In this document: positions 1 to 64,000 of the stretch, piece by piece
Position numbering within the stretch: the stretch's first letter is position 1
Layout: each line of letters begins with the position of its first letter
Assembly: GCA_900170005.1 (NCBI GenBank)
Contig: LT827128.1
Location: 434,001 to 498,000, forward strand
Direction: 5' to 3'
DNA length: 64,000 nt
Source of the DNA: Gordonibacter massiliensis (ex Traore et al. 2017)
GTDB taxonomy: Bacteria > Actinomycetota > Coriobacteriia > Coriobacteriales > Eggerthellaceae
The notes under the pieces: generated by a model
What the model was told of the DNA's origin: nothing
Databases searched by the model: none
The model's input: only the letters and a program-made list of their open reading frames with translations
Made by a program: the position numbers and the translations under genes

Positions 1-309
1 GCCTTCCTGAGCCGCGGCCGCCTGGTCGAGCAGGTGAGCGCCCGGGTGCTGCAGGAGCGCTGCGCCGACTGCATCGACATCGGCGTGTCGGACCCCGCGG
101 GCTTCACCGTGCTGCTCGAGCGCGAGCTGCACCACGAATGCTACCAAGTGCTTCCCGACGGCATCGTGCGCATCTTCGACCCCTCGACCGGCATCGAGGC
201 GTACAGCGGCCTGGCCAGTGGGGCGGGCATGGACGTCTACAAGCTCGAACGTCGGAAGACGTCGCTCGAGCAGTACTATCTGGAAATGAAGGAGAAGGGG
301 GCCGCGTGA
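1..309 (+). CDS. ABC transporter ATP-binding protein, C-terminal part (cut by window edge)
   Basis: The frame is open from base 1 to TGA at 307-309. It gives about 102 residues beginning AFLSRGRLVEQ, the stretch that follows the H-loop in bacitracin-type (BcrA/CcmA-like) ABC ATPases. The Walker and signature motifs lie outside the window. The stop overlaps the ATG of the permease gene (TGATG), so the two are translationally coupled, and a histidine kinase gene follows. The set resembles drug or peptide export modules controlled by a two-component system, and a complete paralogous set lies at 9839-13379. The substrate cannot be told from sequence. Confidence 0.85.
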   Translation, partial: AFLSRGRLVEQVSARVLQERCADCIDIGVSDPAGFTVLLERELHHECYQVLPDGIVRIFDPSTGIEAYSGLASGAGMDVYKLERRKTSLEQYYLEMKEKGAA

Positions 310-1082
310 TGCTGAACTATATGAAAAGCGAGCTCTACCGCATCGCGCATGGCACCGAAGCGTACCTGCTCGTCGTTGCTTTGGTTGTTGTCGTGCTGGC
401 GGCGAATGTCATTCTGTACGCCATGACGTTCGTGGATCCCACGTTTCCCTACGCGACCGTCCGCTTCTCGTTGAGCAACCTTTTGGGGATGTTCACCATG
501 CTGTTCGCCCTGGCCGGGGTGCTCGTCGCTTTGCTGTACGCTGACGATCGGAAGAACGGCACGTGCAAGAACGCGATCGCTCACGGGTGCTCCCGCACGA
601 GCCTTTTCGTCGGCAAGTGCATCGTCTCGGTTGCGGTGGGCCTCGCGTCCATGGCAGTGGTGCTGGTCGTTTACATTGGAAGCGCGGCGCTCTTGCTCGA
701 AGGCCCCGTTGCCGAACCGGCGGGCGTCCTGTTCACGGCTATTGCGGCCGGACTGCCCTCCATCGTCGCTGCCGTTGTGCTCGCCGTCGCTTTGGAAGGC
801 TACTTCGCCAAAACGGCGACCGCCATCGTCGCCTGGATAGTCGTCGTGTTCGTCGTGCCCCAGGTGCTCGCGCTCGTCGGCTTGCGGATCGATCCGGTGG
901 CCGTGTTCGCCGGCTGGCTACCGACCAACATCTTCGGAAACGAAGTCAATATGGCCTTTTTGGGCGGAGACTTCCCTTGGGACAAGCCGTTCGGTTTGGC
1001 CAAGTGCCTGATCGCCGGTTTCGCCAGCCTGGCTTTGTTCGCCGCCGTGGGTGTGTGGCGCGCTCGCAAGATCGAGCTGTAG
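309..1082 (+). CDS. ABC-2 type permease of a multidrug/bacteriocin-type exporter
   Basis: A 257-residue protein starting MLNYMKSELYRI. About six hydrophobic segments follow a short cytoplasmic N-terminus (first at residues 18-40), the usual form of BcrB/NatB-like permeases. The start at 309 is chosen because the ATG overlaps the ATPase stop; a longer open frame begins at 138 but would overlap the ATPase gene by 170 bases. Only 15 bases separate it from the histidine kinase gene, so the three genes probably form one transcript. The function is export or self-protection by family; the substrate is unknown. Confidence 0.85.
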   Translation: MLNYMKSELYRIAHGTEAYLLVVALVVVVLAANVILYAMTFVDPTFPYATVRFSLSNLLGMFTMLFALAGVLVALLYADDRKNGTCKNAIAHGCSRTSLFVGKCIVSVAVGLASMAVVLVVYIGSAALLLEGPVAEPAGVLFTAIAAGLPSIVAAVVLAVALEGYFAKTATAIVAWIVVVFVVPQVLALVGLRIDPVAVFAGWLPTNIFGNEVNMAFLGGDFPWDKPFGLAKCLIAGFASLALFAAVGVWRARKIEL

Positions 1083-1097
1083 GCTAGGGGAGGGCGC

Positions 1098-2054
1098 ATG
1101 GCGGATGCCTTGTTGATAGCGGCCCTGATCTGCGCGCTTGCCGCCGCGGCCTGGTTCGCCGCGCGCTACCTGCTGCTCAAGCGCTCGCTGCGGCAGGTGG
1201 AGCGCGATCTGCGCGCCATCGCGGGGCAGCTCGAGGAGAACCGCATCGTGCGGCTGCCTCGTCCCGACCGCGACATGGAGGCGCTGCTCGGCACCGTCAA
1301 TGAAACGCTCGACGGCATCCGCCGGCAGGGCGTGGAGTACGCCCGCCGCGAGGCGGAGCTGAAGGCGCAGGTGGAGAGCATCAGCCACGACCTGCGCACG
1401 CCGCTCACCTCCATCCAAGGCTATCTGGCGCTGGTCGACGAGGACGCGCTCGACGCCGAGACGCGTGCGTCGCTCGAGACGGTGGAGCGCAAGGCCGACG
1501 CGCTCCAGCGGCTCGTCGCCCAGTTCTACGAGCTGTCGCGCCTGCAAGGCGAAGACGGCCCGCTGGAGCTGGAACGCGTGGACGCGGGCCGGATATTGCG
1601 CGAGTCCGTGGCGGGGCAGTACCGCTTGCTCGCCGAGCGGGGCCTGGACGTGCGCCTGTCCGCGCCGGAGCATGCCGTGTGGGCGCGCGCGAACGCCGAC
1701 GCGCTCGAGCGCGTGCTCTCGAACCTGCTGCACAACGCGGGCAAGTACGCCACGTCCGCGCTTGAGGTATCGGTGCTCCAAACCGCTGAAGAGGACGGCC
1801 GGTGGGTGCTCGTCACGTTCGCCAACGACGCGGACGCGCTCGACGGCGACCAGATGGAACGCCTGTTCGAGCCGTTTTACACGGCGGACGGATCGCGAAC
1901 GCGGGAAAGCTCCGGCCTCGGTCTCGCCATCGCGCGCCGTCTGCTGGAGCGCATGGGCGGCACCATCGAAGCCCGCCTGGAAAACCGCGACGGCACGTCG
2001 TGGTTGCGCTTCGAGATTGCGCTCGGCGCCGACGCCTTCCTTCCGTCCGACTGA
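1098..2054 (+). CDS. sensor histidine kinase of a BceS/VanS-like compact type
   Basis: 318 residues. One N-terminal membrane helix (about 5-28) leads into a short linker, a HisKA dimerisation helix with the phospho-acceptor His97 in SISHDLRTPL, and a HATPase domain with an N-box (NLLHNAGKYA) and a G-box (SSGLGLAIARRLLERMGG). There is no large extracellular sensor domain. This is typical of intramembrane-sensing kinases that read the state of a partner ABC transporter, here the genes just upstream. No cognate response regulator is visible; it probably lies left of the window. Confidence 0.93.
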   Translation: MADALLIAALICALAAAAWFAARYLLLKRSLRQVERDLRAIAGQLEENRIVRLPRPDRDMEALLGTVNETLDGIRRQGVEYARREAELKAQVESISHDLRTPLTSIQGYLALVDEDALDAETRASLETVERKADALQRLVAQFYELSRLQGEDGPLELERVDAGRILRESVAGQYRLLAERGLDVRLSAPEHAVWARANADALERVLSNLLHNAGKYATSALEVSVLQTAEEDGRWVLVTFANDADALDGDQMERLFEPFYTADGSRTRESSGLGLAIARRLLERMGGTIEARLENRDGTSWLRFEIALGADAFLPSD

Positions 2055-2200
2055 AACGAGGCGCACGCGCGCTCCTTGATACGCGAATCGTTCACCCTGG
2101 GAAACTTTCTCGTGCCATCTGAGTCGATTAGCGGTACTATGGTTCTCGAAAAGTAAACGATGGTTAACGGGGTCGCGCAGGGGGATTTCGCCGCGGCCGC

Positions 2201-2207
2201 GGAGGAG
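2201..2207 (+). promoter_or_regulatory. ribosome binding site fixing the feoAB GTG start
   Basis: GGAGGAG lies 7 bases before the GTG at 2215. It supports this start over the longer overlapping frame that opens at 2160 in another phase. Confidence 0.7.
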
Positions 2208-2214
2208 ACGAGAC

Positions 2215-4794
2215 GTGGGCACCTTGAACAACCTGCCCATCGGGAAGACCGCCACGGTGGTGGCGGTGGGCGGCGAGGGATCGCTGCGGCAGCACTTCCT
2301 GGACATGGGCATTATTCCGCAAGTCGACGTGACCATGGTGAAGCACGCCCCGATGGGCGATCCGGTGGAGGTGAGCATCCACGGCTACGAGCTCACGCTG
2401 CGCTTGGACGACGCCCGCAAGATCGAGGTGGAGGACGAGCGCGACGCCGCAGCCGAGCGCGCCGGCGGCCCCCGGGCGCGCCGCAGCTTCGCCGAGCGCG
2501 TGCCGCATCCGGGCCTAGGCGAGGGCGGCAAGTTCCACGACAAGGACGACGAGCAGCCGCTTCCCGAGGGAGAACCGCTCACGTTCGCGCTCGTGGGCAA
2601 CCAGAACTGCGGCAAGACCACGCTGTTCAACCAGCTCACCGGGGCGAACCAGCACGTGGGCAACTTCCCCGGCGTCACGGTGGACCGCAAGGACGGGACC
2701 ATCCGGGGCCATGCGGAGGCGAACGTCACCGACCTGCCGGGCATCTACTCCATGTCGCCGTACTCCAGCGAGGAGGTGGTCACCCGCCGGTTCCTGCTCG
2801 ACGACCCGCCGCGCGGCATCATCAACATCGTGGACGCCACGAACGTGGAACGCAACCTGTACCTCACCATGCAGCTGTTGGAGCTGGGCGTTCCCATGGT
2901 GGTGGCGCTGAACATGATGGACGAGGTGGAGGGCAACGGCGGCACCATCCGCGTGAACGAGATGGAGAAGCTGCTGGGCGTTCCCGTGGTGCCCATCTCG
3001 GCTTCGAAGAACGAGGGCATCGGCGAGTTGGTGGACCACGCGCTGCATGTCGCGCGCTTCCAAGAGCCGCCCGTCCACCAGGACTTCTGCGCGGCCGACG
3101 AGCACGGCGGCGCGGTGCACCGCTGCCTGCACGGCATCATGGCGCTCGTGAGCGACCATGCCGAGCGCGCCGGCATCCCCGTTCGCTTCGCCGCCAGCAA
3201 GCTGGCCGAGGGCGACGGGCTCGTGCTGGAGAAGCTGCACCTCGATCCGAACGAGCAGCACATGCTCGAGCATATCGTGCGCCAGATGGAGACGGAGCGC
3301 GGCTTGGACCGCGCGGCCGCCATCGCCGACATGAGGTTCGCCTTCATCGGGAAGGTGTGCGACGAGTGCGTGGTGAAGCCGCGCGAGAGCCGCGAGCACG
3401 CCCGCAGCGCCCGCATCGACCGGCTGCTCACCGGCACGTTCACGGCCATTCCCGCGTTCGTGGCCATCATGGCCATCGTGTTCTGGCTCACGTTCAACGT
3501 GATCGGCGCGTGGTTGTCGGACGTGCTGGACGCCGGCATCGGGTGGCTCACCGACGTGGTGGCGGGCGGTTTGGCGGCGGCGCAGGTCAACGAAGTGCTG
3601 CAATCGCTCGTCATCGACGGCGTGTTCAACGGCGTGGGCAGCGTGCTGAGCTTCCTGCCCACCATCGTCACGCTGTTCTTCTTCCTGTCGCTTCTGGAGG
3701 ACTCGGGCTACATGGCGCGCGTGGCCTTCGTCATGGACAAGCTGCTGCGCAAGATCGGGCTGTCCGGTCGCAGCATCGTGCCCATGCTCGTGGGCTTCGG
3801 CTGCACCGTGCCGGCCGTCATGGCGTCGCGCACGCTTCCCTCCGAGCGCGACCGCAAGATGACGGTCATGCTCACGCCGTTCATGAGCTGCTCGGCCAAG
3901 CTGCCCATCTACGCGTTCTTCACGGCGGCGTTCTTCCCGGCCACCGGCGCCATCGTCATGGTGGGGCTGTACTTCGGCGGCATCGTCGTGGGCGTGCTGG
4001 CGGCGCTCGTGCTACGCCGCGGCATGTTCTCGGGCGAGGCCGTGCCGTTCGTCATGGAGCTGCCGAACTACCGCATGCCCAGCGCCCGCAACGTGGGCCA
4101 GCTTTTGTGGGAGAAGGCGAAGGACTTCCTGGAGCGCGCGTTCACCATCATCTTCGTGGCAACCATCGTCATATGGTTCTTGCAGACGTTCGACTTCGGG
4201 CTGAACGTGGTGGCCGACTCGGCCGACAGCATGCTGGCCGTGGTGGCGGGCTGGATCGCGCCGGTGTTCGCGCCGCTCGGCTTCGACGATTGGCGCATCT
4301 CCACGGCGCTGGTCACGGGCATCATGGCGAAGGAGAGCGTGGTGTCCACGCTGTCGGTGCTGTTCGGATCGACGGCGGCCCTGGTGGCGGCCATCACGCC
4401 GCTGGCGGCGCTGGGGCTTTTGGTGTTCTGCCTGCTGTACACGCCGTGTGTGGCTGCCATCGCCTCGGTGAAGCGCGAGCTGGGCGGGCGCTGGGCGCTG
4501 GCCATGGTGTTCGGGCAGTTCGCCGTGGCCTGGGTGGCCGCGCTCGCGGTGCGCGGCGTAGGGCTGTTCCTCGAGCTGCCGGCGGGGGACGTGTGGACCG
4601 TCGTGGTCGGCCTCGCGGTCGCGCTGGCCGTCGCGCTGGTGGCGCGGCGCATGGTGCGCCGACGCCGCGCCGGCGTCGGCAGCTGCGGCGGCTGTTCCGG
4701 ATGCTCCGCGTCCTCGTGCGGCGGCTGCGCGCAAGCCCCGATCGGGGCGAAGCTTCCCGACGACGAGGAGATGGCGGAAACCCGGCCGCGGTAG
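2215..4794 (+). CDS. feoB: FeoA-FeoB fusion ferrous iron transporter
   Basis: 859 residues imported as one polypeptide. Residues 1-75 form a FeoA (SH3-like) domain. A charged linker follows, then the FeoB G domain: G1 GNQNCGKT at 128-135 (Gln where most FeoB have Pro), DLPG as G3 and NMMD as G4. The C-terminal half is the polytopic membrane channel with two Gate-type repeats (SCSAKLPIYAF and TPCVAAIASVKRE regions). The last 35 residues are unusually Cys-rich (GSCGGCSGCSASSCGGC), a possible metal-binding tail. The protein takes up Fe(II) across the cytoplasmic membrane, powered or gated by GTP hydrolysis. The start is GTG with a GGAGGAG ribosome site. Confidence 0.97.
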   Translation: MGTLNNLPIGKTATVVAVGGEGSLRQHFLDMGIIPQVDVTMVKHAPMGDPVEVSIHGYELTLRLDDARKIEVEDERDAAAERAGGPRARRSFAERVPHPGLGEGGKFHDKDDEQPLPEGEPLTFALVGNQNCGKTTLFNQLTGANQHVGNFPGVTVDRKDGTIRGHAEANVTDLPGIYSMSPYSSEEVVTRRFLLDDPPRGIINIVDATNVERNLYLTMQLLELGVPMVVALNMMDEVEGNGGTIRVNEMEKLLGVPVVPISASKNEGIGELVDHALHVARFQEPPVHQDFCAADEHGGAVHRCLHGIMALVSDHAERAGIPVRFAASKLAEGDGLVLEKLHLDPNEQHMLEHIVRQMETERGLDRAAAIADMRFAFIGKVCDECVVKPRESREHARSARIDRLLTGTFTAIPAFVAIMAIVFWLTFNVIGAWLSDVLDAGIGWLTDVVAGGLAAAQVNEVLQSLVIDGVFNGVGSVLSFLPTIVTLFFFLSLLEDSGYMARVAFVMDKLLRKIGLSGRSIVPMLVGFGCTVPAVMASRTLPSERDRKMTVMLTPFMSCSAKLPIYAFFTAAFFPATGAIVMVGLYFGGIVVGVLAALVLRRGMFSGEAVPFVMELPNYRMPSARNVGQLLWEKAKDFLERAFTIIFVATIVIWFLQTFDFGLNVVADSADSMLAVVAGWIAPVFAPLGFDDWRISTALVTGIMAKESVVSTLSVLFGSTAALVAAITPLAALGLLVFCLLYTPCVAAIASVKRELGGRWALAMVFGQFAVAWVAALAVRGVGLFLELPAGDVWTVVVGLAVALAVALVARRMVRRRRAGVGSCGGCSGCSASSCGGCAQAPIGAKLPDDEEMAETRPR

Positions 4795-4880
4795 CGCCCG
4801 CGGGCTCCCGCGCAGGCGCGGGGGAGGCGGGCCTCGGCCGCAGCGGGGGCTTCGCGCGGCTTTCTCGAGGGTTGGGGGGC

Positions 4881-4912
4881 GGGTCGCATCACGGCAGGGT
4901 CGCATCACGGCA
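4881..4912. repeat. 16-bp tandem direct duplication
   Basis: GGGTCGCATCACGGCA occurs twice head to tail (4881-4896 and 4897-4912) in the gap between feoAB and the toxin-antitoxin pair. No function is apparent. Confidence 0.7.
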
Positions 4913-4946
4913 CACGGGGACGGTCGAACCCGAAAGCCGGGGAGTT

Positions 4947-4970
4947 GCGCGGCCATAATCACGGCCGCGC
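4947..4970. terminator. hairpin between feoAB and the toxin-antitoxin operon
   Basis: GCGCGGCC and GGCCGCGC form an 8-bp GC stem around an 8-nt loop (ATAATCAC). The hairpin sits 14 bases past the antitoxin stop and 150 bases past feoAB, between convergent genes, so it could serve either strand. There is no clear U tract. Confidence 0.4.
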
Positions 4971-4983
4971 CATGCTCGCAATG

Positions 4984-5262
4984 CTAACCCGCGGCCAACG
5001 TGCGCTCGGCTTTTTCCATGGCGGCTTCGCGCAGGAAGCTGGAGCGGCTTTCTCCGGTAGCCGCGGCGGCGCGGTTGATGGTTTGCGCCATGGAGCGCGG
5101 AACCTTGAACGAGATCACTTCCAGCGGTTCGTGGGAAAGGCGAGGACGACCTACCACGAGCTTACCCGGCTTGCCGGGGAATTCGCCGCGCTCGAATGCG
5201 TCGGCGATGCGTTCGAGATCGTCGTCGGTCACCACCGCGCCGCTTTTCAGCGTGTACTCCAT
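4984..5262 (-). CDS. antitoxin-like ribbon-helix-helix protein
   Basis: 92 residues. The C-terminal half (EVISFKVPRSMAQTINRAAAATGESRSSFLREA) has the beta-strand and two-helix pattern of CopG/MetJ-type antitoxins. The N-terminal half would contact the toxin. The gene begins 4 bases after the toxin-like gene and both are read leftward, so this is a toxin-first pair. A 12-bp palindrome in the promoter region suggests autoregulation. The family call rests on pattern only. Confidence 0.65.
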   Translation of the reverse strand: MEYTLKSGAVVTDDDLERIADAFERGEFPGKPGKLVVGRPRLSHEPLEVISFKVPRSMAQTINRAAAATGESRSSFLREAAMEKAERTLAAG

Positions 5263-5266
5263 GTTG

Positions 5267-5521
5267 CTACCTCCTTCCGTAGCCGAGCTCTTTCTTGAAC
5301 TTCTTCGTTGCCGGCGTTTTCGCGTGGATCAGCAGCAACGTGCCGTCGGCCAATACCGCAGCGACGAGCTCTACCTCTCGGCCTTTGCCGTCGAAACCCA
5401 AAGCCACCCAGTAATCGTCGCCTCGAGGCCTCTTCCTTGCGAAGTTGTTCCACGCGTACGCGACATCCTCTTCGGTGAGCCCGTGTTTAAGGGAATGCGG
5501 GTGCACGATGATATCGTCCAT
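5267..5521 (-). CDS. probable toxin of a type II toxin-antitoxin pair (RelE/BrnT-like size and layout)
   Basis: 84 residues. The N-terminal HPHSLKHGLTEEDVAYAWNNF and the beta-rich VALGFDGKGREVELVAAVLADGTLLLIHA recall short proteins annotated as toxin components of the BrnT/RelE-like fold. No catalytic residue can be assigned by eye. The gene lies directly upstream of the ribbon-helix-helix gene and behind a palindromic promoter element. It could instead be a small protein of unknown function; the pairing is the main argument. Confidence 0.6.
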   Translation of the reverse strand: MDDIIVHPHSLKHGLTEEDVAYAWNNFARKRPRGDDYWVALGFDGKGREVELVAAVLADGTLLLIHAKTPATKKFKKELGYGRR

Positions 5522-5962
5522 ACCCGTCCTTCCTTTAGTACTACTTTAAAGTACTACTAAAATAGTGGTTGGTCAAGCTTGCTGCAGGTGCAATGAACAG
5601 CAAGGGCGCCTCGTTTCGACCCTAGCTGCTGTTGGGCCGCAGCATATCACTGTTGATCAGCGGTTTTGTCTCACAAACCTTGCACAAACCTTGCACGGAA
5701 CCGCCGTGGGTACTACGCGGCAGGTCAGGTGGCTGCTTGGTCGTCTGCCGGCAAAACGACCGAATCTGGTTTTGGAGATTTTCGGCAGGAATCTATAAAT
5801 GATATACATTCAGTATCAAATATGAGAAAGTAAGCGCAAGATAACAAATACGACGAGCAAGGCGGACGCGCTGCGAAATGCGAAGGTGCGCGCCGGCACG
5901 CGCTTCATTGGTCGCCGCCCACCGCCCGTCCGGCTCGCCGAAGACGCGAAGGAGCGAACAAC
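5522..5962. other. 440-base stretch without a supported gene
   Basis: It holds the toxin-antitoxin operator, a tandem 11-bp repeat (CACAAACCTTG at 5672-5682 and 5683-5693) and a candidate peroxiredoxin promoter: TTGGAG at 5772-5777, a 16-base spacer and TATAAA at 5794-5799. A 77-codon open frame at 5565-5798 has no ribosome site and no recognisable protein features. Confidence 0.45.
5537..5558. promoter_or_regulatory. candidate operator of the toxin-antitoxin operon
   Basis: The perfect palindrome TACTTTAAAGTA (5542-5553) lies inside two direct copies of AGTACTACT (5537-5545 and 5550-5558). It is 16-37 bases upstream of the toxin start in an AT-rich patch unlike the surrounding GC-rich DNA. 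Autoregulation by the antitoxin is typical of such modules. Confidence 0.5.
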
Positions 5963-6526
5963 ATGTCCATGATCAACCGCGAGATCGACGATTTCTCCGT
6001 CCAGGCGTTCTCGAGCGACGACTTCAAAACCGTCACGAAGGACGACGTGCTGGGCCACTGGAGCGTGTTCTTCTTCTATCCGGCCGACTTCACGTTCGTG
6101 TGCCCGACCGAGCTGGAGGACCTGGCGGCCCTCTACGACCAGTTCCAAGCCGCCGACTGCGAGATCTACTCCGTGTCCTGCGACACGCATTTCGTGCACA
6201 AGGCGTGGCACGACGCCTCCGAGAACATCAAGAACCTGCCGTACCCGATGCTCGCCGACCCCACGCACAAGCTGGCCGACATCTTCGACGTGTACATCGA
6301 GGAGGACGGCGTGGCCGAGCGCGGAAGCTTCATCGTGAACCCCGAGGGCAAGATCGTTTGCTACGAGGTGAATGCGGGCAACATCGGCCGCAACGCCGCC
6401 GAGCTGCTGCGCCGCGTGCAGGCGAGCCAGTTCGTGGCCGAGCACGGCGACTCCGTGTGCCCCGCGCGCTGGGTGCCGGGCTCCGAGGTGCTGCATCCGG
6501 GCATCGACCTGGTGGGCAAGCTGTAA
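5963..6526 (+). CDS. ahpC: alkyl hydroperoxide reductase-type peroxiredoxin (AhpC)
   Basis: 187 residues, a full-length typical 2-Cys peroxiredoxin. The peroxidatic Cys47 lies in FTFVCPTE and the resolving Cys166 in DSVCPARW. It reduces H2O2 and organic peroxides in the cytoplasm. No AhpF lies next to it, so electrons must come from a reductase elsewhere (thioredoxin-type or rubredoxin-type). The ATG follows GAAGGAGCG at a suitable distance. A possible promoter lies 160 bases upstream. Confidence 0.95.
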   Translation: MSMINREIDDFSVQAFSSDDFKTVTKDDVLGHWSVFFFYPADFTFVCPTELEDLAALYDQFQAADCEIYSVSCDTHFVHKAWHDASENIKNLPYPMLADPTHKLADIFDVYIEEDGVAERGSFIVNPEGKIVCYEVNAGNIGRNAAELLRRVQASQFVAEHGDSVCPARWVPGSEVLHPGIDLVGKL

Positions 6527-6558
6527 GACGGGCGCAGTGGCGATAGCTCATCGCGAAC

Positions 6559-6584
6559 GCGGCCTCGGGCATGCCCGAGGCCGC
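6559..6584 (+). terminator. strong hairpin after ahpC
   Basis: GCGGCCTCGGGC pairs with GCCCGAGGCCGC over 12 bp around a 2-base centre, 32 bases after the ahpC stop. No U tract follows, so it is either a factor-assisted terminator or a processing/stability hairpin. Confidence 0.5.
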
Positions 6585-6631
6585 ACTGCGCTATCATGGG
6601 AACGAACTCCCCAGTTGACGAAAGGACGCGC

Positions 6632-7102
6632 GTGGACGTCGCCCTCAGAACGTTCGAAGACGAAGACGTGCCCCGTCTGCGGCGGTGGCTCGCCGCCGAG
6701 CACGTGCGCCCGTGGTTCGAGCATCCAGACGCTTGGATCGAAGAGGCGGAGGGCCGCCAAGGCGCGTTCTCGTGGATCCGCCACTTCGTCATCGAGGTCG
6801 ACGGCGCGCCCGGGGGCTTTTGCCAGTACTACACGTTCGCGTGCGGCGGCGAGGATTGGAACGGGGCACAGCCCGTCGCCGGAACCTACAGTCTGGACTA
6901 CCTGGTGGGAGAGGCCGCCTTCCTGCGCTGCGGCGTCGCCCGCGCGGCCCTTGAGCTCCTGGTCGAGCATATCGCCGCCGAGCCGGACGCCGAGCGCGTT
7001 ATCGCGCAGCCCGACGCCGGCAACGAGGCGTCTCGCGCGCTGCTTCGCGCGGCTGGCTTCTTCTACGACGAGGCCGACGACCTGTTCGTGCTGGAGGTCT
7101 AG
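6632..7102 (+). CDS. GNAT family N-acetyltransferase (AAC(6')/siderophore-type fold)
   Basis: 156 residues from the GTG at 6632, chosen because AAAGGA lies 5 bases upstream; an ATG at 6596 has no ribosome site. The order LRTFEDEDVPRLRRWL, then FVIEVDGAPGGFCQYY, then the acetyl-CoA loop region FLRCGVARAALELL and NEASRALLRAAGF matches the Acetyltransf_8/AAC(6') group. The usual R/QxxGxG/A loop is weak (LRCGVA), so activity is less certain. The acceptor is unknown. It lies 3 bases from the DUF3810 gene, so the two are co-transcribed. Confidence 0.8.
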   Translation: MDVALRTFEDEDVPRLRRWLAAEHVRPWFEHPDAWIEEAEGRQGAFSWIRHFVIEVDGAPGGFCQYYTFACGGEDWNGAQPVAGTYSLDYLVGEAAFLRCGVARAALELLVEHIAAEPDAERVIAQPDAGNEASRALLRAAGFFYDEADDLFVLEV

Positions 7103-7105
7103 CCC

Positions 7106-8296
7106 GTGGGTCGTCGAGAAGGCGGGCGGCGTCGCGTCACGGACAACGGTGCGAGAAGGTTCCTGCTCAAGCGGATGCTGCTCATCCCGCTCGGCGTGGT
7201 CGCCCTGGCGGCGACCTTGCTCGCCCAGGGCCATCCCGATTGGGCGGAGGCGTACGGCAGGACGGTGTACCCCGCGCTGTCCTCGGTGGTGGCGTTTTTG
7301 CCGTCGTTCGCGGGTTTCTCGGTTGCCGAGTGGGCTGCGGGCTTGTTTTTGCTGTTCTGCCTGGGATACGTCGCGTACTACGTCCGCGAGATCGTCGGAG
7401 GCAAGGGCGAGCGCGGTTTGATCGCGTACCGCGCCGCGATGGGGGCGATCGCGATAGCCTGCGCGCTGTACTTCGCCTTCACCGCGCTGTGCGGGTTGAA
7501 CTACTATCGGCACACCTTCTCCTCGTACACCGGCTACGATGTGGAGGTTGTCGGTGTCGATGCGTCCGAGCGGCAGGAAGAGCTCGCGCGCCTTGCCGCC
7601 TCGCTTGCCGAGGGCCTGGGACGGGAGCGGGCGGAGCTCGGCGACGACGCCGATCTGTTCGCCGCCGAGCCGGGCGAGTTCGAGCGCTACGCGCGCGAAT
7701 CGGTGGAGGCCATGCGCGCGCTCGCCGAACGCTATCCCGTGCTGGAGCGGCCGCTGTACTCGCCGCCGAAGCCCGTGCTCGCCTCCAAGCTCATGTCGTA
7801 CGCCAACATCGGCGGCATGTTCTTCCCCTTCACTATGGAGTCGAACATCAACGTGGACAACCCGTTTTTCGTGGTGCCGTGGACCATGGCGCACGAGCTG
7901 GCGCACCAGTGCGGCTTCATGCGCGAGGACGAAGCCAACTTCATCGCGTATCTGGCCTGCAAGGAGTCCGATGACGCGCTCATGCGCTACAGCGGGCTGC
8001 TGCTGGCGTACGACAACGCCATGGGCGCGCTGCGGAAGGTCGATCCGCAGGCGGCGTCGCAGATCGCGGCCGGCCTCGCGCCTGCGGTGCAGCGCGACCT
8101 GGCCCAGCGCGCGCGGCACTGGGCGCAGTACGAGGGACCGGTGCAGGACGCCTCCAACGCCGCGAACGATGCGTACCTCAAGGCGAACAACCAGTCCGAC
8201 GGCATGCGCAGCTACGGGCGCATGGTCGACCTGTTGCTGGCCGAGCAGAGGGCGGAGGCGGGCGCGCATCCCGACGCGCAGGACGAACTTTCTTAG
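7106..8296 (+). CDS. DUF3810 membrane protein with a zincin-like HELAH motif
   Basis: 396 residues. An N-terminal membrane segment (about 20-40) and two more hydrophobic stretches (about 65-90 and 110-130) are followed by a soluble domain. That domain carries MAHELAHQCGFMREDEANFIAYLAC, an HExxH with downstream acidic residues as in metallopeptidases, and then ends in a charged helical tail. This layout fits DUF3810. The substrate is unknown. The GTG start overlaps the acetyltransferase operon closely; an ATG at 7173 is an alternative. Confidence 0.8.
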   Translation: MGRREGGRRRVTDNGARRFLLKRMLLIPLGVVALAATLLAQGHPDWAEAYGRTVYPALSSVVAFLPSFAGFSVAEWAAGLFLLFCLGYVAYYVREIVGGKGERGLIAYRAAMGAIAIACALYFAFTALCGLNYYRHTFSSYTGYDVEVVGVDASERQEELARLAASLAEGLGRERAELGDDADLFAAEPGEFERYARESVEAMRALAERYPVLERPLYSPPKPVLASKLMSYANIGGMFFPFTMESNINVDNPFFVVPWTMAHELAHQCGFMREDEANFIAYLACKESDDALMRYSGLLLAYDNAMGALRKVDPQAASQIAAGLAPAVQRDLAQRARHWAQYEGPVQDASNAANDAYLKANNQSDGMRSYGRMVDLLLAEQRAEAGAHPDAQDELS

Positions 8297-8341
8297 ACGG
8301 AGCGGCTCTCTACGGAAAGCGCCCAGATGGAGCCGTCAACG

Positions 8342-8872
8342 CTACGCGAACGTCCGGCCGAATTCCCGGGCGCCGTCCAGATAGCCCGTATCCTTGATGG
8401 CGCCGCGGCCGTCCATGCCCGGAGCGGTGAACGCACCCTTGTTCTCCCACTTCAGATAGCCGCAGATGTCGGCGAGCTGCGCCTCGGCCGCGGCGTACAC
8501 GCCCGGCGATCCGGAGTCCAGCAAGAACGCGAACGCCTTGATGGAGAAGCCCTTGCGGGCGCGGGCGTACAGGCGGTCGATGAAGCACTTCGATTGCGCC
8601 GACACGTCGAACCAGTAGATGGGCGACGCCACCACGAGCGCGTAGGCCGCGTCCACGTCGGCCAGAAGCTCGTTCATGTCATCGGTCTGCACGCACGTTC
8701 CGTCGTGCGCGAAGCAGTACTCGCAGGCCAAGCACGGCCCCACCTTGTGCTCGTACAGGTGCCGCACGCACACGTCGTGCCCGGCCTCGCGCGCGCCCTC
8801 GGCGAACGCGTCGGCCATGAGGTCGGTGTTCGATCCCTTGCGCGGGCTTCCCGTCACCACCAGAATCTTCAT
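8342..8872 (-). CDS. iron-sulfur flavoprotein / NADPH-dependent FMN reductase family
   Basis: 176 residues. The N-terminal flavodoxin-like strand and loop VTGSPRKGSNTDLM binds FMN phosphate. PCLACEYCFAHDGTC (CxxCxxCx6C) is the compact cysteine motif of Isf-type iron-sulfur flavoproteins. ASPIYWFDVSAQSKCFIDR is the conserved flavin-contact segment. It is a cytoplasmic redox protein likely to pass electrons between ferredoxin or quinone and small acceptors. GAAAGGA precedes the ATG. It is convergent with the DUF3810 gene. Confidence 0.88.
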   Translation of the reverse strand: MKILVVTGSPRKGSNTDLMADAFAEGAREAGHDVCVRHLYEHKVGPCLACEYCFAHDGTCVQTDDMNELLADVDAAYALVVASPIYWFDVSAQSKCFIDRLYARARKGFSIKAFAFLLDSGSPGVYAAAEAQLADICGYLKWENKGAFTAPGMDGRGAIKDTGYLDGAREFGRTFA

Positions 8873-9132
8873 GCGCTGTCCTTTCTCGCCAAACGTCTTC
8901 GGACCTCTTTCGCATTGTACGTCTTCGCGCGAGGATCCGCATCGTTGGCGATCGGAATCGTGACGGTTCGCCGTTGCGTCCGATATTCTGCCGGAGGTGG
9001 TGTATAACGGGAACAGCGAAGGAGCTCGAGCCGGGCGTGAGCGCGCGGCGACAGCCGGAACCCAACACGGCGCATCGGCCGTCCAGGGTGTCGCAGATGC
9101 GCGGCGTGAACGAACGTAGGAGGCGGCTATCG

Positions 9133-9720
9133 ATGGAATCCACCGTTCCCGGAACGTTGGTTTGGGGCCATGCGGCCCTGGCCGTGTGCGCGGCGTTGTA
9201 CTTGGCGTGGTGGTGGGTGTTCTTCAACCCCGCGCTGCCGAAAGCGACCGGGGCCCTGTACGCCGTGGGCGTCGGCTTCATCTTGGGGGCGGTTGCGTGC
9301 GGTATCGCGGCGATCGTGCTTTTGGCGATGGGCCTCGGCGCGCTCGCGGGGCCGGGCGCGGGCGCCGGCGCGGCTCCTGGGTGGGCGTTCGCCGTGGGCG
9401 GCGTTGCGGCTTACGCGCTGCTCGCGTTCGTCACCATGCGCTTCTTCCAGCGGCCCGTCACGACGGAGCTTTTGCTGTTCGTCCTATGGGCGGCGCTCGA
9501 GCTGGCCGTGGCGAACGCGCTGCTGGGCGCGGGCGCGCTGCCTCTGGGAGCGTTCTGGGCGATCGTCGCGGTCATCGCGCTCGTCACGGTGGCGAACCTC
9601 GTGTGCTACGTGCTGTACTTCCATCTGCCGCCGTTGCCTTCTTTCGTCGACGGGGCCGTGCCCCTCGCCGTCGTCGGCGTGTTCGCGGCCGTTCTAGCCG
9701 CCTTCATCGCTCGCCTGTAG
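9133..9720 (+). CDS. polytopic membrane protein of unknown function
   Basis: 195 residues from the ATG at 9133, preceded by GTAGGAGGCGG (AGGAGG at 9118-9123). An in-frame opening extends to 8974 without a ribosome site. About six hydrophobic helices of 18-22 residues, with few charges and many Gly/Ala, fill the whole length. No transporter signature is recognised. It stands alone between the divergent flavoprotein gene and a convergent histidine kinase gene. Confidence 0.75.
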   Translation: MESTVPGTLVWGHAALAVCAALYLAWWWVFFNPALPKATGALYAVGVGFILGAVACGIAAIVLLAMGLGALAGPGAGAGAAPGWAFAVGGVAAYALLAFVTMRFFQRPVTTELLLFVLWAALELAVANALLGAGALPLGAFWAIVAVIALVTVANLVCYVLYFHLPPLPSFVDGAVPLAVVGVFAAVLAAFIARL

Positions 9721-9838
9721 GGCTGTAGGGCGGCGCTTCTTTCCGCGACGGCCGTTGCGGCTGCGGTTGTCGCGCGCCTATCGGGGCGACGCGGCTCTTC
9801 GTCTCCGGCGTTCGAGCTCGGCGCCGGGGGACGAGGCG

Positions 9839-10717
9839 CTACTCGGGGAACTCCAGCGCAATGGACAGCGCGTCGCCGTCGAGGCGGGCGGACACGGCTA
9901 TGCCGAGCGCCTTCGCCAGCTGCTCGACGATGGCCAGCCCCAAGCCGCTTCCCTCGCCGGTGCGCGCGGCGCTGCCCTGGTAGAACCGCTCGAACAGGCG
10001 CTCCACGTTCACGTTCTGGGGGTTCGCCACGCGATTCGAGAACGTGACCGTGCGCCTGCTCTGCACGATGCTCGGCGCGTCGCAGCCGTAGCGCAGCGCG
10101 TTCACCGCCAGGTTGCGGAAGATGCGCGCCAGCGCGTCGGCGTCCGAGGAGGCCACGAGGGGATCGTTCTCCAGTTCGATGGCGGGTTCCCACCCGCGCT
10201 CCTTGAACGCGGTGTAGAGCGACGCGAGCGCTTCCGCGAGCACGTCGTTCACGTTCACGGGCTCGCGCTCGATGCGGTGGTCGGGATCCTGCACCTGGGC
10301 GTAGGCGTACAGCTGGTCGAGCAGGCCCGCCACGTCGTCGAGCCGCCGTCCCACCACGTCGAGGTAGCGCGCCCGCAGCGCCTCGTCCTCCTCGGCGGCC
10401 ACGAGCTGCGCGTAGCCCTGCGCGCCGGCCAGGGGCGTGCGAATGTCGTGCGAGAGGTAGGTGAGCCCGCGGCGCAGGTCACGCTTGCCCTCTTCGGCCG
10501 CTATGCGCTCGCCTTGATGGCGGTCGAGCTGGCGGTTGACGGCCTGCGCCAGGCGCACGAACCCGCGCGTGTGCACCGACACCGTGACGCGGGCGTTGCT
10601 CTGCGTGTCGCGGGCCACCAGGAACCGCGCGATGGCGCGCAGTTCCCGTTCCGAACGGACGAGTTGGACCGTCAGGGCGACGACGGCGACGGCGAGCAGG
10701 GCGACCGCGATTTCCAT
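9839..10717 (-). CDS. sensor histidine kinase of a compact ABC-linked type
   Basis: 292 residues. A single N-terminal helix (2-20), a linker helix, HisKA with His90 in YLSHDIRTPLAG, and a HATPase domain with NLAVNALRYG and GEGSGLGLAIVEQLAKALG. It is the last gene of a leftward operon (response regulator, ABC ATPase, permease, kinase), 3 bases from the permease stop. It lacks an extracellular sensor domain, so it probably senses through the transporter. It is paralogous to the kinase at 1098-2054. Confidence 0.93.
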   Translation of the reverse strand: MEIAVALLAVAVVALTVQLVRSERELRAIARFLVARDTQSNARVTVSVHTRGFVRLAQAVNRQLDRHQGERIAAEEGKRDLRRGLTYLSHDIRTPLAGAQGYAQLVAAEEDEALRARYLDVVGRRLDDVAGLLDQLYAYAQVQDPDHRIEREPVNVNDVLAEALASLYTAFKERGWEPAIELENDPLVASSDADALARIFRNLAVNALRYGCDAPSIVQSRRTVTFSNRVANPQNVNVERLFERFYQGSAARTGEGSGLGLAIVEQLAKALGIAVSARLDGDALSIALEFPE

Positions 10718-10720
10718 AGC

Positions 10721-11599
10721 CTAGATGTCCTTCTTCTGGAGGGCCAAGGCGCTCAGCGCGGCACTCGCGACAAGGAACACCAGCGCCGTGCAGGCCACGT
10801 GCACCGGGCTCAGGCCGCCCGCCACGTTCAGGCCCTGGCCGAGCGAGGCCATGCAGGAGCCCAGCGTGAAGTCAGCAAGGTGCATGAGGTCGGGGAACAG
10901 CAGCAGGATGGCTTGCAAGATGCTCGTGACCAGGCCGGCGGACAGCAGCACGCCCACCACGATACCCACGGCCATCTTGCGCGTCAGCCATACGAACAGC
11001 GCCGTTATCATGCCGAACCCGGCGGTCACGAGGGTCACGAGCACGCCCCACAGCAGGAAATCGGGCAGGGGGGAGGGGGCGAGGTCGAGCCCGAACAAAG
11101 CCGCCGACGCGAGCGTCGCCGCGAGGGCGACCGCGACGAACACCGCGGCCAGCACGACGATCTCCACCACGCGCGCACCGAGGAACGCCAGGCGGTTTGG
11201 CTGCACGGTGAACACGTTCTTGCTGAAGCCGGTTTCGAACTCGGATGCCAGGAAGATGGAGAGGAAGATGGCGAACATGATGGTGAGCGCGCCGCCGTTC
11301 AGGAACAGCTTGCCGATATAGGCCATCTGCGTGATGTCCCCGGACAGCATGGCGATCGCGGCGTTCACGTCGGCGTAATCGCTCGTGTCGAAGTCCGGAC
11401 CGGAGGTGATCGAGAACCTGAAGCCCGAGCGGGCCGCCGCGTCGCTGGCCGACTGCATCGACTGCAGGAATTCGGGGCTCGTGACGGCGCTCATCATGCC
11501 CGTGGCCAGCGCCGCCGTGGCCACGATGATAACCAGGAATATCCAGAACGACTTGCCGTGGACGAGCCGGTACACGTCCATTCTCATGATATTAACCAC
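10721..11599 (-). CDS. ABC-2 type permease
   Basis: About 292 residues. An N-terminal amphipathic start (MRMDVYRLVHGKSF), one membrane helix, an extracytoplasmic loop of about 80 residues, then five more helices. It pairs with the ATPase gene, which it overlaps by 8 bases; an internal ATG (MRMDVY) at 11587 is the alternative start. It exports an unknown substrate, probably an antimicrobial or lipid-like molecule judging from the family and from the linked two-component system. Confidence 0.88.
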   Translation of the reverse strand: MVNIMRMDVYRLVHGKSFWIFLVIIVATAALATGMMSAVTSPEFLQSMQSASDAAARSGFRFSITSGPDFDTSDYADVNAAIAMLSGDITQMAYIGKLFLNGGALTIMFAIFLSIFLASEFETGFSKNVFTVQPNRLAFLGARVVEIVVLAAVFVAVALAATLASAALFGLDLAPSPLPDFLLWGVLVTLVTAGFGMITALFVWLTRKMAVGIVVGVLLSAGLVTSILQAILLLFPDLMHLADFTLGSCMASLGQGLNVAGGLSPVHVACTALVFLVASAALSALALQKKDI

Positions 11600-12503
11600 G
11601 GTACTCAGCCCCCATCATCTCAACGAAGAACTCTTCCAGATCGCGCTTGTGGGCGTACAGCCCTTGTATGGCGATGCCCGCCTCGTTCAGCGCCGAGCCC
11701 ACTTCACCCGCATCGACGCTGCCGAACATGCGGATGGACGCGTCGGGCATGGACTGGAAGCGCAGGGCGGGGAACCGCTCCTGCAGCACGGCCAGGGCGA
11801 GCGTCGGGTTCGCCGCGTCGAGGCGCAGGAAGTCGCTGCACTCTTGGTCGACGTCGGCGGCCGACATCTCGCGCACCATGCGGCCCTCGCGGATGACGCC
11901 GTAGCGCGTGGCCATCTTGCCCAGCTGCTCCAGCACGTGCGAGCTCACCACCACCGTGATGCCGCGCTGGTCGTTGAGGTGCATGATGAGCTGGCGCACC
12001 TCGCGCGCGCCCTCGGGGTCCAACCCGTTGAGCGGCTCGTCCAGCAGCAGCAGGTCGGGATCGCCCAGCAGCGCGAGCGCCAGGCCCAGGCGCTGCTTCA
12101 TGCCCATGGAGAAGTGCCTGGTCTTCTTCGAGCCCGCGGCCCCCAGGCCCGTGAACGCCAGGAGGTTTCGCACCTTGTCCTTCGGGTCGACGAGCCCCAA
12201 CGCGAGCGCCTTGAGCATCATGTTGTCGTAGGCGGTCATGGAGCCGTACAGGCCCGGCGCCTCGATGAGCGCGCCGATGCGCCGGGACGTGCCCGCCTCC
12301 TTCGGATCCGTGCCGAACACCCGCACCTCTCCGCCGTCTGCGGCGGCAAGCCCCGCGAGCATCCTCATCACCGTCGTCTTGCCGGCGCCGTTGCGTCCCA
12401 CGAACCCGTAGACGTCGCCTTGGTTCACGCGCATGTCGAACTGGTCGACGGCCGCTCGGCCGCCGAAGGTTTTCACGAGCCCGTGCGTCTCGATTACGTT
12501 CAC
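11592..12503 (-). CDS. ABC transporter ATPase, BcrA-like
   Basis: 303 residues. Walker A GRNGAGKTT near residue 36, signature region FSMGMKQRLGLALALLG, Walker B LLLLDEPLNGLD and an H-loop in VVSSHVLEQL. The C-terminal 80 residues match the extra domain of bacitracin-resistance type ATPases and align in kind with the fragment at window position 1. It energises the permease encoded next to it. Confidence 0.94.
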   Translation of the reverse strand: MNVIETHGLVKTFGGRAAVDQFDMRVNQGDVYGFVGRNGAGKTTVMRMLAGLAAADGGEVRVFGTDPKEAGTSRRIGALIEAPGLYGSMTAYDNMMLKALALGLVDPKDKVRNLLAFTGLGAAGSKKTRHFSMGMKQRLGLALALLGDPDLLLLDEPLNGLDPEGAREVRQLIMHLNDQRGITVVVSSHVLEQLGKMATRYGVIREGRMVREMSAADVDQECSDFLRLDAANPTLALAVLQERFPALRFQSMPDASIRMFGSVDAGEVGSALNEAGIAIQGLYAHKRDLEEFFVEMMGAEYRG

Positions 12504-12674
12504 GCTGCGCTCCTTCCGTATCGTCGCGTTTTCCTCATGCCCACCACGATACGGAAAAGGTGTTCAGCAATCCGCTCGGAAATGGTTAAGAAAGGGTAAA
12601 GTTCGCTTCGCTCTGCTATCGCGCACGTCGTTTGCCGTCATCCTGAACGAAGGCGAAACCGGCTGCCCCGCTTG

Positions 12675-13379
12675 TCAGTCCGCCAGTTTGAACCCGATAC
12701 CCCACACCGTCTCGATGTAGCCCTCGGTGCCGGTGGGTTTCAACTTGCCGCGGATGTTGCTGATGTGCACGTTCACGGCCTTCTCCTCCACGAAGCATTC
12801 CTCGTTCCAAGCCGCCCTGAACAGCTCCTGTTTCGTGAACACTTTCTTGGGTCGGCGCGCCAAGGTCTCGACGATGTCGTACTCCAGGCGCGTGAGCTTC
12901 ACCGGCTGGCCGGCGGCGACGAGGGTGCGCCCCTCGGGGTCGAGCACCCAGTCCTTGAAGCGCAGCCCGGCGCTGCTGCGCACGGCGCCGCGGGCGGCGT
13001 GGCGCAGCTGCACGGCGATGCGCGCGTGCAGCTCGTCCAGGTCGAACGGCTTGGTCAGGTAGTCGTCGGCGCCCAGCTTCAGCAGCTCCACCTTGTCGTT
13101 CGTGCCGGTGCGGGCGGACACGACGATGATGGGCGCGTCGCTGCGGTTGCGGATCTCGCGCACGAGGTCCTCGCCGGACGCGCCCGGCAGCATGAGGTCG
13201 GTGACGACGAGGTCGAACGGCGCCTCGCCCTCCATGGCCGCCGTCTTCAGCAGCAGGCGCGCCTCGCTGCCCGAGAACGCCTGCTCGCACGCGTAGCCCG
13301 CCTTCCGAAGCGAGGTGGCCACCACGTCGTTGATATCGATGTCGTCCTCGATGACGAGGATGCGAGCGTTATCTTCCAT
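12675..13379 (-). CDS. OmpR/PhoB family response regulator
   Basis: 234 residues. The receiver domain has an acidic pocket at Glu11/Asp12/Asp13, the phospho-acceptor Asp61 in VVTDLMLPG, and a Lys in YLTKPFDLDEL. The C-terminal winged helix ends EKAVNVHISNIRGKLKPTG, the OmpR recognition helix. It is first in the leftward operon and is separated from the ATPase gene by 171 bases, so it may use a separate promoter or the operon may have an internal one. It likely controls the exporter genes. Confidence 0.94.
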   Translation of the reverse strand: MEDNARILVIEDDIDINDVVATSLRKAGYACEQAFSGSEARLLLKTAAMEGEAPFDLVVTDLMLPGASGEDLVREIRNRSDAPIIVVSARTGTNDKVELLKLGADDYLTKPFDLDELHARIAVQLRHAARGAVRSSAGLRFKDWVLDPEGRTLVAAGQPVKLTRLEYDIVETLARRPKKVFTKQELFRAAWNEECFVEEKAVNVHISNIRGKLKPTGTEGYIETVWGIGFKLAD

Positions 13380-13517
13380 GCGGATATTGTAGCGCAGCAG
13401 GGAGGGGTCGCGCGCGGCGAGCCCGGTTTCTCTTGGCGGCTCATTTGATGGGAGGGCTTCTGCGGCGTTTCACTATCGGAGAGAGAAGCGGACAAGCGAA
13501 TTGCTCGTCCTCCCCCT

Positions 13518-13531
13518 TCACCCTGGGGGGC
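13518..13531 (+). promoter_or_regulatory. 14-bp motif shared with 15307-15320, candidate activator site
   Basis: TCACCCTGGGGGGC occurs 106 bases before the MFS start and again, identical, 111 bases before the molybdopterin enzyme start. Similar distances to the two starts and the MalT-type regulator gene in the same locus make it a plausible binding site. Confidence 0.5.
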
Positions 13532-13636
13532 TATGTCCTTTTTCTCCACCGAAGTCGATCCTGTGTGCATGCGGGGCGATGCGCGCGACCCTCGCAGGCG
13601 AAAGAAGGAGACGGTTTCAGTAAGAAAGGGGATCTT

Positions 13637-14986
13637 ATGGGAAACGATGCAGCCGGCGCAACGGGTGCCGTCAAGGGGCATTTTTCGGTTGCGGATCGCA
13701 TGAATCGCATACCCACCTCGCCGCATACCACGCTCATCATCTTCTTTATTCTCATGAGCTGGTTTGCGGAGTGTATCGATCTGGGCGGCACCAGCTTCCT
13801 AATGCCGACCATCCGCGAGTACTTCGGCATGGACGCCGCCACGGGTGGGTACTACTCGTCCATCTGCTACCTGGGCATGTTCATCGGCGCCATCGCCGCA
13901 GGGCGAATCGCCGACAAGATCGGACGCAAGAAGGCGATGTCTGCATCGATGGTTATCTGGGGCGTTGCAGGCTTCGCGCTCGTGTTCTCGCCCAACATCT
14001 ACTACCTGTTCGCCATGCGCTTCATCCTGGGCCTCGGCCTGGGCGCCCAGTTCCCGGTCGCCCTCAGCTATATGAGCGAGATCGTGTCCGGCAAGGATCG
14101 ACCTCGATACATGACGCTCTACCAGCTCATGGCTCCGGTCGGCTTCGCCGTGGCCGGCGTGCTCACCGTGCTCATCCTGCCGCACTTCGACTGGCGCGGC
14201 GTGTACCTAGCCGAGGCCCTGCCCGCGCTGTTCATTATCGGCATCATCAAGGTCTGCCCCGAGTCGCCGCTGTGGCTGGAGGCGAAGGGCCGCTACGAGG
14301 AGGCCGACGCCATCTGCACGAAGTTCGAGGAAGAGGCCATCGCTAGGCACAAGGAGCTGCCTCCCGTCGTTGCCATCCCGCGCGTCGAGGGAAAGGCGTC
14401 TTTCAAGGACTTGTTCAGCAAGAAGTATCTCAAAGTCACCGTTCTTTGCTTCTTCATCTGGTTCATCTCGATGTTCAGCGATTATGGTCTCACCACTTGG
14501 CTCACGACGATTCTCATGGAGAAGGGCTTCGACGTGGTTTCCTCGACCGGCTTCGTGACCATTGGCATCTTCGGCGGTATTCCGGCTTGGTTCTTCGTGT
14601 CGTGGGCGGCCAAGAAGCTTGGGCGCAAAAAGACGTTCCTCATCGCCGGTTTGTGCACATCCGTTTTCGGCATAGCCTACGGGGCATCCGTCTCGCTCGT
14701 CATGTTGATCGTGTTCGGCGTTCTTTACCAATTCGGCAAATATGCCAACGCCATGTGCTTGGCGCTGTACACGCCGGAATTGTATGAAACAAACATCCGC
14801 ACGACCGGCAACGGCTTGGCCACTTCATGGGGACGCCTCGGTTCGATTGTAGGTCCGGTTATTTTGGCCGGCGTGATGACGAGCTTCGGGGTCTATACCA
14901 CGATGTACATAGCCGCCGCCATGGTTATCGTCCCCGGCTTGCTGGTGTTCCTGCTTGGCCCCGAGACGAAAGACAAGACATTCTAA
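13637..14986 (+). CDS. MFS transporter of the sugar/aromatic acid:H+ symporter group
   Basis: 449 residues and 12 predicted helices. The start at 13637 follows AGAAAGGGG; the longer frame from 13433 lacks a site. Typical MFS loop motifs are GRIADKIGRKKAMSA between helices 2 and 3, SEIVSGKDRPRYMTLYQ, and WAAKKLGRKKTF in the second half. The SHS/AAHS-like pattern suggests uptake of a small organic acid or aromatic compound. It is the first gene of a locus with a zinc-ribbon protein and a molybdopterin oxidoreductase, so it likely brings in the substrate or removes the product of that enzyme. Confidence 0.9.
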   Translation: MGNDAAGATGAVKGHFSVADRMNRIPTSPHTTLIIFFILMSWFAECIDLGGTSFLMPTIREYFGMDAATGGYYSSICYLGMFIGAIAAGRIADKIGRKKAMSASMVIWGVAGFALVFSPNIYYLFAMRFILGLGLGAQFPVALSYMSEIVSGKDRPRYMTLYQLMAPVGFAVAGVLTVLILPHFDWRGVYLAEALPALFIIGIIKVCPESPLWLEAKGRYEEADAICTKFEEEAIARHKELPPVVAIPRVEGKASFKDLFSKKYLKVTVLCFFIWFISMFSDYGLTTWLTTILMEKGFDVVSSTGFVTIGIFGGIPAWFFVSWAAKKLGRKKTFLIAGLCTSVFGIAYGASVSLVMLIVFGVLYQFGKYANAMCLALYTPELYETNIRTTGNGLATSWGRLGSIVGPVILAGVMTSFGVYTTMYIAAAMVIVPGLLVFLLGPETKDKTF

Positions 14987-15034
14987 ATTATGCGAATGGA
15001 TCCGCGCCCTTGCGGATTCGGATAGGAGACGCCC

Positions 15035-15292
15035 ATGTGCTTTAGGCCGGCTGATGTATCGATCGACCAAGGGGTCGACCAGTGTCCGGAATGCGGCAAA
15101 ACCATACAAGGCTTGGGAGGCGTGAGGTTGAAGGAATGCCCGTTCTGCAAATGCGACTTTGCGCTGTATCTCGATGGAGCCAAGCCATTGCCGGCGACGA
15201 CTTCCTCGGCAGGTGCTCCGAGCGCTCCAGGTGCTCCGAGGGCCCCGAAGGCGTCTGTCGCACCGAGAGCGCCGAAGGCTCCGACGCTTTGA
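15035..15292 (+). CDS. small zinc-ribbon protein with an Ala/Pro-rich tail
   Basis: 85 residues. DQCPECGKTIQ and LKECPFCKCDFALY give two CxxC pairs, a rubredoxin/zinc-ribbon arrangement. The last 35 residues are a low-complexity repeat of GAPSAPGAPRAPKA type. GATAGGAGACGCCC provides the ribosome site. It lies between the transporter and the molybdopterin enzyme genes. It could be an iron or zinc protein acting in electron delivery or enzyme maturation; nothing in the sequence decides this. Confidence 0.75.
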   Translation: MCFRPADVSIDQGVDQCPECGKTIQGLGGVRLKECPFCKCDFALYLDGAKPLPATTSSAGAPSAPGAPRAPKASVAPRAPKAPTL

Positions 15293-15306
15293 GGGTGTTC
15301 GAGAAC

Positions 15307-15320
15307 TCACCCTGGGGGGC
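15307..15320 (+). promoter_or_regulatory. second copy of the shared 14-bp motif
   Basis: Identical TCACCCTGGGGGGC, upstream of the molybdopterin oxidoreductase gene and 14 bases past the zinc-ribbon stop. It suggests a separate regulated promoter for the enzyme gene. Confidence 0.5.
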
Positions 15321-15430
15321 GATACCCGAGAGCGCGGAACGGTTCCATGCTGTACGCGGAACCGAGATGTGGCCGAGGACGGCCAACGGGGTTGCGTCGG
15401 TTGAACGTAACGACAAGAGGAGGTAAGAGC

Positions 15431-18229
15431 ATGACTGAGGAAATCGAAGCGCGGCAATCGAAGAAACAGGCTGATGATCAGCCTCTGAAGCTCGGGCGCC
15501 GCGGAACCCGCAGCGACGGGCTCCATATCCAGATGTACGAGAACCGCTATGTCGACGAAGACGGCGTCATGTGGGTCAAGTCCCGCTGCTGGGGGTGCCA
15601 TTGCAACTGCGGCATGCTCGTTGGCGTTAAGCCCGACGGCACCATCGAGGAAATTCGTCCGAACGAAGAGCAGGACACGGTGATGTGCGAGCGCGTGGGC
15701 GAGCACGGCGAGCGCATGATGAAGTTCCATTACCACAAGGATCGCATCAACTACGCGCTCAAGCGCGTGGGCGAGCGTGGCGAGGGCAAGTGGGAGCAGA
15801 TACCCTACGAGCAGGCGCTCGACGAGATCGCGGAAAAGCTTGACAAGCTTAAGAAGGAATACGGTCCCGAGACGCTGGCCATTTCCGAGGGCACGTACCG
15901 TTCGGGCCATCTCTGGGCGCGTTGCCGCTTCACGAACCTGTGGGGTAACCCCTGCAACCTGCTCGACCCCGGTCAAATCTGCTGGACTTGGATCTACGCC
16001 ATTAACATGGCGATATGCGGGTTCCAGATCGAGCTCTCGCTGCCGCCGACCATCTTTTATTCCAACTGCATCGTGCAGTGGGGCATCAACCCGAACCAGA
16101 AATACGGCCCCAAGGCCCCTGCATGGCGCCTGTACGAGCAGGTGCTCGCCAAATCCGATCGCCCGCGCATCATCGTGGTGGATCCCGAGGGCATCGAGAT
16201 GACGCGCCATGCCGATTTCTGGTTGCAGCCTCGTCCCGGCTCCGACCTGTCGATCATGATCGCTTGGGCGAACGTCATCCTCGCCGAAGGGCTTTACGAC
16301 GAGGCGTTTTTGAAGAATTGGACGAACACGACCTTCCTAATCCATGCCGAAACCAAGAAGCTGTTGCGGGCGAGCGACCTTGTCGAGGGCGGAAGCGCCG
16401 ATGATTTCGTGGCGTGGGATGAGGTCGCGGGAGAGCCGGTTGTATGGCTTTCCGATCAGTGCCGCTACGAGCGCGACGGCGTCGACAACGCTCTGTGGGG
16501 CGCCGACTTCAAGGTCAAGCTTGCGGACGGGTCGGAGATTACGGCCAAGACGGCCTTGAACGAGATATGGGACCGTATACGCGAGAACACGCCCGAAGTG
16601 GCCTCTGAAGTGTCGGGCGTTCCGGTGCGCAAGATCCGCGAAGCGGCGCGCTGCTATGCCGAGAACACTCCCGGCGTCATTATCTGGGGAATCGGCGGAG
16701 GCGATCAGCATGGTTACAACGCAACGGGTTCGGCGATAGCGAAGACCTTGCTGCGAGCCCTTACCGGCAACGTCGACGTTCTCGGCGGCGAATACGTGGG
16801 CGAACCCGGACCGGTTATGAGCAACGGCATGTTCCCCTTGCGCGAGTCCGAGATGGAGATGGCGTTCAAGGTCGAGCCGGAAACGCGGAAAAAGCTGCTG
16901 GGCGGAGACGTGAACCGCTTGGTGGGCTGGGAGGGCTTCGAGCCCATCGACGAGTGCTTCCAGAAGATGTGGCGCATCCCCCGTCCGCAAACGCACCAGC
17001 TGCTCGCCTCCGCTCCCATCGGTTTCCGCGCCATGATCACGGGAGATCCGTATCCGGTGAAGGCGTGCATCGTGTGGCATTCGAACCCGATGGCCTGGAT
17101 GGGCGACACGCATATGGTGCACGAGGCGCTCACGAGCCTCGACCTGCTGGTCGTGCTTGATTACTGGATGACGCCGACCGCCGCCTTGGCCGATTACGTC
17201 ATGCCCGCGGCCGACTGGATGGAGCGTCCGACGTGCACGACTTCGGAGGATTCCTCCGACTACATGATCTTGGGCGACCGTGCGGTCGTCCCCGAAGGAG
17301 AGCGCCACGTCGACTACGATTTCTTCCGCGGTTTGGGCGTCCGCCTTGGGCAGGAGGAATACTGGCCGTGGCCCACTTACGAGGACGCCATCGAGTACCG
17401 CGTCGCGCGCGTCGGCCTCACGTACGAAGAGGCGGTCGAACAGGGTGCGCTCTTCTCCGAGATGCGCTTCAACAAGCACGAGGAAGTGCTGCCGAACGGC
17501 AACAAGCGCGGCTTCGCCACGAGGTCCCATCGCATGGAGGTGTTCTCGTCCATCATCCAAGACGTTGGGTTCGATCCCGTGCCCGAGTACCGCGAGCTGC
17601 CCGACACCGCGCGCTCCAATCCGAAAATGGCCGAAGAGTACCCGATCACCTGCACCACGGGCGGGCGCTTCGTCCCGATGTTCCATTCGGAGTTTCGCCA
17701 ACTAGGGCTGGGCACGCGAGAGCAGTGGCCGTGGCCGTACTTCACCATCAACCGTCGCACCGCCCAAGATCTGGGAATCCGCGATGGCGACTGGTGTTGG
17801 ATTGAGAACAAGCGCGGTCGCATTCGCCAGAAGGCGAAGCTGACCACTTCCATCGGTCGCGACGTCGTCTCGGTGCAGGCTAGCTGGTGGTTCCCCGAGC
17901 TTCCCATGACCGAACCCTGCCTCGGAGGAATTTGGGAGTCGAACGCCAACGTGCTGACCAATTCCGATCCCGAAGCTATGGACCCGGCATGCGGCTGCTG
18001 GCATGACCGCGGCTTCTTGGTGAAAGTGTACCGCTGCGACGAGGCGTTCCCAAGCGAGCATATCGTGCCGAAGGTCCCCATCGAAGATTCCATTCCGGTG
18101 GTCATTCCGCCGGCGGATCGAGCCCTCACCCCGATGGGCCCGGTGCGCGAGGACAATTACGGACCTTACGGCTCCGAATGGGGAACCTGCCCCGACACGC
18201 CGATGGAGTGGGCGATCCACGAGGGGTAG
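15431..18229 (+). CDS. molybdopterin (bis-MGD) oxidoreductase, cytoplasmic; candidate catechol-dehydroxylase-like enzyme
   Basis: 932 residues, starting at the ATG after AGAGGAGGTAAGAGC. An N-terminal [4Fe-4S] motif is formed by Cys53, Cys56, Cys60 and Cys86 (CWGCHCNCG and DTVMCERVG). The molybdopterin domains of the DMSO-reductase family follow. Cys184 in GQICWTW is a candidate metal ligand; family position suggests it but sequence alone cannot prove it. The C-terminal MGD-binding domain starts near ITCTTGGRFVPMFHSEFRQL. There is no Tat signal, so it works in the cytoplasm, as acetylene hydratase and pyrogallol transhydroxylase do. The locus supplies a transporter, ferredoxin, chaperone and regulator. 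Gut Eggerthellaceae use relatives to dehydroxylate catechols; that role is inferred here. Confidence 0.9.
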   Translation: MTEEIEARQSKKQADDQPLKLGRRGTRSDGLHIQMYENRYVDEDGVMWVKSRCWGCHCNCGMLVGVKPDGTIEEIRPNEEQDTVMCERVGEHGERMMKFHYHKDRINYALKRVGERGEGKWEQIPYEQALDEIAEKLDKLKKEYGPETLAISEGTYRSGHLWARCRFTNLWGNPCNLLDPGQICWTWIYAINMAICGFQIELSLPPTIFYSNCIVQWGINPNQKYGPKAPAWRLYEQVLAKSDRPRIIVVDPEGIEMTRHADFWLQPRPGSDLSIMIAWANVILAEGLYDEAFLKNWTNTTFLIHAETKKLLRASDLVEGGSADDFVAWDEVAGEPVVWLSDQCRYERDGVDNALWGADFKVKLADGSEITAKTALNEIWDRIRENTPEVASEVSGVPVRKIREAARCYAENTPGVIIWGIGGGDQHGYNATGSAIAKTLLRALTGNVDVLGGEYVGEPGPVMSNGMFPLRESEMEMAFKVEPETRKKLLGGDVNRLVGWEGFEPIDECFQKMWRIPRPQTHQLLASAPIGFRAMITGDPYPVKACIVWHSNPMAWMGDTHMVHEALTSLDLLVVLDYWMTPTAALADYVMPAADWMERPTCTTSEDSSDYMILGDRAVVPEGERHVDYDFFRGLGVRLGQEEYWPWPTYEDAIEYRVARVGLTYEEAVEQGALFSEMRFNKHEEVLPNGNKRGFATRSHRMEVFSSIIQDVGFDPVPEYRELPDTARSNPKMAEEYPITCTTGGRFVPMFHSEFRQLGLGTREQWPWPYFTINRRTAQDLGIRDGDWCWIENKRGRIRQKAKLTTSIGRDVVSVQASWWFPELPMTEPCLGGIWESNANVLTNSDPEAMDPACGCWHDRGFLVKVYRCDEAFPSEHIVPKVPIEDSIPVVIPPADRALTPMGPVREDNYGPYGSEWGTCPDTPMEWAIHEG

Positions 18230-18240
18230 GGGCATGCATG

Positions 18241-18283
18241 CCTCCGGGGGGGGTCGCGAGACGTGCGCGGAGCCCCCCGGAGG
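18241..18283 (+). promoter_or_regulatory. 11-bp hairpin between the molybdopterin enzyme and ferredoxin genes
   Basis: CCTCCGGGGGG (18241-18251) pairs exactly with CCCCCCGGAGG (18273-18283) around a 21-nt loop. It starts 12 bases after the enzyme stop and ends just before the ferredoxin ribosome site, with no U tract. It may stabilise the upstream mRNA or lower expression of the distal genes relative to the enzyme. Confidence 0.55.
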
Positions 18284-18299
18284 GAAGGAGAGGGTGACG

Positions 18300-18560
18300 G
18301 TGTCTTCGCCGGAATTTTATCGGTCCGCCTGCTTCGCGCCAAAGATAGACCGAACTCGATGCGGCCTGTGCTTGCGTTGCGTCGAGGCGTGCGGGCTGGG
18401 GGTGATCGCGTATCGGAAGGAAACGGGGTTCGCGGCGGCGCGCGGCGTCTGCCGGAACTGCCGAAGATGCGTTGAGGCGTGCGGGAGGGGAGCGATTTCA
18501 ATCGAAGCCATGTTAAAGGGCTCTCCTTCGGTTTGGCAATCTAAAGGCCGGGAGCCGTAA
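18300..18560 (+). CDS. small ferredoxin with two [4Fe-4S] motifs
   Basis: 86 residues from the GTG at 18300, which lies 9 bases from AAGGAG; a GTG at 18294 and an ATG at 18234 are poorer. CGLCLRCVEAC and CRNCRRCVEAC are two CxxCxxCxxxC motifs, the second flanked by Arg residues. There is no membrane segment. It probably delivers electrons to the molybdopterin enzyme in the cytoplasm. The trigger-factor-like gene follows 29 bases later. Confidence 0.88.
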   Translation: MSSPEFYRSACFAPKIDRTRCGLCLRCVEACGLGVIAYRKETGFAAARGVCRNCRRCVEACGRGAISIEAMLKGSPSVWQSKGREP

Positions 18561-18589
18561 GGCGATCGGGTTCTGCAAGGGAGGACGAC

Positions 18590-19927
18590 ATGGCTCGGAG
18601 CACGGTAATCGAAATCGACTCGTCGAAAATTCGCGTGGACATGGTCGTGGGGGCGAGCGAGGTCGACGCGGCGATCGACGGCGCGCGGGCTGTCGTAGCG
18701 CAGCTCAAAACCCGTCCTCTCGGCGAGAGACAGATCGGGACCGATCCCGAGAAGGCCGTGGAGGGCGCCGTGGCAACCCGCGCCACGCGCGCCGTTGCCG
18801 AGCGTGCCATCAGGGAAGCCGTCGAGGAAAACGGGCTGCGCCTCGCAGCGCCTCCCAAAGCGGATATCGACCGATTGGTCGCACCCGGTTTCGACTACGC
18901 GTTCTCGGTGGTTCTGGACTTGGTTCCCGAGTTGTCCCTGTCCGATCTCGACGGCCTCGTTGCGCGCGTCGAGACGTCTCCCGAAGTTGCCCCGGAGGAC
19001 GTCGATGCGCGCATCGACGAGGTTCGCTTCCGCTCGGCAACCGTGCAAAGGGATTCGCTCGAGCCTATTTCCGAAGACGATTTCGTGGAGCTTTCGTTCG
19101 AAAGCTTCATCGACGGGAGGCCGTACGAGGGAAACGTCGCCGAAAAGTACCTGTACGCGATGGGCTCCCGCACCTTGCCGTGCGCCTTCGAGGACGGGCT
19201 TGTCGGTTTGCGCAGCGGGGATGCGGCCACCATCGAGTTCACGGTTCCCCTCGATTACGAGAATCGCGAGCTGGCCGGCAGAAAGGCTCGGTTCGACGTC
19301 GTGATTGGAAGGGTGGCGTCCCACACGATGCCCGAGGCCGACGACGATTTCGCCCGTACGTTCGGCTACGAGAGCATGGCCGTCTGGCGCGAAAAGCTCT
19401 TCGTCGATTTGGCGTCCCGGAAGCAAGCTGCTTATCGGGATGCTTGCGAAAAGGCCGCTCGCGCTGCACTGGCGGACCGTTTGACGGGCGATGTCGACCA
19501 GAATCTGCTCGACCGTCACGCGGAAGGGATGTACCAGGCGTTCAGGAGGGATCTGCTTCAGCAGGGTGTTTCCTTCGACGATTACCTTGACCGCCTTGGC
19601 CTTACCGAGACGGATGTCAGAAGAGGGATAAAGGAGGAAAGCGATGTCTTTGTTCGCGAGAATTTAGCGTTGGAAAGCCTGTTTCGCATGTTAGGGTACG
19701 TGATAACCGACGAGGACGTGCAAATCACGTTGAACGAACTGGCCGGGGAAGGCGCTTTGGGTGTGAAAAACCCAGAATTATTCTCACATGACCAGATGAC
19801 GGCCTTGAGGGAGATGACCGTGCATCGCAAGGCGACGGAATGGCTTCTCGCGCATGTGAGATTCGAAGCGGAGGCGAGCTCGGCTTGCGTCAGCGTTTCG
19901 GGCTCGACGCCCTCGAACGCAGCGTAA
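18590..19927 (+). CDS. trigger factor paralogue (chaperone/PPIase), probably dedicated to the molybdopterin enzyme
   Basis: 445 residues with the full trigger factor order: N-terminal domain (about 1-110), FKBP-type PPIase domain (about 150-245, with DFVELSFESFIDGRPYEGN and GFEDGI-like AFEDGLVGLRSGD), and a helical C-terminal domain. The ribosome-docking signature GFRxGKxP is replaced by RPLGERQIG, so general nascent-chain work is unlikely. Lying between the ferredoxin and regulator genes, it looks like a private folding or cofactor-insertion factor. The housekeeping tig gene is expected elsewhere in the genome. Confidence 0.87.
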   Translation: MARSTVIEIDSSKIRVDMVVGASEVDAAIDGARAVVAQLKTRPLGERQIGTDPEKAVEGAVATRATRAVAERAIREAVEENGLRLAAPPKADIDRLVAPGFDYAFSVVLDLVPELSLSDLDGLVARVETSPEVAPEDVDARIDEVRFRSATVQRDSLEPISEDDFVELSFESFIDGRPYEGNVAEKYLYAMGSRTLPCAFEDGLVGLRSGDAATIEFTVPLDYENRELAGRKARFDVVIGRVASHTMPEADDDFARTFGYESMAVWREKLFVDLASRKQAAYRDACEKAARAALADRLTGDVDQNLLDRHAEGMYQAFRRDLLQQGVSFDDYLDRLGLTETDVRRGIKEESDVFVRENLALESLFRMLGYVITDEDVQITLNELAGEGALGVKNPELFSHDQMTALREMTVHRKATEWLLAHVRFEAEASSACVSVSGSTPSNAA

Positions 19928-19974
19928 CGGGTTGCGCTCCGTTCGAGGGCGGCTCTAATCGTCCAAGGGGAAGG

Positions 19975-22671
19975 ATGGGTTCGATGGGGCAAGCAGCGCG
20001 CTATGCGGTTCCAGCCGCTCGGGGCGGTGACGTGTCCGTCGCACGGCTTGACGCAATGGTGATGCGCGGGGTGGAAAAACCCCTGATGCTCATCACGGGT
20101 CCTTTCGGATCGGGCAAGACCACGCTTGCCGCCTCGGTAGCGCGAAAGGTCGAGACTCGCGACGGATGGGTTGCTGCGTGGATACCGGCAACGGTGCTTG
20201 ACAGCGATCTTTCCGTATTCGGGCGGCGAGTAGTCGAGGCTCTGCAAGAAGCGCTTGGCGAGAGATGCGCGGCCTTTCCCGAGTTGTCAGCCGAGCTGAA
20301 CGGGCCCTGCTTCGATTGGCCGGCTTGGGCGCATTCGTTTTCTGAATGGGCGGTCGCCGAAGACGTGCAGGTGCTTTGCGTGGTCAATAATGCGCAGATG
20401 CTGACGAGCGAAGGGGTCGTTTCCTTTTTGGAAGGCTTTGTCGGCTCGGCGACGGGCAACGTTCATCTCGTGCTGGCAGGTAGATGGAATCCCGGCATCT
20501 CTTTGTCCCGCTTCCGATTGAACGACTCCGTCGAAGAGGTGAGAGCGAGCGACCTAGCGCTCACGGAGCAGGAGTCGATCCGCTTTCTCAGGGAGCAGGG
20601 AGTGAAGCTTCCCGCCTCCGCAGTCCATGAAGCCCACCAGCTCACCTTGGGATGGGTAGCTGGATTGCAGATGCTGTCCAATGCCGTCAAGGAAAAGCGG
20701 TCGGGATTCGCCTTGGAGGATTTCAAGGCAGACGACCAATGGATCGTCGATTTGTTGCAAGAGGAGATCATGCCCGGTTTGAGCGACGAGGCGCAACAGG
20801 CCATGCTCAGGACTTGTCTTCTCGATCGGCTGTGCAAAGCTCTTTTCGAGGAGCTGACGGAAATCGACCGCGGCGGTCGCGTTATGCACGAGCTGACGAC
20901 GGCGAACGTGTTGGTGCCCCTGCGGGACGACGAGACCTTCCCTGAAGATGAGGCATGGTTCAGGTACCATCCGCTTTTCACGGGCGCGCTTCGCCATATC
21001 ATGTTCTCAGAAGTACCTTCCCTCGAAGTGAGGGAGGCGGCACTGGTCGCCGTCGATTGGTACGAGAGCGCAGGTAGGTACGGGCTTGCGATCAAGACGG
21101 CTCTTGCCCAGGGCGAGTACACGCGCGCGTTTGACCTCATGTCGAGCCATCTCTATGCGATCCTCGCGCATACCGACAGCTCGGTTCTTCCCCGATGGCT
21201 TGAAGGCCTGCCCCATCCCCATCGCGAGGACGAGTATTTGTATTTCCTCATCAACGCGTGGGCGAACTTCATTGCAGGAAAAACGAAACGTGCTCAAATA
21301 TGGCTTCAACAGGCAGAATCTCGCTCTTCCGACAGTGGGCTGTCGGTTTATCGAGGAGCCAATTGCGTGTACCAAACCGTGAAGGTCGGCACCATGGCGT
21401 TTGCGGGCGAGTACCATAGGACGATCGAGCTCGGATCTTCCTTGCTCGACAACCTCGGGGGCCCGCAACTGTTCTTGCGTTGTACGATCATGCACAATAT
21501 GGGAGAGGCTTTCCAGCGGTTGGGTAGATATCAAGAGGCTTATGAGTACTTCATGCGGGCGCGGGTGAACGCCGAGATCGCAGGGCGTCGGACTATCGAG
21601 CTGCTTTGCGCGTGCGAGATCAGCTGGCTTCAGTACGCGCAAGGACAACTCGACGCTTCGTCGAACACGGCCATGCGCGCCCTTGCCTCTTGCAGCGACG
21701 AGGAGCGGCGGGCTTCCTGGTCGGTAGGGTTGTTGCATGTGGCCCTCGCTCGCGTGTACCTCTGCTGGGACGAGGTCGACAAGGCCCTCGAACATCTGAG
21801 CGAGGCGTTCCGAATGCTCGGACCCACGACGAATTGCGATGGGTATTTGGAGGCCCGCGTAGTTTTAGCGAAGTGCAAGCGGGCACATGGCGAGATGGAG
21901 GACGCCTACGACATCCTTGTCGGAGCCTACGAGCTGCTCAAGACAGACAAAGTGCCGCGTGGGGTGAACCTCTTGATCCTTACGGTCTTTGCGGAGAGCC
22001 TTGTCGACATGGGGCAGGTTGAGCGGGCGCGGTCGGTGCTCGACGAAGCGCGTCTCCAAACATGTCAAGAGGACGCGTTCTACCAGGTTGCCGAATCATG
22101 CGTGGCCGCTCGCATCGACATGGCCGAAGGTCGTTTCGACGAGGCGTTGAAACGCTTGGCCGACGCGCGATCCAATGCGCTGTTGGCGGGTCTCGCGCTG
22201 CAGGGGCATGACTGCCTGGTTTTCTCTGCGTGCGCCCTGTTCGCGTCGGGATCGAGGGCCGAAGCGGTGACGTTGATGTCCGAGGCGCTTGACGAGGCGT
22301 CTGACGAGGGACATGTCCATGCATTCAGGCGCGGTGTGCCCCTGCTCGATGCGCTGGTGTACGAGATCGCGCATCCCGCGAACAGCAATCTGGTTCTGAC
22401 GAACGAACGTCGGAAGGCTCGGAAGTTCGCTGAAGAGCTTATGGAACGGGAGATGCCCATCGAGTTATCGACGGACAAAGCGGGTGCGGGCTCGTGCGAA
22501 GATGTCGAAATTCTCCTGTCCGATCGCGAGCGACAGGTTTACCGTCTGCTTAAGCAGGGAAAGACGAGGCGGCAGATATCGGAGGAGTTGGGCATCAGCC
22601 TCAACACGGTGAGGACGCACGTTCGCAGCATTTACGAGAAGACCGGTGTGCACGATCGATCGTTGCTCTAG
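19975..22671 (+). CDS. MalT-type LuxR family transcriptional regulator (large ATP-binding activator)
   Basis: 898 residues. Walker A GPFGSGKT at 42-49 in an AAA/STAND-type ATPase domain, a helical TPR-like middle, and a C-terminal LuxR HTH (SDRERQVYRLLKQGKTRRQ to NTVRTHVRSIYEKTG) that ends 8 residues from the stop. The start may be the ATG at 19975 or at 19984, both after AAGGGGAAGG. Proteins of this plan bind an inducer and ATP, then oligomerise and activate transcription. It is the last gene of the locus, 47 bases after the chaperone gene, and is the natural candidate for substrate-dependent induction. Confidence 0.92.
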   Translation: MGSMGQAARYAVPAARGGDVSVARLDAMVMRGVEKPLMLITGPFGSGKTTLAASVARKVETRDGWVAAWIPATVLDSDLSVFGRRVVEALQEALGERCAAFPELSAELNGPCFDWPAWAHSFSEWAVAEDVQVLCVVNNAQMLTSEGVVSFLEGFVGSATGNVHLVLAGRWNPGISLSRFRLNDSVEEVRASDLALTEQESIRFLREQGVKLPASAVHEAHQLTLGWVAGLQMLSNAVKEKRSGFALEDFKADDQWIVDLLQEEIMPGLSDEAQQAMLRTCLLDRLCKALFEELTEIDRGGRVMHELTTANVLVPLRDDETFPEDEAWFRYHPLFTGALRHIMFSEVPSLEVREAALVAVDWYESAGRYGLAIKTALAQGEYTRAFDLMSSHLYAILAHTDSSVLPRWLEGLPHPHREDEYLYFLINAWANFIAGKTKRAQIWLQQAESRSSDSGLSVYRGANCVYQTVKVGTMAFAGEYHRTIELGSSLLDNLGGPQLFLRCTIMHNMGEAFQRLGRYQEAYEYFMRARVNAEIAGRRTIELLCACEISWLQYAQGQLDASSNTAMRALASCSDEERRASWSVGLLHVALARVYLCWDEVDKALEHLSEAFRMLGPTTNCDGYLEARVVLAKCKRAHGEMEDAYDILVGAYELLKTDKVPRGVNLLILTVFAESLVDMGQVERARSVLDEARLQTCQEDAFYQVAESCVAARIDMAEGRFDEALKRLADARSNALLAGLALQGHDCLVFSACALFASGSRAEAVTLMSEALDEASDEGHVHAFRRGVPLLDALVYEIAHPANSNLVLTNERRKARKFAEELMEREMPIELSTDKAGAGSCEDVEILLSDRERQVYRLLKQGKTRRQISEELGISLNTVRTHVRSIYEKTGVHDRSLL

Positions 22672-22686
22672 GCTTTTGCTCGTTGG

Positions 22687-23343
22687 TCACGCTGAGAACA
22701 GCTTGCGTACCTCGTCGGCCAGCTGCTTGCGGGTGAACACGACCAGCGCCAGCAGGAACACGCTGGCCACGAGCGCGCTCACATTGGCGAGCACGTCCCA
22801 GGTGGTCAGGCCCAGCGCCACGAGCGCCAGCGGGATCAGCCCCAGCACCACGTCGAACAGCAGGTACTTGGCGTACCCCGACACGAACGTGCCTCGGAAC
22901 ACGGCCACGAGCACGGCGTCGAACACGAGCGCCAACAGGCATATGCCAGGTATGACGAACGTGGTCACCACCGGATTGCGCGTGATGAGGTACCACAGGG
23001 CTGCGATGGCCAGCACTATGAGGAAGTAGCGCACCACCACGCGCAGAAAGTCGGGGGTGTGCACCAGGATGTTGCGCACGAACAGGTAGTTCACCACGAG
23101 CCCCAGGCACACGGTGAGCACGATGTCGCCCGGCAGCGACACGAGTCGCCCCAGAAACAGCATGACCAGCAAGCAAGCTCCGGTGGCGAAGGCCAGCACG
23201 CGCAGCGCCACGGCCCCCGATTTGCGCACCTCGTTTTTGGGGAACGCCGAGGGCTCCGCCTCGCCCGTGAGCTCGGCCTGGCAGAGCGGGCAGCGGTCGA
23301 GGTCGCCGGTGAACCCGACGCCGCATTTGCCGCATCGTTTCAT
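22687..23343 (-). CDS. DUF6320-type membrane protein with an N-terminal zinc ribbon
   Basis: 218 residues. MKRCGKCGVGFTGDLDRCPLC is a zinc ribbon with two CxxC pairs. After a linker come about six membrane helices (50-205), then a short basic tail. Its ATG overlaps the stop of the acyltransferase gene by 4 bases, so the two are coupled. It is convergent with the LuxR gene, with only 15 bases between the stops. The function is unknown; its neighbours suggest a lipid or ester-linked role at the membrane. Confidence 0.82.
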   Translation of the reverse strand: MKRCGKCGVGFTGDLDRCPLCQAELTGEAEPSAFPKNEVRKSGAVALRVLAFATGACLLVMLFLGRLVSLPGDIVLTVCLGLVVNYLFVRNILVHTPDFLRVVVRYFLIVLAIAALWYLITRNPVVTTFVIPGICLLALVFDAVLVAVFRGTFVSGYAKYLLFDVVLGLIPLALVALGLTTWDVLANVSALVASVFLLALVVFTRKQLADEVRKLFSA

Positions 23344-25052
23344 GACCGGGCCTCCTTCTTGTCCGCCGCCTTCGTCCGCGCAGGTTTCTTGCGACGGCGT
23401 TCGTCCTTCTTCGGCTCGGGTCGGAGCCTGCCGCGTTCGACGTCCTCCACATCTGCATGCCGGTCGGCGAGGTGGGCCGAAGGGCCCTGCGGCGTCGCGT
23501 CCGCAGTCCCGTCCTCCGCACCCGCATGTGGGGCCGACGGTTCGGGTATCCTCGTCTTCGTTCGGTGTGGAGTCTCGCTGTCGAGCCCGCTCTTCTCCGC
23601 ATTCGCCCTGCGGTGGGCCTGCTTGTTTTCCTTCGCCCTCGCTCGACGGGCGCTTCGGCCGCCCGTTTCCGCTTCCGCCTGCTCTTCACCGGGCCCGCTT
23701 CCCCTCTTCGCCCGCCGTCCGTTCTGCGCGTCCACCTCGTCGTGGGCGGGCGCTTGGCCGCCCAGGCGCTTGACCGAGGCCTCGAACTTCGTTTCGAGCA
23801 AGTCCTCGGCCACCTCCTCGCTCGTCTTGTTGATGTTGACGTACCCCTCGATGCCCTGGGCCGAGAAGTACCGGCAGAAGTTCTTGACGACGTCGGGGTT
23901 CGAGAACGCCGTGGAAATGCCCACGCACAAGTCGTCGCCGAACGAGCACAAAAGGAAGTTGATGCCGGTGGTGGAGGTGAGCAGGTTGACGCTGCGAACG
24001 TAGGGGGCCAGCCGCTCGTCGATGCGGATGCGCCCCAAGTTCGAGACGGTGGTGGTGGTCTCGCGCGCGGTCAGGCGGCTTGCGAGCTCCAGGATGGCGT
24101 CCTTCACGAACAGCGGAGCCAGGCGCAGAAGCGGGTTCTTCTCCAGCGCTATCATGCGGTTCATGCGGGGCTTGAGGTTCTCGACGAGCGTGGCCGTCTC
24201 AAGCTGCTTTTGCACGTGCGCGGCCACCTGTTCCACGGGTTCGTCCGCTTCGCCGGGGGTGTAGGTGACGAACGCCAGGCCGAAGAAGTTCTTGGTGGTG
24301 GTGGACTTGAAGAACTGCCGCAGATCCACGGGAATGTCGATGCGGATGGCGCGATGCCGCTCCCGCCGGGGCATCTCGTCGCGGATGGCGCACATGACCG
24401 CGGCGATGACGAGCGACGTGAGGCTCACGCCGTGCGATCGCGCCAGGTCGAGCATGGAGCCCACGGGCAGGTGGTACTCCAGGTACGTGGGGTCGGCCAC
24501 GTCGCGCCAGCCGGATATCCGGTACACCTTGGGCGCGCGCGTGGAGGCGGCCTTGTCCCGCTCGTAGTACTTGTCGAAGCTGTTCTCGGACTTCTGGTGG
24601 TCGGAGCCGTCGTATTCCGGCAAGACGCCTTCGACGCCGTAACGTTCTTGCAGGTAGGCGTAGAGCAGCGCCTTGAAGAAGTTCAAGGTCCCACGCCCGT
24701 CGGACACGATGTGCGAGACCTCCAGGTTAACGCGGTTGCGGTACCAGCTCACCCGGAACAGCACGCTCTTCGCGTGGACGTGCAGCCCGAAGCATATCGG
24801 CAGGTTCTCGCGGGTGACGAGGGGGCGCTTGGCGGACTGCTCCAGATAGTGCCAGAACATGCCGCTGCGCAGGCACACGTTGAAGCCGGGGAACGTGTCC
24901 ACCGTCTTGTCGAGGGCGCGCTGCAGCACGTCCTCGTCCACGTCGTCGACCAGCTCCGCCGCGTAGCGGAACACCGTCTGGGCGGAGCTGCCCGCCTGCG
25001 ACGAGTAGAACTTGCCGACGTTGTCTAAGCGGTACCAAGTATCTCGAGCCAA
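23340..25052 (-). CDS. condensation-domain superfamily acyltransferase (alcohol acetyltransferase-like)
   Basis: 570 residues from a TTG start with GGAAGG 8 bases upstream. The catalytic HxxxDG motif is His114-Asp118-Gly119 in VSHIVSDGRG, as in chloramphenicol acetyltransferase, NRPS condensation and wax-ester synthase folds. The core fills about 430 residues; the last 130 are a hydrophilic, Lys/Arg/Glu-rich low-complexity tail. It probably joins an acyl-CoA (or acyl carrier) to an alcohol or amine. It overlaps the esterase gene by 28 bases upstream and the DUF6320 gene by 4 bases downstream. Confidence 0.85.
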   Translation of the reverse strand: MARDTWYRLDNVGKFYSSQAGSSAQTVFRYAAELVDDVDEDVLQRALDKTVDTFPGFNVCLRSGMFWHYLEQSAKRPLVTRENLPICFGLHVHAKSVLFRVSWYRNRVNLEVSHIVSDGRGTLNFFKALLYAYLQERYGVEGVLPEYDGSDHQKSENSFDKYYERDKAASTRAPKVYRISGWRDVADPTYLEYHLPVGSMLDLARSHGVSLTSLVIAAVMCAIRDEMPRRERHRAIRIDIPVDLRQFFKSTTTKNFFGLAFVTYTPGEADEPVEQVAAHVQKQLETATLVENLKPRMNRMIALEKNPLLRLAPLFVKDAILELASRLTARETTTTVSNLGRIRIDERLAPYVRSVNLLTSTTGINFLLCSFGDDLCVGISTAFSNPDVVKNFCRYFSAQGIEGYVNINKTSEEVAEDLLETKFEASVKRLGGQAPAHDEVDAQNGRRAKRGSGPGEEQAEAETGGRSARRARAKENKQAHRRANAEKSGLDSETPHRTKTRIPEPSAPHAGAEDGTADATPQGPSAHLADRHADVEDVERGRLRPEPKKDERRRKKPARTKAADKKEARS

Positions 25053-26044
25053 GCCGGCTCACCTTCCTGCGAAAGCTCGTCACCATCCAAGAAGCTCTTG
25101 ATGATGCGGTACGTGTCCTTCACGATGTTGAACACCGTCGGGTACAGCAGGTACCCGTGCACGGCGTCAAGCACACGATAGCACTGCGACACGCCGCCGT
25201 CATCCGCCAAGCGCTGCGCGTACACCTCGCCCTCGTCGCGCAGCGGGCAGTACTCGGCCGTGATCACGAGCGTGCGGGGCTGGTCGGACAGGTCGGGCTC
25301 GAGCAGCGGGGCGAAGTAGGGGTCGTGCAGGTCGGCGGGCTTCGACGCGTACAGCTCCATGTAGCCCTTGATGTCGCGCGAGGAAAGCAGGTAGTCCTCG
25401 CCGTTTTCGCGCACCGAGTCGAAGAACGAGGTGGAGGGGTCGTGGTCGTTGTACGTCACTGGGTAGAGCAGCATCTGCGTGCGCACCGCGAACTCGCCGC
25501 GGTCGCGGGCCATGAGCGACACGACGGCGGCCAGGTTGCCGCCCGCGCTGTCGCCGAACAGCACGACGTTGTCCGCGTCGACGTCGGCCAGAAGCTCGCC
25601 CGCCAGCAGCTGCCGGGTCACCTCGTAGCAGTCCTCGGGGGCCTGGGGGAAGCGGTGCTCGGGGGCGCGCCGGTAGTCCACCGACACCACGCGCCGCTCG
25701 AGGCGCAGGGCCATGGACGTGCAGGCGTCGGTGTAGAAGTCCACGTCGCCGTTGACCCAGCCGCCGCCGTGGAAGAACAGGATGGTGCCGCGGGAGTCTT
25801 CGGTGACTTTGAGGCCGGAGACCAGCGAGAAGTCGATGTCGAGCGGGGTGAACACGCGCAGGCGCACCTCGAAGCCGTCGGGCATGGGGGCGCTTATGTC
25901 CTCGATGCGGCAGCGGGGGTCGCGCAGCGTGAGCTTGGCGAGCACGTCCTCGGCCGCGCGCTGCGTCGCGTAGAACTCCTTGATGTTCGGCCGGAGCCTC
26001 GTGGCCGCGCTGAAGGCGGCGAGCACCGCCTTGTTGATGGGCAT
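25025..26044 (-). CDS. alpha/beta hydrolase of the hormone-sensitive lipase type
   Basis: 339 residues starting MPINKAV after GAAAGGACGGCAGAC. The oxyanion motif HGGGW is at 92-96 and the nucleophile Ser166 lies in GDSAGGN. The acid and His fall in the C-terminal region (DAVHGYLLYP). It has no signal peptide, so it is a cytoplasmic carboxylesterase. It is first gene of the esterase, acyltransferase and DUF6320 operon. Having an ester-forming and an ester-cleaving enzyme together suggests turnover of one acyl ester. Confidence 0.9.
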   Translation of the reverse strand: MPINKAVLAAFSAATRLRPNIKEFYATQRAAEDVLAKLTLRDPRCRIEDISAPMPDGFEVRLRVFTPLDIDFSLVSGLKVTEDSRGTILFFHGGGWVNGDVDFYTDACTSMALRLERRVVSVDYRRAPEHRFPQAPEDCYEVTRQLLAGELLADVDADNVVLFGDSAGGNLAAVVSLMARDRGEFAVRTQMLLYPVTYNDHDPSTSFFDSVRENGEDYLLSSRDIKGYMELYASKPADLHDPYFAPLLEPDLSDQPRTLVITAEYCPLRDEGEVYAQRLADDGGVSQCYRVLDAVHGYLLYPTVFNIVKDTYRIIKSFLDGDELSQEGEPAWLEILGTA

Positions 26045-26238
26045 GTCTGCCGTCCTTTCGCAGGGAATGGCGGCGCCGATCCCATGTTCGCCGGCCGCGC
26101 GGCGGGAGCGTCGCGCGTGGTTTCGTACCTGCATCGTAACACAAGCGCGCCCGCTCGTGCGCCGCTCCACGCGAGCCGCACGGACGCTGACGAAGCGCGG
26201 CCGTAACGCGCGATCGCCCGGGTTCCTGGCGCCGCGCC

Positions 26239-27033
26239 CTAACCTTGGATGGCGTCGATGGCGTTGATGACGGCGCCGCGGAAGGCGTCTTTCTCCAGCG
26301 AGGCCACGCCCTTGATGGTGGTGCCGCCCGGCGAGCACACGGCGTCCTTCATGGCGCCGGGGTGCGTGCCCGTCTCCAGGTGCAGCTTGGCCGTGCCCAT
26401 CATCATCTGGGCGGCCAGACGGTACGCCGTGGCGCGCGGCAGGCCGTGCTTCACGCCCGCGTCGCCCAGCGCCTCTAGGAACATGGCGGCGAAGGCGGGG
26501 CCGCAGCCGGCGATGGAGCTGGCGGTGGACAGCAGCTTGCCGTCCACCCACTCGATGAGGGCGACGGGGCCGAACAGGGCCTCGAACGCCGCAAGCTCGC
26601 CGTCGTCGAGCGAGTGGCGCTGCTCGCAGGCGATCACCCCCGCGCCCACGGCGATGGGCGTGTTGGGGATGGTGCTCAGGTGGTGCGTGCCGGGCGCCAG
26701 GATGCCCTCGTAGAACGCGAAGTCGCAGCCGGCGGCCACCGAGATCACGGCCTTGCCGGCAAGCGCGTCGCGCACGGGTTCCACCACGTCGGCCACCAGG
26801 TAGGGCTTCACGGCCAGCACCACGAAGTCGCTCGCCTCCACCACCTCGCGCGCCGTCTCGCAGGCATGGGCGCCCAGCGCGGCCGCGTTCTTCTGCAGCT
26901 TGTCGAAGTGCGCGGCGGTCGCGTAGATGCGCTCGCCCGGCAGCGCGCCCGACTCCACGAGCCCTTGCGCCATGGCCTGCGCCATGTTCCCGAATCCGAT
27001 GAAGCCCAGCGTGATGTCCGTGCGGTCTGCCAT
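26239..27033 (-). CDS. proC: pyrroline-5-carboxylate reductase
   Basis: 264 residues, the normal family length. The start at 27033 (MADRTDITLGF) follows GGAAAGAGGG; a frame open to 27084 lacks a site. The Rossmann NADPH loop is GFIGFGNMAQAMAQGL. The conserved C-terminal segment GTHPGAMKDAVCSPGGTTIKG is the ProC signature. It reduces 1-pyrroline-5-carboxylate to proline as the last step of proline synthesis. It appears to be a single-gene transcript. Confidence 0.96.
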   Translation of the reverse strand: MADRTDITLGFIGFGNMAQAMAQGLVESGALPGERIYATAAHFDKLQKNAAALGAHACETAREVVEASDFVVLAVKPYLVADVVEPVRDALAGKAVISVAAGCDFAFYEGILAPGTHHLSTIPNTPIAVGAGVIACEQRHSLDDGELAAFEALFGPVALIEWVDGKLLSTASSIAGCGPAFAAMFLEALGDAGVKHGLPRATAYRLAAQMMMGTAKLHLETGTHPGAMKDAVCSPGGTTIKGVASLEKDAFRGAVINAIDAIQG

Positions 27034-27537
27034 AGCGCCCTCTTTCCGTCGTGCGGTCGAAACGTTTTCCCGATTGTAAGGCACCTGCGCCCTCTGCCGC
27101 GCCGGAATGGTGCCCCGAAAGGCCGCTCATCAGCAAAACTGCATGTATGGAGGAGGGGGGAGGGGGAGGGGGCACGGTGCGTTCTCTTTGGCGCATGCGT
27201 GCCCGACGCCGTCGCCGCTTCGGGCGAAGCCTCGCTCGCGGCCGAGCGTTCGCTCGTGGGCGAGGCCCGCACGCGTGACCGAGGCTGCATACACGGCCGA
27301 GCCGACTCATTGTGCGCTTGCGCGACCGAATCGGCTCTTCGGCTGCAAGAGCTTTCCCGGTGCGGCGGCTCGCCGCCCGCACGCGTTTCCGGTGTGCTGG
27401 ATTCCCGTCACGTGCGTGCCCGTGTGCCTTTTGTGGAAGCAACTGCCATCTTTGCACACCTGCCTGCTCCTCTGTTATAGTCCGAAATCAGACTAAATAG
27501 ACTGAAATCGGACTAAAATCGAGAAAGGAGCCGTGCT
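27034..27537. other. 500-base stretch without a supported gene
   Basis: Upstream of proC and of the efflux pump. It contains a purine-rich run near 27150-27176 and, at its right end, two tandem palindromic operators. Overlapping open frames here are GC-driven and lack ribosome sites. No regulator gene for the operators is present. Confidence 0.5.
27478..27515 (+). promoter_or_regulatory. two tandem 18-bp palindromic operators upstream of the DHA2 pump
   Basis: TAGTCCGAAATCAGACTA (27478-27495) and TAGACTGAAATCGGACTA (27498-27515) are imperfect palindromes of the form TAGnCnGAAATCnGACTA. They are spaced 20 bp start to start, about two helical turns. They precede the leader ORF and efflux gene, as expected for a TetR- or MarR-type repressor. 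Confidence 0.65.
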
Positions 27538-27576
27538 ATGAACCTGTCGACACACTGCAAGGAGGATGCGCTATGA
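27538..27576 (+). CDS. 12-codon leader ORF coupled to the efflux gene
   Basis: ATG at 27538 follows GAGAAAGGAG and encodes MNLSTHCKEDAL. Its TGA (27574-27576) overlaps the ATG of the pump gene (27573-27575). The pump's own AAGGAGG site (27559-27565) lies inside this ORF. Ribosomes finishing the leader would be positioned to restart on the pump gene. It may be a regulatory leader peptide or a plain coupling device. Confidence 0.5.
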   Translation: MNLSTHCKEDAL

Positions 27577-29138
27577 ACAACGCTCCAATGACCGACCACC
27601 ATCATGGGAAGCACTACACGGAGCTTCCCAAGGGTTCCGTGCTGGCGGTGTTCGCGGGCCTGATCGTGGCCATGATCGCGGCGACGCTGGACCAGACCAT
27701 CGTGTCCACCGCCCTTCCCACCATCGTGGGCGACTTGGGAGGCGTGGACCAGATGCTGTGGGTGACGACGGCCTACGTGCTCACGGCCACGGTGGTGATG
27801 CCCGTCTACGGCAAGGTGGGCGACCTCATCGGGCGCAAGGGGCTGTTCATCTTCGCACTCGTGCTGTTCACCGCAGGCTCGGTGGTGTGCGCGTTGGCGT
27901 CGAACATGGGCATGCTGATCGTAGGCCGCGGCATCCAGGGCCTCGGCGGAGGCGGGCTGATGATCTTGGCGCAGGCCATCATCGCCGACGTGGTTCCCGC
28001 ACGTAGCCGCGGCAAGTACATGGGGGCCATGGGCGTGGCCTTCGTGCTGCCCATGCTGGCGGGACCGCTGTTGGGCGGGCTGTTCACCGACCATCTCAGC
28101 TGGCATTGGGCGTTCTGGATCAACGTGCCGCTTTCGATCGTCGCTGCGGTCGCGGCCGTCTTCTTCCTGCCGAAACCGCGGCACAAGGAGTCGCTGGCCT
28201 CGTTCGACGTGTGGGGCACCGTGTTCTCCTCGGCAGCCGTGGTCATGCTGGTGCTGGCCACCTCGTGGGGCGGCGTGGAGTACGATTGGGATTCTCCGCA
28301 GATCATCGGTCTGTTCGTGGGCGTCGTGGTGACGTCCGTGCTGTTCGTGCTGGTGGAGCGCCGGGCCAAGACCCCGCTCATGCCCCTGTTCATCTTCAAG
28401 AACCGCACGTTCGTGCTGTCCACCTTGGCCGGCTTGTTCGTCATGTTCGCCCTGATGGCGTCCATGTCGTACCTGCCGACGTTCTTCCAGATCGTGCACG
28501 GCATGAACGCCACCACCGCAGGCTACATGGAGATACCCATGAGCGTGGTCTACCTGGTGTCGTCGCTGGTGTCTGGCTTTTTGGTGAGCCGGAACGGTCG
28601 CTACAAGAAGCTGATGATCGTGAGCTTCGCGCTGGTCATCGTGGGGCTGGTGGCCATGACCAGCATCACGCAGGACACGTCGGTGGTGCTGATCGTGGGC
28701 GGGTTCCTGCTGATCCTCGGGTTCGGCATGGGGTTGAGTTTCGAGATCCTCGTGCTGATCGTGCAGAACGAGTTCCCCGCTTCGGAGGTGGGAACGGTGA
28801 CTGCGGCCACCAACTTCTTCCGCGAGGTGGGCACCACGCTGGGCGCGTCGGTGGCAGGAGCCATCTTCACAAGCGGGCTGACGCGGGCGCTTTCCGAGAA
28901 GCTGGCGGGCTTCGGCGGCACCGAGTCGCTGGGCGTGGACGCGAACTCCATCACTCCGGGCATCGTGCACATGCTGCCCGACGAGCTGCAGCGGGCGCTG
29001 GGCGGGGCGTACACCGACGCGCTTGTCCCCATGTTCGCGGCCATGGTGCCCATGGCCATCATCGGGCTGGTGCTCATGTTCCTTTTGAAGGAGAAGCCGC
29101 TTGCGAAGGAGGGCGGGAGCGACGTGGCGGGCCTCTAA
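27573..29138 (+). CDS. MFS efflux pump, DHA2 (EmrB/QacA) family, 14 helices
   Basis: 521 residues. An N-terminal histidine-rich head (MTDHHHGKHY) is followed by LDQTIVSTALPTIVGDLGG, the motif D1-like segment of DHA2 pumps. Then come GKVGDLIGRKGLF (motif A) and GRGIQGLGGGGLMILAQAII (motif B/C region). The length and hydrophobic pattern fit 14 helices. It would export drugs or toxic organic compounds with proton antiport. It is controlled through the tandem operators upstream. Confidence 0.93.
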   Translation: MNNAPMTDHHHGKHYTELPKGSVLAVFAGLIVAMIAATLDQTIVSTALPTIVGDLGGVDQMLWVTTAYVLTATVVMPVYGKVGDLIGRKGLFIFALVLFTAGSVVCALASNMGMLIVGRGIQGLGGGGLMILAQAIIADVVPARSRGKYMGAMGVAFVLPMLAGPLLGGLFTDHLSWHWAFWINVPLSIVAAVAAVFFLPKPRHKESLASFDVWGTVFSSAAVVMLVLATSWGGVEYDWDSPQIIGLFVGVVVTSVLFVLVERRAKTPLMPLFIFKNRTFVLSTLAGLFVMFALMASMSYLPTFFQIVHGMNATTAGYMEIPMSVVYLVSSLVSGFLVSRNGRYKKLMIVSFALVIVGLVAMTSITQDTSVVLIVGGFLLILGFGMGLSFEILVLIVQNEFPASEVGTVTAATNFFREVGTTLGASVAGAIFTSGLTRALSEKLAGFGGTESLGVDANSITPGIVHMLPDELQRALGGAYTDALVPMFAAMVPMAIIGLVLMFLLKEKPLAKEGGSDVAGL

Positions 29139-29356
29139 GGGCTCGGACGACGGGGCGGAGCGCGCCGGAAGGGGTTCTCGGCGCCGCCTCCTGCCTCGTC
29201 CCGCTTTCGCGCGCTCCTGCGCACCATCTGCGTCGCATGGCCCGACCGCTCTGCGGGCTCCCGGTTGCCGTGCCACGCGCGGCGGGGAGGGGACGGCGCG
29301 CGCCGCGCGGCGTGCTACACTGTCGGCAACGGCATCCCCCGAGAGAAAGGATCGCG

Positions 29357-29731
29357 ATGATCGACCACATGAGCGTGAAGGTGAAGGACGTCGAGCGTGC
29401 CAAGGGCTTCTACACGGCCGCGTTGGCGCCGCTCGGCTACGTGCGGGGCATCGAGTACCCGGGCGGCCTGCAGCTGCACGTGGAGGGCGAGCCGGGCGAC
29501 GTGTGGGTGGCGCCGCTTCCCGAGGGCGGCGAGCCCGTCCCGGCGCACGTCGCCTTCCTCGCCAAGGACGCCGAGCAGGTCAAGGCATTCTACGAGGCGG
29601 CGCTGGCCGCCGGCGGCACCGACAACGGCGCTCCCGGCCCGCGCGACTACCACCCCGGCTATTACGCGGCGTTCGTGCACGACCCCGAGGGCAACAACAT
29701 CGAGGCCGTGATCCACGACTGGGCCGAGTAG
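29357..29731 (+). CDS. VOC family (glyoxalase/bleomycin resistance fold) protein
   Basis: 124 residues from the ATG at 29357 (GAGAGAAAGG upstream). MIDHMSVKVKDVERAKGFYTAAL and the C-terminal FVHDPEGNNIEAVIHD are the two ends of a single VOC domain. His4, His70 and Glu118-like positions are available as metal ligands. The reaction is unknown; many such small proteins act on vicinal oxygen compounds or bind drugs. Confidence 0.9.
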   Translation: MIDHMSVKVKDVERAKGFYTAALAPLGYVRGIEYPGGLQLHVEGEPGDVWVAPLPEGGEPVPAHVAFLAKDAEQVKAFYEAALAAGGTDNGAPGPRDYHPGYYAAFVHDPEGNNIEAVIHDWAE

Positions 29732-29775
29732 CGGCGCAGGCCGCCGGCAGCGGTTCTCGGCCGGTAGCGTGGGGG

Positions 29776-29807
29776 AAGGGGGCGTTGCCGAAGGGCGGTG
29801 CCCCCTT
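29776..29807. terminator. hairpin between the convergent VOC and BASS genes
   Basis: AAGGGGGC (29776-29783) pairs with GCCCCCTT (29800-29807), followed by TTTCG on the plus strand. It lies 45 bases after the VOC stop and could end both convergent transcripts. Confidence 0.45.
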
Positions 29808-29935
29808 TCGCGTTCGGCCGCCGGATCGGCATGCCGGTTGCGAGACGCCATTGCCGGGACAGGGAACCGCAACGGCCTCATCGCGCCGTTGGGCACGCCT
29901 TGCGCTCGAACGACGGCGGGCGGAGCCGCCCGACC

Positions 29936-30919
29936 CTAGGCGGCAGCGCGTTCGGCGTCGTTCGCCGTATCGTCCTCGTCCTTGTCGGCGGAGCGGGCGA
30001 GGATGTTCGCGTACACGGCGCCGGATATGTTGTGCCAGACGCTGAACACGGCACCGGGCACGGCAGCCAAGGGCATGGCAGCGAAGTGCACGGTGGCGAG
30101 CGAGGTGGCCAGGCCGGAGTTCTGCATGCCCACCTCGATGGACAGCGTGCGTCGCTGCGCCTTCGACAGCCGCAGGGCCCGACCCGTCAGATACCCCAGC
30201 GCATAGCCTAACACGTTGTGCAGCACTACCACCGCGATGATGAGCGGGCCCACCGTGAGCAGCTTCGCCTGGTTCGCGGCCACCACGGCCATGATGATGA
30301 GCGAGATGCCGATCACCGACACGAGCGGCAGGACGCTTGCGCACGCGGCCGCCGCCTTCTCGAAGAAGTAGTTGATGAGGAAGCCCAGCGCGATGGGCAC
30401 GAGCACCACCTGCACGATGGACAGGAACATGTCCACCACGTTCACGTCGACCGTCTGACCGGCCAGCAGCAGCACCAAGAGCGGCGTGACGACGGGGGCC
30501 AGGATAGTAGTGCATGCGGTCATGCCCACCGACAGCGCGATATCGCCGCGCGCCAGGTACGTCATGACGTTGGAGCTGGTGCCGCCGGGGCACGAGCCGA
30601 CCAGGATGACGCCTACCGCCAGCTCGGGAGGCAGCTGGAACACCACGGTGAGCAGGAACGCCAGCACCGGCATGATGACGAACTGCGCCAAGATGCCGGT
30701 GACGACGGCCTTGGGCTTGGTGAACACCACCTTGAAATCGGCCAGCTTGAGCGTCATGCCCATGCCGAACATCACCACGCCCAGCAGCAGGTTGACGTAG
30801 CTGGTTTTGACGACGGCGGACACGGGGTCGGGAAAGACCAGGGCGATAATCGCGACGGCGAGCGCGACGATCGCCATGTACTTTCCCGCGAAGTCGCTGA
30901 TCTTCGCGAGTGTTTTCAT
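29936..30919 (-). CDS. bile acid:sodium symporter (BASS) family transporter
   Basis: 327 residues and about ten helices. ILVGSCPGGTSSNVMTYLARGD and SIEVGMQNSGLATSLA are the two crossover motifs that build the Na+ sites in ASBT/PanS-type proteins. The C-terminus is hydrophilic (SADKDEDDTANDAE). Members import bile acids, pantoate, 2-keto acids or other organic anions with sodium; the substrate here is not known. A palindrome at 31027-31049 lies in the promoter region. Confidence 0.93.
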   Translation of the reverse strand: MKTLAKISDFAGKYMAIVALAVAIIALVFPDPVSAVVKTSYVNLLLGVVMFGMGMTLKLADFKVVFTKPKAVVTGILAQFVIMPVLAFLLTVVFQLPPELAVGVILVGSCPGGTSSNVMTYLARGDIALSVGMTACTTILAPVVTPLLVLLLAGQTVDVNVVDMFLSIVQVVLVPIALGFLINYFFEKAAAACASVLPLVSVIGISLIIMAVVAANQAKLLTVGPLIIAVVVLHNVLGYALGYLTGRALRLSKAQRRTLSIEVGMQNSGLATSLATVHFAAMPLAAVPGAVFSVWHNISGAVYANILARSADKDEDDTANDAERAAA

Positions 30920-31026
30920 GGTGCGGTTCCTTTCGACGAAAACGGCCGGCGCGCAGGGCCGGGCGCATCCCCTTCGGATCGAAGGGGCCAGGAAAGTATA
31001 TCGCTTCCCTGGGCTATCGAGAAGGA

Positions 31027-31049
31027 TTTAGTTTGAAAGTCTAACTAAT
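31027..31049 (-). promoter_or_regulatory. candidate operator of the BASS transporter gene
   Basis: TTAGTT (31028-31033) and AACTAA (31043-31048) form an inverted repeat about 110 bases upstream of the start in an AT-rich patch. Its outer TAGT/ACTA bases resemble the efflux operators at 27478-27515. Confidence 0.4.
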
Positions 31050-31067
31050 CGCGATGCTCGTCCACGA

Positions 31068-31096
31068 CAAGCCGGTGATAGATGCTCGCCGGCTTG
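31068..31096 (-). terminator. hairpin after the suf operon
   Basis: CAAGCCGG and CCGGCTTG (8 bp, 13-nt loop) lie 9 bases past the sufU stop on the minus strand. There is no U tract. Confidence 0.4.
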
Positions 31097-31104
31097 CCGT
31101 AGTG

Positions 31105-31545
31105 CTATTCCTCCTGCGGCGCGCCGTCGTGCAGCATCCGCTCCAAGGTGCGCCAGGCGAGTTCGGCGCACTTCACGCGGGCGGGCATGCGGCTGATGGA
31201 CTCCAGCTCGGCGGCCTCGTCCAAATCTTCCAGCTCGGCGCTCGAGAGCTCCTCGCCTTTCACCATGGAAAGGAACAGGCTGGTCAGGCGGCGCGCCTCT
31301 TCCACGGTCTCGCCGGTCACGAGGTCGGCCATCATGTCGGCGGACGCCTGGCTCACGGCGCAGCCGTGGCCGGTGAAGGCGGCCTCCTCGATGACGCCGT
31401 CCTCCACGCGCAGCGCCAGCACAAGCTCGTCGCCGCAGCTGGGGTTCACGCCGTCGAGCGTGGCGGTGGGGGCGTCCATGTCGTACTTGTAGTCGGGATG
31501 GGCGTTGTGCTCCATGAGCGCCGCCGTGTAGATGCTACTCGCCAT
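31105..31545 (-). CDS. sufU: SufU-type iron-sulfur assembly protein
   Basis: 146 residues. The three conserved cysteines are Cys37 (NPSCGDEL), Cys62 (GHGCAVSQAS) and Cys126 (RVKCAEL), with Asp39 following the first. This is the zinc-binding sulfur acceptor that takes persulfide from SufS in Gram-positive type SUF systems. It overlaps the end of sufS by 11 bases and is the last gene of sufCBDSU. Confidence 0.95.
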   Translation of the reverse strand: MASSIYTAALMEHNAHPDYKYDMDAPTATLDGVNPSCGDELVLALRVEDGVIEEAAFTGHGCAVSQASADMMADLVTGETVEEARRLTSLFLSMVKGEELSSAELEDLDEAAELESISRMPARVKCAELAWRTLERMLHDGAPQEE

Positions 31546-32980
31546 TGAACGTCCTCCAAACGGTCTTCAGGCCCTCGACGAGCGCGTCGGTGTCGGCCTC
31601 GTCGTTGTAGAACGCGTACGACGCGCGGCAGCACGACTCCTGCCCCAGCCACGCCAGCAGCGGCTGGGCGCAGTGGTGCCCCGCGCGGATGGCCACGTTC
31701 TGCATGTCCAGGATGCTGGCCACGTCGTGCGGGTGGATGCCCTCCACGTTGAAGCTGATCACGCCGTGGTGCTGGTCGGGGTCGGGATGCCCGATGACGT
31801 GCACGTAGGGCAGCTCGGCCAGCTTCTCCATACAGTCGCGCACGAGCGCCCGCTCGCGCCGCTCGATCACGTCGCGACCGACGGCCTCCATATAGGCGAT
31901 GGCCGCGGCAGTGGCGTAGATGCCGGCGGCGTCCTGTGTGCCGGCCTCGAACTTCTCGGGCACGGGCGCCCACTGGGCGTCCTGCTCGGTCACGCTGTCG
32001 ATCATCTCGCCGCCCGTGAGGAACGGCGGCATGGCCTCCAGCAGCTCGTGTTTGCCCCAGAGCACCCCCATGCCGAAGGGCCCGAACGCCTTGTGCGCCG
32101 AGAACGCGAAGAAGTCGCAGTCGAGCGCCTGCACGTCCACCTTCATATGGGGCACGGACTGCGCGCCGTCCACCACGAGGTAGCCGCCGTGGGCGTGCAC
32201 GCGCCGCCCCAGCTCGGCGATGGGGTTCTCGATGCCCAGCACGTTGGACACGTGCGCCGCCGCCACGATCTTCGTGCGCGGCCCGACCTTGGCGTCCATC
32301 TCCTCGGGCTGGATGACGCCCTGCTCGTCGGGATAGAGGTAGACGAGCCGCGCGCCCGCCGCCTGGCAGGCCTGCTGCCAGGGAATGAGGTTGGAATGGT
32401 GCTCCATGATGGTGATGCACACCTCGTCGCCCGGGCCCAGCACGGTGGGGGCGAACGCCTTCGCCACCAGGTTCAGGGCCTCGCTCGCGTTGCGCACGAG
32501 CACGACGTCGCGGGCGCTGGGGGCGCCGATGAAGCGCGCCACGCGCTCGCGCGCCACCTCGATGGCCTCGGTGGCCTCGACCGACAGGCGGTACAGGCCG
32601 CGCAGGGCGTTCGCGTTCATGTCCTCGTAGAAGCGCCGCTGCGCGTCGAGCACCGTCTTGGGGCGCTGGGCGGTGGCCGCGCTGTCCAGGAAGGCGAGCT
32701 CGGGATGGTTCGCCAGCAGCGGGAAGTCGCGCTTGAACGGGCTCGCCGCGATGTCGGCGGGGTCCGTCGGGCGCACCGTGGCGCTGGAGCCCGCCGCCGC
32801 GGCCGCCGCGTCGGCTATGGCGCAGGCGGTTTTGCCGAGGGTTGCGGCGTCCTCCTGGAGCACGGCTGTCTCTTGGGGGGCGGCGCCCCTCCGGTGCGAG
32901 GCGTTTCCCTGCGGCGAGGCGCCCTCCTTGAGCGCGGCGCCCGACGGGGCCGCCTTCGTCGATTCCAACACGGTGCTCAT
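31535..32980 (-). CDS. sufS: cysteine desulfurase SufS with an N-terminal extension
   Basis: 481 residues. The usual SufS begins near FKRDFPLLANHPELAFLDSAATAQRP at about residue 84, so this protein carries roughly 80 extra residues, Ala-rich and probably disordered. The PLP-binding Lys lies in FSAHKAFGPFGMG. GHHCAQPL is conserved. The catalytic cysteine is Cys451 in ESCCRASYAFYN. It provides persulfide sulfur to SufU and the SufBCD scaffold. The ATG at 32980 overlaps the sufD stop by 4 bases. Confidence 0.95.
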   Translation of the reverse strand: MSTVLESTKAAPSGAALKEGASPQGNASHRRGAAPQETAVLQEDAATLGKTACAIADAAAAAAGSSATVRPTDPADIAASPFKRDFPLLANHPELAFLDSAATAQRPKTVLDAQRRFYEDMNANALRGLYRLSVEATEAIEVARERVARFIGAPSARDVVLVRNASEALNLVAKAFAPTVLGPGDEVCITIMEHHSNLIPWQQACQAAGARLVYLYPDEQGVIQPEEMDAKVGPRTKIVAAAHVSNVLGIENPIAELGRRVHAHGGYLVVDGAQSVPHMKVDVQALDCDFFAFSAHKAFGPFGMGVLWGKHELLEAMPPFLTGGEMIDSVTEQDAQWAPVPEKFEAGTQDAAGIYATAAAIAYMEAVGRDVIERRERALVRDCMEKLAELPYVHVIGHPDPDQHHGVISFNVEGIHPHDVASILDMQNVAIRAGHHCAQPLLAWLGQESCCRASYAFYNDEADTDALVEGLKTVWRTFNGE

Positions 32981-34341
32981 GCTATCTCCTCCTCGAAGTC
33001 GTCCAACAGCGCGCGGCCCAGGCGTGCGACGCCGGCGCGGGTCGCGTCGTCGGGCGCGGTGAGCGCCGCCTCCTCCAGCGTGGCGCGCAGGAACAGCTGC
33101 TCGGCCGCCTCGGGCGAGAGCCCGCGGCTGGCCAGGTACAGCAGCTGCTCGGATCGCACGTGCCCGATGGTGGCGCCGTGGTTGCCGGCCACGTCGTCCT
33201 CGCCGCACAGGATGACGGGCACCGTGCGGTTGTCCGCGCGCTCGTCGGCTATGAGCACGGTCTCCACCTCCTGGCCGTTCGCGCCCTTGCAGCCGCGCAC
33301 GAAGTCGATGGTGCCGCGCAGCGTTTTCGAGCTCGCTCCGGCCAGCACGCCGTTCGCGTTCATGGCGCTCTCGGTTTTGGGGCCGTGGTGGCGCAGCTCG
33401 TAGTTGAAGTCGAGCGCGCGCTCGCCGGTGCCCAGGTAGCGCGTGTCGACCGCGGCCTTCGCCTCCTCGCCGCGCAGATCGCCGGCAAGGCCGGTGCAGG
33501 ACCGCCCGGCGCCGAGCACGGTGTGGCGCACGTCCACCCGGGCGCGCTCGTCCAGCATGAGGCCGGCGTCGTCCAGCGCGATCCAGGCGGGGTCGAGCGT
33601 CTGCGTGGACGCGATGCTCACGCGCGCGTCGCGCCCGGCGAACACGCGCAGCGAGCAGCCCACCGCGCCCGCTCCGGGTTCGGGGGAGTCCAGCGCGATG
33701 CTCACCGACACCTCGCTGCCCTCGGCGGCCACCACGTCGACGGCGGCCGCGCTCGCGGCCCCGTCCACGCCGCGCACGCGCACGGCGGCCCGCGCGCCCT
33801 GCTGGCCCGGGGCCGTGGCGATGACGACGGGCTCGCCGGCCGCCTCGCGCAGGTACGCGAAGGCCTCCGGGCCCATGCCCGTCTCGAAGGCGCGCTCGAG
33901 CGAGCCGGACGCCTCGACGGCCGCCGAGGCCGCTTGGAACGCGGAGAGGGCCGGCAGGTCGAGGGCGGGGTCCTCTTCGGGGCCCTTCGCCGCGTCGTCG
34001 CTTCTCGCGCCGCCGTCGGCCTGCCCGGCCGCCGCGCCCGAAGAGGCCGACGGCTCTCCCGCCGCCCCGCCGCGCGGCCGCACGGCCGCAGGGGGCAGCT
34101 CGCCGGTCGATTCCAGGTGCTCCTCCATCCGCTTCAACGCCGCCTCGAAGGCCCCTGGTTCGCCTAGGAGCGCTTGCGGCGCTTCCACCTGCACGTCGGG
34201 TTCGGCGCGCAGGTCGGCGGGAAGCTCGACGTCGGTCTCGTTCACGCGCAGGCGGTGCCACGTGGGGGCCGGCATGGCGTTCACGTGGTGCAAGGTGATG
34301 GTGGGCGCCGCGCTCGCGGGCGCCGCAGGTGTCGTGGCCAT
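32977..34341 (-). CDS. sufD: SufD, Fe-S cluster assembly scaffold subunit
   Basis: 454 residues. The C-terminal 250 residues form the SufBD beta-helix core (KTLRGTIDFVRGCKGANGQEVE, DVAGNHGATIGHVRSEQLLYLASRGLS). The N-terminal half is loose, with an Ala/Gly/Pro-rich linker at about 85-130. It partners SufB and SufC. The start at 34341 shares a base with the sufB stop, so the operon is tightly coupled. Confidence 0.93.
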   Translation of the reverse strand: MATTPAAPASAAPTITLHHVNAMPAPTWHRLRVNETDVELPADLRAEPDVQVEAPQALLGEPGAFEAALKRMEEHLESTGELPPAAVRPRGGAAGEPSASSGAAAGQADGGARSDDAAKGPEEDPALDLPALSAFQAASAAVEASGSLERAFETGMGPEAFAYLREAAGEPVVIATAPGQQGARAAVRVRGVDGAASAAAVDVVAAEGSEVSVSIALDSPEPGAGAVGCSLRVFAGRDARVSIASTQTLDPAWIALDDAGLMLDERARVDVRHTVLGAGRSCTGLAGDLRGEEAKAAVDTRYLGTGERALDFNYELRHHGPKTESAMNANGVLAGASSKTLRGTIDFVRGCKGANGQEVETVLIADERADNRTVPVILCGEDDVAGNHGATIGHVRSEQLLYLASRGLSPEAAEQLFLRATLEEAALTAPDDATRAGVARLGRALLDDFEEEIA

Positions 34342-35753
34342 TATCCTATCGCCCCTTCCATTTCGAGTTTGATGAGGTTGTTCATCTCCACGGCGTACTC
34401 GAGCGGCAGCTCCTTGGACACCGGGTCGGCGAAGCCGTTCACCACCATGGTGCGGGCCTCCTCCTCGGACACGCCGCGGCTCATGAGGTAGAACACGGTG
34501 TCGTCGGAGATGCGGCCGATGGTGGCCTCGTGCCCGATGTCCACGTGCTTGCAGCGTATGTCCATGGCGGGGATGGTGTCGCTGCGGCTGTTGCTGTCCA
34601 GCATGAGCGACTGGCACGACACGCTCGCGGCCGAGTCGCGCGCGGCCTCGGTGGCCACCACCGACGAGCGGAACGTGGATATGCCGCCGCCCTTCGAGAT
34701 GGACTTCGTCTCGACGGCCGCCGACGTCTCGGGCGCGGCCAGCACCACCTTGCAGCCGGTGTCCAGGTTCTGCCCGGCACCGGCGAACGTGATGCCGGTG
34801 AACGTGCAGGTGCTCTTGCGCCCGGCCAGGATGGACATGGGGTAGAGGTAGCCCACGTGGCTGCCGAACGACCCGCTCACCCATTCCACGGCGCCGCCCT
34901 CGTCCACGCGGGCGCGCTTCGTGTTCAGGTTGTACATGTTCTTCGACCAGTTCTCGATGGTGGAGTAGCGCAGCCGCGCGTTCTTGCCCACGAACAGCTC
35001 AACGGCGCCCGCGTGCAGGTTCGCCACGTTGTACTTCGGGGCGGAGCAGCCTTCGATGAAGTGCAGGTCGGCGTCGTCCTCCACGACGATGAGCGTGTGC
35101 TCGAACTGCCCGGCGCCCTTCGCGTTCAGACGGAAGTAGCTTTGCAGGGGGAAGTCCAGCTTCACGCCCGCGGGCACGTAGACGAACGAGCCGCCGCTCC
35201 ACACCGCGCCGTGGAGCGCGGCGAACTTGTGGTCGGTGGGCGGGATGAGCGTCATGAACTTGCTGCGGATGAGGGGCTCCCATTGCGGGTCGTGCAGCGC
35301 CTCCTCGATGCCGGAGTACACGATGCCCTGCTTCGCGGCCGTGTCCTGCATGTTGTGGTACACCAGCTCCGAGTCGTACTGTGCCCCGACGCCCGCCAGG
35401 TAGGCGCGCTCGGCCTGGGGGATGCCCAGGCGGTCGAAGGTGTTCTTCACGTCGTCGGGCAGGCTCTCCCAGTCGCTTTGCTGCTCGGTGTTCGGCTTCA
35501 CGTACGTGACGATGTGGTCCATGTCCAGGCCGTCGAGCGCCGGGCCCCAGTCGGGGGCGGGCATGCGCTGGTAGGTGTCGAGCGAGCGCAGGCGGAAGTC
35601 CAGCATCCAGTCGGGCTCGTCCTTCTTGGCCGATATCTCGCGGACGATCTCGGGCGTGAGGCCGGCGTCCAGGCGCTCGGCCCCCGCCTCGTCGTCGGCG
35701 AAGTCGTATAGGCTGCGGTCGATGTCGTCGACCTGCGTGCGTTTCTTTTCCAT
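34341..35753 (-). CDS. sufB: SufB, Fe-S cluster assembly scaffold subunit
   Basis: 470 residues, normal SufB length. DDVKNTFDRLGIPQAERAYLAGVGAQYDSELVYHN and the core segments GSFVYVPAGVKLDFPLQSYFR and HEATIGRISDDTVFYLMSRGVSEEEA are highly typical. It is the main scaffold on which clusters are built with SufC and SufD. It lies 12 bases after sufC. Confidence 0.97.
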   Translation of the reverse strand: MEKKRTQVDDIDRSLYDFADDEAGAERLDAGLTPEIVREISAKKDEPDWMLDFRLRSLDTYQRMPAPDWGPALDGLDMDHIVTYVKPNTEQQSDWESLPDDVKNTFDRLGIPQAERAYLAGVGAQYDSELVYHNMQDTAAKQGIVYSGIEEALHDPQWEPLIRSKFMTLIPPTDHKFAALHGAVWSGGSFVYVPAGVKLDFPLQSYFRLNAKGAGQFEHTLIVVEDDADLHFIEGCSAPKYNVANLHAGAVELFVGKNARLRYSTIENWSKNMYNLNTKRARVDEGGAVEWVSGSFGSHVGYLYPMSILAGRKSTCTFTGITFAGAGQNLDTGCKVVLAAPETSAAVETKSISKGGGISTFRSSVVATEAARDSAASVSCQSLMLDSNSRSDTIPAMDIRCKHVDIGHEATIGRISDDTVFYLMSRGVSEEEARTMVVNGFADPVSKELPLEYAVEMNNLIKLEMEGAIG

Positions 35754-35765
35754 GGGGAAGCCTCC

Positions 35766-36611
35766 CTAGCAGGCCGCGGCGACGGGCGTTTCCTCGGCCC
35801 GCTCGCCGGGGGCCGCGTCGGGCGCGGCCTGCTCGAACTGCTCGAAGCCGTGCTCGTCGATGCGCGCGACGAGCGACGCGTCGCCCTCGGCCACCATGCG
35901 GCCGCGCACCATCACGTGCACGCGGTCGACGTGCAGATGCTCCAGGATGCGGGTGTTGTGCGTGATGATGACGAGCGCGCCGTCCGCCGCGCGGCGGTAG
36001 GCGTCGATGCCGCGCGACACCACGCCGAGCGCGTCCACGTCCAGGCCCGAGTCCGTCTCGTCCAGGATGGCCAGCTTCGGCTCCAGCAGCAGAAGCTGCA
36101 GCATCTCGAGCTTCTTCTTCTCGCCGCCGGAGAAGCCCACGCCCAGCTCGCGGTCGAGGTAGGCCGGGTCCATGTCCAGCTCGTCGGCCAGCTCGCGCAC
36201 GCGTTTGCGGAACTGCTTGCCCTTCAGGTCGCCCACGCCGGCGCGTCCCGCGGCGGCCGCGCGCAGGAAGCTGGACACCGGCACGCCGGGTATCTCCACC
36301 GGGGCCTGGAAGCTCAGGAACAGCCCCGCGCGCGAGCGCTTGTCGGGGGAGAGGTCGGTCACGTCCCGGCCGTCGAACACGACGGAGCCCTCCTCCACGT
36401 CGTAGGCGGCGTCGCCCATGACCACGTGGCCGAGGGTGGACTTGCCGGCGCCGTTCGGCCCCATGACCACGTGCGTCTCGCCCGCGCCCACGGCGAGGTC
36501 GACGCCGCGCAAGATGGTGGTGCCGTCGGCCGAGGCGGTGAGGTTCTGAACGGAAAGGAGGGGCTGGGCGCCCGTTCCGGGCGCTTGGTTGATGGTGTTC
36601 TCGTCTGCCAT
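35766..36611 (-). CDS. sufC: SufC, Fe-S assembly ATPase
   Basis: 281 residues. Walker A GPNGAGKST, the SufC-type signature FSGGEKKKLEMLQLLLLEPK and Walker B LAILDETDSGLDVDAL. About 18 extra N-terminal and 25 extra C-terminal residues flank the core. It powers conformational change of SufBD. It is the first gene of the operon, with a promoter just upstream. Confidence 0.97.
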   Translation of the reverse strand: MADENTINQAPGTGAQPLLSVQNLTASADGTTILRGVDLAVGAGETHVVMGPNGAGKSTLGHVVMGDAAYDVEEGSVVFDGRDVTDLSPDKRSRAGLFLSFQAPVEIPGVPVSSFLRAAAAGRAGVGDLKGKQFRKRVRELADELDMDPAYLDRELGVGFSGGEKKKLEMLQLLLLEPKLAILDETDSGLDVDALGVVSRGIDAYRRAADGALVIITHNTRILEHLHVDRVHVMVRGRMVAEGDASLVARIDEHGFEQFEQAAPDAAPGERAEETPVAAAC

Positions 36612-36629
36612 GTCGCATGCCTTTCAATA

Positions 36630-36679
36630 ATCATATAGTTTTGCTATGATTAAAATAGATTGTGTGGGATAAAAGTCAA
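36630..36679 (-). promoter_or_regulatory. suf operon promoter with an inverted repeat near the start site
   Basis: On the minus strand the -35 box TTGACT (36674-36679) and the -10 box TATTTT (36652-36657) are 16 bases apart. ATCATA (36630-36635) and TATGAT (36645-36650) form an inverted repeat just downstream. The region is strongly AT-rich. The divergent Rrf2 gene suggests Rrf2 control. Confidence 0.6.
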
Positions 36680-37144
36680 GACTTAATCCTACTATTTCAC
36701 TAGAATATACCGCAAACGCGGCGCCGGCGGTCGGAAGGCCGCCGCGCGGTCGCCCCCAGCGTAGCGCCGGGCCGGCCGCGACGCGCGGCGGGACGAGGCG
36801 TTGTTGAGAGCAGGTAACCGCATCGAGGACGTTGCGGAGCGTTGCGCGGCCGAGCCGGTCGCACGGGGCGCCGGGTGTTGACGGCGCCGAAGACGCGTCG
36901 AGGCGCTTGCTCGATAGGGAGCGGGTCCTTGTTGCGTTCCTGCGACAGCGCGAACGCGAACGCAATGTCGTCGACGGGGCGTCGCGGTGCGGTGAGTCGG
37001 CGGGTGCGGCGCTGAGAACGTGACGGGGCGCCGGACGAGGCTGCGTCGAAGACGCGGCGGGGCGGGGCGTGCGGCTGCGTCCCGCCTGCAACGAGATCGA
37101 GAGCGCCGAGCTTTGGCGGGCCGACGGACGAAAGGATGGCTTGG
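36680..37144. other. 460-base gap between the suf promoter and the Rrf2 gene
   Basis: GC-rich and without a supported gene. The open frames here are short and overlap on both strands. The right end holds the Rrf2 ribosome site AAAGGA at 37131-37136. Confidence 0.4.
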
Positions 37145-37582
37145 ATGCTGGTATCGACGAAAGGACGCTACGCGTTGCGCCTGATGGTGCGCATCGCGCA
37201 GGCGGGGCCGGGAGGGAAGGTGCCCCTGCGCGAGGTGGCGGAGCTCGAGGACATCTCGATGAAGTACCTGGAGCAGCTGGCGCGCCCCCTCATGCAGTCC
37301 GGCCTGCTGCGCAGCGTGCGCGGCAAGGGCGGCGGCTACGCCCTTGCGCAGGACCCCGACGCGGTGCGCGCGGGCGACGTGCTGCGCGCCGTGGAGGGCA
37401 CGACGGCGCCGGTTGCCTGCAAGAGCCTCGAGGAAGGCTCGATATGCCCGCGCTCCGACGCGTGCACCACGGTGCGTTTCTGGGCGGGCCTCGACGACGT
37501 CATCGAGCGCTACGTGGACGGCGTGACCCTGGCCGACCTGGCAGGCGGGCCGGCGCCCCTGCCCGCGGAGCGCCCTTCGTAG
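37145..37582 (+). CDS. Rrf2 family regulator (IscR/SufR-like)
   Basis: 145 residues from the ATG at 37145, 8 bases after AAAGGA; the ATG at 37136 is too close to it. An N-terminal winged helix (STKGRYALRLMVRIAQ, EVAELEDISMKYLEQLA, SVRGKGGGYALAQ) is followed by Cys92, Cys101 and Cys107, placed like the [2Fe-2S] ligands of IscR. It is divergent from sufCBDSU and likely represses it when clusters are plentiful. This role is inferred from family and position. Confidence 0.93.
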   Translation: MLVSTKGRYALRLMVRIAQAGPGGKVPLREVAELEDISMKYLEQLARPLMQSGLLRSVRGKGGGYALAQDPDAVRAGDVLRAVEGTTAPVACKSLEEGSICPRSDACTTVRFWAGLDDVIERYVDGVTLADLAGGPAPLPAERPS

Positions 37583-37742
37583 GGGCGGGCTGCTGCCCGC
37601 CCGCCCGACCTGTGACGACGTGCCTTGTTGAAGGGGCGGGGCTTGCCCGACGGTCGTCCCGTAGGGGCGGGCTGCTGCCCGCCCGCTCGACCTGCAAAAC
37701 GCTCCCTGTTGAGGGGACGGGGCAAGCCCCGCCCCTACAAAG
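37578..37742. repeat. GC-rich palindromic intergenic repeats
   Basis: Two 35-bp copies (37578-37612 and 37660-37694, one mismatch) start CGTAGGGGCGGGCTGCTGCC and end GACCTG. Each holds a GGGCGGGC...GCCCGCCC type hairpin. A third, related palindrome, GGGGACGGGGCAAGCCCCGC, lies near 37714. The first copy overlaps the last bases of the Rrf2 gene. Confidence 0.65.
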
Positions 37743-37971
37743 GGCGTTCCGGCGACTTTCGTCACGGCTCCGCTCGCGCGGGAGGGGTATCCTGCTTGCG
37801 CGCCGCCGCGTTCTTGAGCACCTTGTCGCGCAGCCGGACAAGGTTCGCGGCCGCCTTTGATCTGGATATTCGGCAAAATACACCTAAACCGTTTAGGAAA
37901 ATACACCTTTTGCATTAAGGATTTTGCACCAAATGAATCTTGTAAGTTCGTACACAGAATGACGTGCGAAA
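37743..37971. other. intergenic stretch with an AT-rich palindrome
   Basis: CCTAAACCGTTTAGG (37883-37897) is a palindrome with a single central base, flanked by direct copies of AAAATACACC (37875-37884 and 37898-37907). No gene is supported. It could be a protein-binding site or the edge of a lost element next to the truncated toxin gene. Confidence 0.35.
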
Positions 37972-38064
37972 TTACGCACGAAACGAGTTATGACCCACTT
38001 CAAGCTCAACTGTGAGCCAAGGCTTCCGGTTGTGCTCGAGCTTATTGGGCCTCGCCTTGCTCAT
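37972..38064 (-). pseudogene. 30-codon ORF in the toxin position behind the AbiEi-like gene, probable remnant
   Basis: Its ATG (38064) overlaps the stop of the antitoxin-like gene in the ATGA manner and it encodes MSKARPNKLEHNRKPW and 14 more residues before TAA. AbiEii toxins are about 250-300 residues and normally sit exactly here, coupled in this way. The short ORF is therefore probably what remains of the toxin gene, or an unrelated small gene. Confidence 0.4.
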
Positions 38065-38591
38065 AGGTTCAGCTCCTCTACTAGCTTTTTCGCTTCGGAC
38101 GCGCCGACGAGGCCGGCTCCCTTCGCATCAGACACCGCCTGTGCGAGCCTTTCCCTCATCACCGTTCCCTTGCAGGCGCGGAGAGCGTCGGCGACCGGTT
38201 GGCTGGGGACGCCCTCGAACCACCCGATGCGCGCGTCCTTCGGCAACCGGATCACCTCGATCCACTCGGGCAGCATCCTCCTGACGCGCCTGGGGGTCGC
38301 GACGGTCACCTTTCCGGGGTTCACTGACGCAAGCTCGCCCATCGCGAGCACCGATTCGCCCCACACGGCCGACCCTGGGCCGACGAGGGCGACAGCCTCG
38401 GCATAGGGGTCCAACCTGTGGGGGACGTACCGCGCGAGCCGGTAGACCCCATGGCCCCGGCGCTCAATCCAACCTCTTTTGGAATACCTGGCAAGCTCTT
38501 CGTCTCCAACGCCCATGTCGCGAGCCTCGGAAGCGGTTATCAACCCATAGTTGTCCATTGCCGCATCGTATATGTCATCAAACTTTGTCAT
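38061..38591 (-). CDS. type IV toxin-antitoxin AbiEi-like antitoxin
   Basis: 176 residues. An N-terminal winged-helix domain (GLITASEARDMGVGDEELARYSKRGWIERRGHGVYRL) is followed by the AbiEi C-terminal type domain (VGPGSAVWGESVLAMGELASVNPGKVTVATPRRV). In the family it represses its own operon and neutralises a nucleotidyltransferase toxin. Here no intact toxin follows. The promoter region upstream is AT-rich, with repeated TTTGACATG-like segments. Confidence 0.85.
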   Translation of the reverse strand: MTKFDDIYDAAMDNYGLITASEARDMGVGDEELARYSKRGWIERRGHGVYRLARYVPHRLDPYAEAVALVGPGSAVWGESVLAMGELASVNPGKVTVATPRRVRRMLPEWIEVIRLPKDARIGWFEGVPSQPVADALRACKGTVMRERLAQAVSDAKGAGLVGASEAKKLVEELNL

Positions 38592-39189
38592 GTCAAAACC
38601 CTATCACATTTGCTAGGGTTTTGACATGATTATTTTCCGCAGCCACTACGGATGTAAACTAGTTATGCCGCGTCAAATTCATTTGTTGCAGCAAGATGCT
38701 AAGGGCAATGCAGCATGTTTGCACGATACGTGCGACGGGGTTCGCTTTTCGCTTGGATTGGGGCACCTGGTACAGTAATCACCGATTCTCTGCATGTTTC
38801 GGGACGAAAGGGCCTTCGACGGTCCGTCGGCACCTGCACGCGTCAGGCGTTTGCCCAGTTCGCATGATTTATGGTCGATTGTGAGGATGGCGCACGTGCA
38901 GAGAATCGGTGATTACTGTGCCGAGCGGAGGCTTGCCGCATGTCGTTGGCGGTTTGGACGGGGCAGAGGGTTTGCCAGCGAAGGCGTTGGGATACTGCTC
39001 GCCGCGGCCGGCCGATTGCGCGGGGCGTTGCTCCGTGGACCGCGTCTGGCCGCAATCATCGGGGTCGAGGGGCGGGCCGTTGGCAGATGCACGAGGAACG
39101 CGGAAAGCCGTACGGGAGTTCGCGAGAAGCCGCTCGGGGTTCGCCGAAATCCATAGGAAACCGCTGGTAGAACAACAGTGAACGGGGGG
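38592..39189. other. 600-base gap between the antitoxin gene and the surface operon
   Basis: Apart from the 148-bp element no gene is supported. The stretch 38920-39180 is GC-rich and non-coding in appearance. The right end runs into the surface operon promoter. Confidence 0.4.
38772..38919. repeat. 148-bp element with perfect 23-bp terminal inverted repeats
   Basis: The left end (38772-38794, beginning ACAGTAATCACCGATTCTCT) is the exact reverse complement of the right end (38897-38919). Inside lies GAAAGGGCC followed by TTCG. The core AATCACCGAT and the inner GAAAGGGCC block recur in the element at 47428-47578. It holds no protein gene. It looks like a MITE or structured non-coding repeat. 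Confidence 0.7.
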
Positions 39190-39218
39190 TTCAATTGTTT
39201 GTTGCATTGTGTCATAAT
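39190..39218 (+). promoter_or_regulatory. promoter of the surface-protein operon
   Basis: TTCAAT (39190-39195), a 17-base spacer and CATAAT (39213-39218) lie 40 bases before the ATG at 39258. GGAG at 39246-39249 is the ribosome site. Confidence 0.5.
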
Positions 39219-39257
39219 GCAGAGGTTCTCATAAAACGTAACCTTGGAGATGCGTCC

Positions 39258-42200
39258 ATGCACCAGAAAAACGCCCTCAGAACGCATACGCTCCGCGCCG
39301 ACGCGCGTAGCGCTTTTCGTATGACTCCCGATTCTGAAAATCTCGCCGGGGGGGGGGGCTTTCAAGTAGAAGGGTTTGCGGAAGCGCAGCTTCCGTAGCG
39401 GTCGCGCCGTTCGGCCGACGCGCTCTTTCTATCCTGCTTGTTGCCGCTCTTGTCGCGGGCCTCGCGCCCGCTGCTCCGTTTTTCTCCGAGCCGGAAGCGG
39501 CTTATGCGGCCGCGCAGGCCAGGCAGGTCGCGCAGGCTCCCGTTATCACGAAAGACCCAGTTGGCGGCATATTCGGGCAATCGGCCACCGTCAAGCTGTA
39601 CCTGCAGGCATCGAGCTCCGATGGGGGCTACCTTACCTACCAGTGGTACACGAGCCCCGACGCAACCTCGACCGGCACGGAGATGGCCGGCCAAACCTCG
39701 TCCATCTGCACGTTCACGTCGCCCGCCAGCGAATCGACGCTCTACGTGCATGCGGTGGTGACCAACAACAAAGAGGGGTCGGTCGCCACCGCCGAATCGG
39801 CGCACGTGGCGGTGACTTCGAACGGCCAGAAGGTGTACACCGATGCTCAGTATGCAAGCGTGTCCACCCAAAACGCGAGGCCTTTATGGCCGAAGATAGA
39901 AAATGGCAACTTCGAAGATCCGGACACTAAGCCTACGAACGCTCCCGGATGGAATACAACGAACCTGTCTCACGCGTCACTCGCTAAGCTATTCGAAGTC
40001 TCACCTTACACTACCTATAATCTATCCCAGAGCAAGAACGGCAACGGTAACCTCGTCGCCGAACTCGCCTCCGACGCCTCCTCGTGCTTGTATCAGGAGA
40101 TCGCGACGGTGCCCGGAAAGATATACCAATGGAAGCTCGACCATGCCGGCCGGGGATCGGGCGGCAATGATGTCATGGCGGTCATCATCGGCCCCGCTTT
40201 GACCGAGGATGAGAGCATCGCCAAAGGGTACGGCGACAAGAGCGTCGATCAGTACGCTGACGTCCTCAAGTATCCGTACGGGCACAATGTGGTGCAGGAG
40301 AACGGCGACGACATGAGCTATTTCGCCGATGTCGTCAATGCCCTCAAGGTGCAGAACGGGGGAGTTCTGCCCACGACGGGGGAGTACTCCGTTTTCTACA
40401 ACGGCCATCAATATTATATCTACATTGCCTCAGACAGGCGCGGTTCGTGGGGCTACCATTCGGGAACCTACACGGTGCCCGAGGGCCAGGGCGCCACGGT
40501 GTTCTCGTTCGCTAACGTTATTTCGACGCGCGGAGGCTTTGGCAACGTGCTCGACAACATAACCTTCGCGGCCGGCACCGGTGTCGAAATTTCTAACGAC
40601 GTGGCCTACGACGGCGGCGGGCAGGTGATGACGGCCGTCGCGGAAACGGGTTTCTCCTACGGTATCGTGGAGGAGCGCGGGTCCACCACCATGGCGGTTT
40701 CGCCCATGGTCACGCTAGACGGTGCAACGCTTTCCGTAAACGACAAGCTGGGCGCCGGCGCTTCCGACTGGTACACGCCCGACAAGCCGGGCTCGCTTGT
40801 GTTCGGCAACCTTACGCCGGGCAAGACCTACCGCGTGGTCGCCGTGCCCACTTCGGCCATCAATGCGGACATGGGCACGAACCTCAATCCCGGTTTGGTG
40901 CTGGACGAGACGTTCTACGAGTCCGTCACCATCAAGCCCGTTGCCGACCCCTCGGACGGTTCGGGTGGAAACATCCAGGCCACGGCCGAGAACACGCCCG
41001 ACGGCTTGGCGCGCATCATCGTGAACCCGGCTCGGGAGGATGTGGAGTACGCGTTGGTGGCGACCGGGTCCGATGGCGGGGTCCCGGCCTCGCCCGCGCA
41101 GGAGGTGCGCGCTTGGACGTCCGTCCAAGACGGCTCCGGAAAGCTGGCGTTCGAAGGGCTCGCGCGCTCGACCTCCTACGCCATCGTCGCCCGTCCGAAG
41201 GGCTACGAGGAAGTGACCTGCCAAAACCAGGTCGACGCGGGCTCCTACGTCGTTGTGAAAACGCCCAGCGAGCATTTCCGGGATCTGCGCGCGGACGACG
41301 AAAGCGTCGTCCGGTCGGAGGACGGAGCCACCATCGCCGTCAAGAACATGGGCAGCCAAACGCAACGCTACACGGTGTACGACGCGTTGACGGGCGAGGC
41401 GGTCGGCGGCGGCTGGAAAGACCTCGAACCGTACAACGGCGATCCTCTGAAGGTGCGGGAGGTTGCCGTGGACGCCGGCCGCGCCTACCAGGTGGTCACG
41501 GCCGAGCTCTCCCTGACGTGCGCCCCCTCGCCGGGCGTGCGCGCCTATCCGGCGGCTCCCGACCCGGAGGTCGATTTCGCCGCCGAGACGGTGGGCAAAG
41601 ACGGCGTGGTGCCCGCCACGGTGGAGTACCGCATGCAGGACAACGCCGATGCGGCCACGTGGTACTTCGGCGATGCGGACGGCCAACCCGACGCATGGGT
41701 GCAGGGTACGGGCGGCTCGGCGGTGTCGCTGACTCCGGCGCTCGACGCGATGGCCGAGGGCGGTGGGGGAGCCACCCTTTCCTACCGCACCCACGCCGAC
41801 TTCCTGCCCGCCGTGTACGTGGAGAAGTCCGTCGTCGTTCCCGCGCGCCCGCCTGCTCCGAGCGAAGGCGCAAGCGGCTACGCGTTCGACTACGCCGTTG
41901 AGGGCGTCGTTCCCGGCGCGACCGCCGCCGCAGGCGGCGCGGCCGTGGAGGCGCGCGCGTCCAGCGCGGCGGAGTGGCAGCGGGGGACGACGGACGCGCC
42001 CGTTTCGCTCTCCGGTTTGGGTTGGACCGGATCGCGGCGCGACGTGCAGGTGCGCATGGCGGCCGTGGAAGGGGCCGACGCCGCGAGCAGCGCGTTCGCC
42101 TCGGCGGCGAACGCCTCCGCGTCCATTCCGGCCCGCCCCGCCGCGCCTGCCGTGCAGGTTATCGTGGATGCGGCGGACCCGGACGTCTACCACTTCACCG

Positions 42201-44531
42201 GCGAGTCGTCCGAGGTGGACGCCAGCCAGTACCGCGTGTTCTCCCGCGACGGGACGGACGGCCCGTGGAGCGCGTGCACGGCGGCGGCGAATCTGGCGAA
42301 GGGCGTCACCTACGAGGTGCGCAAGGCCGCCACTGCGAGCGCCTTCGCGTCCGTGTCCGTCACGCGCGCGGCCTCGAGCGCGCAGGTGGAGTCCGTGGTG
42401 AGTGACATGGCGGAGCAGGAGTACGGCTTCGAGGCGCGCGGCGAGTCGTCGACCGCGACGCTCACTTTGAAGAACTCCGGCACCTCGCCCGCGAGCGTGG
42501 ACGCCCCGGACGCGGTGGTTGACGGAGTCAAGACGGCAACCGTCACCATGACGGGCCAGCCGGAGGCCTCGGCTTCCATGGGAACGGTGTTCGCCGTCAC
42601 CGGCCAGGGCGGCGAGGTGGCGGGCGGCGGCTCCCTCGCATGGACCGTGGGCCTCACGTCCACGGCGCAAGACAACCTTCCGGCCGGCACCTACGAGGCC
42701 GTCATCGCCGTCGCGTACAAAGACGCGACCGGCGGCGACGCGTCCACCTACTTCACCTCCCTGTGCTCGGTGTCGCTCGTGGTGGCCAAGGCCACGCCCG
42801 ACGCTCCCACACTGGCGCTCGGCGACGTGGCCGCCACGTCGATCGCGCTCTCGGCGCAGAAGCCGGCGGGCGAGCCGCACGACGTGGCCCTCGAGTACTC
42901 CACGGCGGCGGCTTCGGGCTACAACGACGCCTCGACGCTCGCGGGCCTGGTCCCGGCCACGCGCTACGACCTCTACGCGCGCACGAAGGCCGACGCGAAC
43001 CACAACGCCTCCCTGCCCGCCAGGATATCCGCGTACACGGCCTGGGCGGCTCCCGAGCCCGACGCGGTCGTGACCGCGAACTTCAGCGCCGAGACGCTGT
43101 CCTTCGCCGCGGCGGCGTACGAGGCGAAAGACGCCGACGGCGCTCCCGTCCTGCCCAACGACACATCGGTGACGGGCTGCATCGACGCCGGCGGCGCGCT
43201 GTCCCTTCGGCACAGGGAAACCGCCGGTTCGGGCGGGTTGGCCGTTCCCGCCTCCGACTGGGCGTCGTTCGCGCTGCCCGCGCGGCCCGACGCCCCGGCC
43301 GTGACGGTGGTCGACGCCGGCGACTCCCGGTCCGCCGACGGCGCCGTTTCCTTCGCCGGCTCGCTCGCCTTGGAAAACGATGCGGGAGGCTGGACTTCCT
43401 ACGGCAGCACCGTGGGAGGCTTGGCGCCCGGCACCTACGCGGTGCGCGCCCAGGCCACCGGCACCGCCTTCGCCAGCAAACCCGCGTCGGTGAGCGTGGG
43501 CGTGAAGAACTACCTGGTGGAGTTCGACGCGAACGGCGGCTCGTGGGCCGCCGGACAGGAGCCGGGCGTGCTGCGGGTGGCCGCAAACGGCTCCTCGACG
43601 GCCGCGGCTCCAGCCGCGCCGGCGCTTGCGGGATACGGGCTTTCGGGCTGGTTCCCCGTGCGGGGCGACGGCACGGTTGCGGCCGAGGCGTGGGACTTCG
43701 GCAACGCCGTGACCTCCGACATGACGCTGAAGGCGTCTTGGAGGGCGAACTCCTACGAGGTCGTTTTCGATCCCGGTGTGGAGGCGGGCGCCGTGCCTGC
43801 GGTGACGGGTTCGATGACGAACCAGACCGGCTTCGTGTACGACGGCCCCTTCGTCGCCCTTTCCGCCTGCGGGTACAAGCGCGCGAACTACGTCTTCGCA
43901 GGCTGGGCTGCCGAGCGGGGCGGCGCGGTGGCCTATGCGGACAAGGCGGAGGTGTCGAACCTCACGACCGTCGACGGCGCGACCGTCACCCTCTACGCCG
44001 TGGGGAAGCGCCCGGACATCAGCGCCGCCGTGCCCGTCAACGCCACGGTGGTGGTGGACGCCAACGGCAGCTTCAGGTGCCCGAGCGCCCTCGACCCCGC
44101 CCGCCCGGACGCAGGCGGCTACTTCATCTCCAGCACCACGTCCTACCCGCTCAAGGTGGAGTCGGTGGCCGTCGGGCTCGCGGAGGGCGCTCGGGCACCT
44201 GAAGCTGCCGTTGGCGTCCACGGTGGAGTCGGTGGCCTTCGGGCTCGCGGAGGGCGCGGGCGGCATCTTCGCAGAGGCCGCCAAGATGCAAGCCACCGTG
44301 AACGGCCTCGCGGTGGGTGCCGACGCCGGCGCGGTGGGCACGTCGCCCGCAGCGGGCGCGTTCAAGCTGGCCGCCTCCGCGGGAGGAGCGCCGGTCTACC
44401 TGCCGCTCTCGCTCTCGCTGGCCTATCCGGGCGGCACCATGGCGTACTCGTCCGGCGAGCGGCCCTTCGCCACGCTCACCTACAAGCTGGCGTTCGACGA
44501 CGGGGCCGCGGCCTCGGGGGAGGGGGTTTAG
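39258..44531 (+). CDS. very large secreted surface protein, out of frame at a poly-G tract and at a 67-bp insertion
   Basis: Read with one extra G in the tract at 39348-39358 and without the 67-bp insertion at 44183-44249, this is one ORF of 1735 residues. A long N-region leads to GRRALSILLVAALVAGLAP and a signal-peptidase-like AAYAAA, then Ig-like and fibronectin-like beta domains, a carbohydrate-binding-like region (IENGNFEDPD, DHAGRG), two InlB/Listeria-Bacteroides type repeats (LVEFDANGGSW, EVVFDPGVE) and a C-terminal domain like that of the protein at 45342. No LPxTG motif is seen. As written, the upstream frame stops at 39398 and the main frame (39344 onward) has no start codon before 39683, which lies beyond the signal peptide. 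Confidence 0.75.
39348..39358 (+). repeat. 11-G homopolymer inside the start of the surface protein gene
   Basis: With 11 G the frame from the ATG at 39258 ends after 46 codons. With 12 G it continues into the signal peptide and the whole surface protein. Poly-G tracts of this length in the 5' part of surface genes are classic slipped-strand switches. Confidence 0.75.
44054..44257 (+). repeat. 39-bp inverted repeat plus 35-bp duplication in the surface gene
   Basis: 44054-44092 and 44183-44221 are perfect reverse complements. 44156-44190 is repeated at 44223-44257 with one mismatch. Removing 44183-44249 (67 bp) restores the reading frame exactly (KVESVAVGLAEGAGG). Confidence 0.85.
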
Positions 44532-45083
44532 ATGGGGGCTTCCGACAACACCGTCCTCGGCGCGCGGATGGCCGCCGCCAAACGGCGCCGGATGCGCATC
44601 GCCGTCGTCGCGGCCGTCGCCGTCGCGCTCTTGGGCGCGGGTGCGGGGCTCTGGCTCTTCTCCGGGGGCGCCTCCTCGTTCTACGACGCGGCCGCTCGCG
44701 CCGGGCAGGCGCCCACCAAGACGCCCGAGGAGATCCAGGCCGAGCTCAACCGGGTGGTGGAGGAGGGCATGTTCAACATATCCATCGCCTCGACGGTCGA
44801 CTTCGCGTCTCCCGGATCCCCCGGCGTCGCCAACATCGAGAACGTGCCCGGCAACCGCTACGACATGAAGGTGTCCATCGCGCTGGACGAAACGGGCGAG
44901 ACGGTGTACGAGTCGGGCGGCATCGCGCCGGGCGACTACATCCCCGAGATCGGGCTCTCCCGCGCCCTCGCGCCCGGCATGCACGACGCGACCGCGACGT
45001 TCCGCGCGTACGACCGGCAGACCCACGAGGAAGTGGGCTCGGCGGCCGCCCGCATCGTACTTTCGGTGGGGAGCGCGTCATGA
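44532..45083 (+). CDS. membrane-anchored accessory protein of the surface operon
   Basis: 183 residues. A basic N-terminus (MAAAKRRRMR), one membrane helix (about 22-43), then an extracytoplasmic beta domain. Its MFNISIASTVDF, MKVSIALDETGETVYESGGIAPGDYI and HDATATFRAYDRQTHEEVGSAAARI are typical of small proteins encoded beside CalY-like or pilin-like genes in Gram-positive bacteria. Its ATG directly follows the stop of the large gene. It probably helps assemble or anchor the surface fibre; the exact role is unknown. Confidence 0.8.
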   Translation: MGASDNTVLGARMAAAKRRRMRIAVVAAVAVALLGAGAGLWLFSGGASSFYDAAARAGQAPTKTPEEIQAELNRVVEEGMFNISIASTVDFASPGSPGVANIENVPGNRYDMKVSIALDETGETVYESGGIAPGDYIPEIGLSRALAPGMHDATATFRAYDRQTHEEVGSAAARIVLSVGSAS

Positions 45084-45341
45084 GCGCCGTGCGCGCCCTC
45101 TGCCCCGGGAGGTGGTCGCCAGGGTAGGGGAAGTTTGCCGTCCTGAGCGGAGCGCGTCGCCCCAGGTTGTCATCCTGAGCGGAGCGCCGCCAGGCGCGGA
45201 GTCGAAGGATCCCGTGTGGCGACAGCAGGAAGTCGCGCGGGATCCTCCGGCCGCGCCCCCCCCCCGCGGCCGCCCCGCTCGGGACGGCGGAAGCGGCGGC
45301 AACCGATTGCAACGAAGTAGAAAAACGAGAGAGGAACAACC
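45084..45341. repeat. partial dispersed repeat and a 10-C tract before the secreted protein gene
   Basis: GTTGTCATCCTGAGCGGAGC begins at 45167 and GCGGAGTCGAAGGATCCCG follows at 45197, one half of the dispersed repeat seen complete at 47598-47860. C10 at 45256-45265 lies 77 bases before the next ATG. A tract in this position could change promoter spacing. Confidence 0.6.
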
Positions 45342-45953
45342 ATGAGCACAACGAAGAAAACCACCCTGAAAACCGCCTGCGCCCTCGCCCTGTCCGGGGC
45401 GCTCGCGCTGGCCCTCGCCCCTGCTGCGTTCGCCGCGGCGCCTACACCGAGTGTCGACTCGAACGGTACGGCGTTCGTGGACAACGAACAGAGCACTGCC
45501 GTGAAGGTGGCCACCGACGCCACGCAACTCTCGGCCGAGGTGCCGCTGAACATGAAGATCGTCGCCAAGCCTGCCGGCGGCGATCTCGGCACTGGCCAGG
45601 TGCCCACGACCTACGCGATCAAGAACACCTCCACACTCGACATCTACGTCACCGACGTGACGGCGGAGGCGGGGACCAATTGGACGTATGTCGACAGCAA
45701 CTCCGACGCGACGTTAAACTCGGCGCCCAGCGGCAAGACGGGTGTCATCCATCTGGGTCTGACTCCCGCTTCGGGAACGTTGCTCGAGGTGGAGAAAGCG
45801 ACCTCGTCGACTCATCCCAACTGGTTGATATCCGCCGCCACGAGCAAGACCCTCGCCGTGTCCGGCAAGACCTCGCCGCTTTCGAACCAGACGGGCGACG
45901 ACGGCGAGCTGGCCGCCACGCTCCACTACACGATCGCCGCGACGCAAGCGTAG
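45342..45953 (+). CDS. secreted fibre/pilin-like surface protein
   Basis: 203 residues. A strong signal peptide (KKTTLKTACALALSGALALALAPAAFA, cleavage after AFA near residue 31) is followed by a single beta-rich domain. LSAEVPLNMKIVAKP, TYAIKNTSTLDIYVTDVTAEAG and the C-terminal GELAATLHYTIAAT parallel the last domain of the large surface protein (VPVNATVVV, YFISSTTSYPLKVESVAV, FATLTYKLAF). It is probably the major subunit of a surface structure. It has no sorting signal. Confidence 0.8.
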   Translation: MSTTKKTTLKTACALALSGALALALAPAAFAAAPTPSVDSNGTAFVDNEQSTAVKVATDATQLSAEVPLNMKIVAKPAGGDLGTGQVPTTYAIKNTSTLDIYVTDVTAEAGTNWTYVDSNSDATLNSAPSGKTGVIHLGLTPASGTLLEVEKATSSTHPNWLISAATSKTLAVSGKTSPLSNQTGDDGELAATLHYTIAATQA

Positions 45954-45991
45954 CGGCGGGTTCGGGCACGGAGGCGGGAGGCAACGTGAGG

Positions 45992-47012
45992 ATGGCAACA
46001 TGGACTGGCTCTTATACACATCTGACGCTGCCGACGATACTCCTTGTGTAGATCTCGGTGGTCGCCGGCTCAGGGCGCGCCTGCCGTCTCGTGGTCGCGC
46101 ACGCGCGGAGGGGTGTACGACCCTTTGTTCTCCTCGGAAGGGGGCACCTGCCCCCTCGCCGGCATCGATGCGGCCGGCTCCTATGTCTACACGGCGCGCG
46201 TCGTGGACGAGTGGGGGCGCGAGGCGTCCGCGCCGGTGGCTGTCGAGGTGCGTGACGACGGCGCATCCGATCCGGAGGCCGACTACGTCCGTGCCTCCGT
46301 CGCCGACGCCGCCACCGGAGTGCGGGTTTCGGGGAGCATCCACAAGTCCGCCTCGCTCGTGGTGGTGCCCGCTGGTCAGGGCGACGCCGCTTACCGGCGC
46401 CTCGTGGAGGCGGCGGGCGGACGCGGCGTGGCGGCCGCCTGGACCGTGTCCCTCGAAGGGGCCCCGCAGGGATCTTCCGCGTTCCGAGGCGTTCTGACCG
46501 TCGAGCTGCCCGACGCGCGGGGCGCCAGCGCCGCTCCGGCGGCGCGATCCTCGGTCGAGGCGACGCGGGGGATCGCAGGCGCTTCCGCAGCAGGGCCGGC
46601 GCCCTTCGGCTTCGCCGCCCTCCCCGGTTCGGGCGACGGGGGCGTGCGGGCGGTCGCGCCGCTCGCATCCGAAGGTTCCGCCGACGTGCTGCTGCTGCCC
46701 GAAGGCGGGGAAGGGGCCGTGTTCATGACGGGTTCGGCCGGCGCCGGCGCGGTGGCGGTGCGCACGGGGTCGCTGGGCGCTTTCGCGCTGCTCGAGGACC
46801 CGCTCCTTCCGCCTTCGACGCCTGCCGAACCGGGCGAGTCGCGGCCCGGCGCGCCGTCCGAGGGCGTTTCGCGGGGCGGGGCCCCGCTCACGCGAACGGG
46901 CGACGTCCCCCTCGGCGCGGCGTCGACGGTCGCCCTGGCCGTCGCGGCCCTCGCGCTCGTCGCGGCCGGCTCCCGGCTTCGCCCGCCTGCCGTCATGCGG
47001 AAGGGGAGGTGA
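45992..47012 (+). pseudogene. cell-wall-anchored surface protein with LTRTG sorting motif, interrupted by adapter
   Basis: A probable start (GGAGG, then ATG at 45992, or GTG at 45986) is cut after a few codons by the adapter. From 46067 an open frame of about 314 codons continues to TGA at 47012. It contains beta-domain sequence (DAAGSYVYTARVVDEWGREASAPV), a Pro/Ser/Gly-rich stalk, LTRTGD, a hydrophobic helix and a basic tail (GSRLRPPAVMRKGR). That is a sortase-type C-terminus with Thr in place of the usual Pro. The middle of the gene is missing from this assembly, so the true length is unknown. Confidence 0.8.
46005..46066 (+). other. Illumina Nextera/P5 adapter sequence embedded in the assembly
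   Basis: CTCTTATACACATCT (46009-46023) is the Tn5 mosaic end and GACGCTGCCGACGA (46024-46037) the Nextera read-1 tail. TACTCCTT (46038-46045) fits an i5 index (reverse of AAGGAGTA). GTGTA plus GATCTCGGTGGTCGCC (46046-46066) is the P5 end. It is library DNA, not genome. Confidence 0.97.
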
Positions 47013-47019
47013 CGGGCCC

Positions 47020-47346
47020 GTGGCCAAGAGGCGCGCCGAGGACGTGCGGGCCGACGACGACGCCCTGCTGGCGCACCTGGCGGCGCGCTCCCGCGGGCGC
47101 CCTCCCCGCGCCCGCGCGTCGATCGCGGCCCTGGCCGCCGGGGCCGGCCTGACCAAGTGCCAGGCGAGGAGGGCGCTCGCCGCCCTCGAGGCCGAGGGGC
47201 TGCTGGCCGTGGAGCGCCGCTTCCGCCCCGACGGCGGCCAGGCCGAGAACGCCTACCGCGTGACGCCGGCCGGCCGCGCGCGCCTGGCGCGGCTGCCCCG
47301 TCGCGCCAGGCGCGAGGCGCCGGAGCCCGGCCCCTCGCCGTCCTGA
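47020..47346 (+). CDS. small winged-helix DNA-binding protein
   Basis: 108 residues from the GTG at 47020, preceded by GGGGAGG. ASIAALAAGAGLTKCQARRALAALEAEGLLAVERRFRPDGGQAENAYRVTPAGRARL is a MarR/GntR-like helix-turn-helix with a wing. The flanks are Arg/Ala-rich. It follows the surface protein by 7 bases and is probably the operon's own regulator; the target is not known. Confidence 0.75.
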   Translation: MAKRRAEDVRADDDALLAHLAARSRGRPPRARASIAALAAGAGLTKCQARRALAALEAEGLLAVERRFRPDGGQAENAYRVTPAGRARLARLPRRARREAPEPGPSPS

Positions 47347-47427
47347 GCGGAGGCGGCCCGGCCGCCGGAGCCGAAGGGCCTTCGGGGGCGCGCCGACGGC
47401 GGTGTGACGGCGGGTCCGGGGCGTCGC

Positions 47428-47578
47428 GCGCAAAAATCACCGATGTCCCCCTTGCGTTCCGGCTGAAAGGGCCCTCGCCACTCGCCGCCGGGCGCCTTGC
47501 CGGTCGTTTTCCCTGGCCGCGCGATTCGCGTCGGATCGCGCGGAGAGGTGCAAACGGGGGCATCGGTGATTTTTGCGC
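47428..47578. repeat. 151-bp element with 18-bp terminal inverted repeats, related to 38772-38919
   Basis: GCGCAAAAATCACCGATG (47428-47445) and CATCGGTGATTTTTGCGC (47561-47578) are exact complements. Inside are GTTCCGGCTGAAAGGGCC and then CTCG, which match the interior of the first element. Size, core and interior agree, so they form one family. Confidence 0.7.
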
Positions 47579-47597
47579 CGAAGGGAGGGTGTCCGCT

Positions 47598-47860
47598 GTT
47601 AAACCAGCATTGACATTATGCAAGCCAGCGCGTTGTCATCCTGAGCGAGCGGAGCATTCGACAGTCCGGTGGACTGTCGAACTCCCGAGCACGCGAAGCG
47701 GGCGCAGGGAGGCCCTGCGGAGCGGGGACGGAGGATCCCGTGCGGCGGCAGCCGAAAGCGCTTGCTGCTGCCGCCGCGCGGGATCCTTCGACTCCGGCGG
47801 CTCGCGCCGCCTCCGCTCAGGATGACAACCCGGCCGGGTGCATGTCGATGCTGGTTTAAC
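47598..47860. repeat. 263-bp nested palindromic repeat
   Basis: Outer arms GTTAAACCAGCAT (47598-47610) and ATGCTGGTTTAAC (47848-47860). Inner arms GTTGTCATCCTGAGCG (47632-47647) and CGCTCAGGATGACAAC (47814-47829). GGATCCCG and CGGGATCC lie further in. The inner motif is a widespread dispersed repeat type; a half copy is at 45167-45250. Confidence 0.75.
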
Positions 47861-47995
47861 GGCGGAGAAGGGGGTGGGCGGCACCCGTTGGCGACGGCTT
47901 TGGCGGGCAGCCGTCTCCGGCTTTCGTTTTCGCTCAGGGTCGAGGGTTTCTCGTTCGAGGCTCATGGGGCGCGGGCGGAGGCCCTCCGCTCGCGG

Positions 47996-48025
47996 TTGAC
48001 GTGCCGCCGTCTGGTCCGCTATGAT
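47996..48025 (+). promoter_or_regulatory. promoter upstream of the DUF1062 leader
   Basis: TTGACG (47996-48001), an 18-base spacer and TATGAT (48020-48025). The transcript would start near 48032 and carry a leader of about 150 nt with a short ORF and inverted repeats. Confidence 0.6.
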
Positions 48026-48070
48026 GGCGCCCGGGTCGCAGCGGCCCGTTCCCTCGAAAGGACTTCTCTC

Positions 48071-48094
48071 ATGACCGTTCCTCCCAACCGGTAA
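48071..48094 (+). CDS. 7-codon leader ORF (MTVPPNR)
   Basis: ATG 8 bases after AAAGGA, ending at TAA. It lies 45 bases downstream of the -10 box and 95 bases before the next ORF. CAACCGG in its last codons can pair with CCGGTTG near 48160. A short coding leader with adjacent prolines may be regulatory. Confidence 0.35.
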   Translation: MTVPPNR

Positions 48095-48188
48095 ACCACG
48101 CGACACATCTTGCCCTGCCTGTCGCCGCGCTGACGCGCGGTTGTCTTTCGGCGGGCTTTTCCGGTTGAGACAATCAGAGAGGTTCCTT

Positions 48189-48353
48189 ATGAAAAAGCTG
48201 AACAACAGCGTCGTTCCACCTGTGCCCACCTTCCTTTTCGAATGTGATCGGATTGCGAAGGAAGGCAAAACCCCTTATGAAAACAATAGCATGGCACGTG
48301 GCGCCGGCCGAGGCGTCGGCCGCCTTGCGCCCTTGTGGGAAATGCGGTGCTGA
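48189..48353 (+). CDS. possible 54-residue protein overlapping the DUF1062 start
   Basis: MKKLNNSVVPPVPTFLF begins 8 bases after GAGAGG and reads to TGA at 48353, overlapping the DUF1062 gene by 77 bases in another frame. The first 30 codons look protein-like; the rest is a shadow of the next gene. It may be a second leader or a real small protein. Confidence 0.35.
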   Translation: MKKLNNSVVPPVPTFLFECDRIAKEGKTPYENNSMARGAGRGVGRLAPLWEMRC

Positions 48354-48840
48354 CGCGGCGTTCTCGTCCACGGGCGCGTTTCGGGTGAACGCCCAGAAGA
48401 AACGCTTGGACGTTTGGCTCATCTACCGGTGCGCGACCTGCGGCGCGGTGTGGAACTGCTCCGTGGTGAGCCGTGCGCGGCCGGGGAGCATCGACGGCGA
48501 GGAACTGGACCGGTTCCTGGGCAACGACGCCCGGCTGGCGCTTCGATGCTCGCTCGACGCGGGCTTGCTGAAACGCAACGGCGCGCGGCGGGGCCCGGTG
48601 TCCTTCACCGTCGAGGGCCCCGTGCCCGACGACGGCGAGGATTGCCGGGTCGAGATCGACGGCGGGTCCTTCGCGGGCGTGCGGCTTGCCGAGGTGCTGC
48701 GGAAGAAGCTGGGCGTCTCGCGCAGCGAGCTGGAGCATCTGGCAGAGGCGGGGCGTGTGAGCGCCGTCGATGGGACGGACGTGCTCGCGGCCAAGCTCCG
48801 GCCGCATCAGGCCGTCATCGTGCGGCCGCAGCGGGACTGA
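48277..48840 (+). CDS. DUF1062 family protein
   Basis: 187 residues. The start MKTIAWHVAPAEA at 48277 fits the family N-terminus and follows AAGGAAGG; an upstream ATG at 48244 is less likely. CGKCG and CATCG flank the diagnostic FRVNAQKKRLDVWLIYRC, forming a zinc ribbon. The C-terminal half (RLAEVLRKKLGVSRSELEHLAEAGRV) resembles an S4-like helix pair. The function is unknown. Confidence 0.88.
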   Translation: MKTIAWHVAPAEASAALRPCGKCGADAAFSSTGAFRVNAQKKRLDVWLIYRCATCGAVWNCSVVSRARPGSIDGEELDRFLGNDARLALRCSLDAGLLKRNGARRGPVSFTVEGPVPDDGEDCRVEIDGGSFAGVRLAEVLRKKLGVSRSELEHLAEAGRVSAVDGTDVLAAKLRPHQAVIVRPQRD

Positions 48841-48856
48841 CCGGTTGAGAAGCGTC

Positions 48857-48888
48857 GGGGGAGGGGGCGAAAGCTCGCTCCCTCCCCC
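48857..48888 (+). terminator. terminator after the DUF1062 gene
   Basis: GGGGGAGGG pairs with CCCTCCCCC, extended by a weaker inner stem, and is followed by TGTTATT. It starts 16 bases past the stop and lies between convergent genes. Confidence 0.6.
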
Positions 48889-48916
48889 TGTTATTGGCAA
48901 GGCGCCGCCCGCCGCG

Positions 48917-49312
48917 CTAGTAGCCCAGCTCGTACAAGCGGTCGTCGTCGAGGCCGAAGTAGTGGCCTATCTCGTGGACGACCGTCTTGCCTATCTCCTC
49001 GACGATCTCCTCGCGCGAGCCGAAGCAACGCTCGTGCGGGCCCTTGAACACGGTGATGACGTCGGGTAGGTCCCCGTCGTAGCCGTCGGCCCGTTCGAGC
49101 AGGTTCACGCCGTCGTAGAGCCCGAGCAGCTCGTCGCCGCACGTTGCCGCGCCGAGCGAGTCGGGCGCCTCCAACGCGTCCCAGTGGTACTCGTTCGGCT
49201 CGTCCTCCACCACCACGGCCACGTTCTCGAGCGCTTCCAGGAATCGCGCGGGAATGCGTTCCAGCGCCTCCTCGACGGCGTCCTCGAACTCCTTGTCGCT
49301 CATCGCGCCCAT
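48917..49312 (-). CDS. zincin-like metallopeptidase family protein
   Basis: 131 residues from the ATG at 49312 (AAGGAGG 5 bases upstream); a frame open to 49423 has no site. The C-terminal VVHEIGHYFGLDDDRLYELGY contains HExxH and a third acidic/His position, as in the small actinobacterial metallopeptidase family. The N-terminal half is acidic and helical. No signal peptide. Substrate unknown. Confidence 0.88.
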   Translation of the reverse strand: MGAMSDKEFEDAVEEALERIPARFLEALENVAVVVEDEPNEYHWDALEAPDSLGAATCGDELLGLYDGVNLLERADGYDGDLPDVITVFKGPHERCFGSREEIVEEIGKTVVHEIGHYFGLDDDRLYELGY

Positions 49313-49595
49313 GCGCGCCTCCTTGCCTGCGGGTTGCTCGGCGCCGGCTTCCTCCGGTTCGCGCCCGCACGCCGCATTGTACCCGACAGCGCGGCGCAGG
49401 CGCGCGGTTTGCGTTCGCCGCACCGGAGAGGGCGCCGACGTTTCTGGCGGGGCGCACGTGAAGAGGTTGTGGTTTCGCGGCCTTTGCCGGTCGGGGGAGG
49501 GGCGGCCACCGCCTCAACCGTAACGTGGAACCGGCGGCGGTCGTGGTAGGATGCCCTAGAACAAGCGAAGCAACCACGCCCCCAAGGAGCAAGCC

Positions 49596-50384
49596 GTGCC
49601 GGAAGACCAGAGCAGCGCGCCGAACCCCGCCCGCACCGTGATCGACGACGAGCAGTTGAAGCGGATGATGAAGCAGAACCAACGCGGATTCCTCCAACGC
49701 AACCGCTTCCGCATGGTCACGCTCTGCCTCATCGCCCTCAACGTCGCCGTGTTCGCCGTCGAGGCCGTGCTGTCGGGCTTCCGCGTGAGCATATCGACTC
49801 GGGTGCTCGTGGAGATGGGCGCCATGTACGCTCCGCTGGTGCAGTCGGCGGCCGACCTGTACCGGTTCGTCACGCCCATGTTCCTGCATATGGACCTCAT
49901 GCACCTGGGCTTCAACATGGTGGCGCTCTACAGCGTGGGCGAGGTGCTCGAGCGCGTGCTGGGTAAGGGGAACTATCTGGCGCTCTATTTCGTGGGCGGC
50001 ATCACGGGCAACGCCGTGTCCTACGCGGCCGACGTGTTCCTGGGCGGCGGGGCCACCGTGAGCGCCGGAGCCTCCACGAGCGTGTTCGGCCTGTTCGTGG
50101 CCGTCGCCCTGCTGGGCTTTCTGCACAAGGGCAACCGTTCGATGTTCGCGCAGTACAGCAAGGGCATGCTCGGTATCATCGCCGTCAACGTGGCGTACAC
50201 CTTCCTGGTGCCGGGCATATCCGTGAGCGGGCATCTGGGCGGCGCGTTGGGCGGGCTGGTGGCCATGTTCATGCTGCCCTCCAAGAACCTGCGCGTGCCG
50301 AACGCCGTGCGGGTGGCGGTGGCCGTGCTTTGGGTGTGCGCGCTGGGCTACCTGCTGGTCAGTCGCGGGTTGCTCGCGCTCTAG
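49596..50384 (+). CDS. rhomboid family intramembrane serine protease
   Basis: 262 residues from a GTG with AAGGAG upstream. Six helices after a basic cytoplasmic head. HMDLMHLGFNMVALYSVG is the rhomboid His/Asn region, GASTSVFGL holds the catalytic Ser (GxSx), and SGHLGGALGG supplies the catalytic His in the last core helix. It cleaves membrane proteins within the bilayer; targets are unknown. Confidence 0.92.
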   Translation: MPEDQSSAPNPARTVIDDEQLKRMMKQNQRGFLQRNRFRMVTLCLIALNVAVFAVEAVLSGFRVSISTRVLVEMGAMYAPLVQSAADLYRFVTPMFLHMDLMHLGFNMVALYSVGEVLERVLGKGNYLALYFVGGITGNAVSYAADVFLGGGATVSAGASTSVFGLFVAVALLGFLHKGNRSMFAQYSKGMLGIIAVNVAYTFLVPGISVSGHLGGALGGLVAMFMLPSKNLRVPNAVRVAVAVLWVCALGYLLVSRGLLAL

Positions 50385-50685
50385 CCGCGCCGCGCACCCT
50401 GCCGGGCGCGTCGGTCGATCCTGGCCGGCAGGGGCCTGAAGTGACGACCGGTCTCCGCCGCGCGTGGCGAGCGTCGGGCGGGCCCTTCCTCGCGCCCGTG
50501 CGAACCGGCAGGTTGGCTGTGGGATCAAGCAGTTCGTTGCGCGTCGGACGTCTACCGCGCCCATGAGAACCGGCGGATCGGCGGTTTCACCGCCATGGTT
50601 CCCTTTGCGTTTCGCTTCCGCGTTGTGCCGCGCGCCGGCCCGTGCGTTTTGCTATGCTGGCGGCAGTAGAGCGAAGGAGGCGGCC

Positions 50686-51498
50686 ATGGCTGACGCGGGT
50701 GCGGTGAAGGCGAACGGAGGGCGCGTGGCGCTCGTCACCGGCGCGTCGGGCGGCATCGGGTTGGAATTGGCGCGCCTGCTCGCGGCGGACGGCTGCGACG
50801 TGGTTCTCGTGGCGCGCAGCGAGGAGCGGCTGCGCGCGGCGGCTTCGGAGCTGAAGGGCGCTTACGGCGTTGCGACGCAGGTGGTGGCGCAGGATCTTTC
50901 CGACCCCGGCGCGGCGGGCCGCGTCAAGGCCGCGGTGGACGAGCTGGGGCTTAAGGTGGACGTGCTGGCGAACAACGCCGGCTTCGGTTGCGACGCGCCC
51001 TTCGTGGAGAGCGATCCTGCGCGGCAGCGCGCTTTGATGCAGGTGAACGTCGCCGCCGTGGTGGAGCTGTGCCGCGCGTTCGCTCCCGGCATGGTCGAAC
51101 GGGGTGCGGGCGGCATCCTCAACGTCGCGTCCATGGCCGGCTTCGTGGCCGGTCCCTTCATGTCCACCTACTACGCTTCGAAGGCGTTCGTCCAAACGTT
51201 CACGCAGGGGCTGCACGTCGAGCTGCGGCTCTCCGGCGTGCACGTGACCGCGCTGTGCCCCGGCCCCGTGCGTACCGAGTTCTGGAACGCGGCCGACGCC
51301 GGCCAGACGCTGCTCGCGCACGCGGCGATGGGCGCCCCGCGCGTCGCGCGAGCCGGTTTGCGGGCGCTGCGCTGGAACAAGACGCTCTGCGTGCCCGGCA
51401 TCGTGCCGAAGGCGCTCGTGTTCGCCACGCGTCTGGTTCCGCGCAGCTGGATGGCCTACGCCGCCGCCGCGCTGCAGCTGCCGAAACGGAAGGGGTAG
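50686..51498 (+). CDS. short-chain dehydrogenase/reductase
   Basis: 270 residues from the ATG at 50686 (GAAGGAGG upstream). The cofactor loop is TGASGGIG, followed by NNAG. The catalytic Tyr and Lys lie in YYASK, with Ser in the preceding strand. The C-terminal extension (RSWMAYAAAALQLPKRKG) is basic and amphipathic, as in the YqjQ/DltE-like classical SDR group. NADP(H)-dependent; substrate unknown. Confidence 0.93.
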   Translation: MADAGAVKANGGRVALVTGASGGIGLELARLLAADGCDVVLVARSEERLRAAASELKGAYGVATQVVAQDLSDPGAAGRVKAAVDELGLKVDVLANNAGFGCDAPFVESDPARQRALMQVNVAAVVELCRAFAPGMVERGAGGILNVASMAGFVAGPFMSTYYASKAFVQTFTQGLHVELRLSGVHVTALCPGPVRTEFWNAADAGQTLLAHAAMGAPRVARAGLRALRWNKTLCVPGIVPKALVFATRLVPRSWMAYAAAALQLPKRKG

Positions 51499-51606
51499 GG
51501 CGGTGCTGGCCGCCGCTTTGGGCTCCGGGAGGCGGCGGATCCCCATGGCTTTGTTTGCTCGGATGGGAAACGGCGGTGCGGCAAGGCCCTGCCCGATTGG
51601 CTCTGC

Positions 51607-52716
51607 TCAGCTAACCCGCGAACTGCCGGGATCTCCGTCTTCTTCTTTATCGTCGAGCGGGCGCCCCGCAGTGTTTTCCAGCGCGTCGTATTGCCGCCTG
51701 ATCTCGATGCGCAGCTCGTCTTCCGACGGCAGGCTGGGTAGGCACTTCGACACGTATATCTGACGCTCGCCCTCGGGGAGCGTGTACTTCACTACGGCAT
51801 CTTTCTTGTCGGCGCACATGACCAGGCCAACCGGTGGATTGTCGCCTTCGTTCATAAGCTCGCGCGTGTAGTAGTTCACGTACATCTGCATCTGTCCGAT
51901 GTCTTGGTGCGTGAGCTTCCCCGTTTTGAGGTCAATGAGCACGAAACAGCGTGCGACGTAGTTGTAGAACACGAGGTCGATGTAGAAGTGGTCGCCGTCC
52001 AACGTGATGCGCTTCTGGCGACCGACGAAGGCGAACCCTCGGCCGAGTTCCAACATGAAATCTTCCAAGTGGTCGATAAGCGCCTGCTCGATGTTGCTTT
52101 CATGCCACGATTCGTCCTGTTTGAGGCCGAGGAACTCCAGTACGTACGGGTCGCGGATGACGTCCCCGGGTCGCTTTGGAGCGAAGTCTTCTTCTGAATC
52201 GCTGGCGAAGGCGGGCTTGCCGATGAGACGCTCGTAAGCGCGGGATTCGATCTGTCGTTCGAGTTCGCGTGTGCTCCAGTTTCCTTGAGCGCATTCTTTC
52301 AGGTAGAAACTGCGCGCTTCTTCTTGCGATACGCGCATCAACATTCGGTAGTGCGTCCAGCTCAATTCGCTACGCAGTGCGTAGCTTTTTGGAAACGTAA
52401 CATAGAATTGTCGCATGTTCTTGAGGTTTGCAACAGTGAACCCTTTGCCAAAGTCGGTGGTCATGCGCTTCGATAGCTGCTGGATCAGCTTCGAGCCGTA
52501 CTCGGCGCGCTCAAGGCCCTTCTGCTTTGCCACGATGCTTTCGCCGATGTGCCAGTAGGCTTGCACCATGGCGAAGTTCGCGGCCGAGCAGGCGCGACCG
52601 CGCGCATTCGCCATAATCTCGTGGATCTGCGCATAGAATGCGGCATCGACCAGACCGTACGCGCCTTTATCGTGCCGTCCGTCGTTGTATCGTTCGGGTT
52701 CGTTCGATTCTGCCAT
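51607..52716 (-). CDS. YhcG/DUF1016 family PDDEXK nuclease-like protein
   Basis: 369 residues. The N-terminal DUF1016 helical domain (MVQAYWHIGESIVAKQKGLERAEYG, NLKNMRQFYVTFP) is followed by a PDDEXK-type core with GDHFYIDLVFYNYVARCFVLIDLKTGKL, where Asp, Asp and Lys are placed as in the nuclease fold. Members are linked to defence islands or DNA repair. It stands alone here with its own AT-rich promoter. Confidence 0.9.
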   Translation of the reverse strand: MAESNEPERYNDGRHDKGAYGLVDAAFYAQIHEIMANARGRACSAANFAMVQAYWHIGESIVAKQKGLERAEYGSKLIQQLSKRMTTDFGKGFTVANLKNMRQFYVTFPKSYALRSELSWTHYRMLMRVSQEEARSFYLKECAQGNWSTRELERQIESRAYERLIGKPAFASDSEEDFAPKRPGDVIRDPYVLEFLGLKQDESWHESNIEQALIDHLEDFMLELGRGFAFVGRQKRITLDGDHFYIDLVFYNYVARCFVLIDLKTGKLTHQDIGQMQMYVNYYTRELMNEGDNPPVGLVMCADKKDAVVKYTLPEGERQIYVSKCLPSLPSEDELRIEIRRQYDALENTAGRPLDDKEEDGDPGSSRVS

Positions 52717-52846
52717 GCCGGCTCCTTACCTAGTTCGGGTATGTTGCGGGAGGCGGCTGAGGGGTAACGGGCCGTAGTCGAGAGAATGTGCGAAGCGCCT
52801 CCTGGTTTGCATGCTTGCCTTCCGGCACTTCGCCCTTGCTTTCTTT

Positions 52847-52914
52847 ATTATATAGTACAAAAGTTCGTAAATCAAGCTATAAAATGCGATATGCATGTAA
52901 ATTGATTTATAGCT
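52847..52914 (-). promoter_or_regulatory. promoter of the YhcG-like gene with an upstream inverted repeat
   Basis: On the minus strand TTGATT (52870-52875), 17 bases, TATAAT (52847-52852). AGCTATAAA (52875-52883) and TTTATAGCT (52906-52914) form a 9-bp inverted repeat just upstream of the -35 box. It is a candidate regulator site. Confidence 0.6.
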
Positions 52915-52957
52915 CACATGATGTGGGCGCCACGGTACGGGCGCGAAGACCCGTCGC

Positions 52958-54103
52958 TCAGTTCGCCTGGGCTTGGCCGGAGCTTGCGGGCCTCTTGAGG
53001 CGCTTCGCCTCGTACATGAGCGCGTCGAGCCGCTCGACGAACGCCTCAGGGTCGGGGCACGTCGCCGCATCGCTTCGCAGGCACCCCACGCTGAAGTCGA
53101 GCGGTCCCCAAGGGCGGGGGCGCTCGTTGACCGCTTCCTTCTCGGACTCGAGCTTCGCGGCGACGGTCTCGGGCTCGGGCCCTTCGTCGGCGTTCCACGC
53201 AACGATGAACTCGTCTCCGCCGTAGCGGACCGCGACGGACTCCTTGGGCGCGCTCGCGCGGATCGCGTCGCCCACCAAGACCAGTGCCTCGTCGCCTGCG
53301 CCGTGCCCGTGCGCGTCGTTGATGCCCTTCAGGCCGTCGAGGTCGATCATGATCCCGCACACGGCGGCGCTCTGCGCGTCGTGGAACCAGCGGCTCAGGC
53401 GATCGGCCAGCTGCCTTCGGTTGCCGAGCCCCGTCAGCTCGTCGGTGTACACCAGGTTGCTTTGGGATATCTGGTACACCATCAGCGCCGAGACGGCGTA
53501 GGAGCACGTCAGCACCAAGCTCGGGTTGGCCAGGTGAACCGATTCGGCCGCGAGGGGGATCATGGGGAACAGCACGAAGCGAACGAGGACCCCGCGCCTG
53601 ATCTCGGCGCTGTGCACGAGAAGCGCGACCAGCATGACGATGGCGCTGAGGTAGTTGAGGGCGGTGAACGCCCACATGCCCGCAGGGTTCACCTCGAACG
53701 CCCCGGCTTCCGTGATGGAGAACATGCAGCCGGTGCCGACGTTCGCGGCGACCAGGCCGAGGTTGACGACCAAGATGGCGGTGCACAGCTTTCCGAAGGC
53801 GTTGAAGCGCGTGCGGTCTCCGAGCACCGTGTAATCGACGTAGATCGCCCAGACCCAGATGACGGCGGCGTTCGCGACGAAATAGAGGCTCTTCACGGCC
53901 GTCAGCGCGCCTCGCGCCTCTTCGCTGCCGAGCAGGGCCATGTACCCGGCATCGGAGCACAAAAGGACGATGACGGCCACGACCAGCGAGAAGTAGAGCT
54001 TGCTCGACGCGCTTTTGGCGCGGGAGCCCCACATGCCTCCCACCAGAACCAGCATGAACACGACGGACAGGGCGTCGAGGGCGATGCCGACGTGAACGTC
54101 CAT
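52958..54103 (-). CDS. membrane-bound GGDEF diguanylate cyclase
   Basis: 381 residues from the ATG at 54103 (GGGAGG upstream). About seven membrane helices in the first 205 residues form an MHYT/7TM-like sensor. The GGDEF domain follows: DELTGLGNRR, MIDLDGLKGINDAHGHGAGD and RYGGDEF. The catalytic motif is intact, so it should make c-di-GMP. No EAL domain is attached. The signal sensed is unknown. Confidence 0.93.
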   Translation of the reverse strand: MDVHVGIALDALSVVFMLVLVGGMWGSRAKSASSKLYFSLVVAVIVLLCSDAGYMALLGSEEARGALTAVKSLYFVANAAVIWVWAIYVDYTVLGDRTRFNAFGKLCTAILVVNLGLVAANVGTGCMFSITEAGAFEVNPAGMWAFTALNYLSAIVMLVALLVHSAEIRRGVLVRFVLFPMIPLAAESVHLANPSLVLTCSYAVSALMVYQISQSNLVYTDELTGLGNRRQLADRLSRWFHDAQSAAVCGIMIDLDGLKGINDAHGHGAGDEALVLVGDAIRASAPKESVAVRYGGDEFIVAWNADEGPEPETVAAKLESEKEAVNERPRPWGPLDFSVGCLRSDAATCPDPEAFVERLDALMYEAKRLKRPASSGQAQAN

Positions 54104-54327
54104 GAGCCCTCCCATCCACCGCCGATGCAACCCATTGCGTACGCGCCCCATTATACGCGCCTGCGAATCTCGAACGATGGGTTTTGTGCCAGATGCCGAT
54201 CGGTTCGATTACCGTATCGTTGCGCCTTCGGAGCGCATCGGCACTCCCGTCGCGCCGTCGCTAGACTGAGGGGGTTGGACGCCTTGTCGCGGCGTTCGGA
54301 TGGTGCGGAATGCGAAGGAGGGGTTGG

Positions 54328-55779
54328 ATGGGCAAGGCTGCCAAGTCGGCAAAGGGCGCTTCCGGCGCGCTGCTGCCCGCCCTTCTGGGATGCTCGTTCA
54401 CCGCGTCGTTCGGGCAGAGCATGATGAACGCCGCCCTGCCCGAGGTGGCGCATCGCTTCGACGTTACGCTCTCGGTGGCGAACTGGCTGATCGTGGGGTA
54501 CATGGTGGTGGCGGCCACGTCCATCATGCTGTCGGCCTTCCTGCTCCGGCGCTTCGGCTTGCGCCGGGTGTTCTTCGCGGGGTGCGGAGCCATGGCCTTG
54601 GGCAGCGGGCTGGCCCTGCTCGCCCCCGATTTCCCGACGCTGTTCGGATGCCGTCTGGTGCAGGCGGTGTGCACGGGGCTGTTCTTCCCCCTGGTGACCA
54701 GCGCCATCATGACGAATTCTCCGAGCGGGAGCAGGGGGACCCGTCTGGCGCTGAACAGCGGCGTCATAGCCGTTGGATTGGCGGTGAGTCCCACCGCGTC
54801 GGGTTTGGCTTTGACGTGCTTCGGCTGGAGCGCCCTGTTCGTCACGCCGCTCGTCATGTCCCTTGCGCTGTTGGCGGCGGGGTACTTTTTGATCCACGGA
54901 GCGCGCGCGGCGGAACGCTCGTCCATCGACGTCCTCAGCGTCGTGCTCGGCCCGGTGGGCCTGGGCGCGCTCATGTACGGTCTGGGGGAGGTCACCCACG
55001 ATCCGGCTCCGTCGATAGCGGCCCTCGTCGCCGGCGCGGCGGTGCTCGGCCTGTTCGTCTGGCGGCAGCTCGTTTTGAAGGACCCGCTTCTGAACCTGCG
55101 GCCGCTGGGCCACGCGAGGTTCGCGGCGGGCATCGTGCTGGTTATGGTGGGCATGCTCACGTCCTTCTCCATGAGCATTCTGCTTCCGCTGTACTACGAG
55201 GGCGCGCTGGGGTACACGCCGTTCCTCGCCGGCTTGCTGCTCCTGGGCCCCGTGTTGGTGAACGCGGCGTTCACGTTTTTGGGCGGCAAGGTGTTCGACC
55301 GATGGGGCATATGGCCGCTCGTGCCGGGCGGCCTGGTGCTGGTGCTGATAGGGCAGGCGGGCGCGTTCTTCTCGGCGGAGGGCCTGCTGGTCGCTTTAGT
55401 GGTTGCGTCTTCGGCCGCGGTGTACGCGGGCGCGGGGTTCGTGGTCGCCCCGTCCAAGACCGCGGCGCTCGGCCAGCTGCCGCCCGACCTGTACCCGCAC
55501 GGCGCCTCTATCAACTCGACGGCCGTCCAGATTGCGTCGGCCATCGGATCGTCGCTGTTCGTGGGCGTGCTCTCGGCCGACGTGCTCAGGGACACGGCGG
55601 CGGGGCTCGCGAAGGCGTCGGCGTACGCGTCGGCGTTCGCGCACACGCTGACGATAGCCGTGGGCATCGCGGCGGCCGGCCTGGTGCTCGCGTTCTTCTA
55701 CTCCAGGGCCCTGCGAGCGCACGGGAGGCGGCACGGTTCGGCGGCCGAGCCGGTCGAGCCGCCGCACAGCGGCCGCTGA
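54328..55779 (+). CDS. MFS efflux transporter, DHA2-like
   Basis: 483 residues from the ATG at 54328 (AAGGAGG 7 bases upstream); an ATG at 54310 lacks a site. SMMNAALPEVAHRFDVTLSVANWLIVGYMV and LLRRFGLRRVFFAGCGAMALGSGLALLAP are DHA2-type helices 1-3. Fourteen helices fit the length. It is a probable proton-driven exporter. It is related in type to, but clearly distinct from, the pump at 27573. Confidence 0.9.
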   Translation: MGKAAKSAKGASGALLPALLGCSFTASFGQSMMNAALPEVAHRFDVTLSVANWLIVGYMVVAATSIMLSAFLLRRFGLRRVFFAGCGAMALGSGLALLAPDFPTLFGCRLVQAVCTGLFFPLVTSAIMTNSPSGSRGTRLALNSGVIAVGLAVSPTASGLALTCFGWSALFVTPLVMSLALLAAGYFLIHGARAAERSSIDVLSVVLGPVGLGALMYGLGEVTHDPAPSIAALVAGAAVLGLFVWRQLVLKDPLLNLRPLGHARFAAGIVLVMVGMLTSFSMSILLPLYYEGALGYTPFLAGLLLLGPVLVNAAFTFLGGKVFDRWGIWPLVPGGLVLVLIGQAGAFFSAEGLLVALVVASSAAVYAGAGFVVAPSKTAALGQLPPDLYPHGASINSTAVQIASAIGSSLFVGVLSADVLRDTAAGLAKASAYASAFAHTLTIAVGIAAAGLVLAFFYSRALRAHGRRHGSAAEPVEPPHSGR

Positions 55780-55882
55780 CGCAGGCGGGCCCGGCTTTGC
55801 CCGAGGCGGGCGCACGAGCGCTGCGATCATGGAAAGCGTCAAACCCTTCATAGTGCCTCATCGGTCGCGTGCTTTGTCCGCA

Positions 55883-57307
55883 TCATGCACCCGTGCGTCG
55901 GTATTTTTGCAGGCGGCTGTTCGGCTTGTCGGGTATCGTGCGCTCGATCAAGCCGTGTTCGAGAGCTTTGTCGAGGTAATTCCTCCTGAAATAGGTTCGG
56001 TTTGCAAGCGAAAGGCGGCTCATTAGTTCTGCTGTTCCCAGAGTGTCGTTTCCGAGCGCCTCGAGGAGCTTTTTCACTGGGTCACTGACTGGGTCACTGA
56101 CTGGGTCACTGACTGGGTCACTGACTTGATCGGTCGGTGTTTCATCGGAGTCTCTCCGGTAGTTCATGTTCTTCAGTACGACGGTGAAGCTATGACCGTC
56201 GTCGATGAATTCGGGCAGGTGCTCCTCTCGATAGTTCGCGCAGAGGGCCGTTTCCTCCCGGATCTTCCGCAGCCCGCTTCCGCGTCGCTCCATGTACCCC
56301 AAACGCTGGAACAGGTCGGCGATGACGGGATTGCGACGTTGGCTGGTCACTTTCGTCACGTCGACGTTGCGTGGAAGTGGGCCGTCGACTTTGCTGCCGG
56401 GGGACGTGATCTCCAGACGGTCGTCGTAGATGAATATCGTCACCTCCGCACCGCCTATCAAGTAGTCGCGGTGTATGAGTGCGTTCACGATGGCCTCCTC
56501 CACCGCGCGGGAGGCGTAGCTGGGCTCTTCGATACGGTTGTCCGGCGTTTTCGTCCAGCCGGTCTCGTTGTGCGTTTCGACGAAGTCCTTCCCTTGGTTT
56601 AGCAGACGCAGAAGGCATCCCTCGTACTCGTGATCGTCCAGAGCGTCCTTTGTCGAAGACGCCTTCGTCAATCCGTTCCAGCGCGTGCAGAATATTCTGT
56701 TCTGCCGCAGCAGCCATTGATCGGTCAAAAGGACGCCCGCGTTGGTGAGCTTGCCGTCAGCCGTCGCCAAGCCGAACGACACGAGGTCTTCGGGCTTGAG
56801 CGGTTTACGCAGCCGTTCGTAATAGGTCGCCTTCAGCAGGTCGAAGCTGTGCCTGTCGCATTCGAGGTCGCTCACCAGTTCGTCGAAGTGCGTTCTCGTG
56901 CCTTTCATGACGAGCGCTTTGAGCTGCGCGGCGGAGGCGGGGCAGGATTCACTTCCCATGCGGACGTAAGCGCGGTACTCGCCATCGGCCGAGTAACAGT
57001 AGGGGGCTTGGTCTCCTTCTAGTACCGAGAGCTCGACGATGCAGCAGCCGCCCTCAATGGTTGCTTCCAGCTGGAATTCTGGTGTCGGGTCGATACGGTC
57101 TTTGACAAGGCGGCCGATACGCTCGATGTCGACTTGCGGGTCGGCCACCCCTACGACGGAGTGATCGTCATCGATGCCGAACGCGATCATCCCGCCGTGC
57201 CCGTTCGCGAAGGCGCATACGGTTTTGAGCCAGCTTTTCGGGCGTGCCACTTCGACTTCGCGTTTGAACTCGCAATCGGTCGTCTCAGCGATTCGTTGGT
57301 GGGGCAT
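55883..57307 (-). CDS. AlbA_2/Schlafen-like ATP-binding regulator with an in-frame repeat
   Basis: 474 residues from the ATG at 57307 (GAGAGGAGA upstream). An N-terminal AlbA_2 domain (CEFKREVEVARPKSWLKTVCAFANGHGGMIAFGIDDD) is followed by a HATPase_c_4 domain (EEPSYASRAVEEAIVNALIHRDYL, MERRGSGLRKI). A SDPV tetrapeptide occurs four times before a C-terminal helical DNA-binding-like region (GTAELMSRLSLANRTYFRRNYLDKAL). Often annotated as an ATP-dependent DNA helicase-like or transcriptional regulator; the role is unproven. Confidence 0.88.
   Translation of the reverse strand: MPHQRIAETTDCEFKREVEVARPKSWLKTVCAFANGHGGMIAFGIDDDHSVVGVADPQVDIERIGRLVKDRIDPTPEFQLEATIEGGCCIVELSVLEGDQAPYCYSADGEYRAYVRMGSESCPASAAQLKALVMKGTRTHFDELVSDLECDRHSFDLLKATYYERLRKPLKPEDLVSFGLATADGKLTNAGVLLTDQWLLRQNRIFCTRWNGLTKASSTKDALDDHEYEGCLLRLLNQGKDFVETHNETGWTKTPDNRIEEPSYASRAVEEAIVNALIHRDYLIGGAEVTIFIYDDRLEITSPGSKVDGPLPRNVDVTKVTSQRRNPVIADLFQRLGYMERRGSGLRKIREETALCANYREEHLPEFIDDGHSFTVVLKNMNYRRDSDETPTDQVSDPVSDPVSDPVSDPVKKLLEALGNDTLGTAELMSRLSLANRTYFRRNYLDKALEHGLIERTIPDKPNSRLQKYRRTGA
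56077..56124 (-). repeat. four perfect tandem copies of a 12-bp unit inside the AlbA_2 gene
   Basis: ACTGGGTCACTG repeats four times without change and encodes the SDPV linker. Because the unit is 12 bp, copy-number change would keep the reading frame and only alter linker length. Confidence 0.85.
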
Positions 57308-57507
57308 AGGGTCTCCTCTCGGTGGTGCCATGCTGCGCTATGCCGATCGATGCGCGTAAGCGCGCTGCATGGCGGGACTGCGCGGTGCAAGCGTGAGGAG
57401 GCGCGTGCCTGTGGACTGCTCGGAGAATTCGCGTAGGAGAGGCTGGATGCATGCAGCGCTTGCGATTACCCATAGCATATCATAAAAAGAAACAAATGTA
57501 TGTATAA
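57308..57507. other. 200-base gap without a gene
   Basis: Between the AlbA_2 gene start and the candidate small RNA. The left part is GC-rich; the right part is AT-rich from 57475. No ORF is supported. Confidence 0.4.
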
Positions 57508-57509
57508 CT

Positions 57510-57735
57510 TGCTATAAATAGGGAAAAAGTTGTGTTCGACAGCGGTTGTCGAGTTTCGAACCCGGGCTTAGGCGGATCGAAATCGATTGCGTGAAAAATG
57601 CTCACCTGCGACGACGACCGCCGGTTGGCAAAAGGAGCGTGAAAAAGCATCCGCAGGCCGGTTGAAGCGGCCGCGGTTCTCTCATACTGTTCAGTTTGCA
57701 GGAAAGGCGACGGCATCCGTCGCCTTTCCTGTTTT
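57510..57735 (+). ncRNA. candidate small RNA ending in a strong intrinsic terminator
   Basis: An extended -10 box TGCTATAAAT at 57503-57512 precedes about 220 bases with no ORF. They contain local inverted repeats (CGACA/TGTCG near 57540; TTTCGA/TCGAAA near 57554-57583), and then the terminator at 57700-57730. No known RNA family was recognised (not tRNA, tmRNA, SRP or RNase P by eye). Confidence 0.35.
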
Positions 57736-57736
57736 T
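57700..57736 (+). terminator. intrinsic terminator
   Basis: AGGAAAGGCGACGG pairs with CCGTCGCCTTTCCT (14 bp, CAT loop) and is followed by GTTTTT. It is the best rho-independent terminator in the window, yet the nearest gene upstream reads away from it. Confidence 0.85.
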
Positions 57737-57772
57737 CGACCTGGCCCTATGTTCGGGATGTGAAGAAATAAA

Positions 57773-57850
57773 CGGTACCTGTTAGAAATATCTTGCAATT
57801 CAACAGGTACCGGTTTAACATGAGGTCACCAAGAAACAACCGGTACCTGT
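57773..57850 (+). promoter_or_regulatory. MarR gene promoter with three copies of the site CGGTACCTGT
   Basis: CGGTACCTGT at 57773-57782 and 57841-57850, and its inverse ACAGGTACCG at 57803-57812. The promoter TTGCAA (57793-57798), 17 bases, TAACAT (57816-57821) is overlapped by the middle copy, so a bound repressor would block it. Autoregulation is expected. Confidence 0.75.
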
Positions 57851-57872
57851 CAAAATGATAAGGAGCATATAC

Positions 57873-58526
57873 ATGGACGCGAACACGCAACTGTGCGAGA
57901 AGCTGGCCACGCTGCAGCATTTGCTGATGCGGCGGCGTTTCGGCGCGGGCCGCAACGCCGGCCCCCTGGCCGACACGACGCGGGGGCAGGGCAGGATATT
58001 GGCCCTGCTGAAGGTGAAGGACGGCGTGAGCACGAAGGACATGTCCAACGTGCTGGGCATCCGCACCTCGTCGCTCAACGAGGCGCTGTCGAAGCTGGAG
58101 GCCAAGGGTTGCATCGTGCGCGAGCAGTCCGAGGAGGACAAGCGCGTGATGGTGGTGAAGCTCACCGAGAAGGGCCGCAGCGTGGAGCAGCCGTCGTTCG
58201 AAGGCAGGGCGGCCGGCGTGTTCGACTGCCTCTCCGACGAGGAGAAGGCGGCGTTCGGCGCGTACCTCGACCGCATTATCGCCCAGGTGGAGCTTCAGAT
58301 GGGGGAGCAGGCGGAAGGCGGCTTCGAGGACATGCGCCGCCAGCACGAGGAGGCGTTCAAGCGGTTCTTCGGCGAAGACGGCCCGTTCGGCGACGGCGAG
58401 GGCTTCCCGCCGTTCGGGGGTTTCGGAGCTGCGGCCCGCTGCGGAGGTTTCGGCGGGTTCGGGCGCGACGGCCGCGGCGGATGCGAAGGGCGCACGGACG
58501 CCCGCCGGGACGCGGGCTCGCGATGA
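57873..58526 (+). CDS. MarR family transcriptional regulator with a Gly/Phe-rich tail
   Basis: 217 residues from the ATG at 57873 (AAGGAG upstream). The winged helix spans VSTKDMSNVLGIRTSSLNEALSKLEAKGCIVREQSEEDKRVMVVKLTEKGR. After the dimerisation helices the last 45 residues are rich in Gly, Phe and Arg (GEGFPPFGGFGAAARCGGFGGFG), unusual for MarR and probably disordered. It is co-transcribed with the GNAT gene, whose ATG overlaps its stop. Confidence 0.93.
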   Translation: MDANTQLCEKLATLQHLLMRRRFGAGRNAGPLADTTRGQGRILALLKVKDGVSTKDMSNVLGIRTSSLNEALSKLEAKGCIVREQSEEDKRVMVVKLTEKGRSVEQPSFEGRAAGVFDCLSDEEKAAFGAYLDRIIAQVELQMGEQAEGGFEDMRRQHEEAFKRFFGEDGPFGDGEGFPPFGGFGAAARCGGFGGFGRDGRGGCEGRTDARRDAGSR

Positions 58527-59188
58527 GCGTCGCCGCATCATCCATCGCGGTGGACGGCTTGACCCGCGAGCTGACGGATCTGGCGCTCAGCCTGGTGTTG
58601 CGCCTTCCGGACGAGATGGACGCGGCTCCGTGCGCTCCGGACGGTTCCCCGCTGCGCGACGGCGGGGGCGCCACGTTCAGGCTCGCGCGGCCCGAGGACG
58701 TGGGCACCGTGTGCGACCTGCGTTGCGCCCAGTCGCTCGAGTACCAGGGCCTGCCCCTCTCGAGCGAGGACTGCCGGCGGTTCCGCGTCGAGACCGAGGC
58801 GTACCTAAGGCGCAACCTGAACACGCGCGCGTTCTTCGCCCTCGTGGAGCGCGACGGCGAGGCGGTGTCCTTGTCCGGGCTAGAAGTGGCCGACCGGCTT
58901 CCGACCGTCGATGCGGCCGGCGGCTCGGAGCGGGCCGCCACCGTGGTGGGATGCTACACCCCGCCGGAGCATCGGGGCCGCGGATACATGCGCCAGATGC
59001 TGTCTGCCTGGACGGCCATGGCTCCGCTCGTGGGCATCGACACGCTGTACCTGGAGAGCCGCAACGTCGTCATGCAGCGTCTGGCCCAGGACGCGGGCTA
59101 CGAGCCGGCGTCGGCCAAGTACCGCTTGAGGCTGGTGGTGGATCCGCACGGCCGGGAATCCGCTCCTGCTCTCGCAGCGGCCTGCTAA
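58523..59188 (+). CDS. GNAT family N-acetyltransferase
   Basis: 221 residues. The ATG at 58523 overlaps the MarR stop (ATGA). The acetyl-CoA loop is ERAATVVGCYTPPEHRGRGYMRQML (R/HRGRGY, the Q/RxxGxG/A motif), with a typical C-terminal IDTLYLESRNVVMQRLAQDAGYEPAS. The N-terminal 50 residues are an extra helical head. The acceptor is unknown; as part of a MarR operon it may modify a toxic compound. Confidence 0.9.
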   Translation: MSVAASSIAVDGLTRELTDLALSLVLRLPDEMDAAPCAPDGSPLRDGGGATFRLARPEDVGTVCDLRCAQSLEYQGLPLSSEDCRRFRVETEAYLRRNLNTRAFFALVERDGEAVSLSGLEVADRLPTVDAAGGSERAATVVGCYTPPEHRGRGYMRQMLSAWTAMAPLVGIDTLYLESRNVVMQRLAQDAGYEPASAKYRLRLVVDPHGRESAPALAAAC

Positions 59189-59201
59189 CCCGGCTTCGAC
59201 C

Positions 59202-59237
59202 GGGCCGCTCCGCCCTCCGCGCAGGGCGGAGCGGCCC
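59202..59237 (+). terminator. 15-bp hairpin after the MarR-GNAT operon
   Basis: GGGCCGCTCCGCCCT pairs with AGGGCGGAGCGGCCC around a 6-nt loop, 14 bases past the GNAT stop. There is no U tract. Confidence 0.55.
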
Positions 59238-59321
59238 CCGCATTCTTCGCCGCCCGTCAGCTAACCCCTCCGCGCCCGTCCGCCGCTTCGGCGCACGGGC
59301 GCGGAGCATGAAAGGAACGCC

Positions 59322-61364
59322 ATGGAACTGCTCGAGATCGTCCTGCTCCTGCTGGGCGCGGTGCTCGCGTCGTCGGTGCTCGACCAGATGATGCCCCGCG
59401 TGTCGCTTCCCCTGGTGCAGATAGCGCTGGGGGCGGCCATCGCCGCGCTGTGGGCGGGGCCCTTGGACCTGGAGGTGGACCCCGAGCTCTTCTTGGTGTT
59501 GTTCATAGCGCCGCTTCTGTTCGACGAGTCGCGGCGCGCGAGCAAGAAGGACCTATGGAACAGCAAGGGCGGCATCGTCTCGCTCGCCGTGGGGCTCGTG
59601 CTGGCCATCGTGCTCGTCGTGGGCTTCGCGCTGCACTGGCTCGTGCCCTCGGTGCCGCTCGCCGCCGCGTTCGCCCTGGGCGCCGCCCTCGGGCCCACGG
59701 ACGCCGTGGCCGTGTCGTCGCTGTCGAAGGACGTGCGCCTGAGCACGCGGCAGGAAACCCTGCTGTCGGGCGAGGCGCTGCTCAACGACGCCTCGGGCGT
59801 CGTGTCGTTCCAGTTCGCCGTCGCGGCCGCCGTCACCGGCGCGTTCTCGTTGGAGCAGGCGGGGTCGGCGTTCGCCGTGTCGTTCGTCGGCGGCCTCGCG
59901 CTCGGCGTGGTGCTGGGGCTCGCGTCCCGGCTCGTCATCAAGGCCATCCGCAGCCGCGGCTTCGAGAGCACGACGGTGCACGTGGTGTTCGAGGTGTTCA
60001 CCCCGTTCATCGTGTACCTCGTGGCCGAGGCTGCGGGCGTGAGCGGCATATTGGCGGTGGTGGCCGCCGGCCTTCTGGCCACGCTGTTCCCGCCGAAGGC
60101 CTCGCCGGCGGCCGCGCGCCTGGGCATCGCGTCGTCCAGCGTGTGGGACGTGCTCACGTTCGTGCTCAACGGCGTGGTGTTCGTGCTGCTGGGCATGCAG
60201 CTGCCCCGCGCCATCCTGCCCACGTGGGACGGCGGCGCGTTGGGCCTGCCGCAGCTGCTGGGCTGCGTGCTGGTCCTCACCGTGCTGGTGGAGGGCGTGC
60301 GCTTCGTCTGGCTTCTGGTTATGGAGGCCGTCCACGCCCATAGCGGCGGCGAGGGCGGCTGGCGGCTGTCGAAGGCGCAGGTGCGCGACGTGCTGGTCAC
60401 CACGCTGTCGGGGCCCAAGGGCGCCGTCACGCTCTCCATCGCCTTCACCATCCCGCTCATGGCGGGCGACGGCCCCTTTCCCGAACGCGACCTGCTGATA
60501 TTCCTGGCGTCGGGCGTCATCCTGTGCACGCTTCTGCTGGCGAACTTCGTCGTGCCCCTGCTCGCTCCCGCGCGCGACGCCGCCGCGGGCGACGAGTTGC
60601 GCGATGCCTCCCTGGCCGTTCTGCGCAACGTGGTCGCGGAGCTCGACGCGCGCGCCGACGCCAACGGGCTCGTGCCCACCCGCGTCGTGATGTCGCGCTA
60701 CGTCGAGCGCATCGAGCGGTTGGACGACGGCGCCGAGCGCGCCGAGCGCGTGGCAGAGCTGCGCGCCGAGGTGCTGGAGCGGCAGAAGGGCTACGTGGTT
60801 TGGGCCATGGGAACCGGGCAGGTGGGGCAGCGGGCGGGCGAGGGCGCGCTCGACCGGCTCGAGCGCGCCCGAAGCCTGCTCGCCCGCCAGCGCAAGGCCG
60901 GGAAGGCGTCCGCCTCCGCGCACGGACGCCGCCGGAGTGCGGCGTTGGTCGCGCGGCACGCCTTCGGACGGCGTCGGGGCGGGTCGGCGGTGGGCGAGCG
61001 GGAGGAGGAGCGGCTCCTTGCGGAGAACCTGGCCGCCTGCGCGGCGGACTACCTGCGCACGCGCCAAGGCGTCGCCGACGAGGCTGTGGCCGACGCGGCG
61101 CGGCTCTTGCTGGCCGAGCTCGAGCATCGCCGCCGTCCGGACGCGGACGGACCGGGCGACGCCCTTCCCGCGGGCCCTGTCCCGCCCTCGCGCGAAGGCC
61201 GCGAAGGGCTGCTCCGGCGCGTTGCCGACGTGGAGGCCGAGGGCCTGCGCCTGGAGCTCGAGCAGATACAATCGCTGCGCGAACAGGGCGAGATCAGTCG
61301 AGAAACGGCACGTGACCTGCGCGAAGAGGTGTACTTGATGCAGTTGGGACTCAACGCCGCCTAG
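59322..61364 (+). CDS. CPA1-family Na+/H+ antiporter
   Basis: 680 residues. About 12-13 helices in the first 425 residues. ALGPTDAVAVSSLSKDVRLS and SGEALLNDASGVVSFQFAV carry the ion-binding Asp residues of NhaP/NHE-type proteins. The C-terminal 250 residues are hydrophilic and helical (Arg/Ala-rich), a cytoplasmic regulatory tail. It exchanges Na+ (or K+) for H+ to control internal pH and sodium. It stands alone. Confidence 0.93.
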   Translation: MELLEIVLLLLGAVLASSVLDQMMPRVSLPLVQIALGAAIAALWAGPLDLEVDPELFLVLFIAPLLFDESRRASKKDLWNSKGGIVSLAVGLVLAIVLVVGFALHWLVPSVPLAAAFALGAALGPTDAVAVSSLSKDVRLSTRQETLLSGEALLNDASGVVSFQFAVAAAVTGAFSLEQAGSAFAVSFVGGLALGVVLGLASRLVIKAIRSRGFESTTVHVVFEVFTPFIVYLVAEAAGVSGILAVVAAGLLATLFPPKASPAAARLGIASSSVWDVLTFVLNGVVFVLLGMQLPRAILPTWDGGALGLPQLLGCVLVLTVLVEGVRFVWLLVMEAVHAHSGGEGGWRLSKAQVRDVLVTTLSGPKGAVTLSIAFTIPLMAGDGPFPERDLLIFLASGVILCTLLLANFVVPLLAPARDAAAGDELRDASLAVLRNVVAELDARADANGLVPTRVVMSRYVERIERLDDGAERAERVAELRAEVLERQKGYVVWAMGTGQVGQRAGEGALDRLERARSLLARQRKAGKASASAHGRRRSAALVARHAFGRRRGGSAVGEREEERLLAENLAACAADYLRTRQGVADEAVADAARLLLAELEHRRRPDADGPGDALPAGPVPPSREGREGLLRRVADVEAEGLRLELEQIQSLREQGEISRETARDLREEVYLMQLGLNAA

Positions 61365-61612
61365 CTTTCGCCCCCTTCGGCGCGATTGTTTTCACCCGTT
61401 TTTCCTCCGCTCGCGGCCTAAAATCCACCGGCCGGAGGGGTTCGTGCGCCCGCTTCCTTGACCTTGTAATCGTTGCAACCCCCATGATGGGCCCACGGCG
61501 ACCGATGCCGGAGCACTCCGAGTCCCGGCATCGGCCCGAACCCCCGCCGAAACCGATCGGCGGCGATCCGAACCGTGAAGACAACATGAGCTGAACGAGA
61601 AGGAGGCGCACC

Positions 61613-62251
61613 ATGAACCCGAAGAAAAGAGTCATCGAACTGACGAAGAGCCATAACCCGAACCCCGCATCCAATCGGCCCCCGGTTGCCCTGAGCGCCT
61701 TGCTCGCTCAGACCGTGCGCGTCGAAGCCCGCGAACTCGAGCCGCTCGCCCGCGTCTTCGACGACGACGCCACCCGCGCCGTCAAGATCGCCGCCGTTTC
61801 CCGCCTTGCCGACACGCTCCCCCTCGTGGCCCTCGCCGCCAGCGACGCACCCGCCTACCTGCGGAAAGACGCGCTTCTGCGCCTCGACGAGCTGCTGGAC
61901 GGCAAGCCCCTTTCCCGCGTCGACCTCGAGCGCCTGGTGCCCTGCCTGCGCGACAAGGACCTCATCGCGTACGCCGTGGTGCTCATGGACATCGCCGACT
62001 TCGACTGGTGCGCCCGCTGCGATTCGGGCACGGTCGACGCGCTGTGCCTCGCCCTGCACGAGTGCCAGGGCCTGCACGAAACCGTCCTTCTGGAGGACAC
62101 GTTCGCCCATCTCATGCACGCCCGTCCGGACCTGGGCAGGAGCTTGCGCGCCTGCAGCCCCGGCGAATTGCACTTGAAGGCCATGTACATGCCCGTCGTC
62201 GCCAACAACGTGGTGTACATCGACCTCACCCGAGAAGACAACGTCGCCTAA
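61613..62251 (+). CDS. helical repeat protein of unknown function
   Basis: 212 residues with AAGGAGG upstream. The protein is almost all alpha-helical, with HEAT-like pairs (TRAVKIAAVSRLADTLPLVALA, YLRKDALLRLDELL, LVPCLRDKDLIAYAVVLMDIADF). No catalytic motif or membrane segment. It lies 45 bases before the acetyl-CoA synthetase gene and may be co-transcribed. A scaffold or regulatory role is a guess only. Confidence 0.7.
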   Translation: MNPKKRVIELTKSHNPNPASNRPPVALSALLAQTVRVEARELEPLARVFDDDATRAVKIAAVSRLADTLPLVALAASDAPAYLRKDALLRLDELLDGKPLSRVDLERLVPCLRDKDLIAYAVVLMDIADFDWCARCDSGTVDALCLALHECQGLHETVLLEDTFAHLMHARPDLGRSLRACSPGELHLKAMYMPVVANNVVYIDLTREDNVA

Positions 62252-62296
62252 GCGCGCATCCACGATCCTCCCCAAGACGAGTAGAAGGGACCCACC

Positions 62297-64000
62297 ATGG
62301 AGCACAACACCCGTGCTGCCTTCATCAGGCAGATGCTCAAAGACGAGCGAACGATCGAGCCTTCCCCCGAGTTCAGCTACAAGGCCCTGGTGAAGAGCCG
62401 CCAGGATTACGACGAGCTTTACCGCCGCTCCATCGACGAGCCCGAGGCGTTCTGGGGCCAGATGGCCCGCGAGACGCTCGACTGGTACCGTCCGTGGGAC
62501 GCGGTGGAGGAGTACGACTTCGACTCCGACAAGCCGTTCGTCCGCTACTTCCGCGGCGCCGAGCTCAACGCGTCCTACAACTGCCTCGATAGGCACCTCG
62601 ACGGCCCGCGCCGCAACAAGGCCGCCCTCATCTGGCAGGGCGAGCCCTCCGAGGAAGTGGAGGTCTACACGTACCAGCGCCTGCACCGCGAGGTGAGCAA
62701 GGCCGCGAACGTGCTGAAGGGCCTGGGCGTGAAGAAGGGCGACCGCGTGGTGCTCTACCTTCCCATGATCCCCCAGCTGGCCATCGCCATGCTGGCGTGC
62801 GCCCGCATCGGGGCCATCCACTGCGTCGTGTTCAGCGGGCTGTCGGCCGAGGCGCTGAAGGACCGCATCGTCGACTCGGGCGCCAGCGTGGTGGTCACGG
62901 CCAACTACGGCTACCGTTCGGGCAAGATCCTGCAGCTCAAGGGCATCTGCGACAAGGCCCTCGAAGGATGCCCGCAGGTGAAGAGCTGCATCGTGGTGCG
63001 CCGCATCGAGAAGCGCACCGTGATGGAGGCCGAGCGCGACCTGTGGTGGGACGACCTCATGGCGGGCGCGTCGCCGGTCTGCGAGCCGGAGCGCATGGAG
63101 TCCAACGACCCGCTGTTCGTGCTCTACACCAGCGGCAGCACGGCCAAGCCCAAGGGCATCGTGCACGGCACCGGGGGCTACCTGCTGTACGCCACGCTCA
63201 CCATGAAGTACGTGTTCGACCTCAAGGAAACCGACATCTACTGGTGCACGGCCGACGTCGGCTGGATCACGGGGCATTCGTACCTGGTGTACGGCCCGCT
63301 GGCCAACGGCGCCACGTCGCTCATGTTCGAGGGCGTGCCCAGCTACCCGAAGCACGACCGCTTCTGGGAGGTCGTGGAGAAGTTCGGCGTGAACATCCTC
63401 TACACCGCGCCCACCGCCGTCCGCGCCATGATGAAGGAGGGCGAGCGCTGGGTGAACGGCCACGACATCAGCAGCCTGCGCCTTCTGGGATCGGTGGGCG
63501 AGCCCATCACGTCGAAGGCGTGGATGTGGTACTACTCCGCCATCGGCCAGGGGCGCTGCCCCATCGCCGACACGTGGTGGCAGACGGAGACCGGCGGCGT
63601 GATGATCACGTCCCTGCCCGGCGCGGTCGACATGAAGCCGGGCTCGGCGGCCCTGCCGTTCTTCGGCGTGGCCCCGCAGGTCCTGCGTCCCGACGGCACC
63701 GAGGCGGCGCCGAACGAGGGCGGCACCCTGGTCGTCTCAAGGCCGTGGCCGGGCATGATGCTGGGCGTGTACCAGAACGAGGCCGCGTTCAAGGACGTGT
63801 ACTTCCCCGTGCCGGGCCGCTACCTCACCGGCGACGGCGCCTATCGCGACGAGGACGGCTACTTCTGGATCACGGGCCGCATCGACGACGTCATCAACGT
63901 GTCGGGGCACCGCATCGGCACCGCCGAGGTGGAAAGCGCGCTCGTGTCGTACCTGCAAGTTGCCGAGGCCGCGGTCGTTGGTTGCCCGCACCCGGTGAAA
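62297..64000 (+). CDS. acsA: acetyl-CoA synthetase, cut by the right edge
   Basis: 568 codons are present and open to base 64000; about 80 residues, including the C-terminal domain with the regulatory Lys, lie outside. GAAGGGA precedes the ATG. The N-terminal ACAS domain and the adenylation core are clear: [11 protein letters not shown] (Ala where Gly is usual), [27 protein letters not shown] and [32 protein letters not shown]. It makes acetyl-CoA from acetate, ATP and CoA in the cytoplasm, or a close short-chain acyl equivalent. Confidence 0.96.

Follow-up and report, generated by a model that had tools for sequence, protein, structure and literature searches.

The window, the 64,000-nucleotide stretch of DNA analysed in this study, covers positions 434001-498000 of the single-contig genome (3,948,172 bases) of Gordonibacter massiliensis. 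A sequence-only reading of this DNA had described six genes on one strand, and six plus-strand open reading frames were found where it had put them, with start sites slightly corrected. The features, in window coordinates, are as follows.

13405..22685, no strand assigned: accessory cassette with the six genes (blastn against Gordonibacter genomes and G+C)
13637..14986, + strand: MFS transporter P0001 (PF07690, E 8e-53)
15035..15292, + strand: zinc-ribbon protein P0006, 85 aa, CxxC...CxxC, starting MCFRP, with an Ala/Pro-rich tail
15431..18229, + strand: Tat-less bis-MGD Mo/W enzyme, acetylene-hydratase-like (Pfam, NCBIfam, PDB search, fold, trees)
15431..15541, + strand: N-terminal extension of this enzyme, about 37 residues, with PLKLGRRGTRSDGLH (orthologue alignment and structure model)
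18294..18560, + strand: 2[4Fe-4S] ferredoxin, putative electron-transfer partner (domain search; GTG start)
18590..19927, + strand: trigger-factor paralogue P0004 (Trigger_C, Trigger_N, FKBP_C, TIGR00115, fold)
19975..22671, + strand: soluble MalT-type STAND ATPase/TPR/LuxR regulator P0005 (NF003420, TPR_MalT, GerE)

The gaps between the six genes measure 29-138 bp, sizes compatible with one operon; promoter and terminator scans of the module scored no better than shuffles. Domain searches identified every part of the proposed self-contained cytoplasmic bis-MGD module: besides the enzyme, these are a transporter, a ferredoxin, a MalT-type regulator and a trigger-factor-like chaperone of its own. 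When the window was compared by blastn with three other Gordonibacter genomes, including Gordonibacter sp. 28C (NZ_PPTR01000001), the alignment ended at 13402-13404 and restarted at 22686; at the same site these genomes hold about 1.9-2.5 kb of unrelated DNA in exchange for 9.28 kb. The span originally suggested for the locus, 13518-22671, thus nearly coincides with the DNA that they lack (13405-22685). G+C content drops to 60.6% in the module from 66.8-67.3% in the DNA on either side. Because three other Gordonibacter species hold unrelated DNA at this exact site, 13405-22685 is, to judge by its sequence, an accessory cassette that is horizontally movable and swappable. Orthologues of the enzyme (80-83% identity) occurred in two other records only, a sheep-ileum Eggerthellaceae MAG and an uncultured Coriobacteriia MAG. 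In both loci the enzyme is likewise followed by the ferredoxin and then the trigger factor, and a MalT-type regulator is close by.

Phylogeny and active site of the bis-MGD enzyme

The enzyme has 932 aa and matches the Molybdopterin (1e-24) and Molydop_binding (1e-14) models. Its Fe-S motif, CWGCHCNC, is a canonical CxxCxxxC, and a Tat signal was looked for in the sequence and found absent, as expected of the cytoplasmic [4Fe-4S] enzyme first described. The 4x[4Fe-4S] subunit and membrane anchor that are traits of the Eggerthella-type dehydroxylases were not among the module's genes. Scores fell far under all cut-offs of the curated NCBIfam models for named enzymes, including Fdh-alpha (204 of 666 bits) and DMSO_red_II (260 of 985 bits) for formate dehydrogenases and respiratory reductases, and placement in the DMSO-reductase superfamily holds. 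The nearest PDB sequence is acetylene hydratase (E 7e-94), which also ranks first in a Foldseek search of the structure model (TMt 0.91; model pLDDT 82.7). The kinship with pyrogallol transhydroxylase that had been considered found no echo, this enzyme being absent from the PDB matches at E 1e-5.

Phylogenetic placement was based on a 120-sequence tree, a 29-sequence mixture-model tree and an AU test for forced grouping. In the 120-sequence tree, the window enzyme falls with full support in an Eggerthellaceae clade of 21 sequences of about 880-930 aa. In both trees, this clade is nested among environmental acetylene-hydratase-like enzymes of Chloroflexota, Deltaproteobacteria and Moorella, and stands apart from the Gordonibacter-type and Eggerthella-type dehydroxylases. 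The anchors of the two dehydroxylase clades were recognised from their gene context rather than from sequence accessions. The Gordonibacter-type anchor is an enzyme adjoining a PF04909 hydrolase, in an arrangement that matches the ellagic acid (eam) cluster (PMC12771579); the anchor of the Eggerthella Tat clade is an E. lenta locus whose divergent TM-LuxR and LysR genes match dadR/dadS (PMC9734109). In the present genome, positions 714001-740000 carry two MFS genes, a PF04909 hydrolase, an Fe-S protein, a Gordonibacter-type enzyme and a TM-LuxR gene, and by this content appear to be the ellagic acid (eam) cluster. Thirty-two Gordonibacter-type sequences were selected by their GCHxxCG signature, in which the first cluster Cys is missing, and all of them fall in one clade of the 120-sequence tree. 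A tree constrained to unite the window clade with the Gordonibacter-type dehydroxylases was rejected (AU p 8e-8). Membership of a catechol dehydroxylase clade was dismissed on the trees and this test, the enzyme lying outside both characterised clades. Acetylene hydratase, the other relative suggested at the outset, proved to be the nearest solved one by sequence and fold and a member of the same phylogenetic assemblage. In neither tree did the enzyme group with formate dehydrogenases or respiratory reductases, the outcome that the sequence-only reading had set against itself.

In acetylene hydratase, we take Asp13 to be the catalytic residue, Cys141 the metal ligand, and Ile142, Trp179, Trp293 and Trp472 a hydrophobic ring. 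The metal-ligand Cys is kept in every group aligned and is predicted to be Cys184, the Mo ligand, in the window enzyme. At the Asp13 position, His occurs in 20 of the 21 window-clade enzymes, including the window enzyme and both orthologues, and in 32/32 Gordonibacter-type dehydroxylases; the Eggerthella type has Gly. The first cluster Cys, absent in all 32 Gordonibacter-type sequences, is present in the window enzyme, and its ring positions read Trp, Gly, Trp and Glu. Acetylene hydratase function was dismissed: because Asp13 is replaced by His and the ring residues Ile142, Trp179 and Trp472 are altered, the enzyme should not be an acetylene hydratase in function. The His beside the cluster Cys is a reasonable candidate for a proton donor.

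A two-cluster ferredoxin adjoins nearly every enzyme of the clade (the automatic label used in the clade survey missed the window's own, which was annotated directly). This recurrence favours a redox reaction, presumably a reduction, over hydration. A non-redox reaction is possible, because acetylene hydratase is not a redox enzyme.

Transporter and regulator

The best NCBIfam subfamily of transporter P0001 was TIGR00895, aromatic acid/H+ symport, at 223 bits against a cut-off of 418. The two orthologous loci carry DASS-family carboxylate symporters and a lactate/oxalate-type MFS in place of a P0001-type MFS. The transporter had been expected to name an aromatic or diet-derived compound; it was dropped as an indicator of the substrate, since the orthologous loci use other transporter families. 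Because those families are carboxylate transporters, the substrate call stops at an organic anion. An organic acid or anion is the safest reading, and an aromatic substrate is a weaker possibility. An MFS copy 88% identical to P0001 lies elsewhere in the same genome (2530501-2550500), beside an unrelated long-branch Mo enzyme, and its sequence indicates an MFS recently shared between modules of one genome.

Regulator P0005 matches NF003420 (243 bits, below cut-off), TPR_MalT (6e-31) and GerE (5e-14). The regulators characterised for catechol dehydroxylases are of LuxR type and contain 10-12 TM helices (PMC9734109); in P0005, 10-12 TM helices fused to the HTH are absent, and ATPase, MalT TPR and HTH regions are found instead. 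On the stretches compared, a MalT-type regulator lies within 5 kb of 10/13 clade members versus 1/55 other Mo enzymes (P 1e-8). In the sheep-ileum orthologous locus, the MalT-type gene is split into two reading frames (L038:6984-9758), which may be a frameshift or an assembly error. Going by known regulator families, the module is probably substrate-inducible.

A homologue of zinc-ribbon protein P0006 (50% identical) stands beside another trigger-factor/Mo locus (L110:12973-13203). Small zinc ribbons starting MCFRPA recur near trigger-factor genes and Mo enzymes (the same gene, L124:5411-6028 and window 15035-15292); among them, an Ala/Pro-rich tail was noted for the window protein.

Trigger-factor paralogues and molybdenum enzymes

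P0004 has the domain order and fold of trigger factor (Trigger_C 8e-15, Trigger_N 3e-11, FKBP_C 3e-6; TIGR00115 192 bits against a cut-off of 180), and its top PDB folds are 1w26 and 2vrh. It is 22% identical to the genome's own tig. The FKBP (PPIase) domain is retained and still matches its Pfam model. The GFRxGK ribosome-docking motif, which the housekeeping tig has, is absent in P0004 and in all Mo-linked paralogues, and in all three orthologues the docking loop has become a conserved KxRPLGxxQ(L/I)G-like loop. In two other genera, a second trigger factor retains GFRKGKAP (L149, L150); therefore, duplication without loss of docking also occurs. The chaperone had been called the least described part of the locus, which was borne out, and P0004 turned out to belong to a recurring family.

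A search with the tig model found in the own genome tig, a copy in the ribosomal-protein operon and further paralogues. The ribosomal-operon class (430-447 aa, without GFRxGK) is encoded within or next to that operon in the Eggerthellaceae genomes examined, among them E. lenta (L136:6940-8238; own genome 210375-211769), and was used as a control. Counting all TIGR00115 matches as paralogues was abandoned, as two of them (L111, L112) lack Trigger_C and one class is the ribosomal-operon one; the paralogue set comprises matches confirmed by Trigger_C, excluding tig and the ribosomal-operon copy. In the own genome, counted from tblastn-type match lists, each of the five paralogues has a Mo enzyme 275-3083 bp away (P 1.5e-4 under uniform placement). 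Under local shifts of up to 25 or 50 kb, which allow for Mo-gene clustering, P was 0.0004-0.002. Across 13 genomes, a Mo enzyme lies no more than 1 kb away from 17/35 paralogues versus 0/13 ribosomal-operon copies (P 0.0016). Five of the 35 have no Mo enzyme in the stretch examined; of these five, two or three are on short contigs or at contig ends. The paralogues form many families less than 38% identical, of which at least seven keep the Mo linkage in the same orientation. The Mo partners of one paralogue family are sister enzymes in the 120-sequence tree, and in several families the pairing is kept across genera. Within the window enzyme's own clade, 8/21 enzymes have a trigger-factor neighbour, two of the eight being short, weak matches. 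No trigger-factor gene was found beside the environmental acetylene-hydratase-like enzymes (loci L048-L083).

Residues 1-33 of the window enzyme are disordered in the structure model, and PLKLGRRGTRSDGLH in the N-terminal extension is common to the window enzyme and its two orthologues and missing from clade members without a full-length trigger factor. The extension is thus a candidate chaperone-docking tail.

TorD-family proteins do the corresponding maturation job for Tat-exported bis-MGD relatives. The own genome has 21 TorD genes (PF02613), and none was found within 93 kb of its trigger-factor-linked Mo loci. A TorD overlap was seen for 0/8 trigger-factor-linked enzymes versus 18/72 overall (P 0.19), so mutual exclusion of trigger factor and TorD was set aside as a trend only; most cytoplasmic Mo enzymes of this genome have neither neighbour. 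With the Trigger_C model, E. lenta yielded only tig and the ribosomal-operon copy. The dehydroxylases of that species are Tat-exported, and Eggerthella-type Dadh requires the TorD-like DadhF and other accessory proteins (PMC11887054). An open-access literature search for papers joining trigger factor to dehydroxylases, molybdenum, TorD or acetylene hydratase returned nothing relevant (subscription journals lay outside its scope); the pairing of trigger factor and Mo enzyme is provisionally new to the literature.

Proposed function and comparison with known systems

Taken together, we consider it somewhat probable that the locus works as an import-and-reduce module under inducible control, and that the enzyme is matured by a trigger-factor descendant private to the module and independent of ribosomes. 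P0001 would bring in an organic acid, and P0005 would sense it and turn the operon on. The cytoplasmic bis-MGD enzyme, supplied with electrons by the module's own ferredoxin, would then carry out the reduction of this substrate. Loss of an oxygen function is the likeliest form of this step, and the His adjoining the cluster Cys may donate the proton. P0004, working off ribosomes, would serve as a private post-translational chaperone for folding and cofactor insertion. More broadly, and with a chance just under even, trigger factor may have been repeatedly duplicated and recruited in Eggerthellaceae as ribosome-independent, client-specific chaperones for cytoplasmic Mo/W enzymes, parallel to TorD/NarJ, here with a new MalT-regulated reductase clade distinct both from acetylene hydratase and from the known catechol dehydroxylases.

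The catechol reading of the locus, as originally proposed, is partly supported. An ordinary catechol dehydroxylase locus, in which the para-hydroxyl of a catechol acid is removed in the Gordonibacter-type way with minor variation in regulator and chaperone, would fit the genus, the lack of Tat, and a gene set of ferredoxin, MFS and LuxR-family regulator that Gordonibacter dehydroxylase loci also have (PMC7028382, PMC12771579); the His beside the cluster is shared, and P0001 is closest to aromatic acid symporters. However, the tree position and AU test, a length of 932 aa against about 770-800, the canonical CxxCxxxC where the Gordonibacter type lacks the first Cys, a soluble MalT-type regulator in place of a 12-TM LuxR and the carboxylate transporters at the orthologous loci make this unlikely. 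More improbable still is an acetylene-hydratase-like reaction in which a non-redox hydratase or lyase would convert an unsaturated organic acid, with the ferredoxin merely keeping the metal reduced. Acetylene hydratase does require a reductant for activation, and its being the nearest solved fold and sequence, the common phylogenetic assemblage, the conserved Mo/W-ligand Cys and the same carboxylate transporters agree with such a reaction, but the essential Asp13 is His, the ring positions Ile142, Trp179 and Trp472 carry Trp, Gly and Glu, and a dedicated ferredoxin recurs next to clade members.

The chaperone's role in the import-and-reduce module meets a separate objection, that the paralogues are general stress or cytosol chaperones hitch-hiking in accessory clusters and owe their closeness to Mo enzymes to regional crowding. 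The own genome has about 72 bis-MGD genes in 3.95 Mb, with dense groups at 0.2-0.45 Mb and 3.4-3.9 Mb, the regions that also hold the paralogues, and some paralogues lack a Mo neighbour. Against this, the linkage persists under local shifts, and the same families of paralogue and enzyme stay paired from genus to genus with unchanged orientation; we regard hitch-hiking as rather unlikely. Linkage to Mo enzymes falls short of proof of a client relationship.

Gut Coriobacteriia perform much drug and diet chemistry with dozens of bis-MGD enzymes, whose production in active form is difficult. If trigger-factor paralogues are maturation factors of the cytoplasmic relatives, this would explain failed expression, and the paralogues would mark enzyme-chaperone pairs in genomes. 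It would also mean that a nascent-chain chaperone of the ribosome had been converted to inserting cofactors into specific clients. The MalT-regulated clade would comprise uncharacterised, putative reductases across many gut genera.

Among known systems, the Gordonibacter-type enzymes (Dodh, Cldh, Gp Hcdh, Eadh1/2) resemble the module in their cytoplasmic bis-MGD enzyme without Tat, small Fe-S partner, MFS, LuxR-family regulator and His after the second cluster Cys. Unlike them, the window enzyme belongs to a separate clade, is longer and has the four-Cys motif intact, its regulator is soluble and MalT-type, and it is accompanied by a trigger-factor paralogue, which the open-access accounts of Gordonibacter-type loci consulted here do not mention. 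The Eggerthella type (Dadh, Hcdh, Cadh) shares the bis-MGD fold, a dedicated Fe-S partner and dedicated accessory genes including a chaperone, but is Tat-exported, membrane-anchored, under 12-TM LuxR control and served by a TorD-like chaperone. Acetylene hydratase (Pelobacter acetylenicus, 2e7z), the closest solved structure, has the same metal-ligand Cys and Fe-S motif spacing, whereas the window enzyme has His for Asp13, most ring residues changed, 200 residues more and its own ferredoxin. P0004 carries Trigger_N, FKBP and Trigger_C in the same order as housekeeping tig, but lacks the GFRxGK loop, is only distantly identical to it and sits in an enzyme operon rather than at the tig locus. 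Its proposed role as a private bis-MGD maturation chaperone parallels that of TorD/NarJ proteins, which are an unrelated family with mostly Tat-exported clients and are not found near the trigger-factor-linked loci, where P0004 and its relatives may do the equivalent work in the cytoplasm.
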